The notes under the pieces were generated by a model. It saw nothing but the letters and a program-made list of their open reading frames with translations, ran no database searches and was not told where the DNA came from. Below, one piece after another: positions 1 through 64,000 of a stretch of 64,000 bases of DNA. Each line of letters begins with the position of its first letter. Position 1 is the first letter of the stretch. The stretch lies in assembly GCF_013184985.2 (NCBI RefSeq), contig NZ_CP063418.1:2356001-2420000 (forward strand), in the 5' to 3' direction. A program made the position numbers and the translations under genes. This DNA comes from Actinomyces faecalis. GTDB lineage: Bacteria; Actinomycetota; Actinomycetes; Actinomycetales; Actinomycetaceae.

Positions 1-708
1 GACGTGCGCTTCGCCTACCGTGAGGGGGCGGAGGTGCTGCACGGGATCAACCTGGAGCTGTGCCCAGGTGAGCGCCTGGCCGTGGTCGGTCCTTCCGGCT
101 CAGGCAAGTCGACGCTGGGGCGCATGCTGGCCGGCATCAACCCTCCGTCCTCTGGCACCGTGACCGTGGGCGGGGTTGCGCTGACGGATTTGACGGAGGA
201 CGAGCTGCGTCGTCACGTGGCGCTGGTGACTCAGGAGCACCACGTCTTCGTGGGCACGATCGCGGACAACGTGCGCCTGGGCCGTCCAGACGCGGACGAC
301 GACACGATCGCCCAGGCGGTTCGCGCCATCGGCGCCGATGCCTGGGTGGAGGCGCTGCCCGAGGGCATGCACACCATGGTCGGCTCCGGGCATCTGGCGC
401 TCACGCCGGCGCAGGCGCAGGAGGTGGCGCTGGCACGCCTGGTGCTGCTGGACCCGCACACCCTTATCCTGGACGAGGCCACGAGCCTGCTCGATCCTCG
501 CTCTGCACGCGCCCTGGAGCGCACGCTGTCCACCGCCCTGGCAGGACGCACCGTCGTCGAGGTGGCCCACCGCCTGTACACGGCGCAGGACGCGGACCGG
601 GTTGCCGTCGTCATGGACGGGCGGATCGTAGAGCTGGGCAGCCACGACGAGCTCGTGGCGCTCGGCGGGGAGTACGCCAGCCTCTGGGAGGCGTGGAGCC
701 AGGAGTAA
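1..708 (+). CDS. ABC exporter ATP-binding domain (partial, 5' end outside window)
   Basis: The frame is open from base 1, so the window starts inside the gene; an upstream membrane domain is inferred but not seen. The visible 235 residues form a complete exporter-type nucleotide-binding domain: Walker A GPSGSGKST, Q-loop in VALVTQEH, Walker B LILDEAT and H-loop VAHRL. The ABC signature is not LSGGQ but LTPAQAQ, a form that occurs in an actinobacterial exporter subfamily and usually marks one half of a heterodimer with a single consensus ATP site. It probably drives export of a small molecule or peptide; the substrate cannot be told. The C-terminus ends at a TAA just before a 32-bp palindrome that may terminate transcription. 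Confidence 0.85.
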   Translation, partial: DVRFAYREGAEVLHGINLELCPGERLAVVGPSGSGKSTLGRMLAGINPPSSGTVTVGGVALTDLTEDELRRHVALVTQEHHVFVGTIADNVRLGRPDADDDTIAQAVRAIGADAWVEALPEGMHTMVGSGHLALTPAQAQEVALARLVLLDPHTLILDEATSLLDPRSARALERTLSTALAGRTVVEVAHRLYTAQDADRVAVVMDGRIVELGSHDELVALGGEYASLWEAWSQE

Positions 709-728
709 GTACCCGCCCCCAATCCCTC

Positions 729-810
729 CATACGGACAACCTTTTCGTAAGTTGGACAACGTAAAACCCTGGTTCTTGGTTGTCCAACTTACGAAAAGGT
801 TGTCCGTATG
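729..810. repeat. Perfect 32-bp inverted repeat, copy A (downstream of nuclease-like gene)
   Basis: Arms 729-760 and 779-810 are exact reverse complements, separated by an 18-base spacer. The outer half carries ACGGACAACCTTTTCGTAA. A second, slightly diverged copy with the same spacer core lies at 1937-2013, so the two copies bracket the gene at 872-1864. It can fold as a very strong hairpin and may also act as a bidirectional terminator between the converging ABC gene and the nuclease-like gene. Confidence 0.9.
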
Positions 811-871
811 AGGGGCCAGTGGGCAGGCGGGTCGGCAGGCGGGAGGACCGCACCGGCGAGGCAGCACATAC

Positions 872-1864
872 TCAGTACAGCGAGCGCACGCCTGCGTCCG
901 CCAGGCGTTCCAGCATCTCTCTCCCGCCCTCTCTCAGGGCGTCGCCCCAGAGCCAGCGCACTACTTGCATCCCGCTGGCCCGCATCAACGCTTGCTCACG
1001 CTGTCTCTCCTCAAAGAGGACATCATCCATGGAACGGCCGTAAACCTCCTGGTCATACTTCATGCGACCGTCAAACTCTCCGATGACCTTGAGCTCTGGC
1101 CAGCTGAAGTCCACCCTGCCAACGAACACCCCGTGACGGTCATAGATCTTCGTCTGCAGGTCAGGCGGTGGCAGGTGGTGCTCGATCATGACCGCCCGGC
1201 TCAGGCTCTCCCCTGGTGACTCCGACCGCGGATCCGCCACTGCGATCCACGCACGCAGCCTGCTGTTCCCACGGCACCCTCGTTGAACGGCAAGAAGCTC
1301 CAACAGCCTCTCCTTCGACGTCGTTCCCTGACGCAGGGCATCGTCCAGACTGACGAGGGTGGAGGAGAAGGAACGACGGCGCCCCAGGTCAATCAGCGTC
1401 TGCCGCAGGCTGGTCAGCGGCACACCGTCGCTCTCCTCAATCTCGCAGTCGGGCCGGGCGGACAGGGTCCGCGTCGTCGGTGTGAGACGTCCTCCACCAC
1501 GGGCAATCTTGACCAGCTGGACCTTCTCAGGCATCGGACCAATCAGCGGGATGCCATGAAGGACCGCGGCGGACTCGCGCGCCAGGATGGCCCCTGGCTC
1601 GAGGTCGCCAGTGAGACGCATGGCACACATGCGCGTCAGGTGCTGGTCCCGCCACGTCGCCGACTCGAACTCGGACCTGTACACATAGGCGCCCGGGCGC
1701 AGCCGCAGCAGCTCAGCCCGACGTTGCCTGGCCGAACGCGCCAGCAGGTCGGGGTTCAGCATGGAATCGGCTGCGTCGCCACGCAACGCGATGCTGACTG
1801 GTGACTCCCACATGCCACTAGCGTGACGCATGACCGGCTCTCCGCACTGAGGGCCTGTGGACAC
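872..1864 (-). CDS. AbiEi-like/DUF559 endonuclease-like protein
   Basis: A 330-residue protein with an N-terminal region (about residues 20-130) like the winged-helix/AbiEi antitoxin-type domain common in Actinobacteria. The C-terminal domain (about 245-325) is of the DUF559/Vsr-like PD-(D/E)XK fold: a strand with RVDFSW, then GEFDG followed by KY, then an EERQRE helix and a VVRW strand, which supply the acidic cluster expected of this nuclease fold. The start is a GTG at 1864; ATG codons at 1831 and 1813 are alternatives. A paralogue with the same architecture lies at 48245-49276. The gene stands alone between two matching palindromes (729-810 and 1937-2013). The biological role is unknown; such proteins are often annotated as type IV antitoxin-like or endonuclease domain proteins. 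Confidence 0.7.
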   Translation of the reverse strand: MSTGPQCGEPVMRHASGMWESPVSIALRGDAADSMLNPDLLARSARQRRAELLRLRPGAYVYRSEFESATWRDQHLTRMCAMRLTGDLEPGAILARESAAVLHGIPLIGPMPEKVQLVKIARGGGRLTPTTRTLSARPDCEIEESDGVPLTSLRQTLIDLGRRRSFSSTLVSLDDALRQGTTSKERLLELLAVQRGCRGNSRLRAWIAVADPRSESPGESLSRAVMIEHHLPPPDLQTKIYDRHGVFVGRVDFSWPELKVIGEFDGRMKYDQEVYGRSMDDVLFEERQREQALMRASGMQVVRWLWGDALREGGREMLERLADAGVRSLY

Positions 1865-1936
1865 AAGGGCGGGAGGGTGTCACGGGGCCGGCCTGTGGAG
1901 CCCGAGCACCCCGGCCCCGCCCTGCCTTCTCCCATA

Positions 1937-2013
1937 TACGGACAACCTTTTCGTAACTTGGACAACATAAAACCCCGGTTCTTGGTTGTCTGACTTACGA
2001 AAAGGTTGTCCGT
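1937..2013. repeat. Imperfect inverted repeat, copy B (upstream of nuclease-like gene)
   Basis: Arms 1937-1966 and 1985-2013 match copy A at 729-810 almost throughout, including the spacer. Differences are a few substitutions in the inner arm and the loss of the last bases of the right arm. The rest of the gap 1865-2202 shows no gene; it should hold the promoters of the divergent flanking genes. Confidence 0.85.
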
Positions 2014-2202
2014 CCGAGGTGTGAGTGGGCGGTGGTGGGAGCGTTGGGCAGGCAGCGGTGAGATCAGGTAGTACGCCGTACGTCCCTTGCCTTCATTGGT
2101 TCCCTCCTCAGCACCTGCACGATCGCGGTAACCTTCACCTGTCTGTCATGCCCGCAAGCGGCTTAGCAGCCAGTCGCATCATGAGAAGAAGGTCGGCCCT
2201 CT

Positions 2203-2646
2203 ATGTCTCAGAACCTGCCCCCGACACCCGAGCGTGAGGCCTCCCAGCCCACGCTCGGTGAGCTCGTTGCCCGCATCTCAGAGAACGTCTCCGGTCTCAT
2301 CAAGGGTGAGATCGACCTGGCCAAGGCCAAGGGCAAGCGTATGGCCGTCAAGATGGGCACGGGTATCGCCCTGCTCGCCGTCGCCGGCGTCCTGGCCCTG
2401 TACGCCCTCGGCCTGCTCTTCGACGCCGCGGCTCACGGCATCGCGGTGGCCCTGCCCCTGTGGGCGGGCTACCTCATCGTCGCCGTCGCGATCCTCATCG
2501 TCGTCGCCGTCCTCGCCCTCGTCGGCGTCAAGAGGCTCCAGGCCGGGACCAAGGACGTGCCCGCCCCGCAGGAGGGCCTCAGGGAGGATCTGGAGACCGC
2601 CAAGACCGCGGTCCAGGCCGGTCTGAAGAAGGGAGACGCCCAGTGA
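2203..2646 (+). CDS. Holin-X family (DUF1469) membrane protein
   Basis: A 147-residue protein with a polar N-terminus containing TLGELVARISENVSGLIKGE, the hallmark of the actinobacterial Holin-X (holin superfamily III, DUF1469) family. Two hydrophobic segments follow (about residues 48-75 and 82-107), then a charged helical tail. Despite the name, family members are chromosomal housekeeping membrane proteins whose role is not established. It heads a three-gene unit with two DUF3618 genes: its TGA overlaps the GTG of the next gene (GTGA), which suggests translational coupling. An ATG start was chosen because it gives the full family N-terminus. Confidence 0.85.
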   Translation: MSQNLPPTPEREASQPTLGELVARISENVSGLIKGEIDLAKAKGKRMAVKMGTGIALLAVAGVLALYALGLLFDAAAHGIAVALPLWAGYLIVAVAILIVVAVLALVGVKRLQAGTKDVPAPQEGLREDLETAKTAVQAGLKKGDAQ

Positions 2647-3074
2647 GCGCCCAGGACACCGAGACCTCGCCCGCACCGCTCAGCGTCGAGCAGATCCAGG
2701 CCGAGCTGGCTGAGCGCCGAGGTCGGCTCACCCACGACCTGGAGGACCTCGGCTTCCGTCTGGCCCCCACCTCGCTCAAGATCCAGGCCCGCCACGCCGC
2801 TGACGAGGCCAAGGTCCGTGTGCGCGCCGGGCTGGCTGACCTCAGGGACCGCGCGCAGGACGCCGCTGACGCCGCGAGGGACCGCGCTGAGGACGTCGTC
2901 GACGAGCTCAGCACACCCGGCGAGCCTCTCGCTGCCGGCCCCGCCGACCACGCTCGGCGTCTTCTGGACGACGCCGCCGACGGAGACCCCCGTTCGCTCG
3001 CGATCGTCACCGGAGCGGCCCTGGCCCTGGCAGGCCTGAGCCTCTACGCCGTCGTCAAGGCTCTACGGTCATGA
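2643..3074 (+). CDS. DUF3618-type protein
   Basis: A 143-residue protein starting at a GTG that overlaps the stop of the Holin-X gene. The start of the domain, SVEQIQAELAERRGRLTHDL, is the DUF3618 pattern (an IQ/EI-containing amphipathic segment with regularly spaced arginines). A long alanine-rich, probably coiled-coil middle follows, then one hydrophobic segment near the C-terminus (about residues 119-138). The role is unknown; the family is nearly always next to Holin-X. An upstream in-frame extension to 2460 would run inside the Holin-X gene and is not credible. Its end overlaps the next gene by ATGA. Confidence 0.8.
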   Translation: MSAQDTETSPAPLSVEQIQAELAERRGRLTHDLEDLGFRLAPTSLKIQARHAADEAKVRVRAGLADLRDRAQDAADAARDRAEDVVDELSTPGEPLAAGPADHARRLLDDAADGDPRSLAIVTGAALALAGLSLYAVVKALRS

Positions 3075-3427
3075 GCGCCCAGGACCGCAGAGCGCACGAG
3101 GACTTGACACTCGAGCGTACGCCCGAGGAGATCGAGGCGCACCTGGCCCGTCAGCGCGCGGACCTGGTGGCTAACGTGGACGCGCTGGCAGACCGCGTCT
3201 CTCCTTCCGCACAGGTGCACGAGGCCGTTGAGGAGGTCAAGGCGAGTGCTCGCGAGCTCGGGAAGTCGTTGCGAGAGCTGGGCACCAACCTGCGTGACCG
3301 AGCCAGCCAGACCCTGTCCGACGCCCGTGAGGGCGAGCCAGGCGCGGTCAAGGCGGCGGTTGCCGGCGGTGCGCTCGCCACGGCTGCGGTGCTCGGACTC
3401 GCTGTCGCCCGTCGCTCACGACACTGA
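3071..3427 (+). CDS. DUF3618 domain protein
   Basis: A 118-residue protein whose N-terminal segment, TPEEIEAHLARQRADLVANV, is a clear DUF3618 match. A helical middle (about 50-95) and one C-terminal hydrophobic helix (about 96-113) ending in a basic RRSRH tail follow. It overlaps the preceding DUF3618 gene by ATGA, and the two are probably tandem duplicates that have diverged. Likely a membrane-anchored helical protein acting with the Holin-X neighbour; the function is not established. Confidence 0.85.
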   Translation: MSAQDRRAHEDLTLERTPEEIEAHLARQRADLVANVDALADRVSPSAQVHEAVEEVKASARELGKSLRELGTNLRDRASQTLSDAREGEPGAVKAAVAGGALATAAVLGLAVARRSRH

Positions 3428-3618
3428 CTAATGCGGCCGCGGACGGCACGCTCAACGCGTACCGTCCCGGTCGGCCATCACGTGGCTGGCACCACGTCAG
3501 CCACTCACAGCTCCGAATGGTGCTCACCTATCGGTCCGTTGTAGGCTCGACCTACGACACATTTGCCCAAGTGAAGCGCGCCCAGCGCGCCCAGAGATTG
3601 TTGGAGGGGGTCGAGCCT

Positions 3619-3843
3619 ATGGGGCGCGGCCGTCAGAAGGCCAAGGCGACCAAGGTCGCTCGTAAGCTCAAGTACTTCAGCCCGGAGACCGACTACGCGG
3701 CGCTCGAGCGTGAGCTCGTCAGTGCGTCCAGCGGCGCGGAGACTGACGACGACGAGATCGACTACGAGGAGCTGGCCTCCAAGTACAACGTCGACGACGA
3801 TGAGGACGACTGGGGCACAGGCCCTGCCGGTGCAGGCAGGTAG
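3619..3843 (+). CDS. DUF3073 small acidic protein
   Basis: A 74-residue protein beginning MGRGRQKAKATKVARKLKY, the invariant start of the DUF3073 family, followed by FSPETDYAALERELV and an acidic tail with runs of Asp and Glu. The upstream in-frame extension to 3517 is rejected: the family starts at this ATG, and a good ribosome site (GGAGGGGG) lies about ten bases before it. DUF3073 is a conserved actinobacterial protein of unknown role, usually monocistronic. A strong terminator hairpin follows at 3868-3901. Confidence 0.9.
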   Translation: MGRGRQKAKATKVARKLKYFSPETDYAALERELVSASSGAETDDDEIDYEELASKYNVDDDEDDWGTGPAGAGR

Positions 3844-3867
3844 TAGCTCTTCCTCATCACAACGGTG

Positions 3868-3901
3868 CAGGGCCCGCCAGGTATTTTCCTGGCGGGCCCT
3901 G
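3868..3901 (+). terminator. Terminator hairpin after DUF3073 gene
   Basis: Perfect 14-bp stem (3868-3881 with 3888-3901) and a TATTTT loop, 25 bases after the stop codon. Only a weak T stretch follows. Confidence 0.85.
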
Positions 3902-4235
3902 TTGACTTATCAGTGGCTACTGAGAGCGATACCGAGCGACATCCAGCCTCAAAGAGGTTGCTTGGTGATCGGCGCAGGACATGAGGCAATGATGGCGCCT
4001 AATTGAAGCCAGAATCCCCTTCCGTGTGTCGCTGACCGTCACCATAATCGTTTGGGGCTCTTTGCGCCCCCACGGTGGGGAGAGTTCCGGGAACAAAGCC
4101 GTGACAACGCCCAGCGGTTGCCTGGGCGGCGCCAGCGTCGCAACCCTGACACTTGATGCTGGCCAGTAGCACTGGCCAATTGACAGCTACCAGCCGCAGC
4201 CTTATCGAGGTACTAAAGACTGCCTCGTAGCAGCT
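3902..4235. other. Intergenic stretch without a recognised gene
   Basis: No ORF with family support. The only structure seen is a small GC-rich hairpin (CGCCCAG at 4108-4114 with CTGGGCG at 4122-4128), downstream of the leftward acyltransferase gene and possibly its terminator. Confidence 0.5.
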
Positions 4236-5267
4236 CTATCTACTCCGCTTAAGAAACGAGGGCATGGGCAGCTCGAACAGGAGCCGAACACGGTCATAGC
4301 CGTAGATCATCAGGATCGGGATCACCAACCCTCCAAGCCCGCAGGCCAGGATCAGGAGCAGTGAGTGATCCAGGGCCAGGAAACCGAACCAACGGCTGAT
4401 GAGCACCTGCACGGGAAAGTGGACGCAGTAAAGCACCATGGAGCGCCGCCCAAGAAACTCAAGCGCCGGGATACGTGGCAGCCTTGGCCACGCCCAGAGA
4501 ATCGCCAGGACTCCGGGCGCCACGTACGCCAGGGTCCACGGTACTTTCGGGTCCACTGACACTGCACCCATAAGACCCCCCCCCGCGATGCCGATTGCGA
4601 CGACCCCGAGAAGGGCTGGCAGAACCGGTCTCAAGGACATCCACCTACTCAGCACCGGACGCAGAGACGCACCAAAGAAGAATATCGCCCCGTAAAACAG
4701 CGCCCGTCGGACCGAACCGACCTGAGGATCCACGATGACCAGCATCGCAATGAAGGCTATGGTGATAGCCCATGACGGCACCCAGCGCGTAAGCACCCCC
4801 ACCATATAGGCGACAATAAGCACCGACAGATACCACATATGGAAGGGGCCGCCAATCCAATACCAGAAAGACGCAAGGTGGCTCCGCTCCCCCGCTGCAA
4901 CGACGGTGATCACGCTCCACAACACAAACGGCCATACCACCTTGCAGATCTTCCCGAACCCATAAACAGGAAGAGGCTTCCTCAGTGAGCGCTCCAGCAT
5001 GAGGCCCGAGAGCACAAGAAGCACCGGAATGCGAAAAGGCGCCAAGGACGCCCTCATCGCCTGCTGGAGGACCGGCGTATCAATGGCACCGAGTATCACA
5101 TCCGGTACGCCAGAGGCGTGCTGCAGCACCACCAAGGTCACGGCGAGCCCTCGCAGTGAATCAGCCCAGTAGGCACGTCCACCCGTGGTGGACGCCCCCG
5201 TCAGGTTGTCCGCTTGACTATTGCGTGTCACGCGGACAAGTTTACAGTAAGAGTTTTCGGCCAACAA
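4236..5267 (-). CDS. Acyltransferase family 3 (integral membrane)
   Basis: About 343 residues with the acyltransferase-3 layout: an N-terminal YWADSLRGLAVTLVVLQHA segment holding the DSLRG and catalytic His region, about ten hydrophobic helices, and LEFLGRRSMVLYCVHFPV near the C-terminus, the family's second hallmark. Such enzymes O-acylate cell-surface sugars or other extracytoplasmic acceptors. It stands alone, leftward, between DUF3073 and purM. The first about 30 residues are polar and a later start is possible. Base composition is a little less GC-rich than its neighbours, as often seen for surface-modifying genes gained by transfer. The substrate is unknown. Confidence 0.8.
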   Translation of the reverse strand: MLAENSYCKLVRVTRNSQADNLTGASTTGGRAYWADSLRGLAVTLVVLQHASGVPDVILGAIDTPVLQQAMRASLAPFRIPVLLVLSGLMLERSLRKPLPVYGFGKICKVVWPFVLWSVITVVAAGERSHLASFWYWIGGPFHMWYLSVLIVAYMVGVLTRWVPSWAITIAFIAMLVIVDPQVGSVRRALFYGAIFFFGASLRPVLSRWMSLRPVLPALLGVVAIGIAGGGLMGAVSVDPKVPWTLAYVAPGVLAILWAWPRLPRIPALEFLGRRSMVLYCVHFPVQVLISRWFGFLALDHSLLLILACGLGGLVIPILMIYGYDRVRLLFELPMPSFLKRSR

Positions 5268-5620
5268 ATTTACAATCAGGAATTATCGCCGACACATCGA
5301 GTCCCTCATACGTGCCGACAGACCTCAGGAATTGAGCACTCCCGTACCCTGAATTCCACCAATCGCCTAGGTGAAACCCCAGCATCGGTGGACTCATGAT
5401 GGCCTTCATAGCCTCCAGTGACATCGCATTGACGAACGTCACCCCTATGCTTCTTGCTAGCCCCGATGGTGCGGATGACAGCAGTGCCTATTGGGGACGT
5501 GATGACTGCGAACTACTCACAATGCCACGAACAGACGAACAGTACTCAGTGCGTTATTGAGGTTCGAGAGGGCAGATCCGAGACTCATGTCAGTGCTAGG
5601 CCCGTTACCAACTGCGACGC
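5268..5620. other. Intergenic stretch without a recognised gene
   Basis: Lower-GC sequence between the acyltransferase start and the purM stop. Only short ORFs without family resemblance; no convincing terminator hairpin or RNA gene seen. Confidence 0.5.
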
Positions 5621-6778
5621 TCATACCGTGCGGTAGCTGCCGAAGATGTCCACCGCTCCGCCGTCGACACCCTTGGTGCCCGATACCAGGCGGCCTGCCG
5701 CCTCGTAGCCCGCTGCCTCGTGGACCTCACCGAGTACCCAAGCACCGATGCCCGATCCCTCGGCCACACGGATCACCGCCTCAGCGGCCTCAGGAGCGAC
5801 GACGGCAATCATGCCCACACCCAGGTTGAGCGTGCCCTCCAGGTCCTCCCACGGCACCGATCCGAGCCGCCGCACGACGTCGAAGACCGGCGGGACCACC
5901 CAGCTGGCGCGATCCACGTCCCCGACGAGGCCGGCAGGCAGGACGCGGGCAAGGTTCGCTGCCAGGCCGCCACCCGTGACGTGAGAGAGGGCGTGAACCG
6001 GGCCGGCTGCCGCACCGGTGTCCAGCGCGTTGATCATGGCCAGGCACACCCGCGTGTACAGCGCAGTCGGCTCCAGCAGCTCCTCGCCCAGCGTGCGGCC
6101 GAACTCGGGAACCTCACGCTCCAGCCCCCAGCCCGCGTGCTCGACGACCCGCCGTACCAGGGAGTAGCCGTTGGAGTGCAGGCCGGAGGAGGCCATCGCG
6201 ACCAGCACGTCACCAGCGCGGACCCTGTCCGCCCCCAGCATGCGGTCCGCCTCGACGACGCCGGTGGCCGCACCAGCGACGTCGTACTCGTCAGGCGCCA
6301 TGAGACCAGGGTGCTCGGCAGTCTCCCCGCCCAGCAGCGGCGTGCCGACGGCGGCGCAAGCGTCGGCCACACCGCGCACGATGTCCGCGATGCGCTCCGG
6401 CACGACGTGACCGCAGGCGATGTAGTCGGTCATGAGCAGCGGGGTCGCGCCGACCACGACGATGTCGTCCACGACCATACCCACAAGGTCCTGACCGATG
6501 GTGTCGTGGACGTCGAGGGCCTGGGCGATAGCGACCTTCGTCCCCACGCCGTCGGTCGAGGTCGCCAGCAGCGGGCGGCGGTACTCGCGCAGCTCGGAGA
6601 CGTCGACGAGTCCGGCGAAGCCTCCGACGCCGCCGACGACCGCCGGGGTCATCGTGGCCGCGACCGAGGCCTTCATCAGCTCCACCGCGCGGTCTCCAGC
6701 GGCGGTGTCCACCCCGGCCGAGGCGTAGGTGATGCCCTGCTCGTCAGTGCTGGGGACAGGGGCGGAAGTCTGGCTCAT
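5621..6778 (-). CDS. purM: Phosphoribosylformylglycinamidine cyclo-ligase (AIR synthetase)
   Basis: A 385-residue enzyme that closes the imidazole ring, converting FGAM to AIR with ATP in step 5 of purine synthesis. The N-terminal TYASAGVDTAAGDRAVE and STDGVGTKVAIA segments, LLGGETAEHPG and SSGLHSNGYSLVR are the PurM/PurL-superfamily nucleotide-binding signatures. Length and order match the family. It overlaps purF by four bases (ATGA at 6775-6778), so the two are co-translated. Its partner steps purL, purQ and purS lie 37-45 kb away rather than beside it. Confidence 0.97.
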   Translation of the reverse strand: MSQTSAPVPSTDEQGITYASAGVDTAAGDRAVELMKASVAATMTPAVVGGVGGFAGLVDVSELREYRRPLLATSTDGVGTKVAIAQALDVHDTIGQDLVGMVVDDIVVVGATPLLMTDYIACGHVVPERIADIVRGVADACAAVGTPLLGGETAEHPGLMAPDEYDVAGAATGVVEADRMLGADRVRAGDVLVAMASSGLHSNGYSLVRRVVEHAGWGLEREVPEFGRTLGEELLEPTALYTRVCLAMINALDTGAAAGPVHALSHVTGGGLAANLARVLPAGLVGDVDRASWVVPPVFDVVRRLGSVPWEDLEGTLNLGVGMIAVVAPEAAEAVIRVAEGSGIGAWVLGEVHEAAGYEAAGRLVSGTKGVDGGAVDIFGSYRTV

Positions 6779-8562
6779 CGGGTCTCTCCTTGGGATGCTG
6801 CGGAGGCGGGGCTGGCTGAGGACGGGCTGGTGGGCTGAGGGCTGCCGGCGGCGAGGTCAGGCCGAGTCACCTCGTCGATACGCACGGGCGCGGCGTCGCG
6901 ACGACGTCGGTAGACCGAGGGCACGCGGCTGACCGGCAGGGTACCGATCGGCACGCCCTCGACCGGGGGCTTGACCGGGTAGGAGCCGGTGAAGCAGGCC
7001 ATGCACAGGTCGTCAGTCTTCTGCCCGGAGGCCTCGACCATTCCGTCGACCGACAGGTAGCCGAGGGAGTCTGCACCCACGGACTCGCGGATCTCCTCCA
7101 CGCTCATGCCTGTGGCGATCAGCTCGGCGCGCGTGGCGAAGTCGATGCCGTAGAAGCACGGCCACATCACCGGCGGGGAGGAGATGCGGATATGGACCTC
7201 GGCGGCGCCGGCCTCGCGCAGCATCCGCACGAGCGCGCGCTGGGTGTTTCCGCGCACGATCGAGTCGTCCACGACGACCAGGCGCTTGCCCTCGATGACC
7301 TCACGCACGGGGTTGAGCTTGAGGCGGATACCGAGCTGGCGCAGGGTCTGGGTGGGCTGGATGAAGGTACGGCCCACATAGGCGTTCTTGACCAGGCCCT
7401 GGCCGTAGGGGATGCCCGAGGCCTGGGCGTAGCCGATGGCTGCGGGGGTCCCGGACTCCGGGGTGGCGATGACCAGGTCCGCGTCGACCGGGTGCTCACG
7501 GGCCAGGGCCGCGCCCATGGCGTTGCGCGCGGCGATCACCGAGCGACCGGCGATCTTCGTGTCCGGGCGAGCCAGGTAGACGTACTCGAAGACGCAGCCC
7601 GCACGGTTGGCGACGGCGAAGCGGCTGGAGCGCACGCCGTCGGCGTCGATCTGCAGGAACTCGCCGGGCTCGATCTCGCGCACCACCGTGGCGCCCACGA
7701 TGTCCAGGGCCGCGGTCTCAGAGGCGACGACCCAGCCGCGCTCCAGGCGACCGAGGACCAGGGGACGCACGCCGTGGGGGTCGCGGGCGGCGTAAAGAGT
7801 GTGCTCGTCCATGAAGACCAGGGAGAAGGCACCGCGCAGCATCGGCAGGACGCGGCACGCGGTCTCGGCGACGCTCAGCGGCGGCTGGTCCGGCTGGGCA
7901 CCCGGCTCAGCCTCGCTGTCAGGTCCCAGGCCCGCGGCCTCCTGGTCAGCGGCGGCGTCGCGCCCCTCCAGGCCGCCACGCTCGGAGACGAGGCTCATCA
8001 GCGAGGCGATGACGGCGGTGTCCGTGGACGAGCCGCGACCGAGCTCACCGGTTAGGTCCTTCCCGCTGGTAGCGCGCACGGCCTCCATGAGCTCGCGGGT
8101 GTTGGTGAGGTTGCCATTGTGCGTCAGCGCCAGCGTGGACCCAGCCACCGGGCCGAGCATGGGCTGGGCGTTCTCCCAGGTGGTAGCGCCGGTGGTGGAG
8201 TAGCGCACGTGACCGACCGCCATGTGCCCGGTCAGCGAGGACAGGGCGCGGTCGTCGAAGACCTGGGAGACCAGGCCGAGGTCCTTGTAGACCAGGATGT
8301 GGGAGCCGTCGGAGGTCGCGATGCCCGCCGCCTCCTGGCCCCGGTGCTGCAGGGCGTACAGACCGAAGTAGGTCAGGCGGGACACCTCCTCGCCCGGCGC
8401 CCACACGCCAAAGACGCCACACTCCTCACGAGGAGCGGGCTCCAGCTCGTCGGTCAGGTCGATGGCTGGGGCGGTCGCGTCCAGGTCCGGAAGGACCGGC
8501 GACGGCGCAGGGCGGGTGGACTGCATGCTCTCACCAAGGCTCACCGCCACAGTCTCCCACAC
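6775..8562 (-). CDS. purF: Amidophosphoribosyltransferase
   Basis: Catalyses the first committed step of purine synthesis, transferring glutamine amide nitrogen to PRPP. The class II glutaminase nucleophile is the Cys of EECGVFGVW (about residue 48). ALQHRGQEAAGI and HNGNLTN follow, and VVDDSIVRGNT is the PRPP loop. LCMACFTGSYP carries cysteines expected to ligand a 4Fe-4S cluster in the Bacillus-type enzyme. Starting from the GTG at 8562 (AAGGA site upstream) leaves a 47-residue leader that must be removed to expose the Cys; an ATG at 8526 would shorten it to 35. An Ala/Glu/Gly/Pro-rich insertion of about 35 residues sits in the glutaminase domain. The gene is followed by purM with an ATGA overlap. 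Confidence 0.96.
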   Translation of the reverse strand: MWETVAVSLGESMQSTRPAPSPVLPDLDATAPAIDLTDELEPAPREECGVFGVWAPGEEVSRLTYFGLYALQHRGQEAAGIATSDGSHILVYKDLGLVSQVFDDRALSSLTGHMAVGHVRYSTTGATTWENAQPMLGPVAGSTLALTHNGNLTNTRELMEAVRATSGKDLTGELGRGSSTDTAVIASLMSLVSERGGLEGRDAAADQEAAGLGPDSEAEPGAQPDQPPLSVAETACRVLPMLRGAFSLVFMDEHTLYAARDPHGVRPLVLGRLERGWVVASETAALDIVGATVVREIEPGEFLQIDADGVRSSRFAVANRAGCVFEYVYLARPDTKIAGRSVIAARNAMGAALAREHPVDADLVIATPESGTPAAIGYAQASGIPYGQGLVKNAYVGRTFIQPTQTLRQLGIRLKLNPVREVIEGKRLVVVDDSIVRGNTQRALVRMLREAGAAEVHIRISSPPVMWPCFYGIDFATRAELIATGMSVEEIRESVGADSLGYLSVDGMVEASGQKTDDLCMACFTGSYPVKPPVEGVPIGTLPVSRVPSVYRRRRDAAPVRIDEVTRPDLAAGSPQPTSPSSASPASAASQGETR

Positions 8563-8625
8563 TGTGGCCCGTTCCTTCGTGTCAGCCTCTCGCTCAGGCC
8601 GTCCTCGCCGCCCACCATCGGAACC

Positions 8626-8690
8626 GGGGTTTTCCGTGCGGGACCGGGGTCTACGCCGGTTCCAGACCCCGGTCCTGCACGGAAGACCCC
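8626..8690. repeat. Imperfect 27-bp palindrome at the pfkB 3' end
   Basis: Arms 8626-8652 and 8664-8690 pair with only a few mismatches. It contains the stop codon of the leftward PfkB gene and may serve as its terminator, or be a small inserted element that supplies the last codons. Confidence 0.75.
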
Positions 8691-9715
8691 GAACGCGGGG
8701 GGTCTGTCCCTAGGAGAGCCGACACGTCCTCCGGCCGTGGCAGACCGGTACCAGGAAGTGCCGCCGCAGCGCTGCCGTAGGCCACAGCCCGCGCCAGGCT
8801 CTGTGCCTCTCCTTCTCCGCGCACCCGTCCCAGAAGGTAACCGGCGAGGCAGGAGTCTCCTGCTCCGACCGTCGACCGCACGCGTACCTGTGGAGCCCTC
8901 ACGCACCAGACCCCGTCGTGCGCGGCCAGCACAGCTCCTGCCGCCCCGAGGCTCACCAGCACCCGCCCGATGCCGCGAGCACGCAACCGTTCCACGGCGT
9001 CGAGCACGCCGTCGTACTCCCCTGCCGCCGCCTGCTCCTCCAGCGCCCAGGCCTGCTCACGCCCCAGCCCCGCCAGCTGGCCGAGCTCATAGCCGTTGGG
9101 CTTGAGCAGGTCCGGCGCGGCGTCCGGCCCTGACTCCACCAGCGCCTCCAGCGCCGCGTCGGAGGTGTCTACCGCGATCCTCACCTGCGGCGCGTGAGCA
9201 CGCAGGAGCCTGGTCAGCCGGGCGTACCAGCCAACCGGCACCCCCGGCGGCAACGAGCCAGAGAGCACCACCCAGGACGTCTCAGGCCACGAGGCCTCCT
9301 CCAGCAGGGTCTTCTCCAGGCCACTGCGCTCCTGCGCACTCAGCCCGGCTCCAGGCTCATTGAGCTTGGTCGTCGTGCCGTCCGACTCAGTAACCGCGGT
9401 GTTGACACGCGTAGCGCCGGCGACAGCCACCTGGCACACGCGAACAGGCCGGCCCGGCACCGGGCACCCGGCCTCCTGCGGTGCTCCGGCGCTGGCCGCC
9501 ATCGCCTCAGCCGCGGCACCGAGCGGCCCTGGGCCCACGGGGAGGACCGCCGTCGTCTCCACGCCGGCAGCAGCCAGCACCCAGGCGACGTTCAGGCCCT
9601 TGCCGCCCGCCTGGCTCGTCACCGAGGCGACGCGGTTGACCGCGCCGCGCTCCAGCGCCGCCGGGAGGCCGACGGTGCGGTCCAGCGAAGGGTTGGCGGT
9701 GAAGGTGACGATCAC
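8651..9715 (-). CDS. PfkB-family sugar kinase (1-phosphofructokinase-like)
   Basis: A ribokinase-superfamily kinase of about 354 residues from the GTG at 9715. The start VIVTFTANPSLDRTV is typical of the 1-phosphofructokinase/tagatose-6-phosphate kinase branch (FruK/LacC). The substrate motif is QAGGKGLNVAWVLAAAG, a kinase motif LKPNGYELGQLAG follows, and the anion hole with catalytic Asp is VRSTVGAGDSCLAGYLLG. A longer frame to 9775 would overlap the upstream gene's stop and lacks support. It follows the SCP_3 gene by 20 bases. No PTS gene is nearby to confirm fructose. The final about 14 codons fall inside a palindrome (8626-8690) and may not be native. Confidence 0.88.
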   Translation of the reverse strand: MIVTFTANPSLDRTVGLPAALERGAVNRVASVTSQAGGKGLNVAWVLAAAGVETTAVLPVGPGPLGAAAEAMAASAGAPQEAGCPVPGRPVRVCQVAVAGATRVNTAVTESDGTTTKLNEPGAGLSAQERSGLEKTLLEEASWPETSWVVLSGSLPPGVPVGWYARLTRLLRAHAPQVRIAVDTSDAALEALVESGPDAAPDLLKPNGYELGQLAGLGREQAWALEEQAAAGEYDGVLDAVERLRARGIGRVLVSLGAAGAVLAAHDGVWCVRAPQVRVRSTVGAGDSCLAGYLLGRVRGEGEAQSLARAVAYGSAAAALPGTGLPRPEDVSALLGTDPPRSGSSVQDRGLEPA

Positions 9716-9735
9716 GTGGTCCCAGCCCGCCTCGC

Positions 9736-10176
9736 TCAGGCTCGCATGAGCGGCAGGTAGGGCGAGAGGTCGCAACGCTCGCCTGAGGCGTGGAGCGCCC
9801 CGCTGGCCAGCGCCTCGTCCCAGGTGAGCCGCCCCGTCGCCAGGCGCAGCCAGGTCTGCGCGTCCGTCTCCACCACCGACGGCGGGGTCCCACGCCGGTG
9901 CACCGTGCCCGCTACGGCCTGGGTCGCCCCGAAGGGCGGCACGCGTACCTCCACGGAGTGCCCAGGAGCGCAGGCCGCCAGCTCCTCCAGGCTGAAGCGC
10001 ACCGCCGTCGCCGTCACGCGACGTCGGGCCGAGCGGGCGGCCAGCGAGCCACGGTCCTGAGACGGCTCAGCCGGTGCGGGCTGGTCCTCTGCCCCGTCGG
10101 CGGTGTCCTGGGAGCTCGCCCACTCGCGGACTGCCTGGGCTCCGGCGGAGATGTCGATGCGTCGTCGTGCAGCCAT
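9736..10176 (-). CDS. Sterol carrier family protein (SCP_3, actinobacterial)
   Basis: A 146-residue protein. From about residue 55 it carries the SCP_3 domain: SLEELAACAPGHSVEVRVPPFG, then GTVHRRGTPPSVVETD, WLRLATGRLTWDEAL and ASGERCDLSPYLPL (each a familiar family block). The N-terminal about 50 residues are Ala/Glu/Pro-rich and variable. Family members are small, probably lipid- or ligand-binding, and are commonly found close to purF in Actinobacteria, as here; the role is unknown. A 13-bp hairpin (10180-10210) lies directly before the ATG and could affect translation. The PfkB gene follows 20 bases downstream. Confidence 0.87.
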   Translation of the reverse strand: MAARRRIDISAGAQAVREWASSQDTADGAEDQPAPAEPSQDRGSLAARSARRRVTATAVRFSLEELAACAPGHSVEVRVPPFGATQAVAGTVHRRGTPPSVVETDAQTWLRLATGRLTWDEALASGALHASGERCDLSPYLPLMRA

Positions 10177-10179
10177 GGT

Positions 10180-10210
10180 GGGAGCCTAGCGGCTCTGCCG
10201 CTAGGCTCCC
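10180..10210. promoter_or_regulatory. 13-bp perfect hairpin at the 5' edge of the SCP_3 gene
   Basis: Stem 10180-10192 with 10198-10210 and a five-base loop. It begins three bases upstream of the start codon of the leftward gene, where a ribosome site would normally be; it could be a translational control element. Confidence 0.5.
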
Positions 10211-10252
10211 GGCGCCGGTGGCTGGCCTGGGCTCTCTCCCCTGTGGACCAAC

Positions 10253-10314
10253 GGTAAGCCCCTGGTGGGGTGCCCGGAGACACCATTCTCCGGGTACCCC
10301 ACCAGGGGCTTACC
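10253..10314 (-). terminator. Long terminator hairpin after the 5'-nucleotidase gene
   Basis: 28-bp arms (10253-10280 and 10287-10314) with a single mismatch and a six-base loop, 60 bases after the stop. No T tract, as is usual in actinobacteria. Confidence 0.8.
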
Positions 10315-10373
10315 TCGCGGCTACGCAGTCGCCACGAGCAGGACCAAGCCGGCTCGGCGTGCCGCCTAGCAGC

Positions 10374-12794
10374 TCACTCCTGCGAGTCGTCCTCGCTAGC
10401 GTCCTGGGCCGAGCCGTTATCGGCTCCACGCCTCCGCGCCACGAGGACGCCTCCGGCACCCACGAGACCGACGACAGCCAGGAGGGCGATCCCCACCGAG
10501 GCTCCGGTCCTCGCCAGCGCGGTCTTCTTGGAGGTCGGAGCCTCGGGCGTCCCGTCGATCTCCTCCGTGACCTGGGTCGGAGGCACAGCCTGCGGAACGG
10601 TGACCTCCAGGGCGAGCTCCAGCTGGCGCGTGGAGCCGTCGTTGTTGGTCACCACCAGGGAGATGCCGACCGGCAGCAACGCCGCATGGTCCCCCACGCT
10701 GGTCACTACCGCGGAGCTGGCCACGGCACCGGGGACCTGGAAGGTCAAGGTCGCGGTACCCGTGCTCGGAAGCCCGGAGTCCACGAGCGTGCGGTCGACG
10801 TCAGCCGAGGCCAGGACCTTGCTCGTCCCGTCAGCCAGCGTGATGACGGCCGCCACCGACCTCGCGGCACCGTCAGCCTGCTGCTCGACGGCGTTGGTGA
10901 AGCTCAGGCCCGTGAGGCGGATGGTGGCCTGGTCCTGGTTCTGGGACACCGCGACGCCGATCTGACGCTTGGCATAGCTAGCGGTGAGGTCACCGGCGTC
11001 CTGGAGGTACTCGCTGGTGGCATCCAGGTCGATGATGCCGGTGTTGGTGAAGGACGCGGCCTTGAAACCGACGAAGTTGTCCCCACCGGCCAGGAGGAAG
11101 GAGTTGGAGGCCACGACGACCTTGGCGTCGTCCGCCAGCGGGGCGCCGTCAACGTACACGGCCTTGATCAGGCCCGTTCGGTCCGCGGTGCCGTCAGCCT
11201 GCACGGCATCGGCCACGTCCTGGTCGATAAAGACGCTCACGTTGCCGGACACCCCCAGCGTCAGCACCGAGCGTGAGGAGCCCGCGGGCTGCCACTGCTC
11301 GGCGAGGATCTGGCGCAGCTGGGCACCGGTGTAGGTGCCGTAGCCCAGCTCGTTGCCGAAGGGCTGCACGGTGTAGGCCTCGCCGTAGGTCAGCTCGCCC
11401 TTGCCGTAGTCGGCGCGCACGCCGCCGGGGTTCATGATGCCGACGAAGTGGTCCCCGGAGGCGGTGGTGTTCTTCTCCACCCACCAGGCGAAGGAGTCTG
11501 CGATGAGGTTGGAGGCGGTGGACTCGGTGCCACGGTTGGAGCCGGGGGCGTCGACCTTGCCGTCGGTGACCTGGGTGCCGCGCAGGAAGTCCGAGCCGAG
11601 GGTCGCCACGACCTGCTTGCCAGCCTCGTCCGAGTCCGCCTTCGCCTGCTCGACGATCGCGGCCACGCCGTAGGCGTCCTCGCAGCCGGTCAGGCCCACC
11701 AGGGGCGTGTTCTCAGCGGTCCGGTCCGTGACGCTGGCCTTCCCGGACGCGTCCTTCTCGACGGTCAGGGTGATGCTGCCCAGCAGGTTGCCGTAGTGGT
11801 CTGGCTGGACGACGGCGATCTTGGTGCCCTGGGTGGAGTCGACCACCTTGGCAAAGGGCACGTGGGTGTGGCCGGCGACGACGGCGTCCACGGCACCGTT
11901 GAACTGGTGGCCGTAGATCTCCGCGTCCTCGTGGGCCAGGACCACGACGACGTCCGCCTCTCCGTTGGCCTCGTCACCGTCCTTGAGCGCCGCGGCGCGC
12001 TCGTTGGCGGTCGCGGTGGCGTCCGCGACCGTGAGGCCCTCCAGCGCCTGCGCGGAGACGAGGCTCGGCAGCTCGTCGGTGACGACGCCGACGAAGCCGA
12101 CACGCACGCCGTCGACTTCCTTGATGAAGACGCCGTTGCCGTCTCCCTCAGCGCTCAGCGGGGCGTTACCGGTGACGTTGGCGGACAGGACCGGGGCGTC
12201 GAGCGCCGGGAGGATGCGGTCAGCCAGGTCCGTGATGCCGCGGTCAAACTCGTGGTTGCCTGCGGCCGTGACGTCCAGGCCAATGGCGTTGAGGGCGTCG
12301 ATGGTTGGCTGGTCCTTGAGGATGGAGGAGATGTAGGCCGAGCCACCCACGTTGTCCCCGGCGGAGACGAAGAGGGTGTTCTCGTTGGCCTGACGCGCCG
12401 TCCTGACCGCGCAGGCCAGGCCGGTGGCCCCGCCCGTGACCTCCTTCTTGGTCCCGTCCTTGAGGGACTCGGTGTCCTTGAGGAGGTGGCCGTGGAAGTC
12501 GGTGATGCCCAGGATGCTGATCGTCGTGGCCGACGGCGCCGCGGCGGCTCGGTCCGCACCCAGCCCCTCAGCAGCGTGCTCGACGTCCTGGTCCGTGGCA
12601 GGCCGAGCCTGGGCAGGATCGCTCACCTCAGAGCCGGTGGCGGGCGCAGGACCGGTCTGTATCGAGACAGAGGCACTGGTGCCAGGCGCCGGGGAGGTCG
12701 GCTGCTCCTGTGCAGCCAGGGCAGCGGGAGCAAGGGAGCTGACGGCCAGCGCCGCGATGGCGAGGCTCGCCGTCGTGCGTGAAGGCAAACGCAT
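10374..12794 (-). CDS. Cell-wall anchored 5'-nucleotidase / UshA-like metallophosphatase
   Basis: An 806-residue exported enzyme that should hydrolyse extracellular nucleotides. A signal peptide (residues 1-27, ending AALA) is followed by a Pro/Thr/Ser-rich linker. The calcineurin-like domain has ITDFHGHL, VSAGDNVGG, GNHEFD and VAGHTHVPF, which supply the two-metal site. The 5'-nucleotidase C-terminal domain follows (about 360-620), with GGVRADYGKGELTYGEAYTV and SFLLAGGDNF. The C-terminus has LARTG, a hydrophobic helix and RRR: an LAXTG sorting signal of the class E type, with an unusual acidic tail after the basic residues. Released purine nucleosides could feed salvage beside the pur genes. 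It stands alone, with a long terminator hairpin downstream. Confidence 0.92.
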   Translation of the reverse strand: MRLPSRTTASLAIAALAVSSLAPAALAAQEQPTSPAPGTSASVSIQTGPAPATGSEVSDPAQARPATDQDVEHAAEGLGADRAAAAPSATTISILGITDFHGHLLKDTESLKDGTKKEVTGGATGLACAVRTARQANENTLFVSAGDNVGGSAYISSILKDQPTIDALNAIGLDVTAAGNHEFDRGITDLADRILPALDAPVLSANVTGNAPLSAEGDGNGVFIKEVDGVRVGFVGVVTDELPSLVSAQALEGLTVADATATANERAAALKDGDEANGEADVVVVLAHEDAEIYGHQFNGAVDAVVAGHTHVPFAKVVDSTQGTKIAVVQPDHYGNLLGSITLTVEKDASGKASVTDRTAENTPLVGLTGCEDAYGVAAIVEQAKADSDEAGKQVVATLGSDFLRGTQVTDGKVDAPGSNRGTESTASNLIADSFAWWVEKNTTASGDHFVGIMNPGGVRADYGKGELTYGEAYTVQPFGNELGYGTYTGAQLRQILAEQWQPAGSSRSVLTLGVSGNVSVFIDQDVADAVQADGTADRTGLIKAVYVDGAPLADDAKVVVASNSFLLAGGDNFVGFKAASFTNTGIIDLDATSEYLQDAGDLTASYAKRQIGVAVSQNQDQATIRLTGLSFTNAVEQQADGAARSVAAVITLADGTSKVLASADVDRTLVDSGLPSTGTATLTFQVPGAVASSAVVTSVGDHAALLPVGISLVVTNNDGSTRQLELALEVTVPQAVPPTQVTEEIDGTPEAPTSKKTALARTGASVGIALLAVVGLVGAGGVLVARRRGADNGSAQDASEDDSQE

Positions 12795-12951
12795 GAGGAG
12801 TCCTAGTGAGCGGGGACAAGGATCACCACAAAACTACGCACTGGAAGGCCTTGTGCCTAGGGCGCCACACGAGTGCTCACGAAGTTGTCGCTCCTCGGGT
12901 CCTGTCTTCCCCTGCCCGAGCACGCCTCGCTCCAGCCACAGGGCCGCTTCA

Positions 12952-12990
12952 CGCTGGTCGCCCCCGCAGCGCGTGCGGGGGCGACCAGCG
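12952..12990 (-). terminator. Terminator hairpin after gdhA
   Basis: Perfect 16-bp stem (12952-12967 with 12975-12990), 52 bases after the gdhA stop codon. Confidence 0.8.
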
Positions 12991-13041
12991 GTGCCGGCAG
13001 GGGCCGGTCCGTTCAGAGAGGTCAGGTGGCGGCTATCTCAC

Positions 13042-14451
<1,410 letters not shown>

Positions 14452-14476
14452 TCATATCCTCACACCCGGCCGGAAA

Positions 14477-14495
14477 CTGAGATGAAACATCTCAG
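14477..14495. promoter_or_regulatory. Candidate operator upstream of gdhA
   Basis: Perfect inverted repeat CTGAGATG-AAA-CATCTCAG about 100 bases upstream of the gdhA start and about 40 bases from the stop of the kinase-like gene. Its size and symmetry suit a dimeric repressor; the regulator is unknown. A short terminator for the upstream gene is the alternative. Confidence 0.4.
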
Positions 14496-14534
14496 CCAAT
14501 GGCCTATATCGCGCTCAGAGCCCGGCGACGTCGG

Positions 14535-15731
14535 TCACGGACGAGCGCCGACCTTAAGCACCCCTTGGGTGACGAGCTGATGAGCTGCCTGCGCCACGAG
14601 CGCCCATGAATCGGGATGGTCACCCATCACCGACAGAACCCGGTCATGCGCCTGCGCGAGACTCATCGGCTCGTCAAGCGCCAGCCACACCGCAGCGCCT
14701 GGGCCGCCCAGGGTCACCGGCGTGCGGCCATAGAGCAAGATGACACTTCCCTCGGACTCCACGGCGTCATCCCAGCAGGCACGCCTCAGGACCTCGTCAG
14801 GGGCGAGGACAGGGCGGTTGCAGACGTCCAGCGAGCCGCCCTCCTGCGGTCCATCCGCCGGAGGGTGAGGAGCTGGAATATGCTTCCAGGGCACCGTATG
14901 GGCCTGGCTCTGTTGCGCGAGGGCCACAAGCATCTGCCCGCACGCAGCCTGGTCACTGAAACGCAGCAGCCACGGTCCTCCCGCCAAGGTCAGCGACCGG
15001 CTCAGCACCCGAAGGGGCTCATCCAGCTGGTAGACGGACGAGCTCTGGGCGACGGCCAGCTCCAGCGCCTGAGCGAGGGTGATCGGGACCAGCTCGTTTC
15101 CCTCAGCCACCCGCTCAGCCACGACAAGGGCAGCGAGGCGGCAGGCCGTGTCCGGACGGACGGGCGTCAGCCCGAGCTCCGCCGGCGCGTGATCGGCCTT
15201 GTGCCTAGCGAGGACGAGCGCTTTCTCCGGCTCCTCGTTGACGACGGACAACGGCTTGGGGTAGGAGATAACGCTCAGGTCCCCGGGACGGATCGCCAGG
15301 GTCTCATCCGTGACGTAGCCGAAGCCGTCGACCAGCCGCTTGCAGAACGTCGTCTTGCCCGTGCCCGAGGCGGCGATGATGCCGACGACGGCAAGCGGGA
15401 CGGCGCCCTCCTCCTCTGCGGGGACAGGCAGTGGCGCAAGCCCTGCCGCGTGGAACATCAGCAGCTCACCGGCGGCGTGACGGATGGCGTAGGCGGTCAG
15501 GTGCTGGGAGACGGTGTAGGTGTGGTCGAGGCCCAGATCACCTAGTACGAGGTCCTCCACGCCGGCCTCGTCAGAGCACCCGGGCGGGAGGAGACGAATA
15601 ACGTCCTGCGGGGCCTCGCCGTCGTCAGCCGCCAGGCAGTCCTGCCACACGTGCTCAAGACGGCGCACGGCAGCTGGAGGGACACGGCTGGTATCGACGC
15701 CTACGCGTCTGCCTAGCAGGAGGAGCTGCAC
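14535..15731 (-). CDS. HPr-kinase-like ATPase fused to a PqqD-like domain
   Basis: About 398 residues from the GTG at 15731. The N-terminal part (1-105) has a short LLLLGRRVGVDTS sheet and resembles HprK-related kinases. A P-loop GIIAASGTGKTT (about 117-128) and a YVTDETLAI segment (about 140-147) match the HprK C-terminal kinase fold. The last about 70 residues, with VTLGGPGAAVWLALDEP and LVTQGVLKVG, look like a PqqD/RiPP-recognition winged helix, so substrate binding and kinase appear fused. The start was chosen because the 23 codons between 15800 and 15732 are only about 43% GC at the third position in this frame, whereas another frame there is about 84%. Related kinases with PqqD and nucleotidyltransferase partners occur in lasso-peptide clusters and in uncharacterised HPr-rel systems. 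The partners here are at 19719-20860. Confidence 0.65.
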   Translation of the reverse strand: MQLLLLGRRVGVDTSRVPPAAVRRLEHVWQDCLAADDGEAPQDVIRLLPPGCSDEAGVEDLVLGDLGLDHTYTVSQHLTAYAIRHAAGELLMFHAAGLAPLPVPAEEEGAVPLAVVGIIAASGTGKTTFCKRLVDGFGYVTDETLAIRPGDLSVISYPKPLSVVNEEPEKALVLARHKADHAPAELGLTPVRPDTACRLAALVVAERVAEGNELVPITLAQALELAVAQSSSVYQLDEPLRVLSRSLTLAGGPWLLRFSDQAACGQMLVALAQQSQAHTVPWKHIPAPHPPADGPQEGGSLDVCNRPVLAPDEVLRRACWDDAVESEGSVILLYGRTPVTLGGPGAAVWLALDEPMSLAQAHDRVLSVMGDHPDSWALVAQAAHQLVTQGVLKVGARP

Positions 15732-15859
15732 AACATGGACCTGACATAGGGGAATAGGAACCAGTGGCGATGGTAGCGTGGCCGCACCCAGTTGAGCCAT
15801 TGCGCGCCCATCCGGGTGCCTCCCGGTGCACGCGCGAACCAGGAGGGGATCCACATCTC
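15713..15859 (-). CDS. Small aromatic-rich ORF overlapping the kinase-like gene start (candidate peptide)
   Basis: A 48- to 49-residue ORF starting at ATG 15859 (or 15853); longer forms from 15910 or 15913 would overlap the divergent LytR-family gene. It is strikingly rich in Trp, Tyr, Phe and Arg, with MWIPSWFARAPGG, QWLNWVRPRYHRHW and FLFPYV, and ends in CSSSC. By hand count 41 of 49 codons end in G or C, the pattern of real genes here, while the kinase frame over the same bases does not show it. Its stop overlaps the proposed kinase GTG by 19 bases, suggesting coupling. No family is recognised. It could be a peptide substrate of the kinase/PqqD protein, a small membrane-associated protein, or the true N-terminal piece of an unrecognised gene. 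Confidence 0.45.
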   Translation of the reverse strand, partial: EMWIPSWFARAPGGTRMGAQWLNWVRPRYHRHWFLFPYVRSMLCSSSC

Positions 15860-15898
15860 CATCGGGGCACAGCGCCCCTCGGCGAAAAAGGTGGTCGA

Positions 15899-17167
15899 AT
15901 GGCGGGTCATCACTCCACGAACGCCAGCCAGTCACGCTCGGGCCGCAGCGGTCGGAGGTCCCGTCGCCGCGTTCCCACTGGACCGGCCGTGCCCGTGACC
16001 ACAAGCGAGGAGTACCTGGAGGGCCTTGACTCCGTGACGGATCTTTTTGAGGGGATGGCACCGGAGAAGATTGACGAGGAGCCTCCGCGACGGCGCCGGA
16101 GACGTAAGAAGGCAGCCTGGTACAAGCGGCACAAGGCCCTCACGGTGGTCCTGGTCCTGTTCCTCGTCATGACGGCAGGGCTCGCCGGAGGAGCATTGTG
16201 GCTCCGGAACGCCCTGGGGGAAATCGGCTCCCTTGGAGACCCATTCGCACAGCTGCCCTCCCGCGCCCCTTATGCCACCTCCACCGCGAGCAAGGATCCC
16301 GTGACCTTCCTCGTTCTCGGGTCCGACTCCCGAATTGACACCGCTGACCCAGCACAGTGGGAGGTCGGCGCCCAGCGCACAGACACCATCATGCTCGTAC
16401 AGATCGCCGGAGACCGTCGCAGCGTCAACGTCATGTCGATTCCGCGAGACTCCTGGGTCACCATCCCCGCCAACGAGGTTGTCAGCCACGAGTCACGAGC
16501 GAAGATCAATGCCGCCTACTCCTGGGGCGGCCCGACCCTGCTCATCCAGACCATTGAGAACAACACAGGGATCCACATCGATCACTTCGCCATCACCAAC
16601 TTCGAGTCGTTCAAGAAGCTGACTGACGATCTTGGCGGCGTCGAGATCGCCCTGACCCAGCCGTTGGACCTGCGAGGAATCCAGGACGCCGCCACCTCCA
16701 ACAACGTCCTTGAGCCAGGAACTCATACCCTCACGGGCGAGCAGGCGCTGATATACGCCCGTGAGCGCTACACGCTGCCCAACGGCGACTTTGACCGCAT
16801 CAAGCGGCAACAGAACTGGATGCGAGCCATGCTCAAAGCGACGATCAGCAAGAACACTTTGACCAACCCGTCCAAGCTGGCCAGCCTCGTGTCCACCATC
16901 AAGGACACGATGGCCACTGACAAGGCCCTGACGGCCTCACAGATCACGTCATTGGCAGCCTCGCTCAAGGACGTCCGTGCCGATGACGTCAGCTTCTTCC
17001 AGGCGCCAGTAACAGGAACGAGCATGTCAGAGGACGGCCAGTCGATCGTGCTCCTGGACCTTCCGGCCCTGGCCGAGGTTGCGCAGGCCTTCCAGGAGGA
17101 TGTGCTGACGGACTACGTCGCGAAGAACGCTGACAGGCTCAACATGCTCGGGGCCTCAGTGAGCTAG
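15899..17167 (+). CDS. LytR-CpsA-Psr family glycopolymer transferase
   Basis: A 422-residue type II membrane protein. A cytoplasmic, Arg-rich N-terminus (RRRRRRKK at about 63-70) precedes one transmembrane helix (about 80-100). The LCP domain follows, with FLVLGSDSRI, RTDTIMLVQI, VNVMSIPRDSWVTIP, KINAAYSWGGP and the YARERYTLPNGDFDRIKRQQ block that holds the phosphate-binding arginines. LCP enzymes attach undecaprenyl-linked glycopolymers to peptidoglycan or proteins. The start is the ATG at 15899 with an AAGG site; the longer frame from 15764 is rejected as it runs through the small opposite-strand ORF. It is divergent from the HprK-like gene and convergent with the BY-kinase gene. It is the likely wall-attachment step for the polysaccharide made by this locus. 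Confidence 0.93.
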   Translation: MAGHHSTNASQSRSGRSGRRSRRRVPTGPAVPVTTSEEYLEGLDSVTDLFEGMAPEKIDEEPPRRRRRRKKAAWYKRHKALTVVLVLFLVMTAGLAGGALWLRNALGEIGSLGDPFAQLPSRAPYATSTASKDPVTFLVLGSDSRIDTADPAQWEVGAQRTDTIMLVQIAGDRRSVNVMSIPRDSWVTIPANEVVSHESRAKINAAYSWGGPTLLIQTIENNTGIHIDHFAITNFESFKKLTDDLGGVEIALTQPLDLRGIQDAATSNNVLEPGTHTLTGEQALIYARERYTLPNGDFDRIKRQQNWMRAMLKATISKNTLTNPSKLASLVSTIKDTMATDKALTASQITSLAASLKDVRADDVSFFQAPVTGTSMSEDGQSIVLLDLPALAEVAQAFQEDVLTDYVAKNADRLNMLGASVS

Positions 17168-17211
17168 CTGTCAGTCCCTCGGCAGCTCGTCACCTGACGT
17201 GTAGGACACGC

Positions 17212-17258
17212 GAAGGCGGGATGTGCCTGAGCCAGCCGCTCAGGCACATCCCGCCTTC
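17212..17258. terminator. Bidirectional terminator between LCP and BY-kinase genes
   Basis: Perfect 21-bp arms (17212-17232 and 17238-17258) with a five-base loop, between the converging stops at 17167 and 17296. Confidence 0.9.
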
Positions 17259-17295
17259 CGTTGCACTTGACGAGGTTCACCCCCGGTTCCCGTGC

Positions 17296-19002
17296 TTACT
17301 GGTTCCGCAAGCTACGTCGCGTGGGTCGGTTGGGGGCATCGGCGGAAACCCACTGCGTCACCGGGACCTGGGGAGGCAGAGCATCCTCGGCCTCGTCAGC
17401 CTGAGCAGGGTGGGCAGCGTGACGACGCGAGGCCCGGCGGGCGGAAGAGTCCGGCTCAGCCGCACCGTCAGGGACGGACAGCGGTGCGCTAGGAAGATCC
17501 GTCTGCTCCTCCACCACCATCTCGCCGAACCCTGCGCTGCGACGCTTCTTTCGTCGTGGGAAGATCCCGAGAATCTTGCCCTTGTCACTGCCGTAGTAGT
17601 AGTAACTGTGGCCGTAGTTGCCGTAGCCGTAGCCGTAGTAGGCACTGCCGATCTGCCGCTTTGATGCGCGGTTGAGCACGACGCCAAGCAACCGGGCATC
17701 GACCTGCCTCAGCACCTTGGCACACAGTCCCGCCTGCTCCTTGTACGTCCCCCCAACCTCCATGACGACGATGGCCCCGTCAGCCAGGCCCGCCAGGAGC
17801 CCCGAGTCGGTCACGGGAAGGAGCGGTGGAGCATCGAGGATGACGATCGCCTCCTCTGACAACCGGTCAAGGAGCGCCTTCATTCGCTGGGAACCCAGGA
17901 GCTCGGAGGGGTTAGGTGGGATACGCCCTGCTGTGATAACGCGCAGATGAGGCTGGTCAGGCACCTTCTGCGCCACCTGTGAGATCTGCATGTCCCCCGC
18001 CAGAACCTGAGTCAGGCCGACAGACCCATCAAGGTCAAAGATCTTGTGGACCACGGGCTTGCGCAGGTCACAGTCCACCAAGATAGTGCGTTGCCCTGAT
18101 GCCGCTAGCATCTGCGCGAGCACCGCGGAGACGGTGGACTTACCCTCTCCCGGATTGGCCGAGGTCATCACAATGGCCCGAGGAGGATTGTCAACGTCAA
18201 GGAAACGGAGGTTGGTGCGCAGGTGACGCAGCGCCTCAGCCGCCTCACCCAGACCATCAACGTGCCGACGCCCGTCCTTGTTGAGCTCATTCGATCGAGG
18301 CACGACCGCCAGCACCGAGGCCCCAGTGAGTTCCTCGACGTCAGAGTTGTGACGAACCCGGTTATCCAGGGCGCGCTTGAGGAAAGCGATCATGTACCCC
18401 AGGATGAGCCCGCCAAGCGCCCCTGCGAGCGTAATCTTGGGGATGTTCGGGTACACCGGAGCACCAGGCACGGTGGCCTCAGCAAGAGCCACGATCTGAG
18501 TCTGCGTGGTCTGGTCGGTGACCGGGGCCATCGGTACGGCCTCCCCGGGAGCCTGCTCGGACGACTCACCGGAAGGCTCCGGCACAGAGAGAGACTCAAG
18601 CCTCGTGACCTCCGCGCCCAGCGCGGACACGGAGGCGTTCGCAATATCACGGGCACGCACAGCATCATTCGACGTGGCAGTAATCGTGATGATCGGAGAG
18701 GACGACTGCACAGCCCCTCTCAAGGAGCCCCCCAGACCGGTGACGCCGAGGTTCTTCGCCGTGGCCTCGGCAACTGACTGCGACCCCACGAGCGAGGCGA
18801 ATGAGGCAGCCTTCTGCTGGGCGACAGAGTTCGCCGTAAAGGCGTCCGTACCCGCGACAACAACCAACGCGCTCGTTGTCGCCTCATAGGTGCGCAGCTG
18901 CACCTGGGCGTATCCGAAGCCGAGAGCGCCACCGAGTACGGTGCACACGACGATGAGGAGCGCGTTGACTCGAGTCAGACGCATGAAGTCCTGGATTGTC
19001 AC
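17296..19002 (-). CDS. Polysaccharide co-polymerase with BY-kinase domain (Wzz/CpsCD fusion)
   Basis: 568 residues. The N-terminal chain-length-regulator part has two transmembrane helices (about 13-33 and 190-209) enclosing an extracellular coiled region. The bacterial tyrosine kinase domain has Walker A SANPGEGKST (281-290), Walker A' ILVDCDLRKP (307-316) and a Walker B VILDAPPLL (387-395). A tyrosine cluster at about 455-470 contains nine Tyr in 16 residues and is the expected autophosphorylation tail. An Arg/Ala-rich tail of about 90 residues follows. It should control length and timing of capsule polymerisation together with the Wzy-like polymerase (40213-41511). The cognate phosphatase lies 62 bases upstream in the same operon. 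A 21-bp hairpin terminates it. Confidence 0.93.
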   Translation of the reverse strand: MTIQDFMRLTRVNALLIVVCTVLGGALGFGYAQVQLRTYEATTSALVVVAGTDAFTANSVAQQKAASFASLVGSQSVAEATAKNLGVTGLGGSLRGAVQSSSPIITITATSNDAVRARDIANASVSALGAEVTRLESLSVPEPSGESSEQAPGEAVPMAPVTDQTTQTQIVALAEATVPGAPVYPNIPKITLAGALGGLILGYMIAFLKRALDNRVRHNSDVEELTGASVLAVVPRSNELNKDGRRHVDGLGEAAEALRHLRTNLRFLDVDNPPRAIVMTSANPGEGKSTVSAVLAQMLAASGQRTILVDCDLRKPVVHKIFDLDGSVGLTQVLAGDMQISQVAQKVPDQPHLRVITAGRIPPNPSELLGSQRMKALLDRLSEEAIVILDAPPLLPVTDSGLLAGLADGAIVVMEVGGTYKEQAGLCAKVLRQVDARLLGVVLNRASKRQIGSAYYGYGYGNYGHSYYYYGSDKGKILGIFPRRKKRRSAGFGEMVVEEQTDLPSAPLSVPDGAAEPDSSARRASRRHAAHPAQADEAEDALPPQVPVTQWVSADAPNRPTRRSLRNQ

Positions 19003-19064
19003 AGGTCACTCAGTCCTTCGAGGGCCGATTACGGGACACACCTGTCTGGGCGCTAACGACAACG

Positions 19065-19718
19065 TTAGCAAGCAGCGTGACGCACAGACCTGAGAAAACT
19101 GATGAGTGTGCCCACACATACGTCAATGTGGGCGGCCGCCTTGTCAGCCACGTCCGAAGACTGTCGATAGGGGTCCGGGACGTCATGGCGGCGGGAGGCG
19201 ATCGGGACACGCGCACGTAGCACGTCAACCATTCCTGCACCGAGCTCAAGCCGCTCGACGGAATCCGACGCCAGTCGCGCGGCCGCGACAATCTGGTGGC
19301 ACGTGAAAAGACGTGGGTGCGCCCCGGGCTCCAGGTCAAGGACCGCGTCACGCTGCTGCTTGGTCATCGTCACGATGATGGACGACTGCGCCAGGAGCTC
19401 AGCGCTGACCGGCTGCGAACGATGGGAGTCGCACCACGACGCCGGCACACCCCGCCGCTGCGCCTGGGAGCTCATCTGCGGGTCTATCGCACGTCCCCGC
19501 GTGCCTGGCACCCCAGCGCTCATAACGGCCCAGGGCGTCCCTGACCCCAGGAGGTGTCGGGTAAGCAGCTCTGCGTAAGGGCTGCGGGAGATGTTCGCGG
19601 TGCACACGAAAAGGATCTGGGCACCCAGGCCCCCCATCGGCGGCGGGGCCACTACACCCTGATCCTCAGTGTCAAACAGTCTCCCGACACCGAAATCATC
19701 CAGGCTGCGGTGTCTCAT
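19065..19718 (-). CDS. Low-molecular-weight protein-tyrosine phosphatase (Wzb/CpsB type)
   Basis: The P-loop is CTANISRS in ILFVCTANISRSPYAELL (about residues 39-46): the Cys, Arg and Ser of CX5RS are present, but the usual Gly after position two is Ala. The general-acid motif is DVPDPY near residue 178. The rest matches LMW phosphatases. It should dephosphorylate the BY-kinase encoded 62 bases downstream. The ATG at 19718 follows directly on the TAG of the PqqD gene, so the genes are co-transcribed. The first about 33 residues are extra; a start at the Met of MGGLGAQ (codon 28) is equally possible. Confidence 0.88.
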   Translation of the reverse strand: MRHRSLDDFGVGRLFDTEDQGVVAPPPMGGLGAQILFVCTANISRSPYAELLTRHLLGSGTPWAVMSAGVPGTRGRAIDPQMSSQAQRRGVPASWCDSHRSQPVSAELLAQSSIIVTMTKQQRDAVLDLEPGAHPRLFTCHQIVAAARLASDSVERLELGAGMVDVLRARVPIASRRHDVPDPYRQSSDVADKAAAHIDVCVGTLISFLRSVRHAAC

Positions 19719-19997
19719 CTACACAACCTCCAGATAGCCATCCCCGATGAGCTGCGCCAGAAACTCACTGACATCACCCTGGATCTGCTCGGCAGGAATA
19801 CCTACCTTCTCCGAGACACGGAGGGTCACCTCCATGGCATCACCCGGACGCGGCTGGCCTACCGCCGCCTGCCAGATCAGTGCCGCAGATCCTTCCAGGA
19901 CAACCGGTGAGCCGTCAGGGACGTGAGCCACGTAGACAACGGGTTCCGGCCCGCAGTCCTCAATGTGGGCCACGCGCCGGCAGGGCACGTAGGTCAT
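19719..19997 (-). CDS. PqqD family protein
   Basis: A 92-residue protein of the PqqD winged-helix type. The pattern of a β-hairpin with VVYVAHVPDGSPVVLEGSAA, then LIWQAAVGQ, then a helix and DVSEFLAQLIGDGYLEVV at the end fits the family (the long-tailed 'late-domain, LxxxGxL' C-terminus). PqqD domains bind leader peptides of ribosomal natural products, or serve as chaperones of uncharacterised HPr-rel systems. It overlaps the upstream nucleotidyltransferase gene by ATGA and abuts the phosphatase gene. Together with the PqqD-like tail of the HprK-like protein it is the second such domain in the locus, although no radical SAM or lasso cyclase is present. Confidence 0.8.
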   Translation of the reverse strand: MTYVPCRRVAHIEDCGPEPVVYVAHVPDGSPVVLEGSAALIWQAAVGQPRPGDAMEVTLRVSEKVGIPAEQIQGDVSEFLAQLIGDGYLEVV

Positions 19998-20860
19998 CGC
20001 CCGGCCCTCCTCATCTCACGAAGGGCCTGTGCGATCCTCGCGAAGAACTCCCGGATGATCTCGCCCCGTGTTGGGCGCCGTGCGAGCCGGAGAGCCAGGT
20101 GGTCCGTGTTCACCAGGAGGGCCCTCACGAGCAGACGGAGCCTTGCCCTCTTACTGGGGGCAGCCTTCAGCCGAGCCTCCCACTCAGCGAGGCGGGAGTG
20201 GTCACCGCCAGAGAACACCGCCCAGAGATCATGGCTTGGGTCATTGGCGTACTGATCAAGATGCCCAAGAGCGGCTGCCAGTCCCACCCGGGCCCCGAGG
20301 CGGTCCGCCAGGCCGGTGAGCTCCCGGCGTCCCTCCGCATCCAGCTCCTCCCACGCACGCTGGTAGTCTGCGTCCTCAGTCCGGCCGTTGCGCGCCACGT
20401 GGAGCAGCAGAATGAGCCGTTGCGCGGTCAACGACGGCGTCGGGCAGGGCACGCCCGCGATCTCCATCATTCTGTGGTCCTCCCACAGGGCGTCGAAGGC
20501 GTCAGCCGCCGTCAGCCCGGGGAACAGACGGTGGACGTCAGCGTAGCCCCACGAAGGGTGGAAGTATGTGGCCGCGTGCTCAAAGGCGGAGCCGGACTCG
20601 AACGAGGTCACTGCCGTCCAGCCGTGCTCAACAAGGCCCCGGACATAGGCCTCGATCTGGGAGGGACGTACCAGCACGTCCGCGTCCGTCGACCGGATAC
20701 GCGACCGGCCTAGTCCCGGGTCAACCGCAGGGCCTTTGATGTGAAGTACCCGAGAGTGCGTCTCCTCCCCGACCACCTGAAGCGCAGCATGGGCGAGGTG
20801 AACTCGCATAGCTATCGGTATCGCTATAGGCTTGGTATCAGGAGCTGGAGTCTCATCCAC
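19994..20860 (-). CDS. Nucleotidyltransferase family protein (NTP_transf_5)
   Basis: A 288-residue protein with the family's LHIKGPAVDP block (about residues 43-52), followed by STDADVLVRP, the hG/S-x-D-x-D-type metal site, and a long helical C-terminus. The start IPIAMRVHLAHAALQVV is also typical. Members of this uncharacterised nucleotidyltransferase family are found with PqqD and HprK-like kinases in some lasso-peptide clusters and in polysaccharide loci. It heads the leftward operon NTase-PqqD-phosphatase-BY kinase, and the next gene overlaps by ATGA. The 119-base gap before the rightward glycosyltransferase gene should hold divergent promoters. Confidence 0.8.
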   Translation of the reverse strand: MDETPAPDTKPIAIPIAMRVHLAHAALQVVGEETHSRVLHIKGPAVDPGLGRSRIRSTDADVLVRPSQIEAYVRGLVEHGWTAVTSFESGSAFEHAATYFHPSWGYADVHRLFPGLTAADAFDALWEDHRMMEIAGVPCPTPSLTAQRLILLLHVARNGRTEDADYQRAWEELDAEGRRELTGLADRLGARVGLAAALGHLDQYANDPSHDLWAVFSGGDHSRLAEWEARLKAAPSKRARLRLLVRALLVNTDHLALRLARRPTRGEIIREFFARIAQALREMRRAGR

Positions 20861-20979
20861 GTAGCCAACATTAGCGCCTGCATGACGCCGTGTTCAGCAC
20901 GTCTACGACTCAGCGACCCCATGTGGCCTGCACCCAGTTGGATTAGTCGGCCAGTCAAGGAGAACAGGAGCGCCTGTAG

Positions 20980-22278
20980 ATGATGGACATTCGTCGAAGC
21001 GTCACCGCGACCGGTTTTCGTGCCACTCGTCGATTGGTTCGCGCCCTCGATCGAGAGATGGCACGCCTAGATACCCAGCTGCAGCACCACGAGACTCGAT
21101 TAAGCGAAAAAATCGACACTATCTGTCACGGCGGGCCGCCAACCGCAGCGGCTTTTCTGCAGGATCTGAGCCGATTAACGCGCCCCTTCAACGTCAAAGA
21201 TGTCAGCTCGGAACGCGGACCTGCTGTACTGACCTTTGGCAGCCTCGACACCTCGGCCTCATTTGGAGGTATGGCGACGCTTTTTCGTGTAGCCGACGCC
21301 ATTGCAGCCCAATCCAATCGCCCCCTTATTGTCGCTCAAACCACTGGAGCAAGACCAGCCGCCGTACGTGAGGTGTTCACGTCGCTGAGGAGCCAGACCC
21401 CTACGAGTCGTATTGAGTCTCAAGATCTACGAGACCGTCATTCAAGCACACTTCGACTCCACGCCGACGACATCATCGTCGTTAGCGCGTGGCAAGATGC
21501 GGCCACAGTAGCGTCACTCCCCCTCAATCACCCATTTGTTTATCTTATCCAGGATTTCGAGCCAATTTTCTTCGCCAACAGCGACTCATATCTCAATGCG
21601 CTCTCGACATACCGCATAGATAATTTTATTCCGCTCTTCAACTCCTCGGTCTTGAAAGACTTTTTTTTATCGCAAGGTCTCGCCAACGCGGCGGACGCCT
21701 CGTTTTTCGAGCCCGCCGTGCAACTCCCAGTCTCTATCCACCAAAAACCCCATCAGCCGCGGATATTCTTTTACGCTAGGCGTTCCGTCGAGAGAAATCT
21801 ATTCGAGACCGGCCTGGCCTCGATCGCCGCAGCATTACACGATCCAAAACTGGCGGACTGGGAAGTCCACTGCGCAGGAGACGACACCATTCCTAGTGTT
21901 CGCATGCCAAACGGATCACTGCTCGTCAACCACGGAAAAATGGCTCCAGAGCAGTACTTTAATTTCATCGCTAACTGCGATCTCTGCGTCTCCCCGATGC
22001 TGGCGCCCCACCCCAATTACCCAACGCTCGAGTTCGCCGCCGCCGGCATACCTGTTGTGACAACAGCATGGCAGAGTAAAAACGACTTGAGTCGCTACTC
22101 ACCATTGATTCACACAGTAGACCCTACGATTGATAGCATGAGGGACGCAATCCTCAGGCAGGCAGCCTTGACAACAGAGGAGAGGCAGCAACTATCCTCC
22201 CGGACCTCTATCCCTACCTCGTGGAATGAAACACTTAACCCCCCCGCACAGACTGTTCTGAGGAAACTCATCAAATGA
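20980..22278 (+). CDS. WsaF-like glycosyltransferase
   Basis: A 432-residue GT-B-type protein. The middle YLIQDFEPIFF followed by LNALSTYR, and the C-terminal segment HPNYPTLEFAAAGIPVVTT, resemble WsaF-type rhamnosyltransferases, in which these form the acceptor/donor cleft. Residues 20-50 look coiled-coil. The start is ATG 20980 with GGAG nine bases upstream. It overlaps the next gene by ATGA. Base composition is clearly less GC-rich than the housekeeping genes, suggesting transfer. It probably adds a deoxysugar such as rhamnose to a lipid-linked surface glycan; the donor is not proven. Confidence 0.75.
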   Translation: MMDIRRSVTATGFRATRRLVRALDREMARLDTQLQHHETRLSEKIDTICHGGPPTAAAFLQDLSRLTRPFNVKDVSSERGPAVLTFGSLDTSASFGGMATLFRVADAIAAQSNRPLIVAQTTGARPAAVREVFTSLRSQTPTSRIESQDLRDRHSSTLRLHADDIIVVSAWQDAATVASLPLNHPFVYLIQDFEPIFFANSDSYLNALSTYRIDNFIPLFNSSVLKDFFLSQGLANAADASFFEPAVQLPVSIHQKPHQPRIFFYARRSVERNLFETGLASIAAALHDPKLADWEVHCAGDDTIPSVRMPNGSLLVNHGKMAPEQYFNFIANCDLCVSPMLAPHPNYPTLEFAAAGIPVVTTAWQSKNDLSRYSPLIHTVDPTIDSMRDAILRQAALTTEERQQLSSRTSIPTSWNETLNPPAQTVLRKLIK

Positions 22279-23237
22279 CTTCCGTCCTGCAACCTCCGCT
22301 CAGTGGCGACGACGTCACTGTTGTTGTCGTTTCTTACAATCATGAAAAGTATATCGATACTTGCCTCCGCTCAATTATTGGGCAGACGGTTTTGCCGCAC
22401 AGCTTAATAATTATCGACGACTGCTCATCTGATTCTTCCGCGAAGATCGCTCAAGACTTCGCGACCACCTCTCCAGTCCCCACGACAGTCATCGCTCACG
22501 AAACTAATACTGGCCTATGCGCTGGACTTAACGAGGCCCTTGAGCTTACACGAACAGATTTGTTCGCCTATATCTCAGCCGATGACTATATGCTCAGCGA
22601 AAGAATCGAGCGGCAGCTGCAGACACTCAATTCGGCTGGTTCCCGTTACGCTGTCGTTTACTCAGACGCCTGGCGCGAAGATGAATATGGCGAACGGCTC
22701 ACCGATCGCTTCAGCGAGAAGTACACCTGGCCGTCGCCCGATTTAAGAAGTGGCGACGTTTTTGCTCAGATACTGAGGTCCCCCTACATTCCTGCACCAT
22801 CCGCTATGTGTCGCACGAATTGCCTGCGAGAAGTTGGCGGTTACGATCCAGATCTTTTTTTCGAGGATCTCGACATGTGGCTACGACTATCGGCACGATA
22901 CCCATTCGTCTGTGTCGATGAATGTCTAGTAACCTTCCGCGAGCTCAGCACATCACTTGGCCACAAGGAATTCGATTCAGAAAATCCTTCTTTTATTCGC
23001 TCCCTTCTCAAGATTTTAATCAAGGTCGAGACAGCGCGACCTGAATACACGATCGAAATTCGCGACAGGATTTGGCATCTCGCTATCCGGCTACGGCTGG
23101 CGGGAGCACCTGCAGGCGAGATCGCCCCGCTTCTACGTCGGCTCTGCACCAGTAGGCCACAAAAAACAGCTTGGCTGCATGCCGCGATCGCAACTCTGAG
23201 GTTACCTGCTCGACTTCACAGACCTCACCGTGCATAG
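22275..23237 (+). CDS. Glycosyltransferase family 2
   Basis: A 320-residue GT-A enzyme. TVVVVSYNHEKYIDTCLRSI opens the fold, IIIDDCSSD is the nucleotide-binding acidic region, AYISADDYM holds the metal-binding Asp pair and FFEDLDMWLR carries the catalytic-base region. A helical C-terminus without membrane segments suggests a cytosolic or peripheral enzyme. It is co-translated with the WsaF-like gene (ATGA). Its 3' end overlaps the oppositely oriented gene at 23225 by 13 bases, a junction that looks like a fusion of two cassettes. Confidence 0.85.
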   Translation: MTSVLQPPLSGDDVTVVVVSYNHEKYIDTCLRSIIGQTVLPHSLIIIDDCSSDSSAKIAQDFATTSPVPTTVIAHETNTGLCAGLNEALELTRTDLFAYISADDYMLSERIERQLQTLNSAGSRYAVVYSDAWREDEYGERLTDRFSEKYTWPSPDLRSGDVFAQILRSPYIPAPSAMCRTNCLREVGGYDPDLFFEDLDMWLRLSARYPFVCVDECLVTFRELSTSLGHKEFDSENPSFIRSLLKILIKVETARPEYTIEIRDRIWHLAIRLRLAGAPAGEIAPLLRRLCTSRPQKTAWLHAAIATLRLPARLHRPHRA

Positions 23238-24430
23238 ATTGTATGCACCTCATCGATAAACCTATCCCATCCATATCGACTCCGCGCAGCAGACGCACCT
23301 CGCCTGGCCCGATTGTCGGCAGACGTTGGATCGCGCATGATGTCAAGAATTCGGGAAGCAAATCCTGTCACATCATCACAGATCCATTCAGGTGCCAAAT
23401 CGGGCACTCCTTCAGCCCCGATACTGGTTGATACGACTGGTATGCCTCTGACCACTGCCTCAATCGTCTTAAACTTGACGCCAGATCCCATCAGCAAAGG
23501 TACGGCGACAACGGCCGCGGATTCATAAATCTCGTCGAGATCCTCAACGAAACCAACAGCTCGAACCCCTGGAACGGATTTAAACGCCCCTAAGGCCTCA
23601 TGAGGATCAGATCCCACTAGTAAAAGTTCTGCGTGCGGTACATGTTGGCGCACTATCGGCCAAACTTTTCTCACCATCCAGGATACTCCTTGGACGTTGA
23701 CTTCACGCGCGTAGTAACCTACCACGACAACTCGCGTCGGCTGAGGTCGCCGCTCAAAGTGGGTCGCCAACAATGGCGGGTTAAGTACCGTTACTCCAGA
23801 GGCACCCAGCTCTTCGAGCAGCTCCGCATCCTTTTCATTGAGCGTGACCACGCGATCAAGCCTATCCAGCACGTGCCGCTCTCGAACGGAAGTGAGGATG
23901 TTCCTCGACGCCCATCGTAGCCGCTCCACTTTCGTAGCCTGATCTGCCTTGCGGGCGAACAGCTGGCTCATCACATCATGGAACGTGCCGACGACTCTCG
24001 CACGAGGATTGATCCTCTTCATCAAATCAACTGTGCGTATGTACTCCATCCACTGAAGATCAATGACATCCGCTCCACTGACCGCAGCTCTCCCTATGTG
24101 ACTCCTCAGCCACAGGGCCGGTCCCATCGGAGTGATCGTCGGATCCACCCGCCTTATCAGGTTCTCTCCGCGTGCGATTGCGGGAGCGAGTGGACGCAGA
24201 GGACGTGACCACGCCGCTTGATCTGCGAGCACTACGCTCACTCCGGCCACCAACTCGTCACACGCCGCACGGGACGCTTCAGTAGAGGTTGTCACGTATA
24301 GCGTGCGGCTCCACGTCTCGCGCGCCCGACAAAGGTCAGAAACAAAACGATGTCCTGCACTTTGAGCGTGTTGCTGAGGCACACCGCCAGATAGCATCAG
24401 TAACGCCGTCTTTGATTCCAATGTTTCCAT
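23225..24430 (-). CDS. Glycosyltransferase, GT4-like (group 1)
   Basis: About 401 residues from the ATG at 24430, which has GGAG ten bases upstream; the frame extends to 24559 but the added 43 residues look non-coding. Rossmann-like N-terminal half with VIDLQWMEY and VVGTFHDVMSQL. The C-terminal half has VVVVGYYAREVNVQGVSWMV, AELLLVGSDP, VGFVEDLDEIYESAAVVAVPL, then GSGVKFKTIEAVVRGIPVVS, the phospho-sugar-binding E-x7-E-like region of GT4 enzymes. Likely a cytosolic glycosyltransferase for the surface glycan, linkage unknown. It overlaps the tail of the convergent GT2 gene. Confidence 0.82.
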   Translation of the reverse strand: METLESKTALLMLSGGVPQQHAQSAGHRFVSDLCRARETWSRTLYVTTSTEASRAACDELVAGVSVVLADQAAWSRPLRPLAPAIARGENLIRRVDPTITPMGPALWLRSHIGRAAVSGADVIDLQWMEYIRTVDLMKRINPRARVVGTFHDVMSQLFARKADQATKVERLRWASRNILTSVRERHVLDRLDRVVTLNEKDAELLEELGASGVTVLNPPLLATHFERRPQPTRVVVVGYYAREVNVQGVSWMVRKVWPIVRQHVPHAELLLVGSDPHEALGAFKSVPGVRAVGFVEDLDEIYESAAVVAVPLLMGSGVKFKTIEAVVRGIPVVSTSIGAEGVPDLAPEWICDDVTGFASRILDIMRDPTSADNRARRGASAARSRYGWDRFIDEVHTIYAR

Positions 24431-24643
24431 AAAGTCTCCAAGTGATTCAGTACGCAACGTTTTGAGAAATCTTCCCGATGGCCCACACCATGCTAGGCCT
24501 AGCTCAGAACACCGTCTTATTTCGCAAGATGCGTGCACTGCAGGCACCCCCTCTTGCAAGAGTGTTTATAATTGCTCTGAGTCCATCACTACTTCCTGAA
24601 TCTCACCATAACGAAAACGGCGACAGGATACGGTCACACGGTT

Positions 24644-25588
24644 TCACTGTGGGACATCGGCACGGTTCGACGGGTCTACCCATTGCTCGGGGCGCAGGAT
24701 AAGTTCTCTCTGTTCCCGCCATGTCTCCAGTGGATCAACACGCGATCCTACGATAAATCGTGCGGTATTCCATCCAAAGTTTATGACAGATGCCCCCAGC
24801 ATTAGCCGTTCAAAACGCTTCAAGCCCAACGCTCCCCGCCACTTCCGCTCGTAACGACGGCGGCCGTCTAGCAACCATCCTCGACGCCGTTGAGACGGGG
24901 AAGACCCCCCGCCTTCGTGTGTCACAAAAAGGTCCTTCAGAATGACAGACGGTATCCCTATCCTGCGCAGCCGCCGCTGGAAATCAACTTCTTCACAATA
25001 CATATAAAACCCCTCGTCCAGCCCCTGGACGGAGCGAAACACAGAAGTGGGTATCAGGAGAAGGGCACCCATGGCCCAGTCAACGACCTCATCACGGGAT
25101 CCGTCCGCCATCGTGTCATGTCCAACGGCCTCATGAAGCCAGCGATGATGCCTCATCCTAACGAGAGGAAGTAGCCATTCCACTACATAATGGGATGTAC
25201 GCGGAAATTTTCTCCCTGACCATGACTGCGCGCCGTCTTTTGTCAATACAGGTACACTGACAACCGCCGGCAGCCAGGGCGTAGCCGCACCCACCAAACG
25301 TTTGATAAAACCGGGATCGATTTCAATGTCAGAATTGAGGACCAATAAAAGATCGCCTTTGGCCTCCTTCACACCCGCATTGACTGCAGCAGCAAATCCG
25401 GAGTTCTTCTGGCGACGTACTACCCGCACCCCGCGTACCTGGGGAAACGGACGGGGGGAGCAGTCGTCGGATACGATAATTTCAGCCACTTCCCCGACGT
25501 CGTCTTGGATCAGATTAATGAGTTCGAGGACGGGTGTCGGATCACCATAAAATGGGATAATAATACTGATCTGCATTTCATTACTCAT
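24644..25588 (-). CDS. Glycosyltransferase family 2 (WbbL-like)
   Basis: A 314-residue GT-A enzyme. ISIIIPFYGDPTPVLELI, IIVSDDCSP, LLVLNSDIEIDPGF (metal site NSD) and GFYMYCEEVDFQRRLRRIG (catalytic E-x-x-DF) give the pattern of WbbL-type rhamnosyltransferases and related galactofuranosyl enzymes. The start overlaps the stop of the upstream ABC transporter gene by ATGA (25585-25588), so flippase and glycosyltransferase are co-produced. Lower GC than the genome background. Confidence 0.87.
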   Translation of the reverse strand: MSNEMQISIIIPFYGDPTPVLELINLIQDDVGEVAEIIVSDDCSPRPFPQVRGVRVVRRQKNSGFAAAVNAGVKEAKGDLLLVLNSDIEIDPGFIKRLVGAATPWLPAVVSVPVLTKDGAQSWSGRKFPRTSHYVVEWLLPLVRMRHHRWLHEAVGHDTMADGSRDEVVDWAMGALLLIPTSVFRSVQGLDEGFYMYCEEVDFQRRLRRIGIPSVILKDLFVTHEGGGSSPSQRRRGWLLDGRRRYERKWRGALGLKRFERLMLGASVINFGWNTARFIVGSRVDPLETWREQRELILRPEQWVDPSNRADVPQ

Positions 25589-27405
25589 GAAGTCGTTGTT
25601 AAAGATCCCAGCTCGACAAGCCGTCTAAATCCAGGATCCATCTTCTGAAGATCTTCAAATGTACCTGATGCTCTAATCTCTCCGTCAACCATATAGACCA
25701 CGAGATCCGCATCCTTGATGGTCGATAGTCGATGAGCCACCACGATAACCGTCAAGCGACCTTTCAATGCGTTGATCATCTCTGTCATACGATGCTCGGT
25801 CTCATTATCGAGCGCTGAAGTAGCCTCGTCAAGAACCAGAACGCTCGGCTCGCGATAAAGAGCGCGTGCGATACCGATCCGTTGACGCTGTCCTCCCGAC
25901 AGCCTCGCTCCTCTTTCGCCGATATCGGTCTCTATGCCATCAGGTAAGGCGCGTACGACATCATCTAGCTGCGCAAGTTTGACTGACTTATCGAGCAGCT
26001 CTTCACCTGCCTCCTCTGGAGCGGCGTCAAAGACAATATTTTGAGCGATGGAACCCGTTAGCAGGAAAACGTCCTGAGGGACGATGGCGATGTTTCGCCG
26101 CCACGCGAGCATATGCTCAGATATGTCTACTCCATCAACAGAGACTCGACCCGATGAGGGTACCTGCAGTCCCAGAATAATATCAACCAGCGTTGATTTT
26201 CCCGCTCCAGATCCACCCACGAATGCCACGGTCGATCCTACGGGTATCGATAGTGAGACGTTTTTGATTACAGGAGCACTGCCACCGTATGAAAACGTCA
26301 CATTTTCAAGACTAATTTCCTTACTAATAGCGAGCGGTTGCCCGGCGCGATCGACATCATGAGCAATACCTTGCATCTTCTGTAGGTCGTCAGCCACGCT
26401 CGACAAACCCGGGGTACCCAGACGAATGAGATTAATTGAATTAAGAAGGGAAGAGATCACCGGAAGAAGACGGAACCCTGCGGCAACGAATACCGATACT
26501 GACGCGAGCGCAGCCCCCGCTCCAGATGTTCGCATGACAGAGTACGTCAGTACTCCAACCCCAACGATAAAGAGCATTTCTAGAAGAAATTTCGGCATGC
26601 TCCCGTAAAAGTTACCGGCTCGCGACGCGCGAGCACTTTTATACTGAGTGCGCTCAAATTCCTTGAGGAAAAATTCGCTCGCATCGCGCAGCTTAATCTC
26701 ACGGAATGCGCCGAGCGCATGGAATGCTGCGGCATAACCCTCTTTAGATGCGGCGAGATTTTCTTTGCCCGCACGGATAGACCGCGGTTTGATTACGATG
26801 TTATACGTAATTCCAACTATTCCAAAATATGCGATGGACAGTAGTGCCGGTATTGGCGAGACAGCGACTAGTGCTCCTACGATCACCAGCACCACGATGA
26901 GGCTGCTGGCTCCTGAGATCGCTCCCGACATGAAATAAGAGTAAACCTGCCCTACGGACGGCCCGAGTGTATTCAAATAGGAAGCTGTGCTCCGCTTGAC
27001 GTGGTCACTGTAGGGGGAATGCATGTAACCATCCATAAGCAGAACAGACGTACGAGCCTGCTCGTTGGCCACGAATCCGAGATTCCACCATTGAAACCAT
27101 ATATTGAATATATCCCGAATCACAAATCCTGAGATGACAACGATTCCAAGCATCGCAATCATCTCGGAGGCTGGCCGCGCACCGAATACAGCCCCGATCA
27201 AAGCCGCCCCCGTGATATCCGCAGGAGCGGCACCCATAAGCAGCTGGAGTAGCGGTGCAACTGCAAGGACGGCTGTCGTGTCAAGAAGTGAAGCGAACAC
27301 GGTGCCGACCATCGCGAGCACGACTTTCCTGCGAACCTTCGGTGGAAAGATGATTCGGATCTGTTCTGAACGGGTCACAGGACCTCCAGCATTCAAGTTA
27401 TACAT
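25585..27405 (-). CDS. PglK-like ABC flippase for lipid-linked glycan
   Basis: 606 residues. Six predicted transmembrane helices occupy about residues 28-330. The nucleotide-binding domain has Walker A GGSGAGKST, Q-loop IVPQDVFLL, signature LSGGQRQ, Walker B VLVLDEATSALD and H-loop VAHRL, all intact. The arrangement and the ERGARLSGG region resemble PglK-type transporters that flip undecaprenyl-diphosphate oligosaccharides. A GTG at 27378 preceded by GGAGG is an alternative start. It is the only flippase candidate in the locus, as no Wzx-type protein is present. The gene upstream on this strand is an eroded region. Confidence 0.88.
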   Translation of the reverse strand: MYNLNAGGPVTRSEQIRIIFPPKVRRKVVLAMVGTVFASLLDTTAVLAVAPLLQLLMGAAPADITGAALIGAVFGARPASEMIAMLGIVVISGFVIRDIFNIWFQWWNLGFVANEQARTSVLLMDGYMHSPYSDHVKRSTASYLNTLGPSVGQVYSYFMSGAISGASSLIVVLVIVGALVAVSPIPALLSIAYFGIVGITYNIVIKPRSIRAGKENLAASKEGYAAAFHALGAFREIKLRDASEFFLKEFERTQYKSARASRAGNFYGSMPKFLLEMLFIVGVGVLTYSVMRTSGAGAALASVSVFVAAGFRLLPVISSLLNSINLIRLGTPGLSSVADDLQKMQGIAHDVDRAGQPLAISKEISLENVTFSYGGSAPVIKNVSLSIPVGSTVAFVGGSGAGKSTLVDIILGLQVPSSGRVSVDGVDISEHMLAWRRNIAIVPQDVFLLTGSIAQNIVFDAAPEEAGEELLDKSVKLAQLDDVVRALPDGIETDIGERGARLSGGQRQRIGIARALYREPSVLVLDEATSALDNETEHRMTEMINALKGRLTVIVVAHRLSTIKDADLVVYMVDGEIRASGTFEDLQKMDPGFRRLVELGSLTTTS

Positions 27406-27719
27406 AGGATTTGGTCAGATGATTAATGAGTTCACATGCTCTTCAAGGTCGTGAACGCAGGCCGGTAGTGGTGGCGGGTTGGTCATGGCAGGGCGAGGTC
27501 CCTTCATGATGGAAGTTCTCACGCTCTCCATCCAACAGACCCCGGTACGCCCAATGTAGCTGTGCGACTGCTGATCTGACCATGTTCTGCCTGTTGGAGT
27601 ACCTCGCACTGAGGATCATTGATCAGCGTCTCAGCCTTGAGGGGCGAGCCTGATGTGTTGCTGGGTCAAGTCTGCTGAGTGGTGACATTGCTGTGGTTGT
27701 CATAGCCAGCCGCGCGACA
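27406..27719. other. Degraded intergenic stretch between flippase gene and IS remnant
   Basis: No gene supported. It may contain the decayed 5' part of the ISL3 transposase and the promoter of the leftward flippase operon; no terminal inverted repeat could be identified by eye. Confidence 0.4.
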
Positions 27720-28430
27720 CGGTAGTGCGCGAACTGGCGCATGTGCCAGTGGGGTGGAGCTTCTCATACTATTTTGCGTGTCCGGCTGCGTCGTCACCAC
27801 TGCCAGGAGCACCGGCCGTGTCTGACGGGAGGACCTCACTCAAACAACGGATCGCCGATGCACTGGCGTGGCTTGGAAAACCGCGAAGGACACCGTCCTA
27901 GCTGAGGGCATGTACGTCCTTACTCACCAGCCCGGCCGCCTGGAGGGTGTACGGAGCATCAGAGCTGACGAGCACATGTGGCGCCACATACCGCGGGGAC
28001 AAGACGTCACCATCACCTTATCTCTGTCTCCACGCGCACCAGACCGAGTCTCTTGTTGGTGATGATCAAAGGACCTTCGAAGCATGCCTTCAAGACCCGG
28101 CTGACCGAGCAACCCCGGACCTACCTCGCGCAGTGGTACCAGGATCACCTCTATTCTCTCCCCACCAGCGCCGGTTTACTCACCGACAAGCAACAACAAC
28201 GTCTTGGGGAGCGGTTCGCTGGCTGTCACCTCATCAAGGTCGAGGCTACCTCGGGTGTCTATCAGACCAGGATGATGGCCTACCACGACAGTAGCCGGCC
28301 GAGGGCGAAGGCCATGACCAGTCTGGTCAAATCGATCAGCTCAAGGAGCCCCACCGCCCTGGTCGAGGTCACCAACCTCAGAGGCGTTTCACCGCACGCG
28401 CCAACGACATCCTGCGTTCTTTGACTCTAC
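27720..28430 (+). pseudogene. ISL3-family transposase remnant
   Basis: Blocks of an ISL3 transposase appear in order but in different frames. VRELAHVPVGW lies near 27725 (end of the zinc-binding N-terminus). KTAKDTVLAEGMYVLTHQP (about 27874-27930) is followed by IRADEHMWRHIPRG, the region of the first catalytic Asp. Then come GPSKHAFKTRLTEQP and, after an apparent internal deletion, SAGLLTDKQQQRLGERF, VEATSGVYQTRMMAYHD and a frame-shifted FTARANDIL-like end. At least two frameshifts and the missing centre make it inactive. It marks an insertion event inside the polysaccharide locus. Coordinates are approximate; intact terminal repeats were not found. Confidence 0.75.
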
Positions 28431-28849
28431 CAACTCGACCCACGTGCCAGGGAGATGCTTAAACTCGACACTGTGCGCTTCGTCTCCCTATAGAGACAGG
28501 AGCAGCTCAGTCACCGTCCGAGACTGACCGCTAGTGCTCGGTCAATGTCAGGGGCACGCGACATGCAGCCCAGACTGCGCTGGGGAGATGCACCCCTGTC
28601 TTCCCCTCTTCCAGGGCCGTGTACGGGGAGGGGAGAGGATCTACAGCTGTGCTGAGCATGAGGAGCAGGCTGGCCGGTGTACAGCAAGGCGCTTCCCCGT
28701 ACCTCACACGCGAGCACCCCCTGGCTCGGACCGGCGTCGACGGTAAGACCAGGTAGAGGACGAACGGTTCCTGATCCTAAGATGGGGACGATCGGCTCCT
28801 GACCGCGATGATGACAGACCGAAATTCCTCTGACGGTCATCAGACCGGA
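28431..28849. other. Degraded stretch between two pseudogenes
   Basis: No supported coding sequence. Short ORFs on both strands show no family resemblance. It probably holds decayed insertion-element or sugar-gene DNA. Confidence 0.4.
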
Positions 28850-29245
28850 AAGTATCATCGGTTCCGGGCAGGGGGTTCACAAGCCTGCACCAACATCTTG
28901 GCCATATCTCTAGCCCACCTACGTGAGGGACGCAGTTTGACGATCTATGGAGACGGCTTAGCCGCCCGTAATTCTATGCACGCCTCTGCCCCTGCACACC
29001 TCATTGTCTGGACAGCGGGCAACCCGCCAGTTCCTGTGCACCCCGGTATCCTCAATTGCAAAACCGGAGTGCACACCACGCTCACGAAACTCGCACAAGC
29101 AGCCGCAGCAGGCAGTCCCCAGGGACAGGTCTCGCGGGAATACGTCGTTGTATACACGCACCGGAAACGTCGATCACGCCTGTGCCAACATGACACTGTC
29201 CGCCCAACCAGGCGCCCCGATCTCAATGGGATAGCGATGATGCCA
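28850..29245 (+). pseudogene. NAD-dependent sugar epimerase/dehydratase remnant
   Basis: The translation has ILAISLAHLREGRSLTIYGDG followed by AARNSMHA, the equivalent of the conserved IYGDGxQxRDFxxV block of GalE/RmlB-like enzymes. Then come AGNPPVPV, GVHTTLTKLAQAAAAGS (the 'GTGxxTSLNELAxAL' block) and, in another frame, TGNVDHACANMT (the 'GDxRHSxADxT' block). The NAD-binding N-terminus is absent and the frame is broken, so this is the 3' third of a dead gene. A separate short open frame (29194-29346, ending ALNELAAYEMTT) overlaps the next gene's ATG and may be the last trace of another lost gene. Confidence 0.6.
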
Positions 29246-29342
29246 TCGCTGACTTCATCCACGCCTCGTGTGGCAAGCCGGAGACTTCCTCCGACACGTG
29301 GGACAAGGCCCTGAACGAGCTCGCAGCCTATGAGATGACCAC

Positions 29343-30377
29343 ATGAACACCACTCCTCACCTTCTTCTTGTCAGCCCGCAATTCCGTACCTATTGGCGAG
29401 CCATTGCGCATGCCTTTCAGCAAAAGGGCTATGACGTCGACACCTATGTCTATGATGAGCGAAGAACGCTCCTTGGAAAGGCGCACCACAAACTACGCTT
29501 TGAGCTTCCCGACCGACTCGGATCCGGGAGTACCGATATGCAGCCGCTAGGTAACTGGCTCACGGAACGGGCGGCTCAAGCCGTTCACGAGACTCGACCG
29601 GATGTGGTGGTGGTCATCAAGGGAGATCTGTTGGGCGACGCCTTCTGGGAAGCCATCAAGGCGCACCACGCTAGAACAGTCACCTGGTTCTACGACGAGT
29701 TGCACCGCATGGCCCTGCGAACTGCACCCCCTGAACAGCTAGCACAACGACAAGCGATCGCCACCTACTCAGTACGGGATGCCCATATCCTCGCCCTCCA
29801 GCTCGGCACAGATGTTCCCGTGGCCCACCTACCACTAGCTTTTGATGACAGTCTCCGCTTCTCCCCTCAGAGCTCGTCAGAAATCTCATTCATCGGCGCA
29901 CGGTACGGAGACCGAGAGCAACTGCTAACCCGTCTCGTCCAGGAGGGAATTCCAAGCCGCGCCTATGGCCGAGACTGGTCACGCCACCCCGTCGACTTGC
30001 TCCGAACCTGGTCTCTGCACCGCCCGTCCATCCCTTCCAGCCGGGACCTTGAGCGGTCAGATGCCTACGCTGTTATGGCAGGCTCATCCGCCACGATCAA
30101 TGTGCACGAAGACCAGGATGGCTTCACCATGCGTACTTTCGAGGCCAGTGGTGTCGGGGGTCTCCAGCTGATCGACCGGGAGGACGTCTCTGATCTGTAC
30201 GAACCAGGTAAGGAGCTCCTCGTCTTCAGCTCCGCTGAAGAACTCATTGAGCTCGCACGTCGCGCCGTCATTGACAAGAGCTGGGGTACTGCGATCCGTC
30301 ATGCGGGGAGACAACGTACGCTCGCAGAACACACCTTCGCTTCGCGGATCCCTGTACTCGAATCACTGTGGAGTTAA
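29343..30377 (+). CDS. CgeB/YkvP-like glycosyltransferase
   Basis: A 344-residue GT-B-like protein. LLLVSPQFRTYWRAIAHAF opens it, and RPDVVVVIKGDLLG, VTWFYDELHRM and ISFIGARYGDREQLL are the core of the CgeB/DUF3880-linked family. The C-terminus has INVHEDQDGFTMRTFEASGVGGLQLIDR, the nucleotide-sugar-binding region (N-x-H-x7-R-x-F-E-x-x-G). Probably a cytosolic glycosyltransferase. It is the first intact gene after the pseudogene scar and starts a rightward run of genes with very short spacings; higher GC than the 21-27 kb genes. The acceptor and donor are unknown. Confidence 0.8.
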   Translation: MNTTPHLLLVSPQFRTYWRAIAHAFQQKGYDVDTYVYDERRTLLGKAHHKLRFELPDRLGSGSTDMQPLGNWLTERAAQAVHETRPDVVVVIKGDLLGDAFWEAIKAHHARTVTWFYDELHRMALRTAPPEQLAQRQAIATYSVRDAHILALQLGTDVPVAHLPLAFDDSLRFSPQSSSEISFIGARYGDREQLLTRLVQEGIPSRAYGRDWSRHPVDLLRTWSLHRPSIPSSRDLERSDAYAVMAGSSATINVHEDQDGFTMRTFEASGVGGLQLIDREDVSDLYEPGKELLVFSSAEELIELARRAVIDKSWGTAIRHAGRQRTLAEHTFASRIPVLESLWS

Positions 30378-30382
30378 CTAAC

Positions 30383-31495
30383 ATGCCTTTCCTTATGCCA
30401 CAGGATGCTCCTGCGGGGCATCTCCTTCACCCCATGGACCTGGAATCCTGGAGCCAGTGGGAGAAGGCCCAGCACCGCCTGCGCGGAGCTAAGCAGGCAA
30501 TCGGTCGTAGACTCCACCGCGTTTCAGACCAGGTCAACGTAGATGAGGCCGGCGTTCTTGCCATCGCAGGCTCCGCACCGCAGGTCCTTGTGGTAGTTGA
30601 CGCAATAACGCCGTCACAACGTGCTGCGCTCGTGCAGCCGTTAGAGCTGTTGCACCGAGGAGGAACAGACGTTGCTGTTCTGTGCAATAAGAATCACCTC
30701 TCGCGATTGTCAGAGCTAGGCAATCAGTGGAAGGTCCACCGCTCCTGGTCACTCAGGCAGTGCGAACTGCTTGATAGTGTCAGCTCAGTTCTCGCTATGG
30801 GCCATTTTCTCGAGCTCGGCGCCCAGGCCTACCAGTGGGCCATGAGCCGCAGCATCCGCTTCTGCGTCATCCAGCACGGCCTCCTCACCCCCTTCATGGC
30901 CCCACTACCCGCGGGTGCCCACCTCCTGGCCTGGTCGCAGCAGGATGCTGACTTCTGGATCTCTGGGCGCACGGACGTGAGCTATGAGGTCGTCGGCAGC
31001 CAGCTGCTGTGGCGAGCCGCTCAGGAGCCAGCCCCCTCAACCGGCCTCGATGACCGTCCCACCTTCCTCGGCCAGCTCCACGGCATCGAGCTGGGCAGGG
31101 CCTTCATGACCCGTGTCAGCCATGACTTCTGCAAGCGGACCGGGGCGCTCTACCGTCCACACCCCTCGGAGAAGGACAAGCTCTCCCGGCTGACCCACGC
31201 CCTGTGGGAGCGCCAAGGGATCGAGATTGACCGCTCCGGCACCCCCTTGTTCGAGACCGGCCAGCCGGTGGTGTCCGTGTTCTCCACCGGCGTGCTGGAG
31301 GCGGCGGCCCGCGGGATCCCCGCCTGGTACCACCCAAGGGAGAATGTGAACGTGGGTACAAAGGCCCCCAAGTGGCTCCACGCCTTCCACCAGAGATATA
31401 GCATGTCGCCGTGGGGCGGGGCACCAACCCCTCGCCCTGAGATTCCGCAGACCGAGCCAGCACAGGCCGTCGCAGCCGCACTGACCACCACCTAG
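30383..31495 (+). CDS. Putative GT-B glycan transferase / capsule synthesis protein
   Basis: About 370 residues from ATG 30383 (GGAG nine bases upstream; a GTG at 30368 would overlap the preceding gene). The protein has a FCVIQHGLLTPFMAPLPAG segment, then LLAWSQQDADFW and VVGSQLLW, followed by LYRPHPSEKDKL and SVFSTGVLEAAARGIPAWYH. HP in a basic loop and S/T-x-G before a helix are the nucleotide-binding features of bacterial sialyl- and polysialyltransferases and of CDP-polyol phosphotransferases. It sits directly before the CMP-sugar synthetase gene, so a role in adding a CMP-activated sugar is a reasonable guess, not shown. No membrane segment or signal peptide. Confidence 0.55.
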   Translation: MPFLMPQDAPAGHLLHPMDLESWSQWEKAQHRLRGAKQAIGRRLHRVSDQVNVDEAGVLAIAGSAPQVLVVVDAITPSQRAALVQPLELLHRGGTDVAVLCNKNHLSRLSELGNQWKVHRSWSLRQCELLDSVSSVLAMGHFLELGAQAYQWAMSRSIRFCVIQHGLLTPFMAPLPAGAHLLAWSQQDADFWISGRTDVSYEVVGSQLLWRAAQEPAPSTGLDDRPTFLGQLHGIELGRAFMTRVSHDFCKRTGALYRPHPSEKDKLSRLTHALWERQGIEIDRSGTPLFETGQPVVSVFSTGVLEAAARGIPAWYHPRENVNVGTKAPKWLHAFHQRYSMSPWGGAPTPRPEIPQTEPAQAVAAALTTT

Positions 31496-31510
31496 AAGGA
31501 GCCTCGCCTC

Positions 31511-32215
31511 GTGAGCGCCCTCGCCGTCATCCCTGTCCGCGGGGGCTCGAAAGGTATCCCTCGCAAGAACCTACGGGACGTCGGCGGCAAGCCGCTCGTG
31601 GCGTGGACCATTGAGCAGGCTCTGGCCGCAACCGGAGACCTGCGCGTCGTGGTCTCCACCGAGGACGCTGAGATCGCCCAGGTCGCCAGGACTGTTGGTG
31701 CCGAGGTTATTGACCGTCCGGCAGAGCTGGCCCAGGACACCACAGCGACTGAGCCCGTCATCATCCACGCCATGGACGTCTTGGCCGAGCAGGGTTATGA
31801 GCCGGACTACGTCATGCTGCTCCAGGCTACTTCTCCTGTACGCCGTCCCGGCACTATCGACCGCGCTCTGGCCCAGATCGTTCAGACCGGAGTTGATTCT
31901 CTAGTCGGCGTCGTGCCCCAGACCCCGTTCCTGTGGTGGACGGCTCGTGACGGGCACGGGCCGACGGCGGACTTTGACGTCAGTCGCCGACCGCGCCGTC
32001 AGGAGCTGACGGAAGACCAGATGCGCTACCGCGAGACCGGCTCGCTCTACGTCACCCGGCCATGGGTCTATCGCGAGCAGATGAACCGTATCGGCGGGCA
32101 GATCGGCCTGTTCATCATGGATGAGGTTGAAGGTGTGGACATTGATGGCCCGCTCGACCTCGCCCTGGCCGGCAAGACTCTCACCCAGATGCAGCAGCAG
32201 GAAGGCCTCCTATGA
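31511..32215 (+). CDS. CMP-nonulosonate (acylneuraminate) cytidylyltransferase family
   Basis: A 234-residue enzyme starting at a GTG with AGGAG ten bases upstream. AVIPVRGGSKGIPRKNL is the CTP-binding P-loop-like motif, LLQATSPVRR the substrate strand, and MDEVEGVDIDGPLDLALA the metal-binding C-terminal block: the NeuA/KdsB family in full. It should activate a 2-keto-3-deoxy sugar acid as its CMP derivative. It overlaps the synthase gene by ATGA. The sugar could be a sialic, legionaminic, pseudaminic or Kdn-type acid; sequence alone does not decide. Confidence 0.92.
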   Translation: MSALAVIPVRGGSKGIPRKNLRDVGGKPLVAWTIEQALAATGDLRVVVSTEDAEIAQVARTVGAEVIDRPAELAQDTTATEPVIIHAMDVLAEQGYEPDYVMLLQATSPVRRPGTIDRALAQIVQTGVDSLVGVVPQTPFLWWTARDGHGPTADFDVSRRPRRQELTEDQMRYRETGSLYVTRPWVYREQMNRIGGQIGLFIMDEVEGVDIDGPLDLALAGKTLTQMQQQEGLL

Positions 32216-34470
32216 GTATCGAGCGCTCAATCACTCCTTACATCATGTTCGGCGAGGAAACAGTCCTGGCCGCCCTGACCAAGATCAACGCCAACCACGC
32301 GCGTACCATCTTTCTCGTCGATGAGCACGGCACCTTGGTTGGCTCCCTGACGGACGGCGATGTTCGTCGTTGGCTCACCTCAGGGCACAACGACCTCCAA
32401 GTGTCTGCGTCAGCCGTCGCCAATCTCTCCCCACGCTTCGTCACTGAGGGCACGATCCTCGATGAGCTCGACTGGGTCTTCCGGGATGGCGTCACGCTCA
32501 TCCCGGTGCTGGACGAGCGCCACCGCGTGATCGCCATCGCCTCTCCCGGCAACGACTCCTTCACCATCGGCACTCACAAGGTAGGTAAGGACCAGCCTGT
32601 CTTCATCATTGCCGAGATTGGTAACAACCACCAAGGGGAGTACGAGCGCGCCATTGAGCTCGTTGACCTTGCGGTAGAGGCTGGCGCGGACTGCGTGAAG
32701 TTCCAGCTGCGGGACATGGATGCGCTCTACCGTGGCGCGGCCGGCCAGATCACCGCGGGTGAGGACCTGGGGGCGCAGTACACCCTGGATCTCCTGACCC
32801 GTTTCTCCCTGCCTGCAGAGACCATGGTCAAGGTCTTTGACCACTGCCGTGAGCGCAGCATCGACATCATGTGCACCCCCTGGGACCTGCCAAGCCTCGA
32901 CGTCCTGTGCGAGTACGGCATTGACGGTCTCAAGATCGCCTCAGCGGACCTGACCAACCACGCACTGCTACGTGCAGCAGCCCGCGAGTCCCTGCCGATG
33001 ATCATCTCCACCGGGATGAGCACCGAAGCCGAGATCAAGGAGTCTGTCGCCCTCCTACAGCGCTACTCCGCCCCTTATGCCCTCCTTCAGTGCCAGTCCT
33101 CTTACCCCGCCCCCTTCAAGGACCTCAACCTGCGCTACATGCAGCGTCTAGCCGAGATTGGGGAGTGCCCGGTCGGGTACTCTGGTCACGAGCGCGGATA
33201 CCACGTACCCATGGCTGCCGTGGCCATGGGAGCAGCGATCATCGAGAAGCACTTCACCACCAACCGCGATCTCGAGGGCAACGATCACAAGGTCTCGCTC
33301 CTGCCCGGCGAGTTCGCGACCATGGTCCAGCAGATCCGGGAGGTGGAGGCTTCACTCGGTAGCGCTGAGCCCCGCGTCGTGCAGCCCGGCGAGTTCATGA
33401 ACCGTGCGAACCTCGCCAAGTCCCTCGTGGCTGCCCGGAACCTGTCCGCGGGGCAAAAGATCGCCAGCGACGACGTCGAGATCAAGAGCCCCGGACGAGG
33501 TCTGCAACCCAACCGGCTTGATGACCTCGTGGGGCGGGTCCTGTCCCGCGATATCGCCGCCGGAGACTTCTTCTACGACAGGGACGTGAACGACGACGCC
33601 GCTAGGCCCCGCGCCTATAGCTTCCGCCGTCCCTGGGGCGTGCCGGTGCGCTACCACGACTTCCGCCGAATCCTCGCCACCGGCGCCCAGCCAGACTTCC
33701 TGGAGTTCCACTACTCCTACAAGGACCTGGATATGGACGTGGACGAGGTCTTCGCGGACTTCAAGGAAAACCCGCTGCCTATGGGGTACACCTGCCACCT
33801 GCCAGATCTGTTCAGCGGTGACTTCATCCTGGACCTGGCCTCCAAGGATGACGAGATCTGGGAGCGTTCTATCCGCGAGCTCCAGCGCACTATTGACGTC
33901 ACTCGCTCACTGCGCCCCTACTTCCAGCAGAAGGAGGACCCGGTCTTCATCGCGACCCTTGGGGGCTTTACCGAGGAGGGCTTTGTCTCCCCGGACGAGA
34001 TTCCGGCCATGTATGACCGCATTATTGAGGGACTCACGCGCATTGACCACTCAGGGGTCCGTCTGGCGCCCCAGACGCTCCCGCCTTACCCGTGGCTGCT
34101 TGGCGGTCAGAAGTACCACAACCTCTTCATGAGCCCGGAGGCACTGGCAGACTTCGCCGAGCGCTCCGGCCTACAGATCACCTATGACATCTCGCACTCG
34201 ATGCTCTCAGCCAACCATGAGCACCGACCGCTGCGCGAGTACACCGAGATTCTGGCTCCGCTCTCCGCTCATTTGCATATTGTCGACGGTAAGGGCGTTG
34301 ACGGAGAGGGCACCCAGATCGAGGAGGGCGACGTCAACTGGCCGGAGCTTGCTGAGCAGCTCGATCGCCTGGCTCCTGGGGTTTCCTTCATCCCGGAGAT
34401 CTGGATGGGGCACGTAGGTGATGGCGAGGGTTTCTGGAAGGCACTCGATCGCCTGGAGAAGTACTTGTGA
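32212..34470 (+). CDS. CBS-NeuB-SAF-TIM-barrel fusion: nonulosonate synthase family
   Basis: 752 residues with four modules. A CBS pair (about 5-118) has FLVDEHGTLVGSLTDGDVRRW. A NeuB synthase barrel (about 128-375) has FIIAEIGNNHQG, DCVKFQLR, KIASADLTN, GYSGHERGYHVPMAAVAMGA and IIEKHFT. A SAF/antifreeze-like domain (about 405-465) has AKSLVAARNLSAG and GRGLQP. The C-terminal TIM-barrel domain (about 475-752), with FLEFHYSYKDL, ITYDISHSM and HLHIVDGKGVDGEGT, is like endonuclease-IV/xylose-isomerase-type sugar isomerases. NeuB condenses a hexosamine with PEP; the added barrel may make or shape the substrate, and the CBS pair may sense a nucleotide. It overlaps the cytidylyltransferase gene by ATGA and the next gene by GTGA. 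No NeuC-type epimerase is present. Confidence 0.88.
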   Translation: MSIERSITPYIMFGEETVLAALTKINANHARTIFLVDEHGTLVGSLTDGDVRRWLTSGHNDLQVSASAVANLSPRFVTEGTILDELDWVFRDGVTLIPVLDERHRVIAIASPGNDSFTIGTHKVGKDQPVFIIAEIGNNHQGEYERAIELVDLAVEAGADCVKFQLRDMDALYRGAAGQITAGEDLGAQYTLDLLTRFSLPAETMVKVFDHCRERSIDIMCTPWDLPSLDVLCEYGIDGLKIASADLTNHALLRAAARESLPMIISTGMSTEAEIKESVALLQRYSAPYALLQCQSSYPAPFKDLNLRYMQRLAEIGECPVGYSGHERGYHVPMAAVAMGAAIIEKHFTTNRDLEGNDHKVSLLPGEFATMVQQIREVEASLGSAEPRVVQPGEFMNRANLAKSLVAARNLSAGQKIASDDVEIKSPGRGLQPNRLDDLVGRVLSRDIAAGDFFYDRDVNDDAARPRAYSFRRPWGVPVRYHDFRRILATGAQPDFLEFHYSYKDLDMDVDEVFADFKENPLPMGYTCHLPDLFSGDFILDLASKDDEIWERSIRELQRTIDVTRSLRPYFQQKEDPVFIATLGGFTEEGFVSPDEIPAMYDRIIEGLTRIDHSGVRLAPQTLPPYPWLLGGQKYHNLFMSPEALADFAERSGLQITYDISHSMLSANHEHRPLREYTEILAPLSAHLHIVDGKGVDGEGTQIEEGDVNWPELAEQLDRLAPGVSFIPEIWMGHVGDGEGFWKALDRLEKYL

Positions 34471-35585
34471 CGGCTCCACTCATGTCCACCGGCAACCGGT
34501 CTCGTACCTACCGAGGCATACCGGGAAATGCACCGATCGCGCTCTGGGCGGTCCCTGTGGCTGACATGGGCGGTGTGGCCCGTCACGTCCTTGATACCGC
34601 ACGGCAAGGTATCCCGGACACGCGGATGGTCGTGATGTGTCCTCCCGGGCCACTCGCATCTGCCCTGCAAGAGATCGACGTCCCCGTCCTGGTTGAGAGC
34701 TTTGGCCCGGAGGCTGGGCTGCATTCCTCGGTGCGCAGTCTGCGCCATGCAGTCGCCAAGCTTCGCCCGGCGGTGCTGCACACGCACCTCGCTTACGCCG
34801 ATATCGTTGCTGCGCTTGCCGTTCCCGTCAGCTGGCCAGTGCGACTGGTCTCGACTGAGCACGGGATCGCTGCGCCCGGCCAGGACACCGTTTACCACGG
34901 CAATGCTGTCAAGAGCCGTCTCATGTCTGCTGCACATGCAGCTCGTTGCGAACGTTTCGATGCACTCATCGCGGTCTCAGAAGCCACCGCTGAGGCTATG
35001 AGGCAAGCCTGGCATCCACGGCAGCTCATTGAGATCATCCCCAATGGAGCTGATCCTCTTCCTGTGCGCCCGGAGCGCACTCCTGGTCTACGGATTCTCT
35101 CTCTGGCCCGTTTGGCTCCGGAGAAGCAGATCGGCGAGCTGCTCAAGGCCTTCTCTGTGCTCCACCGTGACCATCCACAGGCGCAACTGACCCTTGCGGG
35201 TACAGGCCCTGAGGAAGCAGCCTTGCGCCGCTCGGCCGAGGCACTCGGCCTGTCAGAGGCGGTCTCTCTTCCCGGATACCTCGACTCAGCTCGGGCCCTC
35301 TCGCAGCACGACGTCCTCGCGCAGCTCTCCGTCTGGGAAAACTGCTCCTACTCACTACTTGACGCAGTCCGCCAGGGCCTAGGCGTAGTCGCTACCCCAG
35401 TTGGTGGCAATCCCGAGATACTCCCTGCCCGATGCCTGGTGGAGGCCTCCGACCTCCAGGCCATGGCGGTGGCCATGTATCAACAGGGAACAGATCTCTC
35501 ATCACGCCCCACACTGACCACGTGGCCAAGCGTGCGAGCCATGACCACGCAGATCCAGATGGTGTACCGGGGGTGCTTCACGTGA
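34467..35585 (+). CDS. Glycosyltransferase family 4
   Basis: A 372-residue GT-B enzyme starting with the GTG of a GTGA overlap. The N-terminal half has VADMGGVARHVLDTA and VLHTHLAYADIVAAL. The C-terminal half has ILSLARLAPEKQIGELLKAF, LTLAGTGPEE, VSLPGYLDSA and ENCSYSLLDAVRQGLGVVATPVGG, matching the GT4 donor site although the first catalytic Glu is within a WENCSYS variant. Probably cytosolic and part of the repeat-unit assembly. The following gene begins in its stop codon. Confidence 0.85.
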   Translation: MTAPLMSTGNRSRTYRGIPGNAPIALWAVPVADMGGVARHVLDTARQGIPDTRMVVMCPPGPLASALQEIDVPVLVESFGPEAGLHSSVRSLRHAVAKLRPAVLHTHLAYADIVAALAVPVSWPVRLVSTEHGIAAPGQDTVYHGNAVKSRLMSAAHAARCERFDALIAVSEATAEAMRQAWHPRQLIEIIPNGADPLPVRPERTPGLRILSLARLAPEKQIGELLKAFSVLHRDHPQAQLTLAGTGPEEAALRRSAEALGLSEAVSLPGYLDSARALSQHDVLAQLSVWENCSYSLLDAVRQGLGVVATPVGGNPEILPARCLVEASDLQAMAVAMYQQGTDLSSRPTLTTWPSVRAMTTQIQMVYRGCFT

Positions 35586-36625
35586 CCCGTATCCATATCG
35601 CCGCGAACAACGGCGAGATCGGTGGCGGCGAGGTCATGCTGATACAGATCGCTGAGGCAGTTCGTGCTCTAGGACACGATGTGCACATCATCGGTCCTGG
35701 CGCCGAGGCAGGCGTTGTTGAAACCGCAGCCTCCATGGGTTTTCAGACGACTGCGTTGCCTCCCGGACGCAAGGCCTACATGCGAGCTCTGGCCTCCTGG
35801 GACCGAGACCGTGACGGAATCTTGTGGTGCAACGGCCTGGTACCCGCGCTGGCCACCACCGGCAGGCCTAGGCGCATCGTCCACCTCCATCAGGCTCCAT
35901 CCTGGAAGCACGTGGCTGCGGGCCGCCTGGCCTCCGCTGGCTCGCTGGCTCTACTCGTACCCTCCCGTTCTATGGCCCGTCGTTTTCCGACGGCGCAGAT
36001 CTTGCCGAACTGGGTACCTCCAGTCCGCGCAACACCTCAATCCACTCCCGCCACCAGCGGCTGCGAGGAGCCGATTGTCCTTGGGTTCCTTGGCAGGCTC
36101 AGCACTGACAAAGGAGTCCGTGTCCTTGCTCAAGTAGTCAGGCTACTGGACGCTGATAGCCCCGGTCGCTATCGCCTGCTCCTCGCAGGGGCACCGCGCT
36201 TCGTGGATGAGGCCGATCAGCGCCAGCTCGATGCGAGCCTCGTTCCGATCGCTCATCTCACCGAGCGCGCTGGGTGGATGGATCGCGAGGAGTTCTTCTC
36301 CTCCGTGGACCTTGCCGTCTTCCCATCCGTGTGTGACGAGTCATTCGGCCTCATCGTAGCCGAGGCGATGAGCGCCCGTGTCCCCTTCGTCATCTCTGAT
36401 ACTGGGGCCCTGCCAGAGGTAGCGGGCAAGGGATACCCGTGGATCTCGCGTCGAGGCTCGGTCGGTTCCTTACTGCGGGTGGTGCAGCAGGTACTCGCCT
36501 CTCCCTCCGCGACGGTGGAGGCTCACCTCGAGCATATGCACAGACGTTGGGAAGCAGAGTTTTCCCCGAGTAGCGGCAGAGCGCGGGTGCGCCATCTGCT
36601 CACAGACATCCTGCCTCAGGAGTAG
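35582..36625 (+). CDS. Glycosyltransferase family 4
   Basis: 347 residues from the GTG at 35582 (GTGA overlap with the preceding gene); the longer frame from 35432 lies inside that gene. The start is THIHIAANN-like (RIHIAANNGEIGGGEVMLIQ), a typical donor-domain glycine loop. HLHQAPSWKHVA follows, then LGFLGRLSTDKGVRVLAQVV, RLLLAGAPRF, AGWMDREEFFSSVDLAVFPS and DESFGLIVAEAMSARVPFVISD with the E-F-G-x3-E signature intact. Part of the same co-translated chain, likely adding one sugar of the repeat unit. Confidence 0.88.
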   Translation: MTRIHIAANNGEIGGGEVMLIQIAEAVRALGHDVHIIGPGAEAGVVETAASMGFQTTALPPGRKAYMRALASWDRDRDGILWCNGLVPALATTGRPRRIVHLHQAPSWKHVAAGRLASAGSLALLVPSRSMARRFPTAQILPNWVPPVRATPQSTPATSGCEEPIVLGFLGRLSTDKGVRVLAQVVRLLDADSPGRYRLLLAGAPRFVDEADQRQLDASLVPIAHLTERAGWMDREEFFSSVDLAVFPSVCDESFGLIVAEAMSARVPFVISDTGALPEVAGKGYPWISRRGSVGSLLRVVQQVLASPSATVEAHLEHMHRRWEAEFSPSSGRARVRHLLTDILPQE

Positions 36626-36631
36626 CGCCAT

Positions 36632-37033
36632 ATGAACACCGCACCAGAGCTCACAGCCTCAGTCATCGTCCCCAGTTACCGGGGTTCACACCGTCTGCCC
36701 CGGCTGCTGTCATCCTTTGAGCATCAGAGCCTCCCCACGGATCGTTTCGAGGTGCCTGTGGTAATCAACGGCCTGGTTGACGACTCTGCCGCGATTGTCG
36801 ATGCGGCGGCGCGAGGAGTGCCCAGCCTGCCCTCTGTACTTGATCGCAACCAGGAGGCGTCAGCCTCTTCATACGGCGGAGCACTGCTAGCGTGGCACCA
36901 TCGGGCTGCTACTTTCTCGCTCGTCAGACAGACCCGGGAGGAGATTGTTCCTGAGGACATCATGTGCGGTCACAGTTCATGGGCCCCGAGAGCAGACAAC
37001 GAGTTGACCAGCGCCGTCTCGTCTCAGTGCTGA
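36632..37033 (+). pseudogene. Truncated family 2 glycosyltransferase
   Basis: Only the first about 50 residues are a normal GT2 start (ASVIVPSYRGSHRLPRLLSS, VPVVINGLVDDS). Beyond that, the sequence keeps traces of the following strand-helix region (ATFSLVRQTREEIVPEDI where a 'VTFVDDDDxIxP' block is expected) but the Asp cluster is destroyed, and the frame ends at 133 residues instead of about 300. A ribosome site precedes the ATG six bases after the upstream stop, so the gene was once part of the operon. Internal deletion or frameshift decay is inferred. Confidence 0.65.
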
Positions 37034-37044
37034 GGCAGGTCCCT

Positions 37045-38169
37045 ATGTCACGTCCTCGCATCGCTATCGCGCACGATTACCTCACCCAGCGTGGTGGGGC
37101 TGAGCGAGTCGTTCTCGCTATGCACCGTGCTTTCCCGGACGCCCCGATCTACACGACCCTGTACGATCCTGAGGGCACGTTCCCTGACTTCGCCAACGCT
37201 GATATCCGCGTCAGTGCACTCAATCGTCTCCCTCTTGCCCGCAAGCATTTTCGAGCGACGTTGCCCGTCCTTGCCCCGACAGCGTCTACTTTCACGGTGG
37301 ATGCCGACCTGACGATCGCCTCGTCCACAGGGTGGGCACACGGCTTTCACTTCACCGGGCAGAGCCTGGTCTACTGCCACTCCCCCGCACGTTTCCTGCA
37401 CCTGTCACGCCAGTACCTGGGAGACGTCTCCCCACTGAGCCCCCAGGCACTCGCCCTGGGCATACTGCGCCCTGCTCTGCTGCGGTGGGACCGCCGCGCT
37501 GCGCTCAGAGCAGATCGTTACCTAGCAAATTCCACCATCGTGGCTGAGCGCATCCGCCGAGTCTATGGGATCGACGCAGATATCCTCTTTCCACCCGGAG
37601 GTGTTGATTCTCAGGCGCCACTCGCTCCCATCCCGCAGGCCCAGGACTGGGTAACTGAGACGGATCCACGCCCCTTCTATCTGGTGGTCTCACGCCTGAT
37701 GCCATACAAGAAGGTCGACGTGGTGCTGGAGGCATTCTCCAGGATGCCGGACCGGTCCCTGCTAGTTATTGGCAGGGGCCCGGAGCAGGAACGGCTCTCA
37801 CGCCTCGCACCGGCGAACGCCCGCTTAGTGTCCGGTCTTGACGACGCCCAGGTCCGGTGGGCCTATGCCCATGCGCGAGCTCTAATCGCCCCAGCCTTCG
37901 AAGACTTCGGGTTGACTCCTTTGGAAGCATATGCTTTTGGGACCCCGGTACTGGCTCGTCACGGCGGTGGGTACCTGGACACTGTGGCCAATGAGGTCAG
38001 TGGACTGTTCTTCGAGCACTCCACCCCACAGGACGTGGTTGGCGTTGTTGAGCAGGAGGCGGCTATCTCCTGGGACCGGCAGAGAATCACTGAGCACGGC
38101 AGACGCTTTAGCGAGCAGCGGTTTACGGCACGTTTGCAAGCCTATGTTGATGGCATGCTGGCGGCATAG
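37045..38169 (+). CDS. Glycosyltransferase family 4
   Basis: A 374-residue GT-B enzyme from ATG 37045; the longer frame from 36964 overlaps the preceding remnant and is not supported. IAIAHDYLTQRGGAERVVLA is the family start, LVYCHSPARFLH the acceptor loop and YLANSTIVAERIRRVYG the linker. The C-terminal domain has FYLVVSRLMPYKKVDVVLEAF, LLVIGRGPEQ and FEDFGLTPLEAYAFGTPVLA with the E-D-F-G-x3-E signature. This subgroup is often annotated as mannosyl- or rhamnosyltransferase WbaZ-like. Cytosolic; ends 11 bases before the initiating transferase gene. Confidence 0.9.
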   Translation: MSRPRIAIAHDYLTQRGGAERVVLAMHRAFPDAPIYTTLYDPEGTFPDFANADIRVSALNRLPLARKHFRATLPVLAPTASTFTVDADLTIASSTGWAHGFHFTGQSLVYCHSPARFLHLSRQYLGDVSPLSPQALALGILRPALLRWDRRAALRADRYLANSTIVAERIRRVYGIDADILFPPGGVDSQAPLAPIPQAQDWVTETDPRPFYLVVSRLMPYKKVDVVLEAFSRMPDRSLLVIGRGPEQERLSRLAPANARLVSGLDDAQVRWAYAHARALIAPAFEDFGLTPLEAYAFGTPVLARHGGGYLDTVANEVSGLFFEHSTPQDVVGVVEQEAAISWDRQRITEHGRRFSEQRFTARLQAYVDGMLAA

Positions 38170-38180
38170 GAGACGCACTC

Positions 38181-39590
38181 ATGACACATGGCAAACTGAT
38201 GCGGATCATTGGTACAAGCGCCGTCATTCTCGACACGCTTGTCATCCTACTGACCACGGTCGTGGCGCAGGACCTGCGGTCTCGTCTGACGTTCATCGCC
38301 GACGGATATGTGCTCGACCACACACTGGACTCCCTGAGGATCCCATTAGTCATCGGGTGGATTGCCGTCATCGCCGCCTTCGGCGGCTACTCAACCCGTG
38401 ACCTAGAAGCCGGGACTTCCAGCTACAGGCGTGTTTTCAACGCCTCTCTGGCAACGTCATGCCTGATGACCATGTTGCTGTTCTTTGGTCAAGTACCAAT
38501 GTCTCGCTCCTATGTCCTGATCCTGACAGTCCTGGGCCCCGCTCTGCTGGTGCTGGAGAGATCCCTGCTGCGCCGTGCCGTCCACGCGTTTTACCGGCGT
38601 GATCTCGGGGCCCGCCGTGCCATCATCGTCGGCCACGGGCCTGTCTCGGCCGCGCTCATCAGACGGGTCCGTGAAGGTAAGTGGATGGGGCTGAACCCTG
38701 TTGCAATGATCTATGCCTCTCCCGAGGAAGCCGCCGCCCTCGATCTACCGCTGGCAAACGCCTCAGCAGGCCTGCTCCCACTGGCGGAGGAGTACGCCGC
38801 CGATCTGATTCTCTTCGCGGACGGCTCCGCTCCGTCAACCACAGACTTCCGCCGTTACCTCTGGCAGTTCGAGCGGCACCACACCGAGTTGGCAGTCGTC
38901 TCCTCCATCGTTGACGTCGCCTCAGACAGGGTCCGTACCCGGCCGGTTGCCGGGACCCAGATCGTCTACGTCGAGGACCCACGTTCGGCCGGAGCCCTGT
39001 CCTGGAGCAAACGGGCTTTCGATATCATTACCGCAACGCTCATGCTGGTCATGAGCTCTCCAATCATGATCGTCACCGCTCTGCTCGTCCGTCACGACGG
39101 TGGCCCAGCCCTCTTTCGGCAGACGCGTACGGGCCGCAACGGCAAGCCATTTCAGATGCTGAAGTTCCGCTCCATGGTGGTCGATGCTGAACAACGTCTG
39201 CAGTCAGTCAAAGATACTCCGCAGACCAACAAGGTCATGTTCAAACGTGCCGACGATCCTCGCATCACCAAAGTGGGCGCAGTAATCCGGCGTTATTCCA
39301 TTGATGAGCTTCCCCAGTTGATCAACGTCATCCGGGGAGAGATGAGTCTGATCGGACCGCGTCCGCCGCTTCCCCGCGAAGTTGCCCTCTATACGGATGA
39401 CGAATGGCGTCGGCTACGAGTCCGGCCCGGCCTCACTGGTCTGTGGCAGATCTCAGGCCGCTCAGACCTGTCATGGGACGAGACCATCCGGCTTGATCTG
39501 TACTACATCGACAACTGGTCAGTGCTCCAGGATCTTTCCATCCTGCTGCAGACCGTGAAGGCCGTCTTCACAGGTCGGGGCGCGTACTAA
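38181..39590 (+). CDS. Initiating sugar-phosphate transferase (WbaP/WcaJ-like polyprenyl glycosylphosphotransferase)
   Basis: 469 residues. Four N-terminal transmembrane helices (about 10-140) precede a CoA-binding-like domain (about 150-270) and a fifth hydrophobic segment (about 275-300) with KRAFDIITATLMLVMSSP. The catalytic bacterial sugar transferase domain has LFRQTRTGRNGKPFQMLKFRSMV, YSIDELPQLINVIRGEMSLIGPRPP and RPGLTGLWQISGRSDLSWD. It transfers a hexose-1-phosphate to undecaprenyl phosphate and so starts repeat-unit synthesis at the inner membrane face. It lies in the centre of the rightward operon, 11 bases after a GT4 gene. Confidence 0.95.
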   Translation: MTHGKLMRIIGTSAVILDTLVILLTTVVAQDLRSRLTFIADGYVLDHTLDSLRIPLVIGWIAVIAAFGGYSTRDLEAGTSSYRRVFNASLATSCLMTMLLFFGQVPMSRSYVLILTVLGPALLVLERSLLRRAVHAFYRRDLGARRAIIVGHGPVSAALIRRVREGKWMGLNPVAMIYASPEEAAALDLPLANASAGLLPLAEEYAADLILFADGSAPSTTDFRRYLWQFERHHTELAVVSSIVDVASDRVRTRPVAGTQIVYVEDPRSAGALSWSKRAFDIITATLMLVMSSPIMIVTALLVRHDGGPALFRQTRTGRNGKPFQMLKFRSMVVDAEQRLQSVKDTPQTNKVMFKRADDPRITKVGAVIRRYSIDELPQLINVIRGEMSLIGPRPPLPREVALYTDDEWRRLRVRPGLTGLWQISGRSDLSWDETIRLDLYYIDNWSVLQDLSILLQTVKAVFTGRGAY

Positions 39591-39592
39591 CG

Positions 39593-40216
39593 ATGCCGGC
39601 CCAAGCGACCGGTATCGAGCCCCGTACGCCTCGCGCACACGCCTCCATCCAACGCTCCACGTTATGGATGGTGGCCTTCTTCATGACATGGCTAGTATCA
39701 GCCACCGTAGAACCCGCCCAGGCCTTGGGATACTGGCTGCTCGTTGAGCTTGGCACCATCCGTCACACCTGTCCGACGTGGCTGTTATCGTCCATTATGG
39801 CGCTCGGATCTTTGCCGGTAACTCTTGTTATCACCCTCACCTGCGCATTTATCGGCTTAAGGCGATATCCGTGGAGATCAACGGCTCTGGCACTAAGCAC
39901 CATCAGTGGCGCACTCCTTCTTTCCGCGGCCCTCCCGCATCTGAACGCACACATTGACTACGGTTGGTTCCCACACGAATCCACGTTCCCTTCCGGCCAT
40001 ATGGCGGGATTCCTAGCTTCTTCCCTCATGCTGGAACGCATCGCTCCACGCGGCGGGCAATGGCAGCTGATGACTACTGCGGCCATGGGGGTCTTCGGCT
40101 GCGTCCTCGGTATCGTTATCCTGTCTGTCACTGCACATACTCTGTGGGATGTCCTCGGTTCCGTCTGCCTCCTCCTCGCTATCCGTCCTCTCGTCAGCTC
40201 AAGGAGCACCGTATGA
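39593..40216 (+). CDS. PAP2-type membrane phosphatase
   Basis: A 207-residue protein with five or six hydrophobic helices. STFPSGHMAGFLAS supplies the PSGH motif and AHTLWDVLGS the last His/Asp motif of PAP2 phosphatases. The first motif (K-x6-RP) and the Arg normally before the final His are not evident, so it may be catalytically divergent. Its position between the initiating transferase and the polymerase suggests a role in recycling undecaprenyl pyrophosphate or processing a lipid carrier. It starts two bases after the preceding stop and overlaps the next gene by ATGA. Confidence 0.75.
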   Translation: MPAQATGIEPRTPRAHASIQRSTLWMVAFFMTWLVSATVEPAQALGYWLLVELGTIRHTCPTWLLSSIMALGSLPVTLVITLTCAFIGLRRYPWRSTALALSTISGALLLSAALPHLNAHIDYGWFPHESTFPSGHMAGFLASSLMLERIAPRGGQWQLMTTAAMGVFGCVLGIVILSVTAHTLWDVLGSVCLLLAIRPLVSSRSTV

Positions 40217-41511
40217 GCACTCTGCCGATGACTGACCGCGCGCACCCCACCACCTGTTCCGCCAGCGCGCCAGCAGACTCAGCCCCCGTAAGCATGTGGG
40301 CGTGGACGCTTCCCACGATCTCCGACAAGAGCTCCACGCATCTCGTGGACGCTTTTTTTGGTGTACTACTCACCTTCCGAGCTCTGCCGGGCATCCCCGC
40401 TTCCCTACCCGTCAGTGACCTCGCTGGCATTGTCTTTATCCTGATCCTGCTCTTCCGTGCTCCTCGCTACCGCCTGGGGCGTGCTGAGCTCCTCATCCCC
40501 GGCGCCATCGCCATGGGGGTCTATCTCATTGCCGTGTCCAGCATAAATGACGTCTTATGGACACGGCGCCTTGGTCACATCGCGATCCTGCTCATCTTGG
40601 CCGTCCTTATTGGAAGTGGCCGCGCGCACCTGCCCTCAATGCTACGTGCAGCCGCCTTCGGTATCCTGGTTAATACCGGCTTGTTCTACGCAGGTGCTGC
40701 TCCCGATACTTACGGAGGTTACCTCACCGGATACCTTGAGGACAAGAACCATGCAGCATTGACGATCGCCATCATTGGCGTCACACTATGCGCTTTTGTT
40801 CGGCGCCGGTATATCATCCCCACGCTTGCGACTACGGGAATACTGATCTGGCTTACCGGTTCAAGAACTACCCTCGGGGCTTTGGCTGCCGCGGGGTTGT
40901 GGATACTTTTTCGACCCCGTATGCGCTCATTAATACCACGAGTAATTCTTGGCGGCTTTATCGCTTTCGCTTTGAATATCCTGGTCGACGACTACTCCCA
41001 AGAAGGTGCTTTCACAGATCGAACCGGCAGCGATGCCCTGCGTGAGCGTATCGACGATGCCGTTCAGATCAAGCTCAATTCCACACCCCCCTACGGAGGG
41101 GGACTCGGTACGGCAACAGTCGAGATCGATGAAAAAACCTGGTTTTTCCACAACGCTTATGATGGACTCCGCCAGGAAGGTGGTTGGCTACTCCTGATCG
41201 TCTTTGTTTCGATTTTTGTGTGGTACGGGCTCCGCCCCAAGCGACAGCACATCACAAACTTCACCCAGCTCGCGGTAGAAGCTGCAGTCATCGTCGAGCT
41301 GGTGTGCGCATGGAAACTCGGGGAAGTCTTTTTCTCAACACAAACCGTCCTACTGCTCGCTGCCATACTCGAGGTGTACCTAAAAGACCAGGATCCCGAA
41401 AGAGCCCAGATCTCTACCGCGAGTGAAAGCACTATGTCGCGTTATCATCGAAGCCTTGCCCGAAGCAACTCATTAAAAGAAAGAGCCCTCAATACGAGGC
41501 GGCAGCCATGA
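40213..41511 (+). CDS. Wzy-like O-antigen/capsule polymerase (O-antigen ligase superfamily)
   Basis: 432 residues from ATG 40213 (AAGGAG seven bases upstream, ATGA overlap); the track frame from 39964 lies inside the phosphatase gene and is rejected. About ten hydrophobic segments. LTGSRTTLGALAAAGLW and FFHNAYDGLRQEGGWLLL give the Wzy_C pattern (H-N-x-Y-x3-x-x-E-G) that lies around the large periplasmic loop. It should link repeat units on the outer face of the membrane. The 3' half becomes AT-richer, grading into the next gene. It works with the Wzz/BY-kinase at 17296-19002. Confidence 0.85.
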   Translation: MSTLPMTDRAHPTTCSASAPADSAPVSMWAWTLPTISDKSSTHLVDAFFGVLLTFRALPGIPASLPVSDLAGIVFILILLFRAPRYRLGRAELLIPGAIAMGVYLIAVSSINDVLWTRRLGHIAILLILAVLIGSGRAHLPSMLRAAAFGILVNTGLFYAGAAPDTYGGYLTGYLEDKNHAALTIAIIGVTLCAFVRRRYIIPTLATTGILIWLTGSRTTLGALAAAGLWILFRPRMRSLIPRVILGGFIAFALNILVDDYSQEGAFTDRTGSDALRERIDDAVQIKLNSTPPYGGGLGTATVEIDEKTWFFHNAYDGLRQEGGWLLLIVFVSIFVWYGLRPKRQHITNFTQLAVEAAVIVELVCAWKLGEVFFSTQTVLLLAAILEVYLKDQDPERAQISTASESTMSRYHRSLARSNSLKERALNTRRQP

Positions 41512-42593
41512 CCGCAGATATCTCTCCCAAAGACACATCACCAAGGTTTCGAGAATTAGATGGACTTCGAGGTATAGCAGCATTGAGCGTGGTCATCGGA
41601 CACCTTACGGTGACATACGATGATCATTATGCCGGTGGAGGCGAACCACTATTTAAATTTACTTATGGAGCCTTCGGTGTCGAGATATTTTTTCTAATAA
41701 GTGGATTTGTTATCCTTATGACAGCGTTTAGGGCGGAACGCCCGTTACAATTTGTCATTTCGCGCGTAACAAGACTATACCCAGCCTACTGGATATCAAT
41801 CGCAATATCGGTAATTTTAGGCCTAAGCCTCCCGTCTCTAGCCGTACCGACTGATGCTATAACAATCATCGGAAATATGACGATGGTACAGAGATGGCTG
41901 TTCGTTGAGAATTTAGACGGCACGCACTGGACTCTTGCTGTCGAGATGCAATTTTATCTTTTGATCCTTATTCTTTTGATCGTAACGAAATGTCGGATCA
42001 GTAGGAGATCCCTTTTAATTTTTTCCAGCTTATGGTTGGCTGCAAGTTCGGGAGTCTCGGTTTGGGCGTACCCAAAGAGTCACGGAATCGACCCGTCTCT
42101 CGTTCCAACAATGACCAAGATCGCAATCAATCTGTCGCTGGCCCAGTACGCTCCTTTATTCATTGGGGGAGCCTACCTCTTCATATCAAGGAAATCCTCA
42201 CGATACCATCCGATGGTCGCAGTCTCAGGCCTGGCCTCTGTCGGTTCCGCTTATCTACTTGCAGATATACGCCACGCCGCCGCGGTTTCAGTTATTTATG
42301 TCATTTTTTCAGTGGTGACACTGAGGAGCGATTCCACCTCAATGTTACTTTGGGCGCCTTTCACATGGCTTGGTAAAATAAGTTACTCCTTGTATATCAC
42401 ACATTCCTTGGTCTGCTATTCTGTAATGCAATTTCTTATTGAGCCAATTGGACGCAATGCAGCCATGTTGCTGGCGTTTATCATATGCCTGTTGGTCGCA
42501 TGGTCAGTCTGGCGGGTCGGAGAGAATACATTGTCGCCCGCATGGAGGCGGGCATGGACGCGTTCACTGTCCAGAAAATCCGCAAAGCAATGA
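41508..42593 (+). CDS. Acyltransferase family 3 (surface glycan O-acetylation)
   Basis: 361 residues. ELDGLRGIAALSVVIGHL is the acyltransferase-3 N-terminal block with the catalytic His. GVEIFFLISGFVILM, RVTRLYPAYWISI, WTLAVEMQFYLL and LGKISYSLYITHSLV follow, with about ten membrane helices. It probably acetylates or otherwise acylates the repeat unit. It overlaps the polymerase gene by ATGA and is the last gene of the rightward operon. It is one of the most AT-rich genes in the window, consistent with recent acquisition. Confidence 0.9.
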   Translation: MTADISPKDTSPRFRELDGLRGIAALSVVIGHLTVTYDDHYAGGGEPLFKFTYGAFGVEIFFLISGFVILMTAFRAERPLQFVISRVTRLYPAYWISIAISVILGLSLPSLAVPTDAITIIGNMTMVQRWLFVENLDGTHWTLAVEMQFYLLILILLIVTKCRISRRSLLIFSSLWLAASSGVSVWAYPKSHGIDPSLVPTMTKIAINLSLAQYAPLFIGGAYLFISRKSSRYHPMVAVSGLASVGSAYLLADIRHAAAVSVIYVIFSVVTLRSDSTSMLLWAPFTWLGKISYSLYITHSLVCYSVMQFLIEPIGRNAAMLLAFIICLLVAWSVWRVGENTLSPAWRRAWTRSLSRKSAKQ

Positions 42594-43113
42594 AGTGGAT
42601 TCCCTCTTCACTCCAGAACGATCCACAAAAGGGACTGGCCGTCCATGCATCCTGCATAGGAAGTTCTTGCCGCATTGAGTGGCATCTCCTCAAAATCAGA
42701 GCACGGCAACAAGCCCCCTTCCCCCTCGTGCACGCGGCTCTTCCCGAGACGAGTCGCCGCAATAGCCGAAGCCACCTTTCATCACGCCACCATAGACGGT
42801 ATTGCCAACGCCATCTCGCCTTGCTCAACATCTCCTTTCCTTCACCGTTGCTGGCGAGCCGACATTCCTGAGTTAAAACATCGACAACGTAACCCCAAGA
42901 AAGATGAAGCCACCCTGGCGGAAGCGGAGGACTCGCCCTGATACGTCGCAAATTCTTCCAGGGAATTCTTGCTCGAGATACTGGGCACACATCATTTCAA
43001 AACCTACCGGCCATCTTGAGAACAGCCCTTCACAGACACTGCTCCCCCGACGAGACTCTCCCTCACGTCCAGACTCGAACGACTAGCTCCCGAGCCAGTA
43101 GTCACGTCATACT
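42594..43113. other. Unassigned stretch after the polysaccharide operon
   Basis: About 520 bases with several short open frames and no family resemblance on either strand; codon use is unlike that of the neighbours. It may be a decayed gene at the boundary between the polysaccharide locus and purL. Confidence 0.4.
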
Positions 43114-43166
43114 GCCTCTGCGCTTCTTATCGGAGTGAGCCAGAGTCCGATAAGAAGCACAGAGGC
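43114..43166 (-). terminator. Terminator hairpin after purL
   Basis: 21-bp arms (43114-43134 and 43146-43166) with one mismatched pair, 26 bases from the purL stop. It may also end the rightward polysaccharide operon. Confidence 0.85.
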
Positions 43167-43191
43167 GAGGGTATGAGGAGGCACAGCCGAG

Positions 43192-45594
43192 CTAGAACAA
43201 CGCCGGCAGCGTCGCCTCGACGCCCTCGCGCAGCTCCGCGAGGTCAAGCGTCAGAGGCTGTCCCTCCCCGCCGTCGGCGAGCAGGTCTGAACCAGTCACG
43301 GTCAGCAGCTCACCGCCCGTGGTTCCTAGCCGGCTCCAGGCCACGTCCTCGGCCTCGGCCGCAGCAGCCACCACGGCCACCGCACCCTCCGGCACGGCGA
43401 CGACGGCACGCGCCCCGGACTCAGAGAACAGGGCGGTGAAGTCGTCCACCTCGTCGCGCCCCTCGATGCCAGACAGGTTGATGCTCGCACCCACGCCATG
43501 ACGCAGGACCGAGTCCACCAGGGTCTGGATGAGACCGCCGTTGGAGACGTCATGAGCGGCTCGCACAAGCTTCCTGCCGTCCGGGCCGTCGGCCTCGCTC
43601 AGGGCCAGCAGGACCCGCCCCAGCGCCATCTCAGCCTCCAGGTCCACACGCGGGGGCAGGCCACCGAGGTGGTCGTGGACCACGCGGGTCCAGGCCGAGC
43701 CGTCCAGCTCATCGGCAGTGGTGCCCAGGGCGATGACGGCCAGGCCCTCCTCGAACCAGCCCGAGGGGTTGGCGCGACGCACGTCGTCCATGACGCCAAG
43801 GACACCGACCACCGGGGTGGGGTTGATGGAGGAGTCGATGAGCCCCTTGACCTTGCCGTGGGAGTTGTAGAGGGACACGTTGCCGCCGGTGACCGGAATC
43901 CCCATGACCTGGCAGGCGTCAGCCAGGCCGGTGATGGCCTCGACCAGCTGCCACATGGCGTCAGGGTCCTCCGGGGAGCCGAAGTTGAGGCAGTCGGTGA
44001 CCGCCAGCGGCTTGGCCCCCACGGTGCACACGTTGCGGTAGGACTCAGCCAGGGCCTGGGCGGCGCCGGTGGCCGGGTCGAGCTTGGTGAAGCGGCCGTT
44101 GGCGTCGGTGGAGATCGCCACACCACGGCCGGTAGCCTCGTCGACGCGGATGACGCCGGCGTCGTCAGGCTGAGCCAGGGCGGTACCGCCGCGCACGAAA
44201 CGGTCGTACTGGCTGGTGACCCAGGAGGTCGAAGCCTGGTTGACGCTCGTGACGACGGCACGCACCTGGTCCGCAAGCTCAGCAGCTGACTCAGGCCGGG
44301 CCAGGCGCGTCGAAGTGTCCGCGTTGAGCTCGTCCTGCCAGGCCGGGCGGACGTAGGGACGGTCATAAGTGGGCCCCTCGTGGGCGACCGTGCGCGGGTC
44401 GACGTCAACGATCCGCTCGCCAAAGTGGTCGATGGTCAGGCGGCCCGAGCCGTTGACCTCACCAATGACCGCGGCCTCGACGTCCCACTTGTCGATCACA
44501 TCCATGAACGCCTCAAGCTTGTCGGGAGCCACGACCGCCATCATGCGCTCCTGGGACTCGCTCATGAGGATCTCACCAGCCGTCAGCGTGGGATCGCGCA
44601 GCAGCACGTTCTCCAGGTCCACGTGCATACCGCCGTCACCGTTGGAGGCGAGCTCGCTCGTGGCGCAGGAGATACCGGCCGCGCCCAGGTCCTGGATACC
44701 GAGGACCAGGTCCTGGGCGAACAGGTCGAGGCAGCACTCGATGAGGACCTTCTCCATGAAGGGGTCACCCACCTGGACGCTGGGGCGCTTGGCCGGCATA
44801 CCGTCCTCGAAGGACTCCGAGGCGAGGATCGAGGCGCCGCCGATGCCGTCCCCACCGGTACGCGCACCGAAGAGGACCACCTTGTTACCCGCGCCGGAGG
44901 CGTTGGCCAGGTGGATGTCGTCGTGACGCAGCACACCCACGCACAGGGCGTTGACCAGCGGGTTCTCCTGGTAGGAGGAGTCGAACTCGGTCTCGCCACC
45001 GATGTTGGGCAGGCCCAGGCAGTTGCCGTAGCCTCCCACACCGGCCACCACTCCGTGGACCACGCGCGCGGTGTCCGGGTGGTCCACCGCGCCGAAGCGC
45101 AGCTGGTCCATGACGGCCACGGGACGGGCTCCCATGGAGATGATGTCGCGCACGATGCCACCCACGCCGGTGGCCGCCCCCTGGTAGGGCTCGACGAAGC
45201 TGGGGTGGTTGTGGGACTCGACCTTGTAGGTCACGGCCCAGCCGTCACCGATGTCCACCACACCGGCGTTCTCGCCCATGCCGACCAGCAGGTGCTCCTT
45301 CATCTCGGGCGTGACCTTGGCACCGAACTGCCTCAAGTGGATCTTAGAGCTCTTGTAGGAGCAGTGCTCGGACCACATCACCGAGTACATGGCGAGCTCG
45401 GCGTTGGTGGGGCGGCGTCCCAGCAGCTCCTTGATGGAGGCGTACTCCTCGTCCTTGAGGCCAAGCTCGCGGTAGGGCATCTCCTGGTCCGGGGTCGCTG
45501 CGGCGTCCTGGACGGTGTCGGGGTGCTCGACCGGCCGCGGGGCCAGGCCCGGCTCGGGGGCGGGGACGGGGGACTCGGACGACACGGTTGCCAT
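43192..45594 (-). CDS. purL: Phosphoribosylformylglycinamidine synthase large subunit
   Basis: 800 residues from ATG 45594 (GGAG upstream); a longer frame to 45657 lacks a site. The small-type PurL needs PurQ and PurS, both encoded at 50.2-51.2 kb. Seen are [68 protein letters not shown] and [10 protein letters not shown], the repeated PurM-type ATP-site motifs of the two halves. It uses ATP and glutamine-derived ammonia to make FGAM. An N-terminal Pro/Ala-rich extension of about 35 residues is extra. It stands alone, with a terminator on its 3' side. Purine genes on either side of the polysaccharide locus appear to be a separated cluster. Confidence 0.97.
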
Positions 45595-45751
45595 GCGGCT
45601 GCTCCTGAGGTCGAGGAGGTGAGTGGACCAGGGCCGAGGATACCTGGCACCGGCCACCCTCCGCTCGCCGGCACCGCCTACCCGCGAGCGCCGGCCACGG
45701 ACCCGCTCGCCTTCTGGCGCACCGGACGACGTCGAGGCTCACGGCACACAG

Positions 45752-45795
45752 CACCTCGCCTACCAGCCGGCTGGCGCGGGCTGGTAGGCGAGGTG
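45752..45795 (-). terminator. Terminator hairpin after TM2 gene
   Basis: Perfect 17-bp arms (45752-45768 and 45779-45795), 53 bases after the TM2 stop. Confidence 0.85.
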
Positions 45796-45847
45796 GAGAG
45801 TCTGGGGGGAAACCGCCGTCGTCCCCCTATGACGGACAGGCGCCAGC

Positions 45848-46279
45848 TCAGCGCAGCGAGCCGTCCTTGGACACAAGGATCATGATGAACTCAACGAAGG
45901 CCCACAGGCCGTTGACAGTGGACAGCAGGTAGGCGACAAGCATCGTCCCACCAACCTTGGCAGCCTCGGCGTCAGTGATCTGGCCGTAGCCATCAGCCAT
46001 CTGTGCGTAGGCGTCAGCGTTCGAGGCAACCGTTACCACACCGGCAATGAACAGGATGACCGTCAGCACCGTGAGGACCAGGTGGCCCACGCCCCGCTTG
46101 GTCTGTCCGCGGTAAAAGCTGTGCGCGCCGGTCCAGCCAAGGAAAAAGGCGAGCAGCGCCGCCACGGTCTTGGACTTGGCACTGGGATTGTAGGGCTGCT
46201 GGCCGTAGGGCTGCGGGTATCCCTGCTGGGGCTGAACGTAGGGCTGGGCAGAGTTCTGGGGGTAGGGGGTCTGAGCCAT
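45848..46279 (-). CDS. TM2 domain membrane protein
   Basis: 143 residues from ATG 46279, with GAAAGG eight bases upstream; the long frame beyond it runs antisense through the TreT-like gene and is rejected. A Gln/Pro/Tyr-rich cytoplasmic N-terminus (residues 1-32, PYPQNSAQPYVQ) precedes the TM2 pair: TVAALLAFFLGWTGAHSFYRG, then a loop with KRGVGHLV and a second hydrophobic segment. A third helix lies near the C-terminus (about 108-135). TM2 proteins are small membrane proteins of unknown role, with the conserved G-x-x-G-x-H-x-F-Y motif present. Divergent from the TreT-like gene, sharing about 138 bases of control region. Confidence 0.88.
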   Translation of the reverse strand: MAQTPYPQNSAQPYVQPQQGYPQPYGQQPYNPSAKSKTVAALLAFFLGWTGAHSFYRGQTKRGVGHLVLTVLTVILFIAGVVTVASNADAYAQMADGYGQITDAEAAKVGGTMLVAYLLSTVNGLWAFVEFIMILVSKDGSLR

Positions 46280-46417
46280 GCTGGCCTTTCTTGTCTGCTG
46301 CGCGGGCAGCCTGGAGAGGGGACAGGTACACCTTGCCCGATACCCCTCAAGCCTTTCATCCACGACACACCCCCTCAAAGTGCCGCGAATCACATCAAAC
46401 AGGGGCAGGATCAGGAC

Positions 46418-47848
46418 ATGAGAAGCATCGACGTCGCGCCCCTGCCCCTGTCGGACCTGGAGAGTCACCTCGATGAGGTCGCTGTCCGCCGTCTGCACGA
46501 CGTCGTCACCGCAGCCCACGGACTGCTGGACAGGCGTACCGTGTGGACCGTGACGCCGTCGGCCGCAGCCGAGTCCGGGCCCGCCGAGACGGTGGCGCCG
46601 CTGGTGGGCTACGCGCGGGGTCTGGAGATCGACGCCCGCTGGCTCACGCTCGACGCCCCGGCCGAGTTCCTCGCCGTGTCCGCACGCCTCAACGCCGCGC
46701 TCCACGGCTGGCACGACCACAGCGGCAAGCTCGGCGACAAGCAGCGTGACCTGTACGAGCACGTGCTGGCCTCTAACGCCGAGAACGTCATCGAGGACGT
46801 GCGCGAGGGGGACGTCGTCATCCTGCACGACCCCGCGACCGCTGGGCTGGCGCGCGCCTTCCAGCAGGCCGGGGCCACCGTCATCTGGCGCTGCCACGCC
46901 GGTAGCGCCGACGCCGGCGAGGAGGGCCAGCGGGCCTGGGCCTTTCTTGACCGCTACCTGGAAGAGGTCGACCTCGTCGTCGCCTCACGCGCGGAGTACC
47001 TGCCGCCCTACACGGAGGAGGAGCACTGTGCCGTCATCGCCCCCTCCATCAATCCCGACTCGCCCAAGAACCGGGTGCTGGACGCCGACGAAGCTGCTTC
47101 CGTGGTCCGCCTGGCTGGGTTCTTTGACGGCCAGCCCCCCTTTGACGCTGTGCCCTTCATCCGCGAGGACGGGCGGCCCGACGCCTTCCGCGGCCTGGAC
47201 GCAGGCGCTCCGGCTGGTGTGGTTGCAGGTGTGCCGGTACCCGAGGGAGCCCGGACAGTGACCCAGGTCCAGCGGTGGGACCCGCTCAAGGGCGGCCTGG
47301 AGCTCGTCGAGGCCTTCGCCTCCCAGATCGAGACGCTGCCAGGGGACACCCACCTGGTGCTGGCCGGTCCCACACCCGACCTTGAGCGCGAGCCGGATGC
47401 CGCCCGCACGCTGGAAGAGATCGTGGAGCGCGTCTCCACGCTGCCGGAGTCGACCGCGAGCCGGGTGCACGTGCTCACGATCCCGACCTCCGACCGTGAG
47501 GTCAACGCCACGGTGGTCAACGCGCTGCAGCGGGTCAGCTCCGTGGTCACGCAGCGCTCGCGAGTGGAGGCCTTCGGGCTCACGGTGGCTGAGGCGATGT
47601 GGAAGAAGTCTGCGGTGGTGGGCAGCGCTGTCGGCGGTATCCAGGACCAGGTGGAGGACGGGGTCTCGGGCGTGCTGGTCGCTGCCGACGACGCCGCCGG
47701 CTGGGCTGAGGCCGTCCGCGACCTTCTGCTGCTGACTGAGCGCGCCCGTGAGATGGGCGAGGCCGCGCACGAGGCGGTGCGCCGCGACTACCTCCCCGAC
47801 CGCCACCTCATCGAGGTGGTCAATATGATCGCCCAGGCTGAGGGGTGA
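46418..47848 (+). CDS. Trehalose synthase-like GT4 glycosyltransferase (TreT type)
   Basis: 476 residues from ATG 46418. The segment GLEIDARWLTLDAPAEFL, followed by SARLNAALHG, is characteristic of TreT (trehalose glycosyltransferring synthase) and its relatives. VVILHDPATAGLARAFQ, VIWRCHAGS and a C-terminal QRSRVEAFGLTVAEAMWKKSAVVGSAVGG give the GT4 donor site with the E-A-F-G-x3-E signature. TreT makes trehalose from NDP-glucose and glucose; specificity here is inferred from resemblance only. Monocistronic and rightward. Its stop is followed by the 53-bp repeats. Confidence 0.82.
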   Translation: MRSIDVAPLPLSDLESHLDEVAVRRLHDVVTAAHGLLDRRTVWTVTPSAAAESGPAETVAPLVGYARGLEIDARWLTLDAPAEFLAVSARLNAALHGWHDHSGKLGDKQRDLYEHVLASNAENVIEDVREGDVVILHDPATAGLARAFQQAGATVIWRCHAGSADAGEEGQRAWAFLDRYLEEVDLVVASRAEYLPPYTEEEHCAVIAPSINPDSPKNRVLDADEAASVVRLAGFFDGQPPFDAVPFIREDGRPDAFRGLDAGAPAGVVAGVPVPEGARTVTQVQRWDPLKGGLELVEAFASQIETLPGDTHLVLAGPTPDLEREPDAARTLEEIVERVSTLPESTASRVHVLTIPTSDREVNATVVNALQRVSSVVTQRSRVEAFGLTVAEAMWKKSAVVGSAVGGIQDQVEDGVSGVLVAADDAAGWAEAVRDLLLLTERAREMGEAAHEAVRRDYLPDRHLIEVVNMIAQAEG

Positions 47849-47900
47849 GTGCTGGGCGGTACGCCCGTAGCCCTCACCCCGGGCAGCCGCCCTCCCCATT

Positions 47901-48030
47901 GCTCTCGCCCGCGAACAGCCACCTCCGACCACCACCCACACCGCCACCCCGTCGCTCTCGCCCGCGAACAGTCACCTCCGACCACCACCCACACCGCCAC
48001 CCCATCGCTCTCGCCCGCGAACAGTCACTT
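47901..48030. repeat. 53-bp direct tandem repeat, two full copies and one partial
   Basis: Units start at 47901, 47954 and 48007. Each begins GCTCTCGCCCGCGAACAG and continues with a CACC-rich half, differing by single substitutions. The third copy breaks off after about 24 bases and runs into the palindrome at 48011-48069. There is no room for CRISPR spacers. Confidence 0.9.
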
Positions 48031-48069
48031 TCGCAGCGGGCGGCATCGAAAATGACTGTTCGCGGGCGA
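48011..48069. repeat. Inverted repeat upstream of second nuclease-like gene
   Basis: Arms 48011-48033 and 48047-48069 pair at 22 of 23 positions; the core is CGCCCGCGAACAGTCA. A diverged relative with the ACAGTCG / CGACTGTT core lies at 49343-49398, so the pair brackets the gene at 48245-49276. Confidence 0.85.
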
Positions 48070-48244
48070 AAACGACCCTACTTGCCCAAGGGCCACCTCG
48101 ATCAAGGGCTCGCCCCTCCCAGCGCCGACACTTCAGCGCCCGACACCTCGCCCGGGCTCCACAGGTGTCCGCCGTGGCACCCCCATCCACAGCACTCACA
48201 ACGCAGCCTGGCCCCTCAGCACACAGCCCACCACCCTGAGGCAC

Positions 48245-49276
48245 ATGACTGCTTCCCCGCCTCTGTCCTCGGTACCACGCCTGTCCCTGACCACCCTCTA
48301 TGACGACGCACGATCACTTGTCGAAGCAGGGGCTGTGAAGATCATGCGCGGCGCCTACCTACACCCTCAGCCAGGGCTCGCACCGTGGGAGCAACGCCGC
48401 GAGGCGACGCTCGCACGCGCAGCCGCAGTGCTGCATACGCACCCGTCCGCCATCTGCCTCACGCACGAGGTGGCCGCTATCGCGCACGGGCACACCTGCA
48501 TGACGGCTGAGCCCGACATCCGCATCGCCGTCCCGCGCAACCCCAGCACCGGAAGGCGTCCCCTACCGACGCTGACATTCACCACAGACAGTGGCAGACC
48601 GTTCCAGGGACGTACCGTCTCCCTGATCCGCAGCACCCGGGTCCCCTCCCCAGATGAGATCGAGGTCGTCAGAGGACTCAGGGTGACCAACCCGATCCTG
48701 ACCGCGTTGGACTGCGCCTGCGACCTGCCAGCCCTGGAGGCAGTCTGTGTCGTGGACTCGGTCTTCCGGCAGATCTGCCAGGCGGACCGGTTCACGCGCG
48801 TCTGCCTCGGCCGCGACCCGGAAGACCTGCGTGCCGAGCTCATCGAGATGCTCGCCCGGTACCCGCGGCGACCTGGGCTGCGCCGTGCCCGAGCCGTTCT
48901 CGCCATCGCGAGCCCCTTCTCAGAGTCTCCCGGCGAGAGCGTTCTGCGTTGGGCGGTACACGCTGCAGGACTGCCTGGGGCTGAGCCCCAGCAGTGCTGG
49001 CAGACCCGGGAGGACTCGACGACCTTCTTCATCGACCTCGGCTGGGAGGAGTACCGGCTGGGCCTGGAGTTTGACGGGTACTCCAAGTACAGCAAGGCCA
49101 AGGACGTCCGCGCAGAGAAGTCACGTGAGATGCGGCTGCGCCGGGACGGATGGCGCATCGAGCGCTTCGAGTGGTCAGATCTCAAGGACCCCCATGCTCT
49201 CGCAGCTCGTCTGAGGTCATTGTTCCCAGCTCAGATCGTGCGCCATGCACGCCCCGTCCGGGATCTCTGGCTCTAG
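48245..49276 (+). CDS. AbiEi-like/DUF559 endonuclease-like protein, second paralogue
   Basis: A 343-residue protein with the same plan as the gene at 872-1864. An N-terminal winged-helix/AbiEi-type region (about 12-95) has AGAVKIMRGAYLHP and HPSAICLTHEVAAIAHGH. The C-terminal DUF559/Vsr-like domain (about 255-325) has TFFIDLGWEEYRLGLEFDGYSKYS and EKSREMRLRRDGWRIERFEW. The ESPGES segment linking the halves is shared by both paralogues, as is the GEFDG/LEFDG acidic pair. The ATG at 48245 was taken; it lies 176 bases beyond an inverted repeat, and the stop lies 67 bases before a related repeat. A nuclease or DNA-binding regulator is inferred; no toxin partner is adjacent. Confidence 0.7.
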   Translation: MTASPPLSSVPRLSLTTLYDDARSLVEAGAVKIMRGAYLHPQPGLAPWEQRREATLARAAAVLHTHPSAICLTHEVAAIAHGHTCMTAEPDIRIAVPRNPSTGRRPLPTLTFTTDSGRPFQGRTVSLIRSTRVPSPDEIEVVRGLRVTNPILTALDCACDLPALEAVCVVDSVFRQICQADRFTRVCLGRDPEDLRAELIEMLARYPRRPGLRRARAVLAIASPFSESPGESVLRWAVHAAGLPGAEPQQCWQTREDSTTFFIDLGWEEYRLGLEFDGYSKYSKAKDVRAEKSREMRLRRDGWRIERFEWSDLKDPHALAARLRSLFPAQIVRHARPVRDLWL

Positions 49277-49342
49277 ACGTCTGCTCAGGCTGATCCGGAT
49301 CAGCCCCCGTCCGCCGGGATCCACTCCCCCTCCCCGTCGTTC

Positions 49343-49398
49343 TCGCCCATGGACAGTCGATCCCGCGCCGGCCCGATACGAAACCGACTGTTCATCCC
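49343..49398. repeat. Inverted repeat downstream of second nuclease-like gene
   Basis: TCGCCCATGGACAGTCG and ACGAAACCGACTGTTCATCC form an imperfect palindrome related to that at 48011-48069. Confidence 0.7.
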
Positions 49399-49460
49399 CC
49401 CAAGTGATGAGGGGCGCGCACCACCAGCAACACCCGTCTCCATGCCGCACGCTGCCCCAC

Positions 49461-49494
49461 TTATCCACAGATTCTGTCCACAGCCTTGTGCACA
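49461..49494. promoter_or_regulatory. Cluster of DnaA-box-like nonamers
   Basis: TTATCCACA (49461-49469, perfect consensus), CTGTCCACA (49474-49482) and TTGTGCACA (49486-49494) follow one another at 12-13 base intervals. dnaA, dnaN and rpmH are not in the window, so oriC is unlikely; a DnaA-titrating site or chance are alternatives. Confidence 0.4.
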
Positions 49495-50124
49495 GAATCC
49501 CCAGACCCTGGAAATCACGCCGCTCACCCTGTGGTTACCCGCCGCTCACCCACCTGAGGACGTTTCAAGCCCGGACAGGCGTCACGACCCCTTGCCCTCC
49601 AACCGCTACTACCGAGGATTCTCGAACGCGTCAAATCGTTGAGATCATGCGGTTTTGTCAACTCCGACCTCGCACAGCACATCGCCGCCTCCCGCGATAG
49701 CGATTCACATTCCCCGCAACGCCGCCACCATCCTCCACTGGGCCACGCGGCACAGGACGATCGTCTCGCCACCCGATGTTCGCCGTCCCTTATGAGGACT
49801 TTCCCACAGCACAGACCGCTGCATGTGGACGACAGCTCGTGCCCGTGCGCTCAGCACCGTCGCCCCGGCTCCTGCCCCGCCAGCGCAGGCACAACCACCA
49901 GGCGGATGGCCAGCCTGGCTGGCAGGGCAGCCCTCTGCTCCGCACGTCTCCCAGGCCCTGGCCCCTTACGCCGTCGGTCGCACCACCATGTCCAGGACCA
50001 AGGAGGCCGCACCGAGCGCCGTCGTCCCTGAGCTGAGCGAGAGACGGGCCTCCACCGGTCCGCTCAGCCAGTCCCGCACGCGAGGCACGCCCCGACGAGC
50101 GCACCAGGCAAGACCGCTCCACGA

Positions 50125-50163
50125 CTGCGGCGTGCCTCCCGCATCTTGGGAGGCACGCCGCAG
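50125..50163 (-). terminator. Terminator hairpin after purQ
   Basis: Perfect 16-bp arms (50125-50140 and 50148-50163), about 55 bases after the purQ stop. Confidence 0.85.
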
Positions 50164-50216
50164 GTGCGTGTGCACGCGCTAGCCGCCTGAAGACGGGCTT
50201 AGAGGGCGGCTACTTT

Positions 50217-50915
50217 TCAGGCGCCAACCAGCGCGCTGATGGCCGACTGGAAGATCTTGAGCCCGTCCACGCCTGCTCGCGGGCCAGCCTCGGAGTCCGG
50301 CCCGAAGCCCGGCTCCACGGCGTGCTCGGGGTGCGGCATCAGGCCGACGACGTTGCCACGCTCGTTGCGTACACCGGCAATGTCACGGGCCGAGCCGTTG
50401 GGGTTGGAGCCGGTGTAGCGGAAGACGACGAGCCCTTCACCCTCCAGGCGGTCCAGCTCCTCGGGCGATGCGATGAAGTTGCCCTCACCGTTCTTCATCG
50501 GGATGGTGATCTCGTCGCCGACCTCAAAGAGGCCGGTCCAGGCGGTCGAGGTGGACTCGACCCTCAGCCCCTGCTCGCGGCAGATGAACTTCTGGTGGTC
50601 GTTGCGGATCAGCGCACCGGGCAGCAGGTGCGCCTCCGCCAGGACCTGGAAGCCGTTGCAGATGCCGAGCACCGGCATGCCCTTGCCGGCCGCCTCAATG
50701 ACCTCGTCCATGACCGGGGCGAAGCGGGCGATCGCGCCGCAACGCAGGTAGTCGCCGTAGGAGAAGCCGCCGGGCACCACCACGGCGTCCACACCGTGGA
50801 GGTCAGCGTCCTTGTGCCACAGGGAGACAGGCTCGGCGCCAGCCAGGCGCACGGCCCGCAGCGCGTCGACGTCGTCGAGCGTGCCCGGGAAGGTGATGAC
50901 GCCGATGCGGGTCAC
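50217..50915 (-). CDS. purQ: Phosphoribosylformylglycinamidine synthase, glutaminase subunit
   Basis: A 232-residue class I glutamine amidotransferase that feeds ammonia to PurL. The nucleophile lies in [13 protein letters not shown] (Cys about 86) and the His/Glu pair in [31 protein letters not shown] is the oxyanion region. It begins at a GTG that overlaps the purS stop (GTGA at 50912-50915), so the two subunits are co-translated. The PurL partner is about 5 kb away on the same strand. Confidence 0.97.
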
Positions 50916-51175
50916 GCCTGGGCCCCCTCGTCCTCAGCGCGCACGGAGACGATGTCCTCGATGATGGGATTGGACAACAGCTTCTCGGCAGCCTCGGCCG
51001 CAGCGTCCAGGTGAGCCTGGGTGACCGGTCCGTCAACCGTGAGCTCGAAGCGACGCCCCTGGCGCACCGCGGTGAACTGGTCGAATCCGAGCCGCGGCAG
51101 GCTGCCGACAACTGCCTTGCCCTGGGGGTCAAGAATCTCGGGCTTGGGCATGACCTCGACGACGATACGTCCCAT
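50912..51175 (-). CDS. purS: Phosphoribosylformylglycinamidine synthase subunit PurS
   Basis: An 87-residue protein with the family's opening, [20 protein letters not shown], then [14 protein letters not shown], and a C-terminal ANPI-type stretch ([13 protein letters not shown]). PurS links PurQ and small-type PurL into the FGAM synthase complex. The ATG at 51175 has a GGAG site close upstream. It is the first gene of the leftward purS-purQ pair. Confidence 0.96.
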
Positions 51176-51351
51176 CGGTTCTCCTGGGTGCAGGTGGGCG
51201 GAAGAGGGTCCGGGCCCAGACTACCCGGCCTGGCCACGGCAGACCCAGCCGGCAGGACCGCCAGTGTGATGACGCCGCGGCTCCAGTCGCACCTTCACCT
51301 CACCACCAGTGGGCGCTGCGGCCAGCCCGCGCCCACCAGGAGAACCAAGCC

Positions 51352-51384
51352 GTCCCCTGCCCCGAGCACAGCCCGAGGCAGGAC
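51352..51384 (-). terminator. Possible terminator after purC
   Basis: Imperfect hairpin with CCTGCC and GGCAGG as inner pairing and GTCC/GGAC outer ends, starting 13 bases from the purC stop. Weaker than the other terminators here. Confidence 0.4.
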
Positions 51385-51397
51385 CGGACTCTGGGTG

Positions 51398-52315
51398 TCA
51401 CAACGCCAGCGCGCTCCCCGTCAGGCGCTCATACACCTCAAGGTAGCGGTCCCGGGTCCGTTCGATGACCTCGTCCGGCAGCGCAGGAGGCTGCTCACCG
51501 CTGGAGCGGCCCCAGCCAGAGGCGGGGCTCGTGAGCCAGTCACGCACGAACTGCTTGTCAAAGGACGGTGTGGCCTGCCCGGGCACCCACTCGTCAGCCG
51601 GCCAGAACCGCGAGGAGTCGGGGGTGAGGACCTCGTCCCCCAGAACCATCTGGCCACGAGCGTCGCGTCCGAGCTCAAACTTGGTGTCAGCCAGGATGAT
51701 GCCGCGCTCACGCGCGATATCCGCGGCAGCGCTGTACAGGCGCAGCGTAACCTCGCGCAACGAGGAGGCTGCCGGCTCACCCACCATCTCAGCCACACGC
51801 TCGAAGCTCACGTTCTCATCATGATCGCCGAGCTCCGCCTTGGCTGCGGGAGTGAAGATAGGCTCAGGCAGGCGCGAGGCCTCAGTCAGGCCGTCGGGGA
51901 GAGCGGCTCCGCACACCGTGCCGTCGGCCCGGTACTCAACCAGCCCCGAGCCCGTGAGGTAGCCGCGGGCCACGCACTCCACCGGGTACATGTCCAGGCG
52001 CTGGCAGATCATGGCACGCCCGGCTACCTGCTCGGGCACATCGAGGGAGACGAGGTGGTGGGGGACGATGTCTGCGAGCTGCTCGAACCACCACGCGGAC
52101 AAGGCAGTCAGCACCTTGCCTTTGTCAGGCACAGGAGTCGACAGGATGAAGTCGTAGGCGCTGATGCGGTCCGAGGCGACGACCAGGAGAACGTCCCGAC
52201 CAGCCCAGGGACCGTCCCCCGCCGGGGTGTAGACGTCCCGGACCTTGCCGGAGGACAGGTGCTGCCAGCCCGGCAGGACTGGAGCTGCGGGGATGACAGG
52301 CTTGCTCGCGCTCAT
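51398..52315 (-). CDS. purC: SAICAR synthetase
   Basis: A 305-residue enzyme joining CAIR and aspartate with ATP. The glycine/lysine loop [42 protein letters not shown] (carrying the VxRGY signature), [18 protein letters not shown] and [10 protein letters not shown] are all present, and the length fits the yeast/actinobacterial form. Leftward, between purS and purD with separate spacing (about 220 and 150 bases), so it may have its own promoter. The ATG at 52315 gives the usual start. Confidence 0.97.
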
Positions 52316-52397
52316 GAGTCCATCCTAGGGGCCCCACTGACACAAACCCGTGCCGCCAGGAACCAGTCGGTCGCAGCCGCGGGTCCCACCCATGAAC

Positions 52398-52438
52398 GAC
52401 GGCGCCGCTCGGTTCTCGAGGAAGCGAGCGGCGCCGTC
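52398..52438 (-). terminator. Terminator hairpin after purD
   Basis: Perfect 14-bp arms (52398-52411 and 52425-52438), 24 bases after the purD stop; it separates purD from purC. Confidence 0.8.
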
Positions 52439-52461
52439 ATGGCCGGCCAGGCGGGTCCGGG

Positions 52462-53715
52462 TCAGCGGCCCAGGGCGATATCGGTGCGGTACTGGGCACC
52501 GTCGAGATGGATGTGGGACAGCGCCTCGTAGGCGCGAGCACGTGCGTGCTCCACCGTGTCCCCCAGGGCGACGACGGACAGAACGCGACCGCCGGTGGCC
52601 ACCAGCTCGCCGTCGTCGTCCAGGCCGGTACCGGCGTGCAGGACGTGCACGCCCTCAACAGCCTCGGCCTCCTCGATCCCGGTGATCCGCCCGCCGGTGG
52701 CGACGGTGCCGGGGTAGCCGGGGGCGGCCAGAACCACGTCGACGGCAGCCTGCTCGGACCAGATCGGCGCAGGGACCTCATGGAGAGCACCCGTGGCAGC
52801 TGCCAGCAAGAGCTGGGGCAGCGAGGAGGTCAGGCGCGCCAGCACCGCCTGGGTCTCGGGGTCGCCGAAGCGGACGTTGAACTCCACCACACGCAGGCCG
52901 CGGCTGGTCAGGGCGAGGCCGCAGTAGAGCAGGCCGGAGAAGGCGGTGCCCCGGCGAGCCATCTCGTCGACGACGGGCTGGGCGACCTCAGAGACGACCT
53001 GCTCCGTCAGACCTGCGGGGGCCCAGGTGAGGGGGGTGTAGGACCCCATGCCGCCGGTGTTGGGACCAGCGTCGCCGTCAGCCAGGCGCTTGAAGTCCTG
53101 GGCAGGGGCGAGGGGCCGGACGGTGGCACCGTCACAGACGCAGAAGAGGGAGACCTCTGGGCCGTCGAGGTAGTCCTCGACGACGACGCGGCCGCCGTCC
53201 TTGTCTAGGCAGGCCAGCCCGTGGGCGAGGGCTGCGGCGCGGTCCTTAGTGACGACGACGCCCTTGCCGGCCGCGAGCCCGTCGTCCTTGACGACGTAGG
53301 GGGCGCCGAAGCGGTCGAAGGCCGCCTCAAGCTCGGCCTGGGTGGTACATACAGCGGCTTCAGCGGTGGGGACGCCGGCGACCTCCATGACCTCCTTGGC
53401 AAAGGCCTTGGAGCCCTCGAGTCGGGCAGCCTCAGCACCGGGTCCGAAGACGGGGATTCCGGCCTCGCGCAGAGCGTCAGACACGCCTGCCACCAGTGGC
53501 GCCTCGGGTCCGACGACGACGAGGTCGGCCTGCATCTCAATGGCGAGCTGGGTGACCTCGGTGGGAGAGGTGGGGTCCGCCTTGATGTTGGTTGCGATGG
53601 CCGCTGTTCCCGGATTACCGGGGACGACGACGAGCTCGGTGGTCTGCGGGTCTGCGGCGAGGGCACGGGCAAGGGCGTGTTCGCGAGCGCCGGAGCCTAG
53701 AAGGAGGATCTTCAC
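52462..53715 (-). CDS. purD: Phosphoribosylamine-glycine ligase (GAR synthetase)
   Basis: A 417-residue ATP-grasp enzyme making [18 protein letters not shown] is the canonical start, beginning at the GTG at 53715; the in-frame extension to 53829 crosses a hairpin and is rejected. [62 protein letters not shown] and [15 protein letters not shown] are the family's ATP-grasp and substrate motifs. Leftward and probably monocistronic, bounded by hairpins at 53749-53786 and 52398-52438. Confidence 0.97.
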
Positions 53716-53748
53716 AGGGTCAGGGTAGCGGGAGGAACCCCACACACG

Positions 53749-53786
53749 CAGGTGGCGCCCCCAGCTCACGCTGGGGGCGCCACCTG
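53749..53786 (-). terminator. Terminator hairpin between pckG and purD
   Basis: Perfect 16-bp arms (53749-53764 and 53771-53786) with a six-base loop, 126 bases after the pckG stop. Confidence 0.8.
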
Positions 53787-53911
53787 TCTGTGAGACATGC
53801 GAGATGCACAGTGCGCTAGAAGCACGCACCGCGTTCTCGCGCTATGACCGCCTCGCCAGGCGCACGCTGGTGAGATCCAACGCACACCTCATGGGCGACC
53901 GAGGCCAGAAA

Positions 53912-55756
53912 TCAGGCCTTGGCCGCAGCGATCCGCTCGCGGAACTTCGCCAGCTGCTCGGTGATCTCGGCAGGAACCTTGTCGCCGAACTGCTTGAAGT
54001 ACTCCTCGGTGTCGTCCATCTCGGCAGCCCAGGCGTCGGGGTCGATGTCGTACATCTTGTCCCAGGCAGCCTTGTCCACGTCCACGCCCTCAAGGTTGAA
54101 GTCCTCGAACTTGGGGTAGACACCGGTGACGCCCTCGATGCCCTCGACCGCACCGGAGGCGCGGCGCACGATCCAGTCCAGGACGCGGGCGTTGTCGCCG
54201 TAGCCCGGCCACAGGAACTTGCCGTCCTCGTCCTTGCGGAACCAGTTGACCTGGTAGATCTTCGGGAACTTGTCGCCCAGCTTGGCCTGCATCTCCAGCC
54301 AGTGGCCCCAGTAGTCGGCCATGTTGTAGCCACAGAAGGGCAGCATGGCGAAGGGGTCGTGGCGCAGAGAGCCAGCCTTGACGTCGGTGGCGGCAGCGGT
54401 GACCTCAGAGGCCACGGAGGCGCCGATGAACACGCCGTGGGCGCCCTCGTACTGCTCGGCGACAAGCGGCACGTTGGTGGCGCGGCGACCACCGAAGAGG
54501 ATGGCGTCGATCGCGACGCCCTCGGGGGCCTCCCAGTCGGGGCAGATGATCGGGCACTGCGAGGCAGGCGTGGTGAAGCGCGAGTTCGGGTGCGCGGCCT
54601 TCTTGCCGGCCTCGGAGTCGGCCTTGGTGAAGTCGTTGCCCTGCCAGTCGATGAGGTGCTCGGGCTGCTCGCCGTCGATACCCTCCCACCACACGTCACC
54701 GTCGTCGGTCAGAGCGACGTTGGTGAAGATGGTGTTGGCCTTCATGGTGTCCATGGCCATCGGGTTGGTCTTGTAGGACGTACCCGGGGCGACGCCGAAG
54801 AAGCCGGCCTCGGGGTTGATGGCGCGCAGGCGGCCGTCCTCGCCGGGACGCATCCAGGCGATGTCGTCGCCGACGGTCTCGACCTTGTAGCCCTCGATGG
54901 TGGGCTGGAGCATGGCGAGGTTGGTCTTGCCGCAGGCGCTCGGGAAGGCCGCGGTGACGTGGTACTGCTTGCCGGACTTCTCGTCGGTCAGGCGCAGGAT
55001 GAGCATGTGCTCAGCCATCCAGCCGTCGCGGCGGGCCATGGTCGAGGCGATACGCAGGGCGTAGCACTTCTTGCCCAGCAGGGCGTTGCCGCCGTAGCCG
55101 GAGCCGTAGGACCAGATCTCGTTGGTCTCGGGGAAGTGCGTGATGTACTTCTCCTCGTTGCACGGCCAGGCGGTGTCCTCCTGGCCCGGAGCCAGCGGGG
55201 CGCCCACGGAGTGCGCGGCCGGGACCCAGGTGCGGCCCTCGTTGATGAGGTCCAAGGCCTTGGTGCCGATGCGGGCCATGATGCGCATGGAGACCACGAC
55301 GTAGGGGGAGTCGGTGATCTCGATACCCAGCTGGGAGATCGGACCGCCGAGGGGACCCATGGAGAAGGGGATGACGTACATCGTGCGGCCGGCGTAGGTG
55401 CCGTCGAACTTCTCGTTGAGGATCTTCTTCATCTCAGCCGGGTCGTACCAGTGGTTGGTCGGGCCGGCGTCCTCCTCCTTCTCGGAGCAGATGAAGGTGC
55501 GAGACTCCACGCGAGCGACGTCAGAGGGCAGCGAGCGAGCGAGGAAGGAGTTAGGGCGCTTGTCCGGGTTGAGGCGGGTGAACATACCCGACTCCACCAT
55601 CTCGGAGGTCAGGCGGTCCCACTCCTCCTGGGAGCCGTCGCAGAAGTAGACGTTCTCGGGCTTACCGAGCTCCGCCAGGCGGATGGCGAAGTCGATGACG
55701 TCCTCAGGGGCGTTTGCGGGGGCCGCGGCGCGGACATCCTGCGCAGACACAGTCAT
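53912..55756 (-). CDS. pckG: Phosphoenolpyruvate carboxykinase (GTP)
   Basis: A 614-residue GTP-dependent enzyme that interconverts oxaloacetate and [21 protein letters not shown] holds the P-loop and reactive Cys of GTP-PEPCKs, [29 protein letters not shown] the metal site and [12 protein letters not shown] the later conserved block. The start is the ATG at 55756: the ATG at 55771 overlaps the AAAGGGAC ribosome site used by the second. Alone on the leftward strand. Besides gluconeogenesis it may run anaplerotically in oral or host-associated actinomycetes. Confidence 0.96.
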
Positions 55757-55967
55757 GTGAGTCCCTTTCATGGGTTCGTGTGACTTTGGTTGTCGGTCCT
55801 ATCCTCTCTCAACCCCGCGCTCTCGGCACGTCCCCTTAGGTCCCAAAGTCCCACCCCCATTCCCCCCTAACCGGTGCTTTCCGCCACATCGCGGGCATTC
55901 ACCGACCTCACAGGCCCGCTGTGCCGCATTCCGCCACGAGTGAAGCAGGCTGCGCTAGCGTCATGTC

Positions 55968-56837
55968 GTGCTGCACAGACCCCCTCTCGCTCCTGCCCGT
56001 CGTCGTCCGCAGGACACGCTCCACCGTCGGCGCCCCGCCTCCGCTGCGCCCATGGTCCTGACTGCGCTCGCCCTAGCCGGTTGCACGGCGCACATGGACA
56101 TGACGATCTCCCCCTCGGGCACCTACGACGTCACCCTGGAGATGCGGGACACCACCGGTACTGTGCTCACCACCGGTACCGACTGCTCAACCTTCGCCGA
56201 CCCCTCGCTCGTGGGCTCGTCCTCCTCAGGGACCGTCAGCGCCGAGAGCATCGGATCCGCCGACGACGACGCCGGGACCGGCTGCCGCGTCACCATCCGT
56301 GGGGTCGAGGTCAGCAGGTCATCCGGCGAGGACGGTAGCGGGGCCCTCGTCGTGCGCGACGGGGACCTCTACGTCGTCGACCTGACCGACCTGGCCACCT
56401 CCGTCACCGGTGGCGTCGACCCCACCGTCACCACCGAGGACGGCGACGACGGCGCCCCGGCTCCGTCCCCGAGCGCAGGCTCCGGCACGGGCTCAGCCGG
56501 GCAGGCCGAGCCACGGCCCGACGCCACCCTGACGGACTCACTGGCCGGCGTCGTCGACGTCCGCGTGTCCGTGACCTTCCCCGGCGCCGTCGTCGAGGCC
56601 GACGGTGGCACCGTCCACGGCTCAACCGTCACCTGGCAGGACGCCGGCGCGCTGTCTGCCGGGGTGCGCGCCACCGGCTACGCCACCGCCGACGAGGGAC
56701 TGAGCTGGTGGGACCGGCACGCTACGGCCGTCATCGCTAGTGTGTGCGCCGCCGGGGTGATGCTCGGCACGGCAGCCGTCCTCCGCTGGCGGCGGGGGTC
56801 TGGCGGGGCAGGCAGTCGTCGTACGCGCGGCGCTTGA
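55968..56837 (+). CDS. LppM-like lipoprotein with C-terminal membrane anchor
   Basis: About 289 residues from a GTG. The Arg-rich n-region and LALAGC lipobox (Cys about 39) indicate lipid attachment. The domain TAHMDMTISPSGTYDVTLEM resembles the LppM/DUF3153 family, whose mycobacterial member affects envelope and phagosome traffic. A Gly/Ser/Asp/Pro-rich low-complexity stretch (about 160-190) interrupts the β-domain. A second hydrophobic helix (about 255-275) followed by RWRRG anchors the C-terminus. It converges on efeB with a long hairpin in between. The role in this organism is unknown. The start is uncertain because ATG 55963 is out of frame. Confidence 0.7.
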   Translation: MLHRPPLAPARRRPQDTLHRRRPASAAPMVLTALALAGCTAHMDMTISPSGTYDVTLEMRDTTGTVLTTGTDCSTFADPSLVGSSSSGTVSAESIGSADDDAGTGCRVTIRGVEVSRSSGEDGSGALVVRDGDLYVVDLTDLATSVTGGVDPTVTTEDGDDGAPAPSPSAGSGTGSAGQAEPRPDATLTDSLAGVVDVRVSVTFPGAVVEADGGTVHGSTVTWQDAGALSAGVRATGYATADEGLSWWDRHATAVIASVCAAGVMLGTAAVLRWRRGSGGAGSRRTRGA

Positions 56838-56974
56838 GGACCACCTGGCTCCCTGCACTGGCTATGGCCGGACGCCCAGCGTACCGAGCTGGCTCCCCAC
56901 AGCCATCCACACCGGGGCCCCGGTCTGAGCCCGATCATCACAGGGCACGGCCGACCACCAACGCCTCCACCGAC

Positions 56975-57036
56975 CACGAAATCCTCGACCGCCCCCTGAA
57001 ATAACGTTATTCCGGGGGTCGGTCGAGGATTTCGTG
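56975..57036. terminator. Bidirectional terminator between lipoprotein gene and efeB
   Basis: About 31-bp arms with few mismatches: CACGAAATCCTCGACC at 56975-56990 pairs with 57021-57036, and the inner CCCCC and ATAAC parts also pair. It lies between the converging stops at 56837 and 57079. Confidence 0.9.
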
Positions 57037-57078
57037 ATCAGTCGGGGCACTAGTGGTCCGCCGGGGCAAACGTAGCCG

Positions 57079-58530
57079 TCAGGCAAAGAGCTCCTGCGCC
57101 CAGGCCGTGTCCGAGGCGGCCACACCTCGCGGCACCGCGAACAGCGCGGCGCTGCGGTGCTGGAGGTACTCCTGAAGGGCGTCGTTCCTCGTCATCTTGT
57201 CCAGGATCGGGTAGAAGTTCGTGCGCGGGTCACGCACGAAGGCGATGAAGAACAGGCCCGTCTGAAGCCGGCCCAACGAGTCGTTGCCCTCGGTGTAGTT
57301 GTAACCACGGCGCAGCATCCGCCGGCCTGAGTTGCGCTCAGGAGCGACGACGGCGATGTGCGAGTCCTCCGGCACCAGCGGCTGGCCCTCGCTGTCCGTG
57401 GCCCCATAGTCCACCGCCGTGAACTCGTCCTTGGACGAGGTCGGCTCCGCCACGCTCAGGGGCGCACCGTAGCGCTTGTCCCGACCAAAGACCTGCTCCT
57501 GCTCAATGAGCCGGATGCGGTCCCAAATCTCAGAGAACATGTGAATCTTGCGCGCCACGAAGTAGGTGCCGCCCTCCATCCACGAGGCGGCGTCGTCATC
57601 GCCCGGCTGGACCCACAGGTGCTCGGCAAGCTCGGCGGCAGAGTCCTGGGCCTTGACGTTGTTCGTCCCGTCCTTGAACCCAAAGAGGTTGCGCGGCGTC
57701 TCCTGCTCCGTGGAGGTGGAGGAGGTCCGCCCGTAGCCGATCTGGCTCCAACGCATGGTGGCCGTCCCGAAGGCGATACGCGTGAGGTTGCGGATCGCGT
57801 GGACCGAGACCTGGGCGTCGTCGGAGCAGACCTGGATGAGCAGGTCACCGTCCGAGTCCGCCTCACGCAGCTGGTCACCGCGGAAGCTCGGCATGCCCTC
57901 GTCCAGGACCGCCGGCATCTTGGCCTTGAGGCCGAAGCGGTCGTTGCCGTCAGCGTCCACGAACAGCGACCGGCCCACGCCGAAGGTGATCGTTAGTCCC
58001 GAGACCGGGTAGCCCCAGGCCTCGCCGGTGTCCCTGGGCGGGAGCTGGGCGTTGGCGTCCGGCTCCCCGCCCACGAGCTCTCCGGTACACATCTGCTCGG
58101 CAGCCACCGTCCAGGCAGCAATGAGCTCCTTGAGCTCCTCGACGTCGTTGGTGACCACGTCGAAGGCCGCCACGTACAGGTTGTCCTGGGCAGGGGTGAG
58201 GATGCCGGCCTGGTGCTCACCGCGGAAGTCGTAGGCCAGCGCGGTGTGCTCGGCAGGCGAGGGCGCGCTCGCCCGACCGGCACCAAAACCGGCCAGGCCG
58301 GCCATCGCCGCACCGATGCCGGCCGTGGTAAAGGCCGCACGCCGGCTCACCCGGGGACGCCGCGGCGCCGTACCGGCCGACGCCGCCGGCTCAGACCCGC
58401 TCGGTTCCTCCCCCACACTGGCAGCCTCCTGCGCGTTCGTGGCCGCAGGCGTCTGCACGACCTCGTGCTCCTCCGCGGGTCCCCTCCCTCTCATCGTCTC
58501 ACCGCGCTCGGGCGTACCGGGCTGAGTCAT
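57079..58530 (-). CDS. efeB: Deferrochelatase/peroxidase EfeB (Dyp-type)
   Basis: A 483-residue exported heme peroxidase. A twin-arginine signal, VSRRAAFTTAGIGAAMAGLAG (about 61-82), follows a polar N-terminus of about 55 residues. The GFKDGTNN block is the Dyp GxxDG motif with the catalytic Asp. HIAVVAPERNSGRRMLRRGYNY holds the proximal heme His and the distal Arg. The protein oxidises ferrous iron or extracts iron from heme in the EfeUOB importer. It is the third gene of efeU-efeO-efeB, 13 bases after efeO. It ends in a long bidirectional terminator. Confidence 0.95.
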   Translation of the reverse strand: MTQPGTPERGETMRGRGPAEEHEVVQTPAATNAQEAASVGEEPSGSEPAASAGTAPRRPRVSRRAAFTTAGIGAAMAGLAGFGAGRASAPSPAEHTALAYDFRGEHQAGILTPAQDNLYVAAFDVVTNDVEELKELIAAWTVAAEQMCTGELVGGEPDANAQLPPRDTGEAWGYPVSGLTITFGVGRSLFVDADGNDRFGLKAKMPAVLDEGMPSFRGDQLREADSDGDLLIQVCSDDAQVSVHAIRNLTRIAFGTATMRWSQIGYGRTSSTSTEQETPRNLFGFKDGTNNVKAQDSAAELAEHLWVQPGDDDAASWMEGGTYFVARKIHMFSEIWDRIRLIEQEQVFGRDKRYGAPLSVAEPTSSKDEFTAVDYGATDSEGQPLVPEDSHIAVVAPERNSGRRMLRRGYNYTEGNDSLGRLQTGLFFIAFVRDPRTNFYPILDKMTRNDALQEYLQHRSAALFAVPRGVAASDTAWAQELFA

Positions 58531-58543
58531 CGTCTCCCACCCC

Positions 58544-59887
58544 TCAGTGCAGGACGGTGCCGGCGACCTGGGAGAGCAACTCGCTCAGGGCGTTGACGGC
58601 GTCGGAGAACTCGCGCTGGACCTCGGTGTAGTCGGCGTCCGAGGGGGCCTCGCCCGCGTTGAGCTGAACGGCGGCGATGGTGGAGTAGTCCACGTACGTC
58701 GTAGCACCGTCAGCCGTGGTGCCGTCCTCCTGGGCGGCAATGAGGTCATTGACCACCGCGAAACGCTTGGTGATCTCAGCAGCGAGGTCAGCGTCGTTCT
58801 TCCTCACGATCTCCTCGACGTTGCCGTAGGCGACCTCGGCGCCCTCGACGTTGGCCTTGAAGTCGTAGAGGTCGGTGTGCGAGAAGGTCTCCTCCTCACC
58901 CACGATCTTGGACAGGGCCACCTCCTCCAGCAGCGCCGCGGCACCCGTCGCGACGTCCGTCAGGGTCAGCTCGAAGACGCCGCCAGGCCCCTCGACCTTG
59001 CCATAGACCAGGTCGTAGAGCTTCTGGGTGTCCTCGACGAGCTTGTCGGCCACTGCCTGGCGGGCGGCAGCATCAGCGAAGGCGAAGGGGGAACCCTCAC
59101 CGCCGTCCCACAGGTCCGCCTCGATGCGGTGCCAGCCGGTCCACTCGGCGATCACCGAGGGGTCGGTCGTCTCGACGCGGGCGTCAGCCGCCAGGTCCTG
59201 GATACGCAGGTCAAGAGCCTCGTCCAGGTCACCCGCGGTCTCGATGCCGAAGGACTCGGCCGTCGGCTCGATGCGCTCGTAGTGCTGGCGTGCCAATGGG
59301 AAGAGCTCCTTGGCCTTCTCCGTGTCCCCGCCGGTGTAGGCCTCAGTGAAGGTTGTGGTGGCCTCCAGCAGCTGGCCCACCTGGTCACGCACGTAGGCGG
59401 TGTAGTTGGTCACCGCTTGCTTCTCCAGCTCGGCGACGTCCTCAGAGACCTCGACGGCGACGCCCTTGGTGATCGTCAGCTCGGTGACTCCCTTGAGCTC
59501 TCCTACCATGTTCGGCTTGCAGGCGGCGTAGTACGTGCCCTCGGACAGGGCCGTGGTCAGCGAGGCCGTGGTGCCCGGGCCGATGTTCTCCTGCTCGGAG
59601 ACGATCTGCAGCTTGTTCTCCGTCAGGATCTCAAACTCGTTGGCCACCGTGCCGTTGTTGGTCATGGTGAAGGTGACCACGCCGGAGGGGAAGGAGGTGG
59701 TGGACAGCTCCAGGCCGTCGTCGGTGATGGTGACGGTGACCTCGGTGGCCCCCGCAGAGGGGCCGGAGGAGGCGGGCTTGTTGTCCACGCAGCCAGCCAG
59801 GCCAAAGCCGGCCAGGGCCAGCAGCGGCAGGGTGAGGGCGGTGCGGCGCGAGGTGCCACGCAGGGCGGGTCGGACGGGAGTGTTCAC
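58544..59887 (-). CDS. efeO: Iron-uptake lipoprotein EfeO (cupredoxin plus M75 domain)
   Basis: 447 residues. The signal peptide ends with a lipobox LAGFGLAGC (Cys about 33). The N-terminal cupredoxin-like domain (about 45-145) keeps TMTNNGTVANEFEIL and YYAACKPNMVGELKG, with Cys and Met that could bind copper. The M75 imelysin-like domain (about 155-447) has the TGWHRIEADLW HxxE motif for iron. It should pass ferric iron to EfeU. Middle gene of the efeUOB operon, 68 bases after efeU. Confidence 0.95.
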   Translation of the reverse strand: MNTPVRPALRGTSRRTALTLPLLALAGFGLAGCVDNKPASSGPSAGATEVTVTITDDGLELSTTSFPSGVVTFTMTNNGTVANEFEILTENKLQIVSEQENIGPGTTASLTTALSEGTYYAACKPNMVGELKGVTELTITKGVAVEVSEDVAELEKQAVTNYTAYVRDQVGQLLEATTTFTEAYTGGDTEKAKELFPLARQHYERIEPTAESFGIETAGDLDEALDLRIQDLAADARVETTDPSVIAEWTGWHRIEADLWDGGEGSPFAFADAAARQAVADKLVEDTQKLYDLVYGKVEGPGGVFELTLTDVATGAAALLEEVALSKIVGEEETFSHTDLYDFKANVEGAEVAYGNVEEIVRKNDADLAAEITKRFAVVNDLIAAQEDGTTADGATTYVDYSTIAAVQLNAGEAPSDADYTEVQREFSDAVNALSELLSQVAGTVLH

Positions 59888-59955
59888 GTCGTTCTCCTAT
59901 AGGTGTGGTTGTGGGACAGGTAGCAGTAGTCGATGGGGTGGGTGCCCAGCCGCGC

Positions 59956-60876
59956 TCAGACAGAGGCGACGACGGAGCGGGAGCCGGCTGCGTCGTCGGC
60001 CCCGGAAGCCGGCACGCTCGGGACCTGGGCTGAGGCCACGCGCCTGGCCGTGCCGCGAACCTGGCGGGTGAAGAGAAGGAGCGTGGGCACGATGTAGAGC
60101 CACCAGGCGACGACCTGGAGCACCGTGGGCTGGACCTCGACCTGGAACATCGCCTTGGCCACGATGTAGAGCCAGTGGACCGGCGAGCTCTGTCCCGGCA
60201 GGTAGTCGGAGACGTCCCAGGCGTGGTTCATGATGCCGGGCAGGAGGCCCGCCTCCTGGAAGTCGGCGACGGCGTAGGAGACCACACCCGCTGCCACGAG
60301 GATGAGGAAGTAGCCGGTCACGGCAAAGAAGAGCCGCATGTTGATGCGGGCAGCCCCCTTGTAGACGAGCCACCCCAGCACGACTGAGATGACGAGGCCC
60401 ACCACCACGCCGGCGCTGGTGGCCACCACGTGGTTCTCCACCGAGGACTTGACGGTGGCCCAGATGAACAGGGCGGTCTCCAGGCCCTCGCGACCCACCG
60501 AGATGATGGCGATCCACACCACGCCCCAGCCGGATGAGGACCCCGACAGCGCGTGCTCCAGGTTCCCCTCGATGCCCTTCCGGAGCATGCGGGCGTTGCG
60601 GCCCATCCAGAAGATCATCCAGGTCACCATGGCGACCGCGACGAGCGAGAGGCTGCCGCCGATGATCTCCTGGGCCCGGAAGGTCAGGGTCTTAGGCCCC
60701 CAGGTGAGGACCGCGCCCAGCGCCAGGGGCAGGCAGGCGGCGACGGCGACGCCGAGCCACATCTTGGGCAGGACGTCGCGCCGTCCGCTTCGAACCAGGT
60801 AGGCAGCGATGATGCCGACGATGAGCGCGGCCTCAAAGCCCTCGCGCAGCGCGATGAGCAGGTTGGCGATGAACAC
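59956..60876 (-). CDS. efeU: Iron permease EfeU (FTR1 family)
   Basis: 306 residues with seven membrane helices. The two REGxE iron-translocation motifs are ALREGFEAALIVG (about 9-21) and ISVGREGLETALFIW, both intact. The C-terminal tail is Arg/Ala/Ser-rich and cytoplasmic. It takes up iron oxidised by EfeB and EfeO. First gene of the operon, with an iron-box-like site 50-70 bases upstream (60929-60947). Confidence 0.95.
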   Translation of the reverse strand: MFIANLLIALREGFEAALIVGIIAAYLVRSGRRDVLPKMWLGVAVAACLPLALGAVLTWGPKTLTFRAQEIIGGSLSLVAVAMVTWMIFWMGRNARMLRKGIEGNLEHALSGSSSGWGVVWIAIISVGREGLETALFIWATVKSSVENHVVATSAGVVVGLVISVVLGWLVYKGAARINMRLFFAVTGYFLILVAAGVVSYAVADFQEAGLLPGIMNHAWDVSDYLPGQSSPVHWLYIVAKAMFQVEVQPTVLQVVAWWLYIVPTLLLFTRQVRGTARRVASAQVPSVPASGADDAAGSRSVVASV

Positions 60877-60928
60877 GACGAGTCCTCAGGAAGCGGCAGC
60901 GGGGCCTCCCGCCCCGCCAGAACTTTCC

Positions 60929-60947
60929 GAAGGCTAACCTTACTTAG
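60929..60947. promoter_or_regulatory. DtxR/IdeR-like iron box upstream of efeU
   Basis: On the reverse strand CTAAGTAAGGTTAGCCTTC matches 13 of 19 positions of the iron-box form TTAGGTAAGGCTAACCTAA, with the central AGTAAGGTTAGCC core. It lies 53 bases upstream of the efeU start, near the expected promoter, so iron-dependent repression is likely. Confidence 0.6.
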
Positions 60948-61020
60948 GCAATCCTGACAACCCTGATCGTTGGCGTCCTTCCGGTAGTCGGGCGACGCCG
61001 TCGTCACCCCTCACGACGCA

Positions 61021-61055
61021 ACGGCGGCCAGCCACCCGAGGTGACCGGCCGCCGT
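61021..61055 (-). terminator. Terminator hairpin after purA
   Basis: 9-bp perfect arms (61021-61029 and 61047-61055), about 55 bases after the purA stop. Confidence 0.6.
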
Positions 61056-61109
61056 CGTCATGGACCAGGCACTCAGGCTGGCAACCAGCCCTCGCACCCA
61101 GCCGTAGGC

Positions 61110-64000
<2,891 letters not shown>

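Follow-up and report, generated by a model that had tools for sequence, protein, structure and literature searches.

A 49-codon open frame across the start of an HprK-like kinase gene in Actinomyces faecalis is very probably a chance frame over the kinase promoter and leader

The window, a stretch of 64,000 nucleotides from contig NZ_CP063418.1 of Actinomyces faecalis, holds a PEPCK/HprK-like kinase gene that is divergent from a lytR gene. The gene for the kinase lies in a capsule/exopolysaccharide cluster. The features that matter here are as follows:

14535..15731, minus strand: PEPCK/HprK-like kinase with a C-terminal PqqD-like (RRE) domain, supported by homologue N-termini, structure model and Foldseek
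15859-15713, minus strand: small open frame with stop codon TAG at 15715-15713, interpreted here as a chance frame
15732..15763, minus strand: 5' leader predicted for the kinase mRNA, which contains a weak Shine-Dalgarno-like CAGG, placed from the hexamer position
15767..15781, minus strand: conserved element CCACGCTACCATCGC with the putative -10 hexamer TACCAT (15775-15770), present in all four kinase-bearing genomes of the genus
15899..17167, plus strand: divergent LytR-CpsA-Psr glycopolymer transferase, starting at ATG 15899
17296..19002, minus strand: Wzz/BY-kinase-like chain-length regulator (CbiA-type domain; Wzz match just below the cutoff)
19065..19718, minus strand: low-molecular-weight protein tyrosine phosphatase (PF01451, E 9.3e-17)
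19719..19997, minus strand: stand-alone PqqD-like protein (PF05402, E 5.7e-8)
19994..20860, minus strand: NTP_transf_5 nucleotidyltransferase (PF14907, E 6.6e-9)

The cluster also encodes glycosyltransferases, NeuB, a cytidylyltransferase and a bacterial sugar transferase. Within the genus, the kinase is found in 4 of 49 genomes (the window genome, G018, G016 and G002), and NTP_transf_5 occurs in the same four; across the wider family, the kinase was found in 13 genomes out of 213. In all four genus genomes the kinase is divergent from lytR, and the order kinase, lytR, Wzz, phosphatase, PqqD and NTP_transf_5 is identical. Further along the window, a gap of about 1.9 kb (27406-29342), flanked by genes for an ABC transporter and a glycosyltransferase, contains no open reading frame of at least 180 codons. 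This gap may hold decayed genes, as a 36-residue piece (27901-28017) resembles a stretch of the relative locus L035 (E 0.002).

The original prediction placed the kinase start at GTG 15731, downstream of the start of the longest open frame. Of the 18 proteins returned by a homologue search, 14 were aligned with the kinase of the window, and 11 of the 14 begin at exactly the matching residue, with N-termini such as MQLLLLG, MLLLLLG and MHLLLLG; of the remaining three, two are longer by three or five residues and the other is missing its N-terminus. In the database copy of the window kinase (P0002, 377 aa), the start is placed 21 codons further downstream than the homologue-supported one. In the structure model (mean pLDDT 89.6), residues 1-10 reach a pLDDT of 95, and strands are predicted at residues 2-5 and 8-13. 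GTG 15731 is thus well supported as the kinase start by both alignment and model, and we regard this point as established. It is true that the kinase frame stays open past 16061, and a longer protein that starts at 15800 or further upstream could be the real one. However, the 23-codon extension is found in none of the 14 aligned homologues, so that the N-terminus from 15800 is not conserved, and in the nearest relative, G018, only nine open codons precede the GTG in the kinase frame. On these two grounds the extension was rejected, and the longer form is extremely improbable.

The fold group of the kinase is supported by the model. Foldseek matched it to PEPCK with an E-value of 1.2e-4, at a TM-score by query of just 0.39, and more weakly to HprK (1knx, E 0.02). 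The kinase had also been described as fused to a PqqD-like domain. This holds in the structure model, whose C-terminal part is similar to PqqD (E 0.24) and to TbiB1, a lasso RRE protein (E 0.03, with a TM-score by target length of 0.72); at the level of Pfam, the PqqD domain was detected in 4 of 15 aligned members and not in the window copy. The best NCBIfam match, in the P-loop region, was HprK_rel_A (TIGR04352), with 17.8-18.2 bits against a curated cutoff of 200 bits.

The small frame had been proposed as a real gene for an aromatic-rich peptide because of its codon composition. On the minus strand (15859-15713) it translates to EMWIPSWFARAPGGTRMGAQWLNWVRPRYHRHWFLFPYVRSMLCSSSC, a peptide ending in CSSSC, and ATG 15862, ATG 15856 and GTG 15913 are in-frame start codons. 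The counts on which the proposal was built are exact: 41 of 49 codons of the small frame end in G or C, compared with 10 of the 23 codons that the kinase frame has between 15800 and 15732. This content is unusual and counts against reading the frame as a product of chance, since only 3 of 5000 stop-free mononucleotide shuffles had G or C at the third position of at least 40 of 48 codons. In 20,000 dinucleotide shuffles, 0.06% had any of the six frames open with third-position GC this high. The openness of the frame, on the other hand, is expected, since at least one of the six frames was open in 94% of these shuffles. Among real non-coding frames the third-position count is not unusual either, since 158 of the 1046 open segments read from window genes in a wrong frame reach it.

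The other two codon positions tell a different story. Over 48 codons, the small frame has G or C at 23 first and 29 second positions, whereas a reference set of 614 overlapping 48-codon segments from 14 window genes averages 32.7, 23.6 and 37.4 at positions 1, 2 and 3, respectively. An excess of second- over first-position GC, as in the small frame, was seen in just 22 of the 614 segments. Scored on whole codons, the small frame reached a log-odds of -0.211 bits per codon, at the level of stop-free shuffles (mean -0.227) and below genes (mean +0.217). A caveat applies here, because 31 of the 614 true gene segments score as low. Synonymous codon choice alone gave -0.002 for the small frame and a mean of 0.087 for genes; 151 of the 614 gene segments scored as low or lower, and 569 of 5000 shuffles reached the score of the small frame. 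Taken together, the composition of the small frame is not that of a gene, as neither codon usage nor codon-position GC is gene-like, although gene segments with equally low scores mean that the score is no proof.

We then looked at the small frame in relatives. A protein search with the small peptide found no candidate that shared enough words. When 59 genomes were searched, 37 gave some match at an E-value of up to 10, but only the window's own copy was significant, and the next best match (E 0.010) lay at another place. For the kinase, a single-protein search of contigs returned nothing, and an alignment-based search yielded 80 loci, the best of 212 relatives. Up to 400 bases upstream of the kinase on the same strand, among 91 kinase loci that include some duplicates, the sole match to the peptide was the broken copy of G018, which is represented twice (L035 and L038). 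Against L035, the small frame gave an E-value of 5e-6 with two stops, and the opposite strand was equally good (E 9e-6, one stop).

None of the three other kinase-bearing genomes of the genus has kept the frame. In G018 the gap DNA can be aligned, and the copy of the small frame is broken by three stops and by a deletion of 2 bases. At +16 the frame's own stop is retained, which gives CSFFC-stop, and the first start codon of this frame comes only 2 bases ahead of the kinase start; in BLASTP, the last 12 residues alone match the small peptide, and these overlap the first kinase codons. In the same register, G016 carries an open frame of 67 codons that includes a start codon, but the sequence is unlike that of the small peptide (best BLASTP match, 5 residues). 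In G002, the register holds 10 open codons and no start codon. Coding DNA is expected to change most at codon position 3. Between the window and G018, differences at codon positions 1, 2 and 3 amounted to 11/48, 18/47 and 9/47, and to 11/37, 16/36 and 9/35 when the kinase overlap and the conserved element were excluded. Since third positions changed least, substitutions are not concentrated there, and the small frame does not behave like coding DNA.

The loss of the frame in relatives is therefore established, and it is precisely what the original prediction had named as grounds for giving up the small gene: genus genomes, protein search and kinase loci all agree on this. With a codon score at shuffle level in addition, the claim that the small frame is a real gene is not supported. 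A recently arisen, lineage-specific small gene that overlaps the kinase start by 19 bases, perhaps for translational coupling or as a substrate, could account for the third-position count that shuffles seldom reach, for the geometry of the overlap at the kinase GTG and for a synonymous codon choice not unlike that of genes. A recent peptide is also conceivable because the nearest relative with DNA compared has a kinase only 64% identical (at the protein level, homologues P0003 and P0004 are 68% identical). Yet no homologue was found in the 59 genomes, the protein search or the 91 kinase loci, the whole-codon score and the excess of GC at position 2 over position 1 are against it, and the CSSSC tail is a by-product of kinase codons. 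Read in the +1 frame, the kinase codons for QLLLLG (GTG-CAG-CTC-CTC-CTG-CTA-GG) simply give CSSSC-stop. In addition, a promoter-like element lies inside the small frame, which would put the start of the small gene upstream of the predicted start of the kinase mRNA. We consider such a gene very unlikely.

This element was the only conserved block when the divergent gap was aligned across the four genomes (YCACGSTAYCATCRC, 15781-15767), and its conservation in all four is a plain result of the alignment. A TAYCAT hexamer within it (TACCAT or TATCAT) is found 36-41 bases upstream of the kinase GTG in each genome. The core of the element appeared in only 10, 3 and 11 of 20,000 shuffles of the 150 bases upstream in the three relatives. 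In the window genome there is a single site for the full pattern, and likewise for a shorter one; among the 49 genus genomes the full pattern occurs in ten, with one site each, of which four are the kinase-bearing genomes, so that 6 of the 45 genomes without the kinase have it once. A composition-free estimate predicts roughly four or five sites across 49 genomes, and a control with the reversed pattern gave no site in them. None of seven window proteins was matched in 4-kb stretches around the six other sites. More distant kinases lack the core upstream, as only 5 of 91 loci have it, all of them from G018, G016 and G002.

Judged by sequence, the conserved element is best read as the -10 region of a promoter. 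A strict scan for two-hexamer sigma-70 promoters found none, and no clear -35 was seen; a SigA-type TAnnnT hexamer at a conserved distance from the start codon is present in all four kinase-bearing genomes. According to PMC3890552, a TAnnnT -10 motif precedes about 97% of mapped transcription starts in C. glutamicum. If the hexamer is the -10 box, transcription most likely starts near 15763, and the kinase mRNA would begin downstream of all three small-frame start codons (15913, 15862 and 15856). A structured RNA in the gap was considered as well, and the lone Rfam match (bxd_2, E 0.77, 14.7 bits against a gathering score of 80) was judged to be due to chance.

The element could also be a transcription-factor operator, or the core of a bidirectional promoter for lytR and the kinase. 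In the form ANNNTANNNT, TANNNT can be read on both strands, and this applies to all four genomes; moreover, the 15 conserved bases exceed the needs of a -10 hexamer. The two predicted starts would lie 23 bases apart, inside the range of 7-25 that defines bidirectional promoters in PMC10268837, although the most frequent spacing given there is 18 bases, and a lytR leader from the element would be about 113 bases long. We hold this second role to be possible but rather doubtful, and that the element serves lytR too is speculation. Either role is compatible with the element acting as the kinase promoter.

Our preferred explanation, which we consider very probable, is that the 49-codon frame is a chance open frame over the kinase promoter and 5' leader. 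A frame that is open by chance in GC-rich DNA would cross this region in the divergent gap between lytR on the plus strand and the kinase on the minus strand. RNA polymerase would use the element at 15781-15767 with the -10 hexamer TACCAT (15775-15770), the kinase mRNA would start near 15763, and translation would begin at GTG 15731. The case illustrates that a striking third-position GC count can mislead, contradicted as it is here by codon positions 1 and 2 and by the relatives. A fixed kinase start and the location of a likely promoter are needed for any test of this capsule-linked kinase.

The original prediction further raised, as inference only, the idea that the small peptide might be a substrate of the kinase. 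The HprK-related system for which the TIGR04352 family is named has PqqD-like and nucleotidyltransferase partners. Described lasso kinases phosphorylate a C-terminal Ser, and similar kinases occur together with a nucleotidyltransferase in lasso clusters, as reported in PMC8498205 and PMC9266682. The proposed peptide, ending in CSSSC, has Cys at its C-terminus and no C-terminal Ser. With no conservation and no codon signal, it was rejected as a substrate. Other small open reading frames were also assessed. In the region of 13-43 kb, 91 stop-to-stop frames that span 25 codons or more and lie mostly outside the listed genes were searched against three relative loci, each 19.9 kb long, with E-values of up to 0.1 accepted. 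Every match below E 0.001 lies next to gdh, the kinase or lytR, the strongest of the others was the piece at 27901-28017 (E 0.002), and no convincing conserved substrate candidate was found among these 91 frames. Pfam recognized no lasso cyclase or leader peptidase among 25 scanned gene products between 14.5 and 49 kb, three of which are without a family. Our literature search found no paper on an HprK-related kinase with PqqD, or on an HPr kinase with PqqD and exopolysaccharide. A peptide substrate for the trio of kinase, PqqD-like protein and nucleotidyltransferase is a possible and fair idea, though the substrate is probably not the 49-codon peptide. One version of it is that the trio performs RiPP-like tailoring within capsule assembly, with Ser phosphorylation and the addition of a sugar to the phosphate on the tail of a ribosomal peptide or protein other than the small frame's product; we consider this version unlikely.

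The predicted promoter can be compared with the TAnnnT -10 promoters described for C. glutamicum in PMC3890552. The likeness lies in the TACCAT or TATCAT hexamer located 36-41 bases before the kinase start. They differ in that starts were mapped in C. glutamicum, whereas the start proposed here is predicted, and in that the bases flanking the hexamer are unusually conserved. Among known kinases, the best NCBIfam match is to HprK-related kinase A (TIGR04352), but it is far below the cutoff, and the window kinase has a fused C-terminal PqqD-like domain. With respect to its partners, the locus resembles the tailoring of paeninodin-type lasso peptides, where, as here, a PqqD-like/RRE protein and a nucleotidyltransferase accompany an HprK-like kinase (PadeK; PsmK and PsmN for pseudomycoidin). 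PsmK and PsmN are reported to phosphorylate a Ser and to add a sugar to the phosphate. Unlike in the paeninodin-type systems, no precursor is supported here and the proposed peptide ends in Cys, and the trio is located in a capsule/exopolysaccharide cluster.
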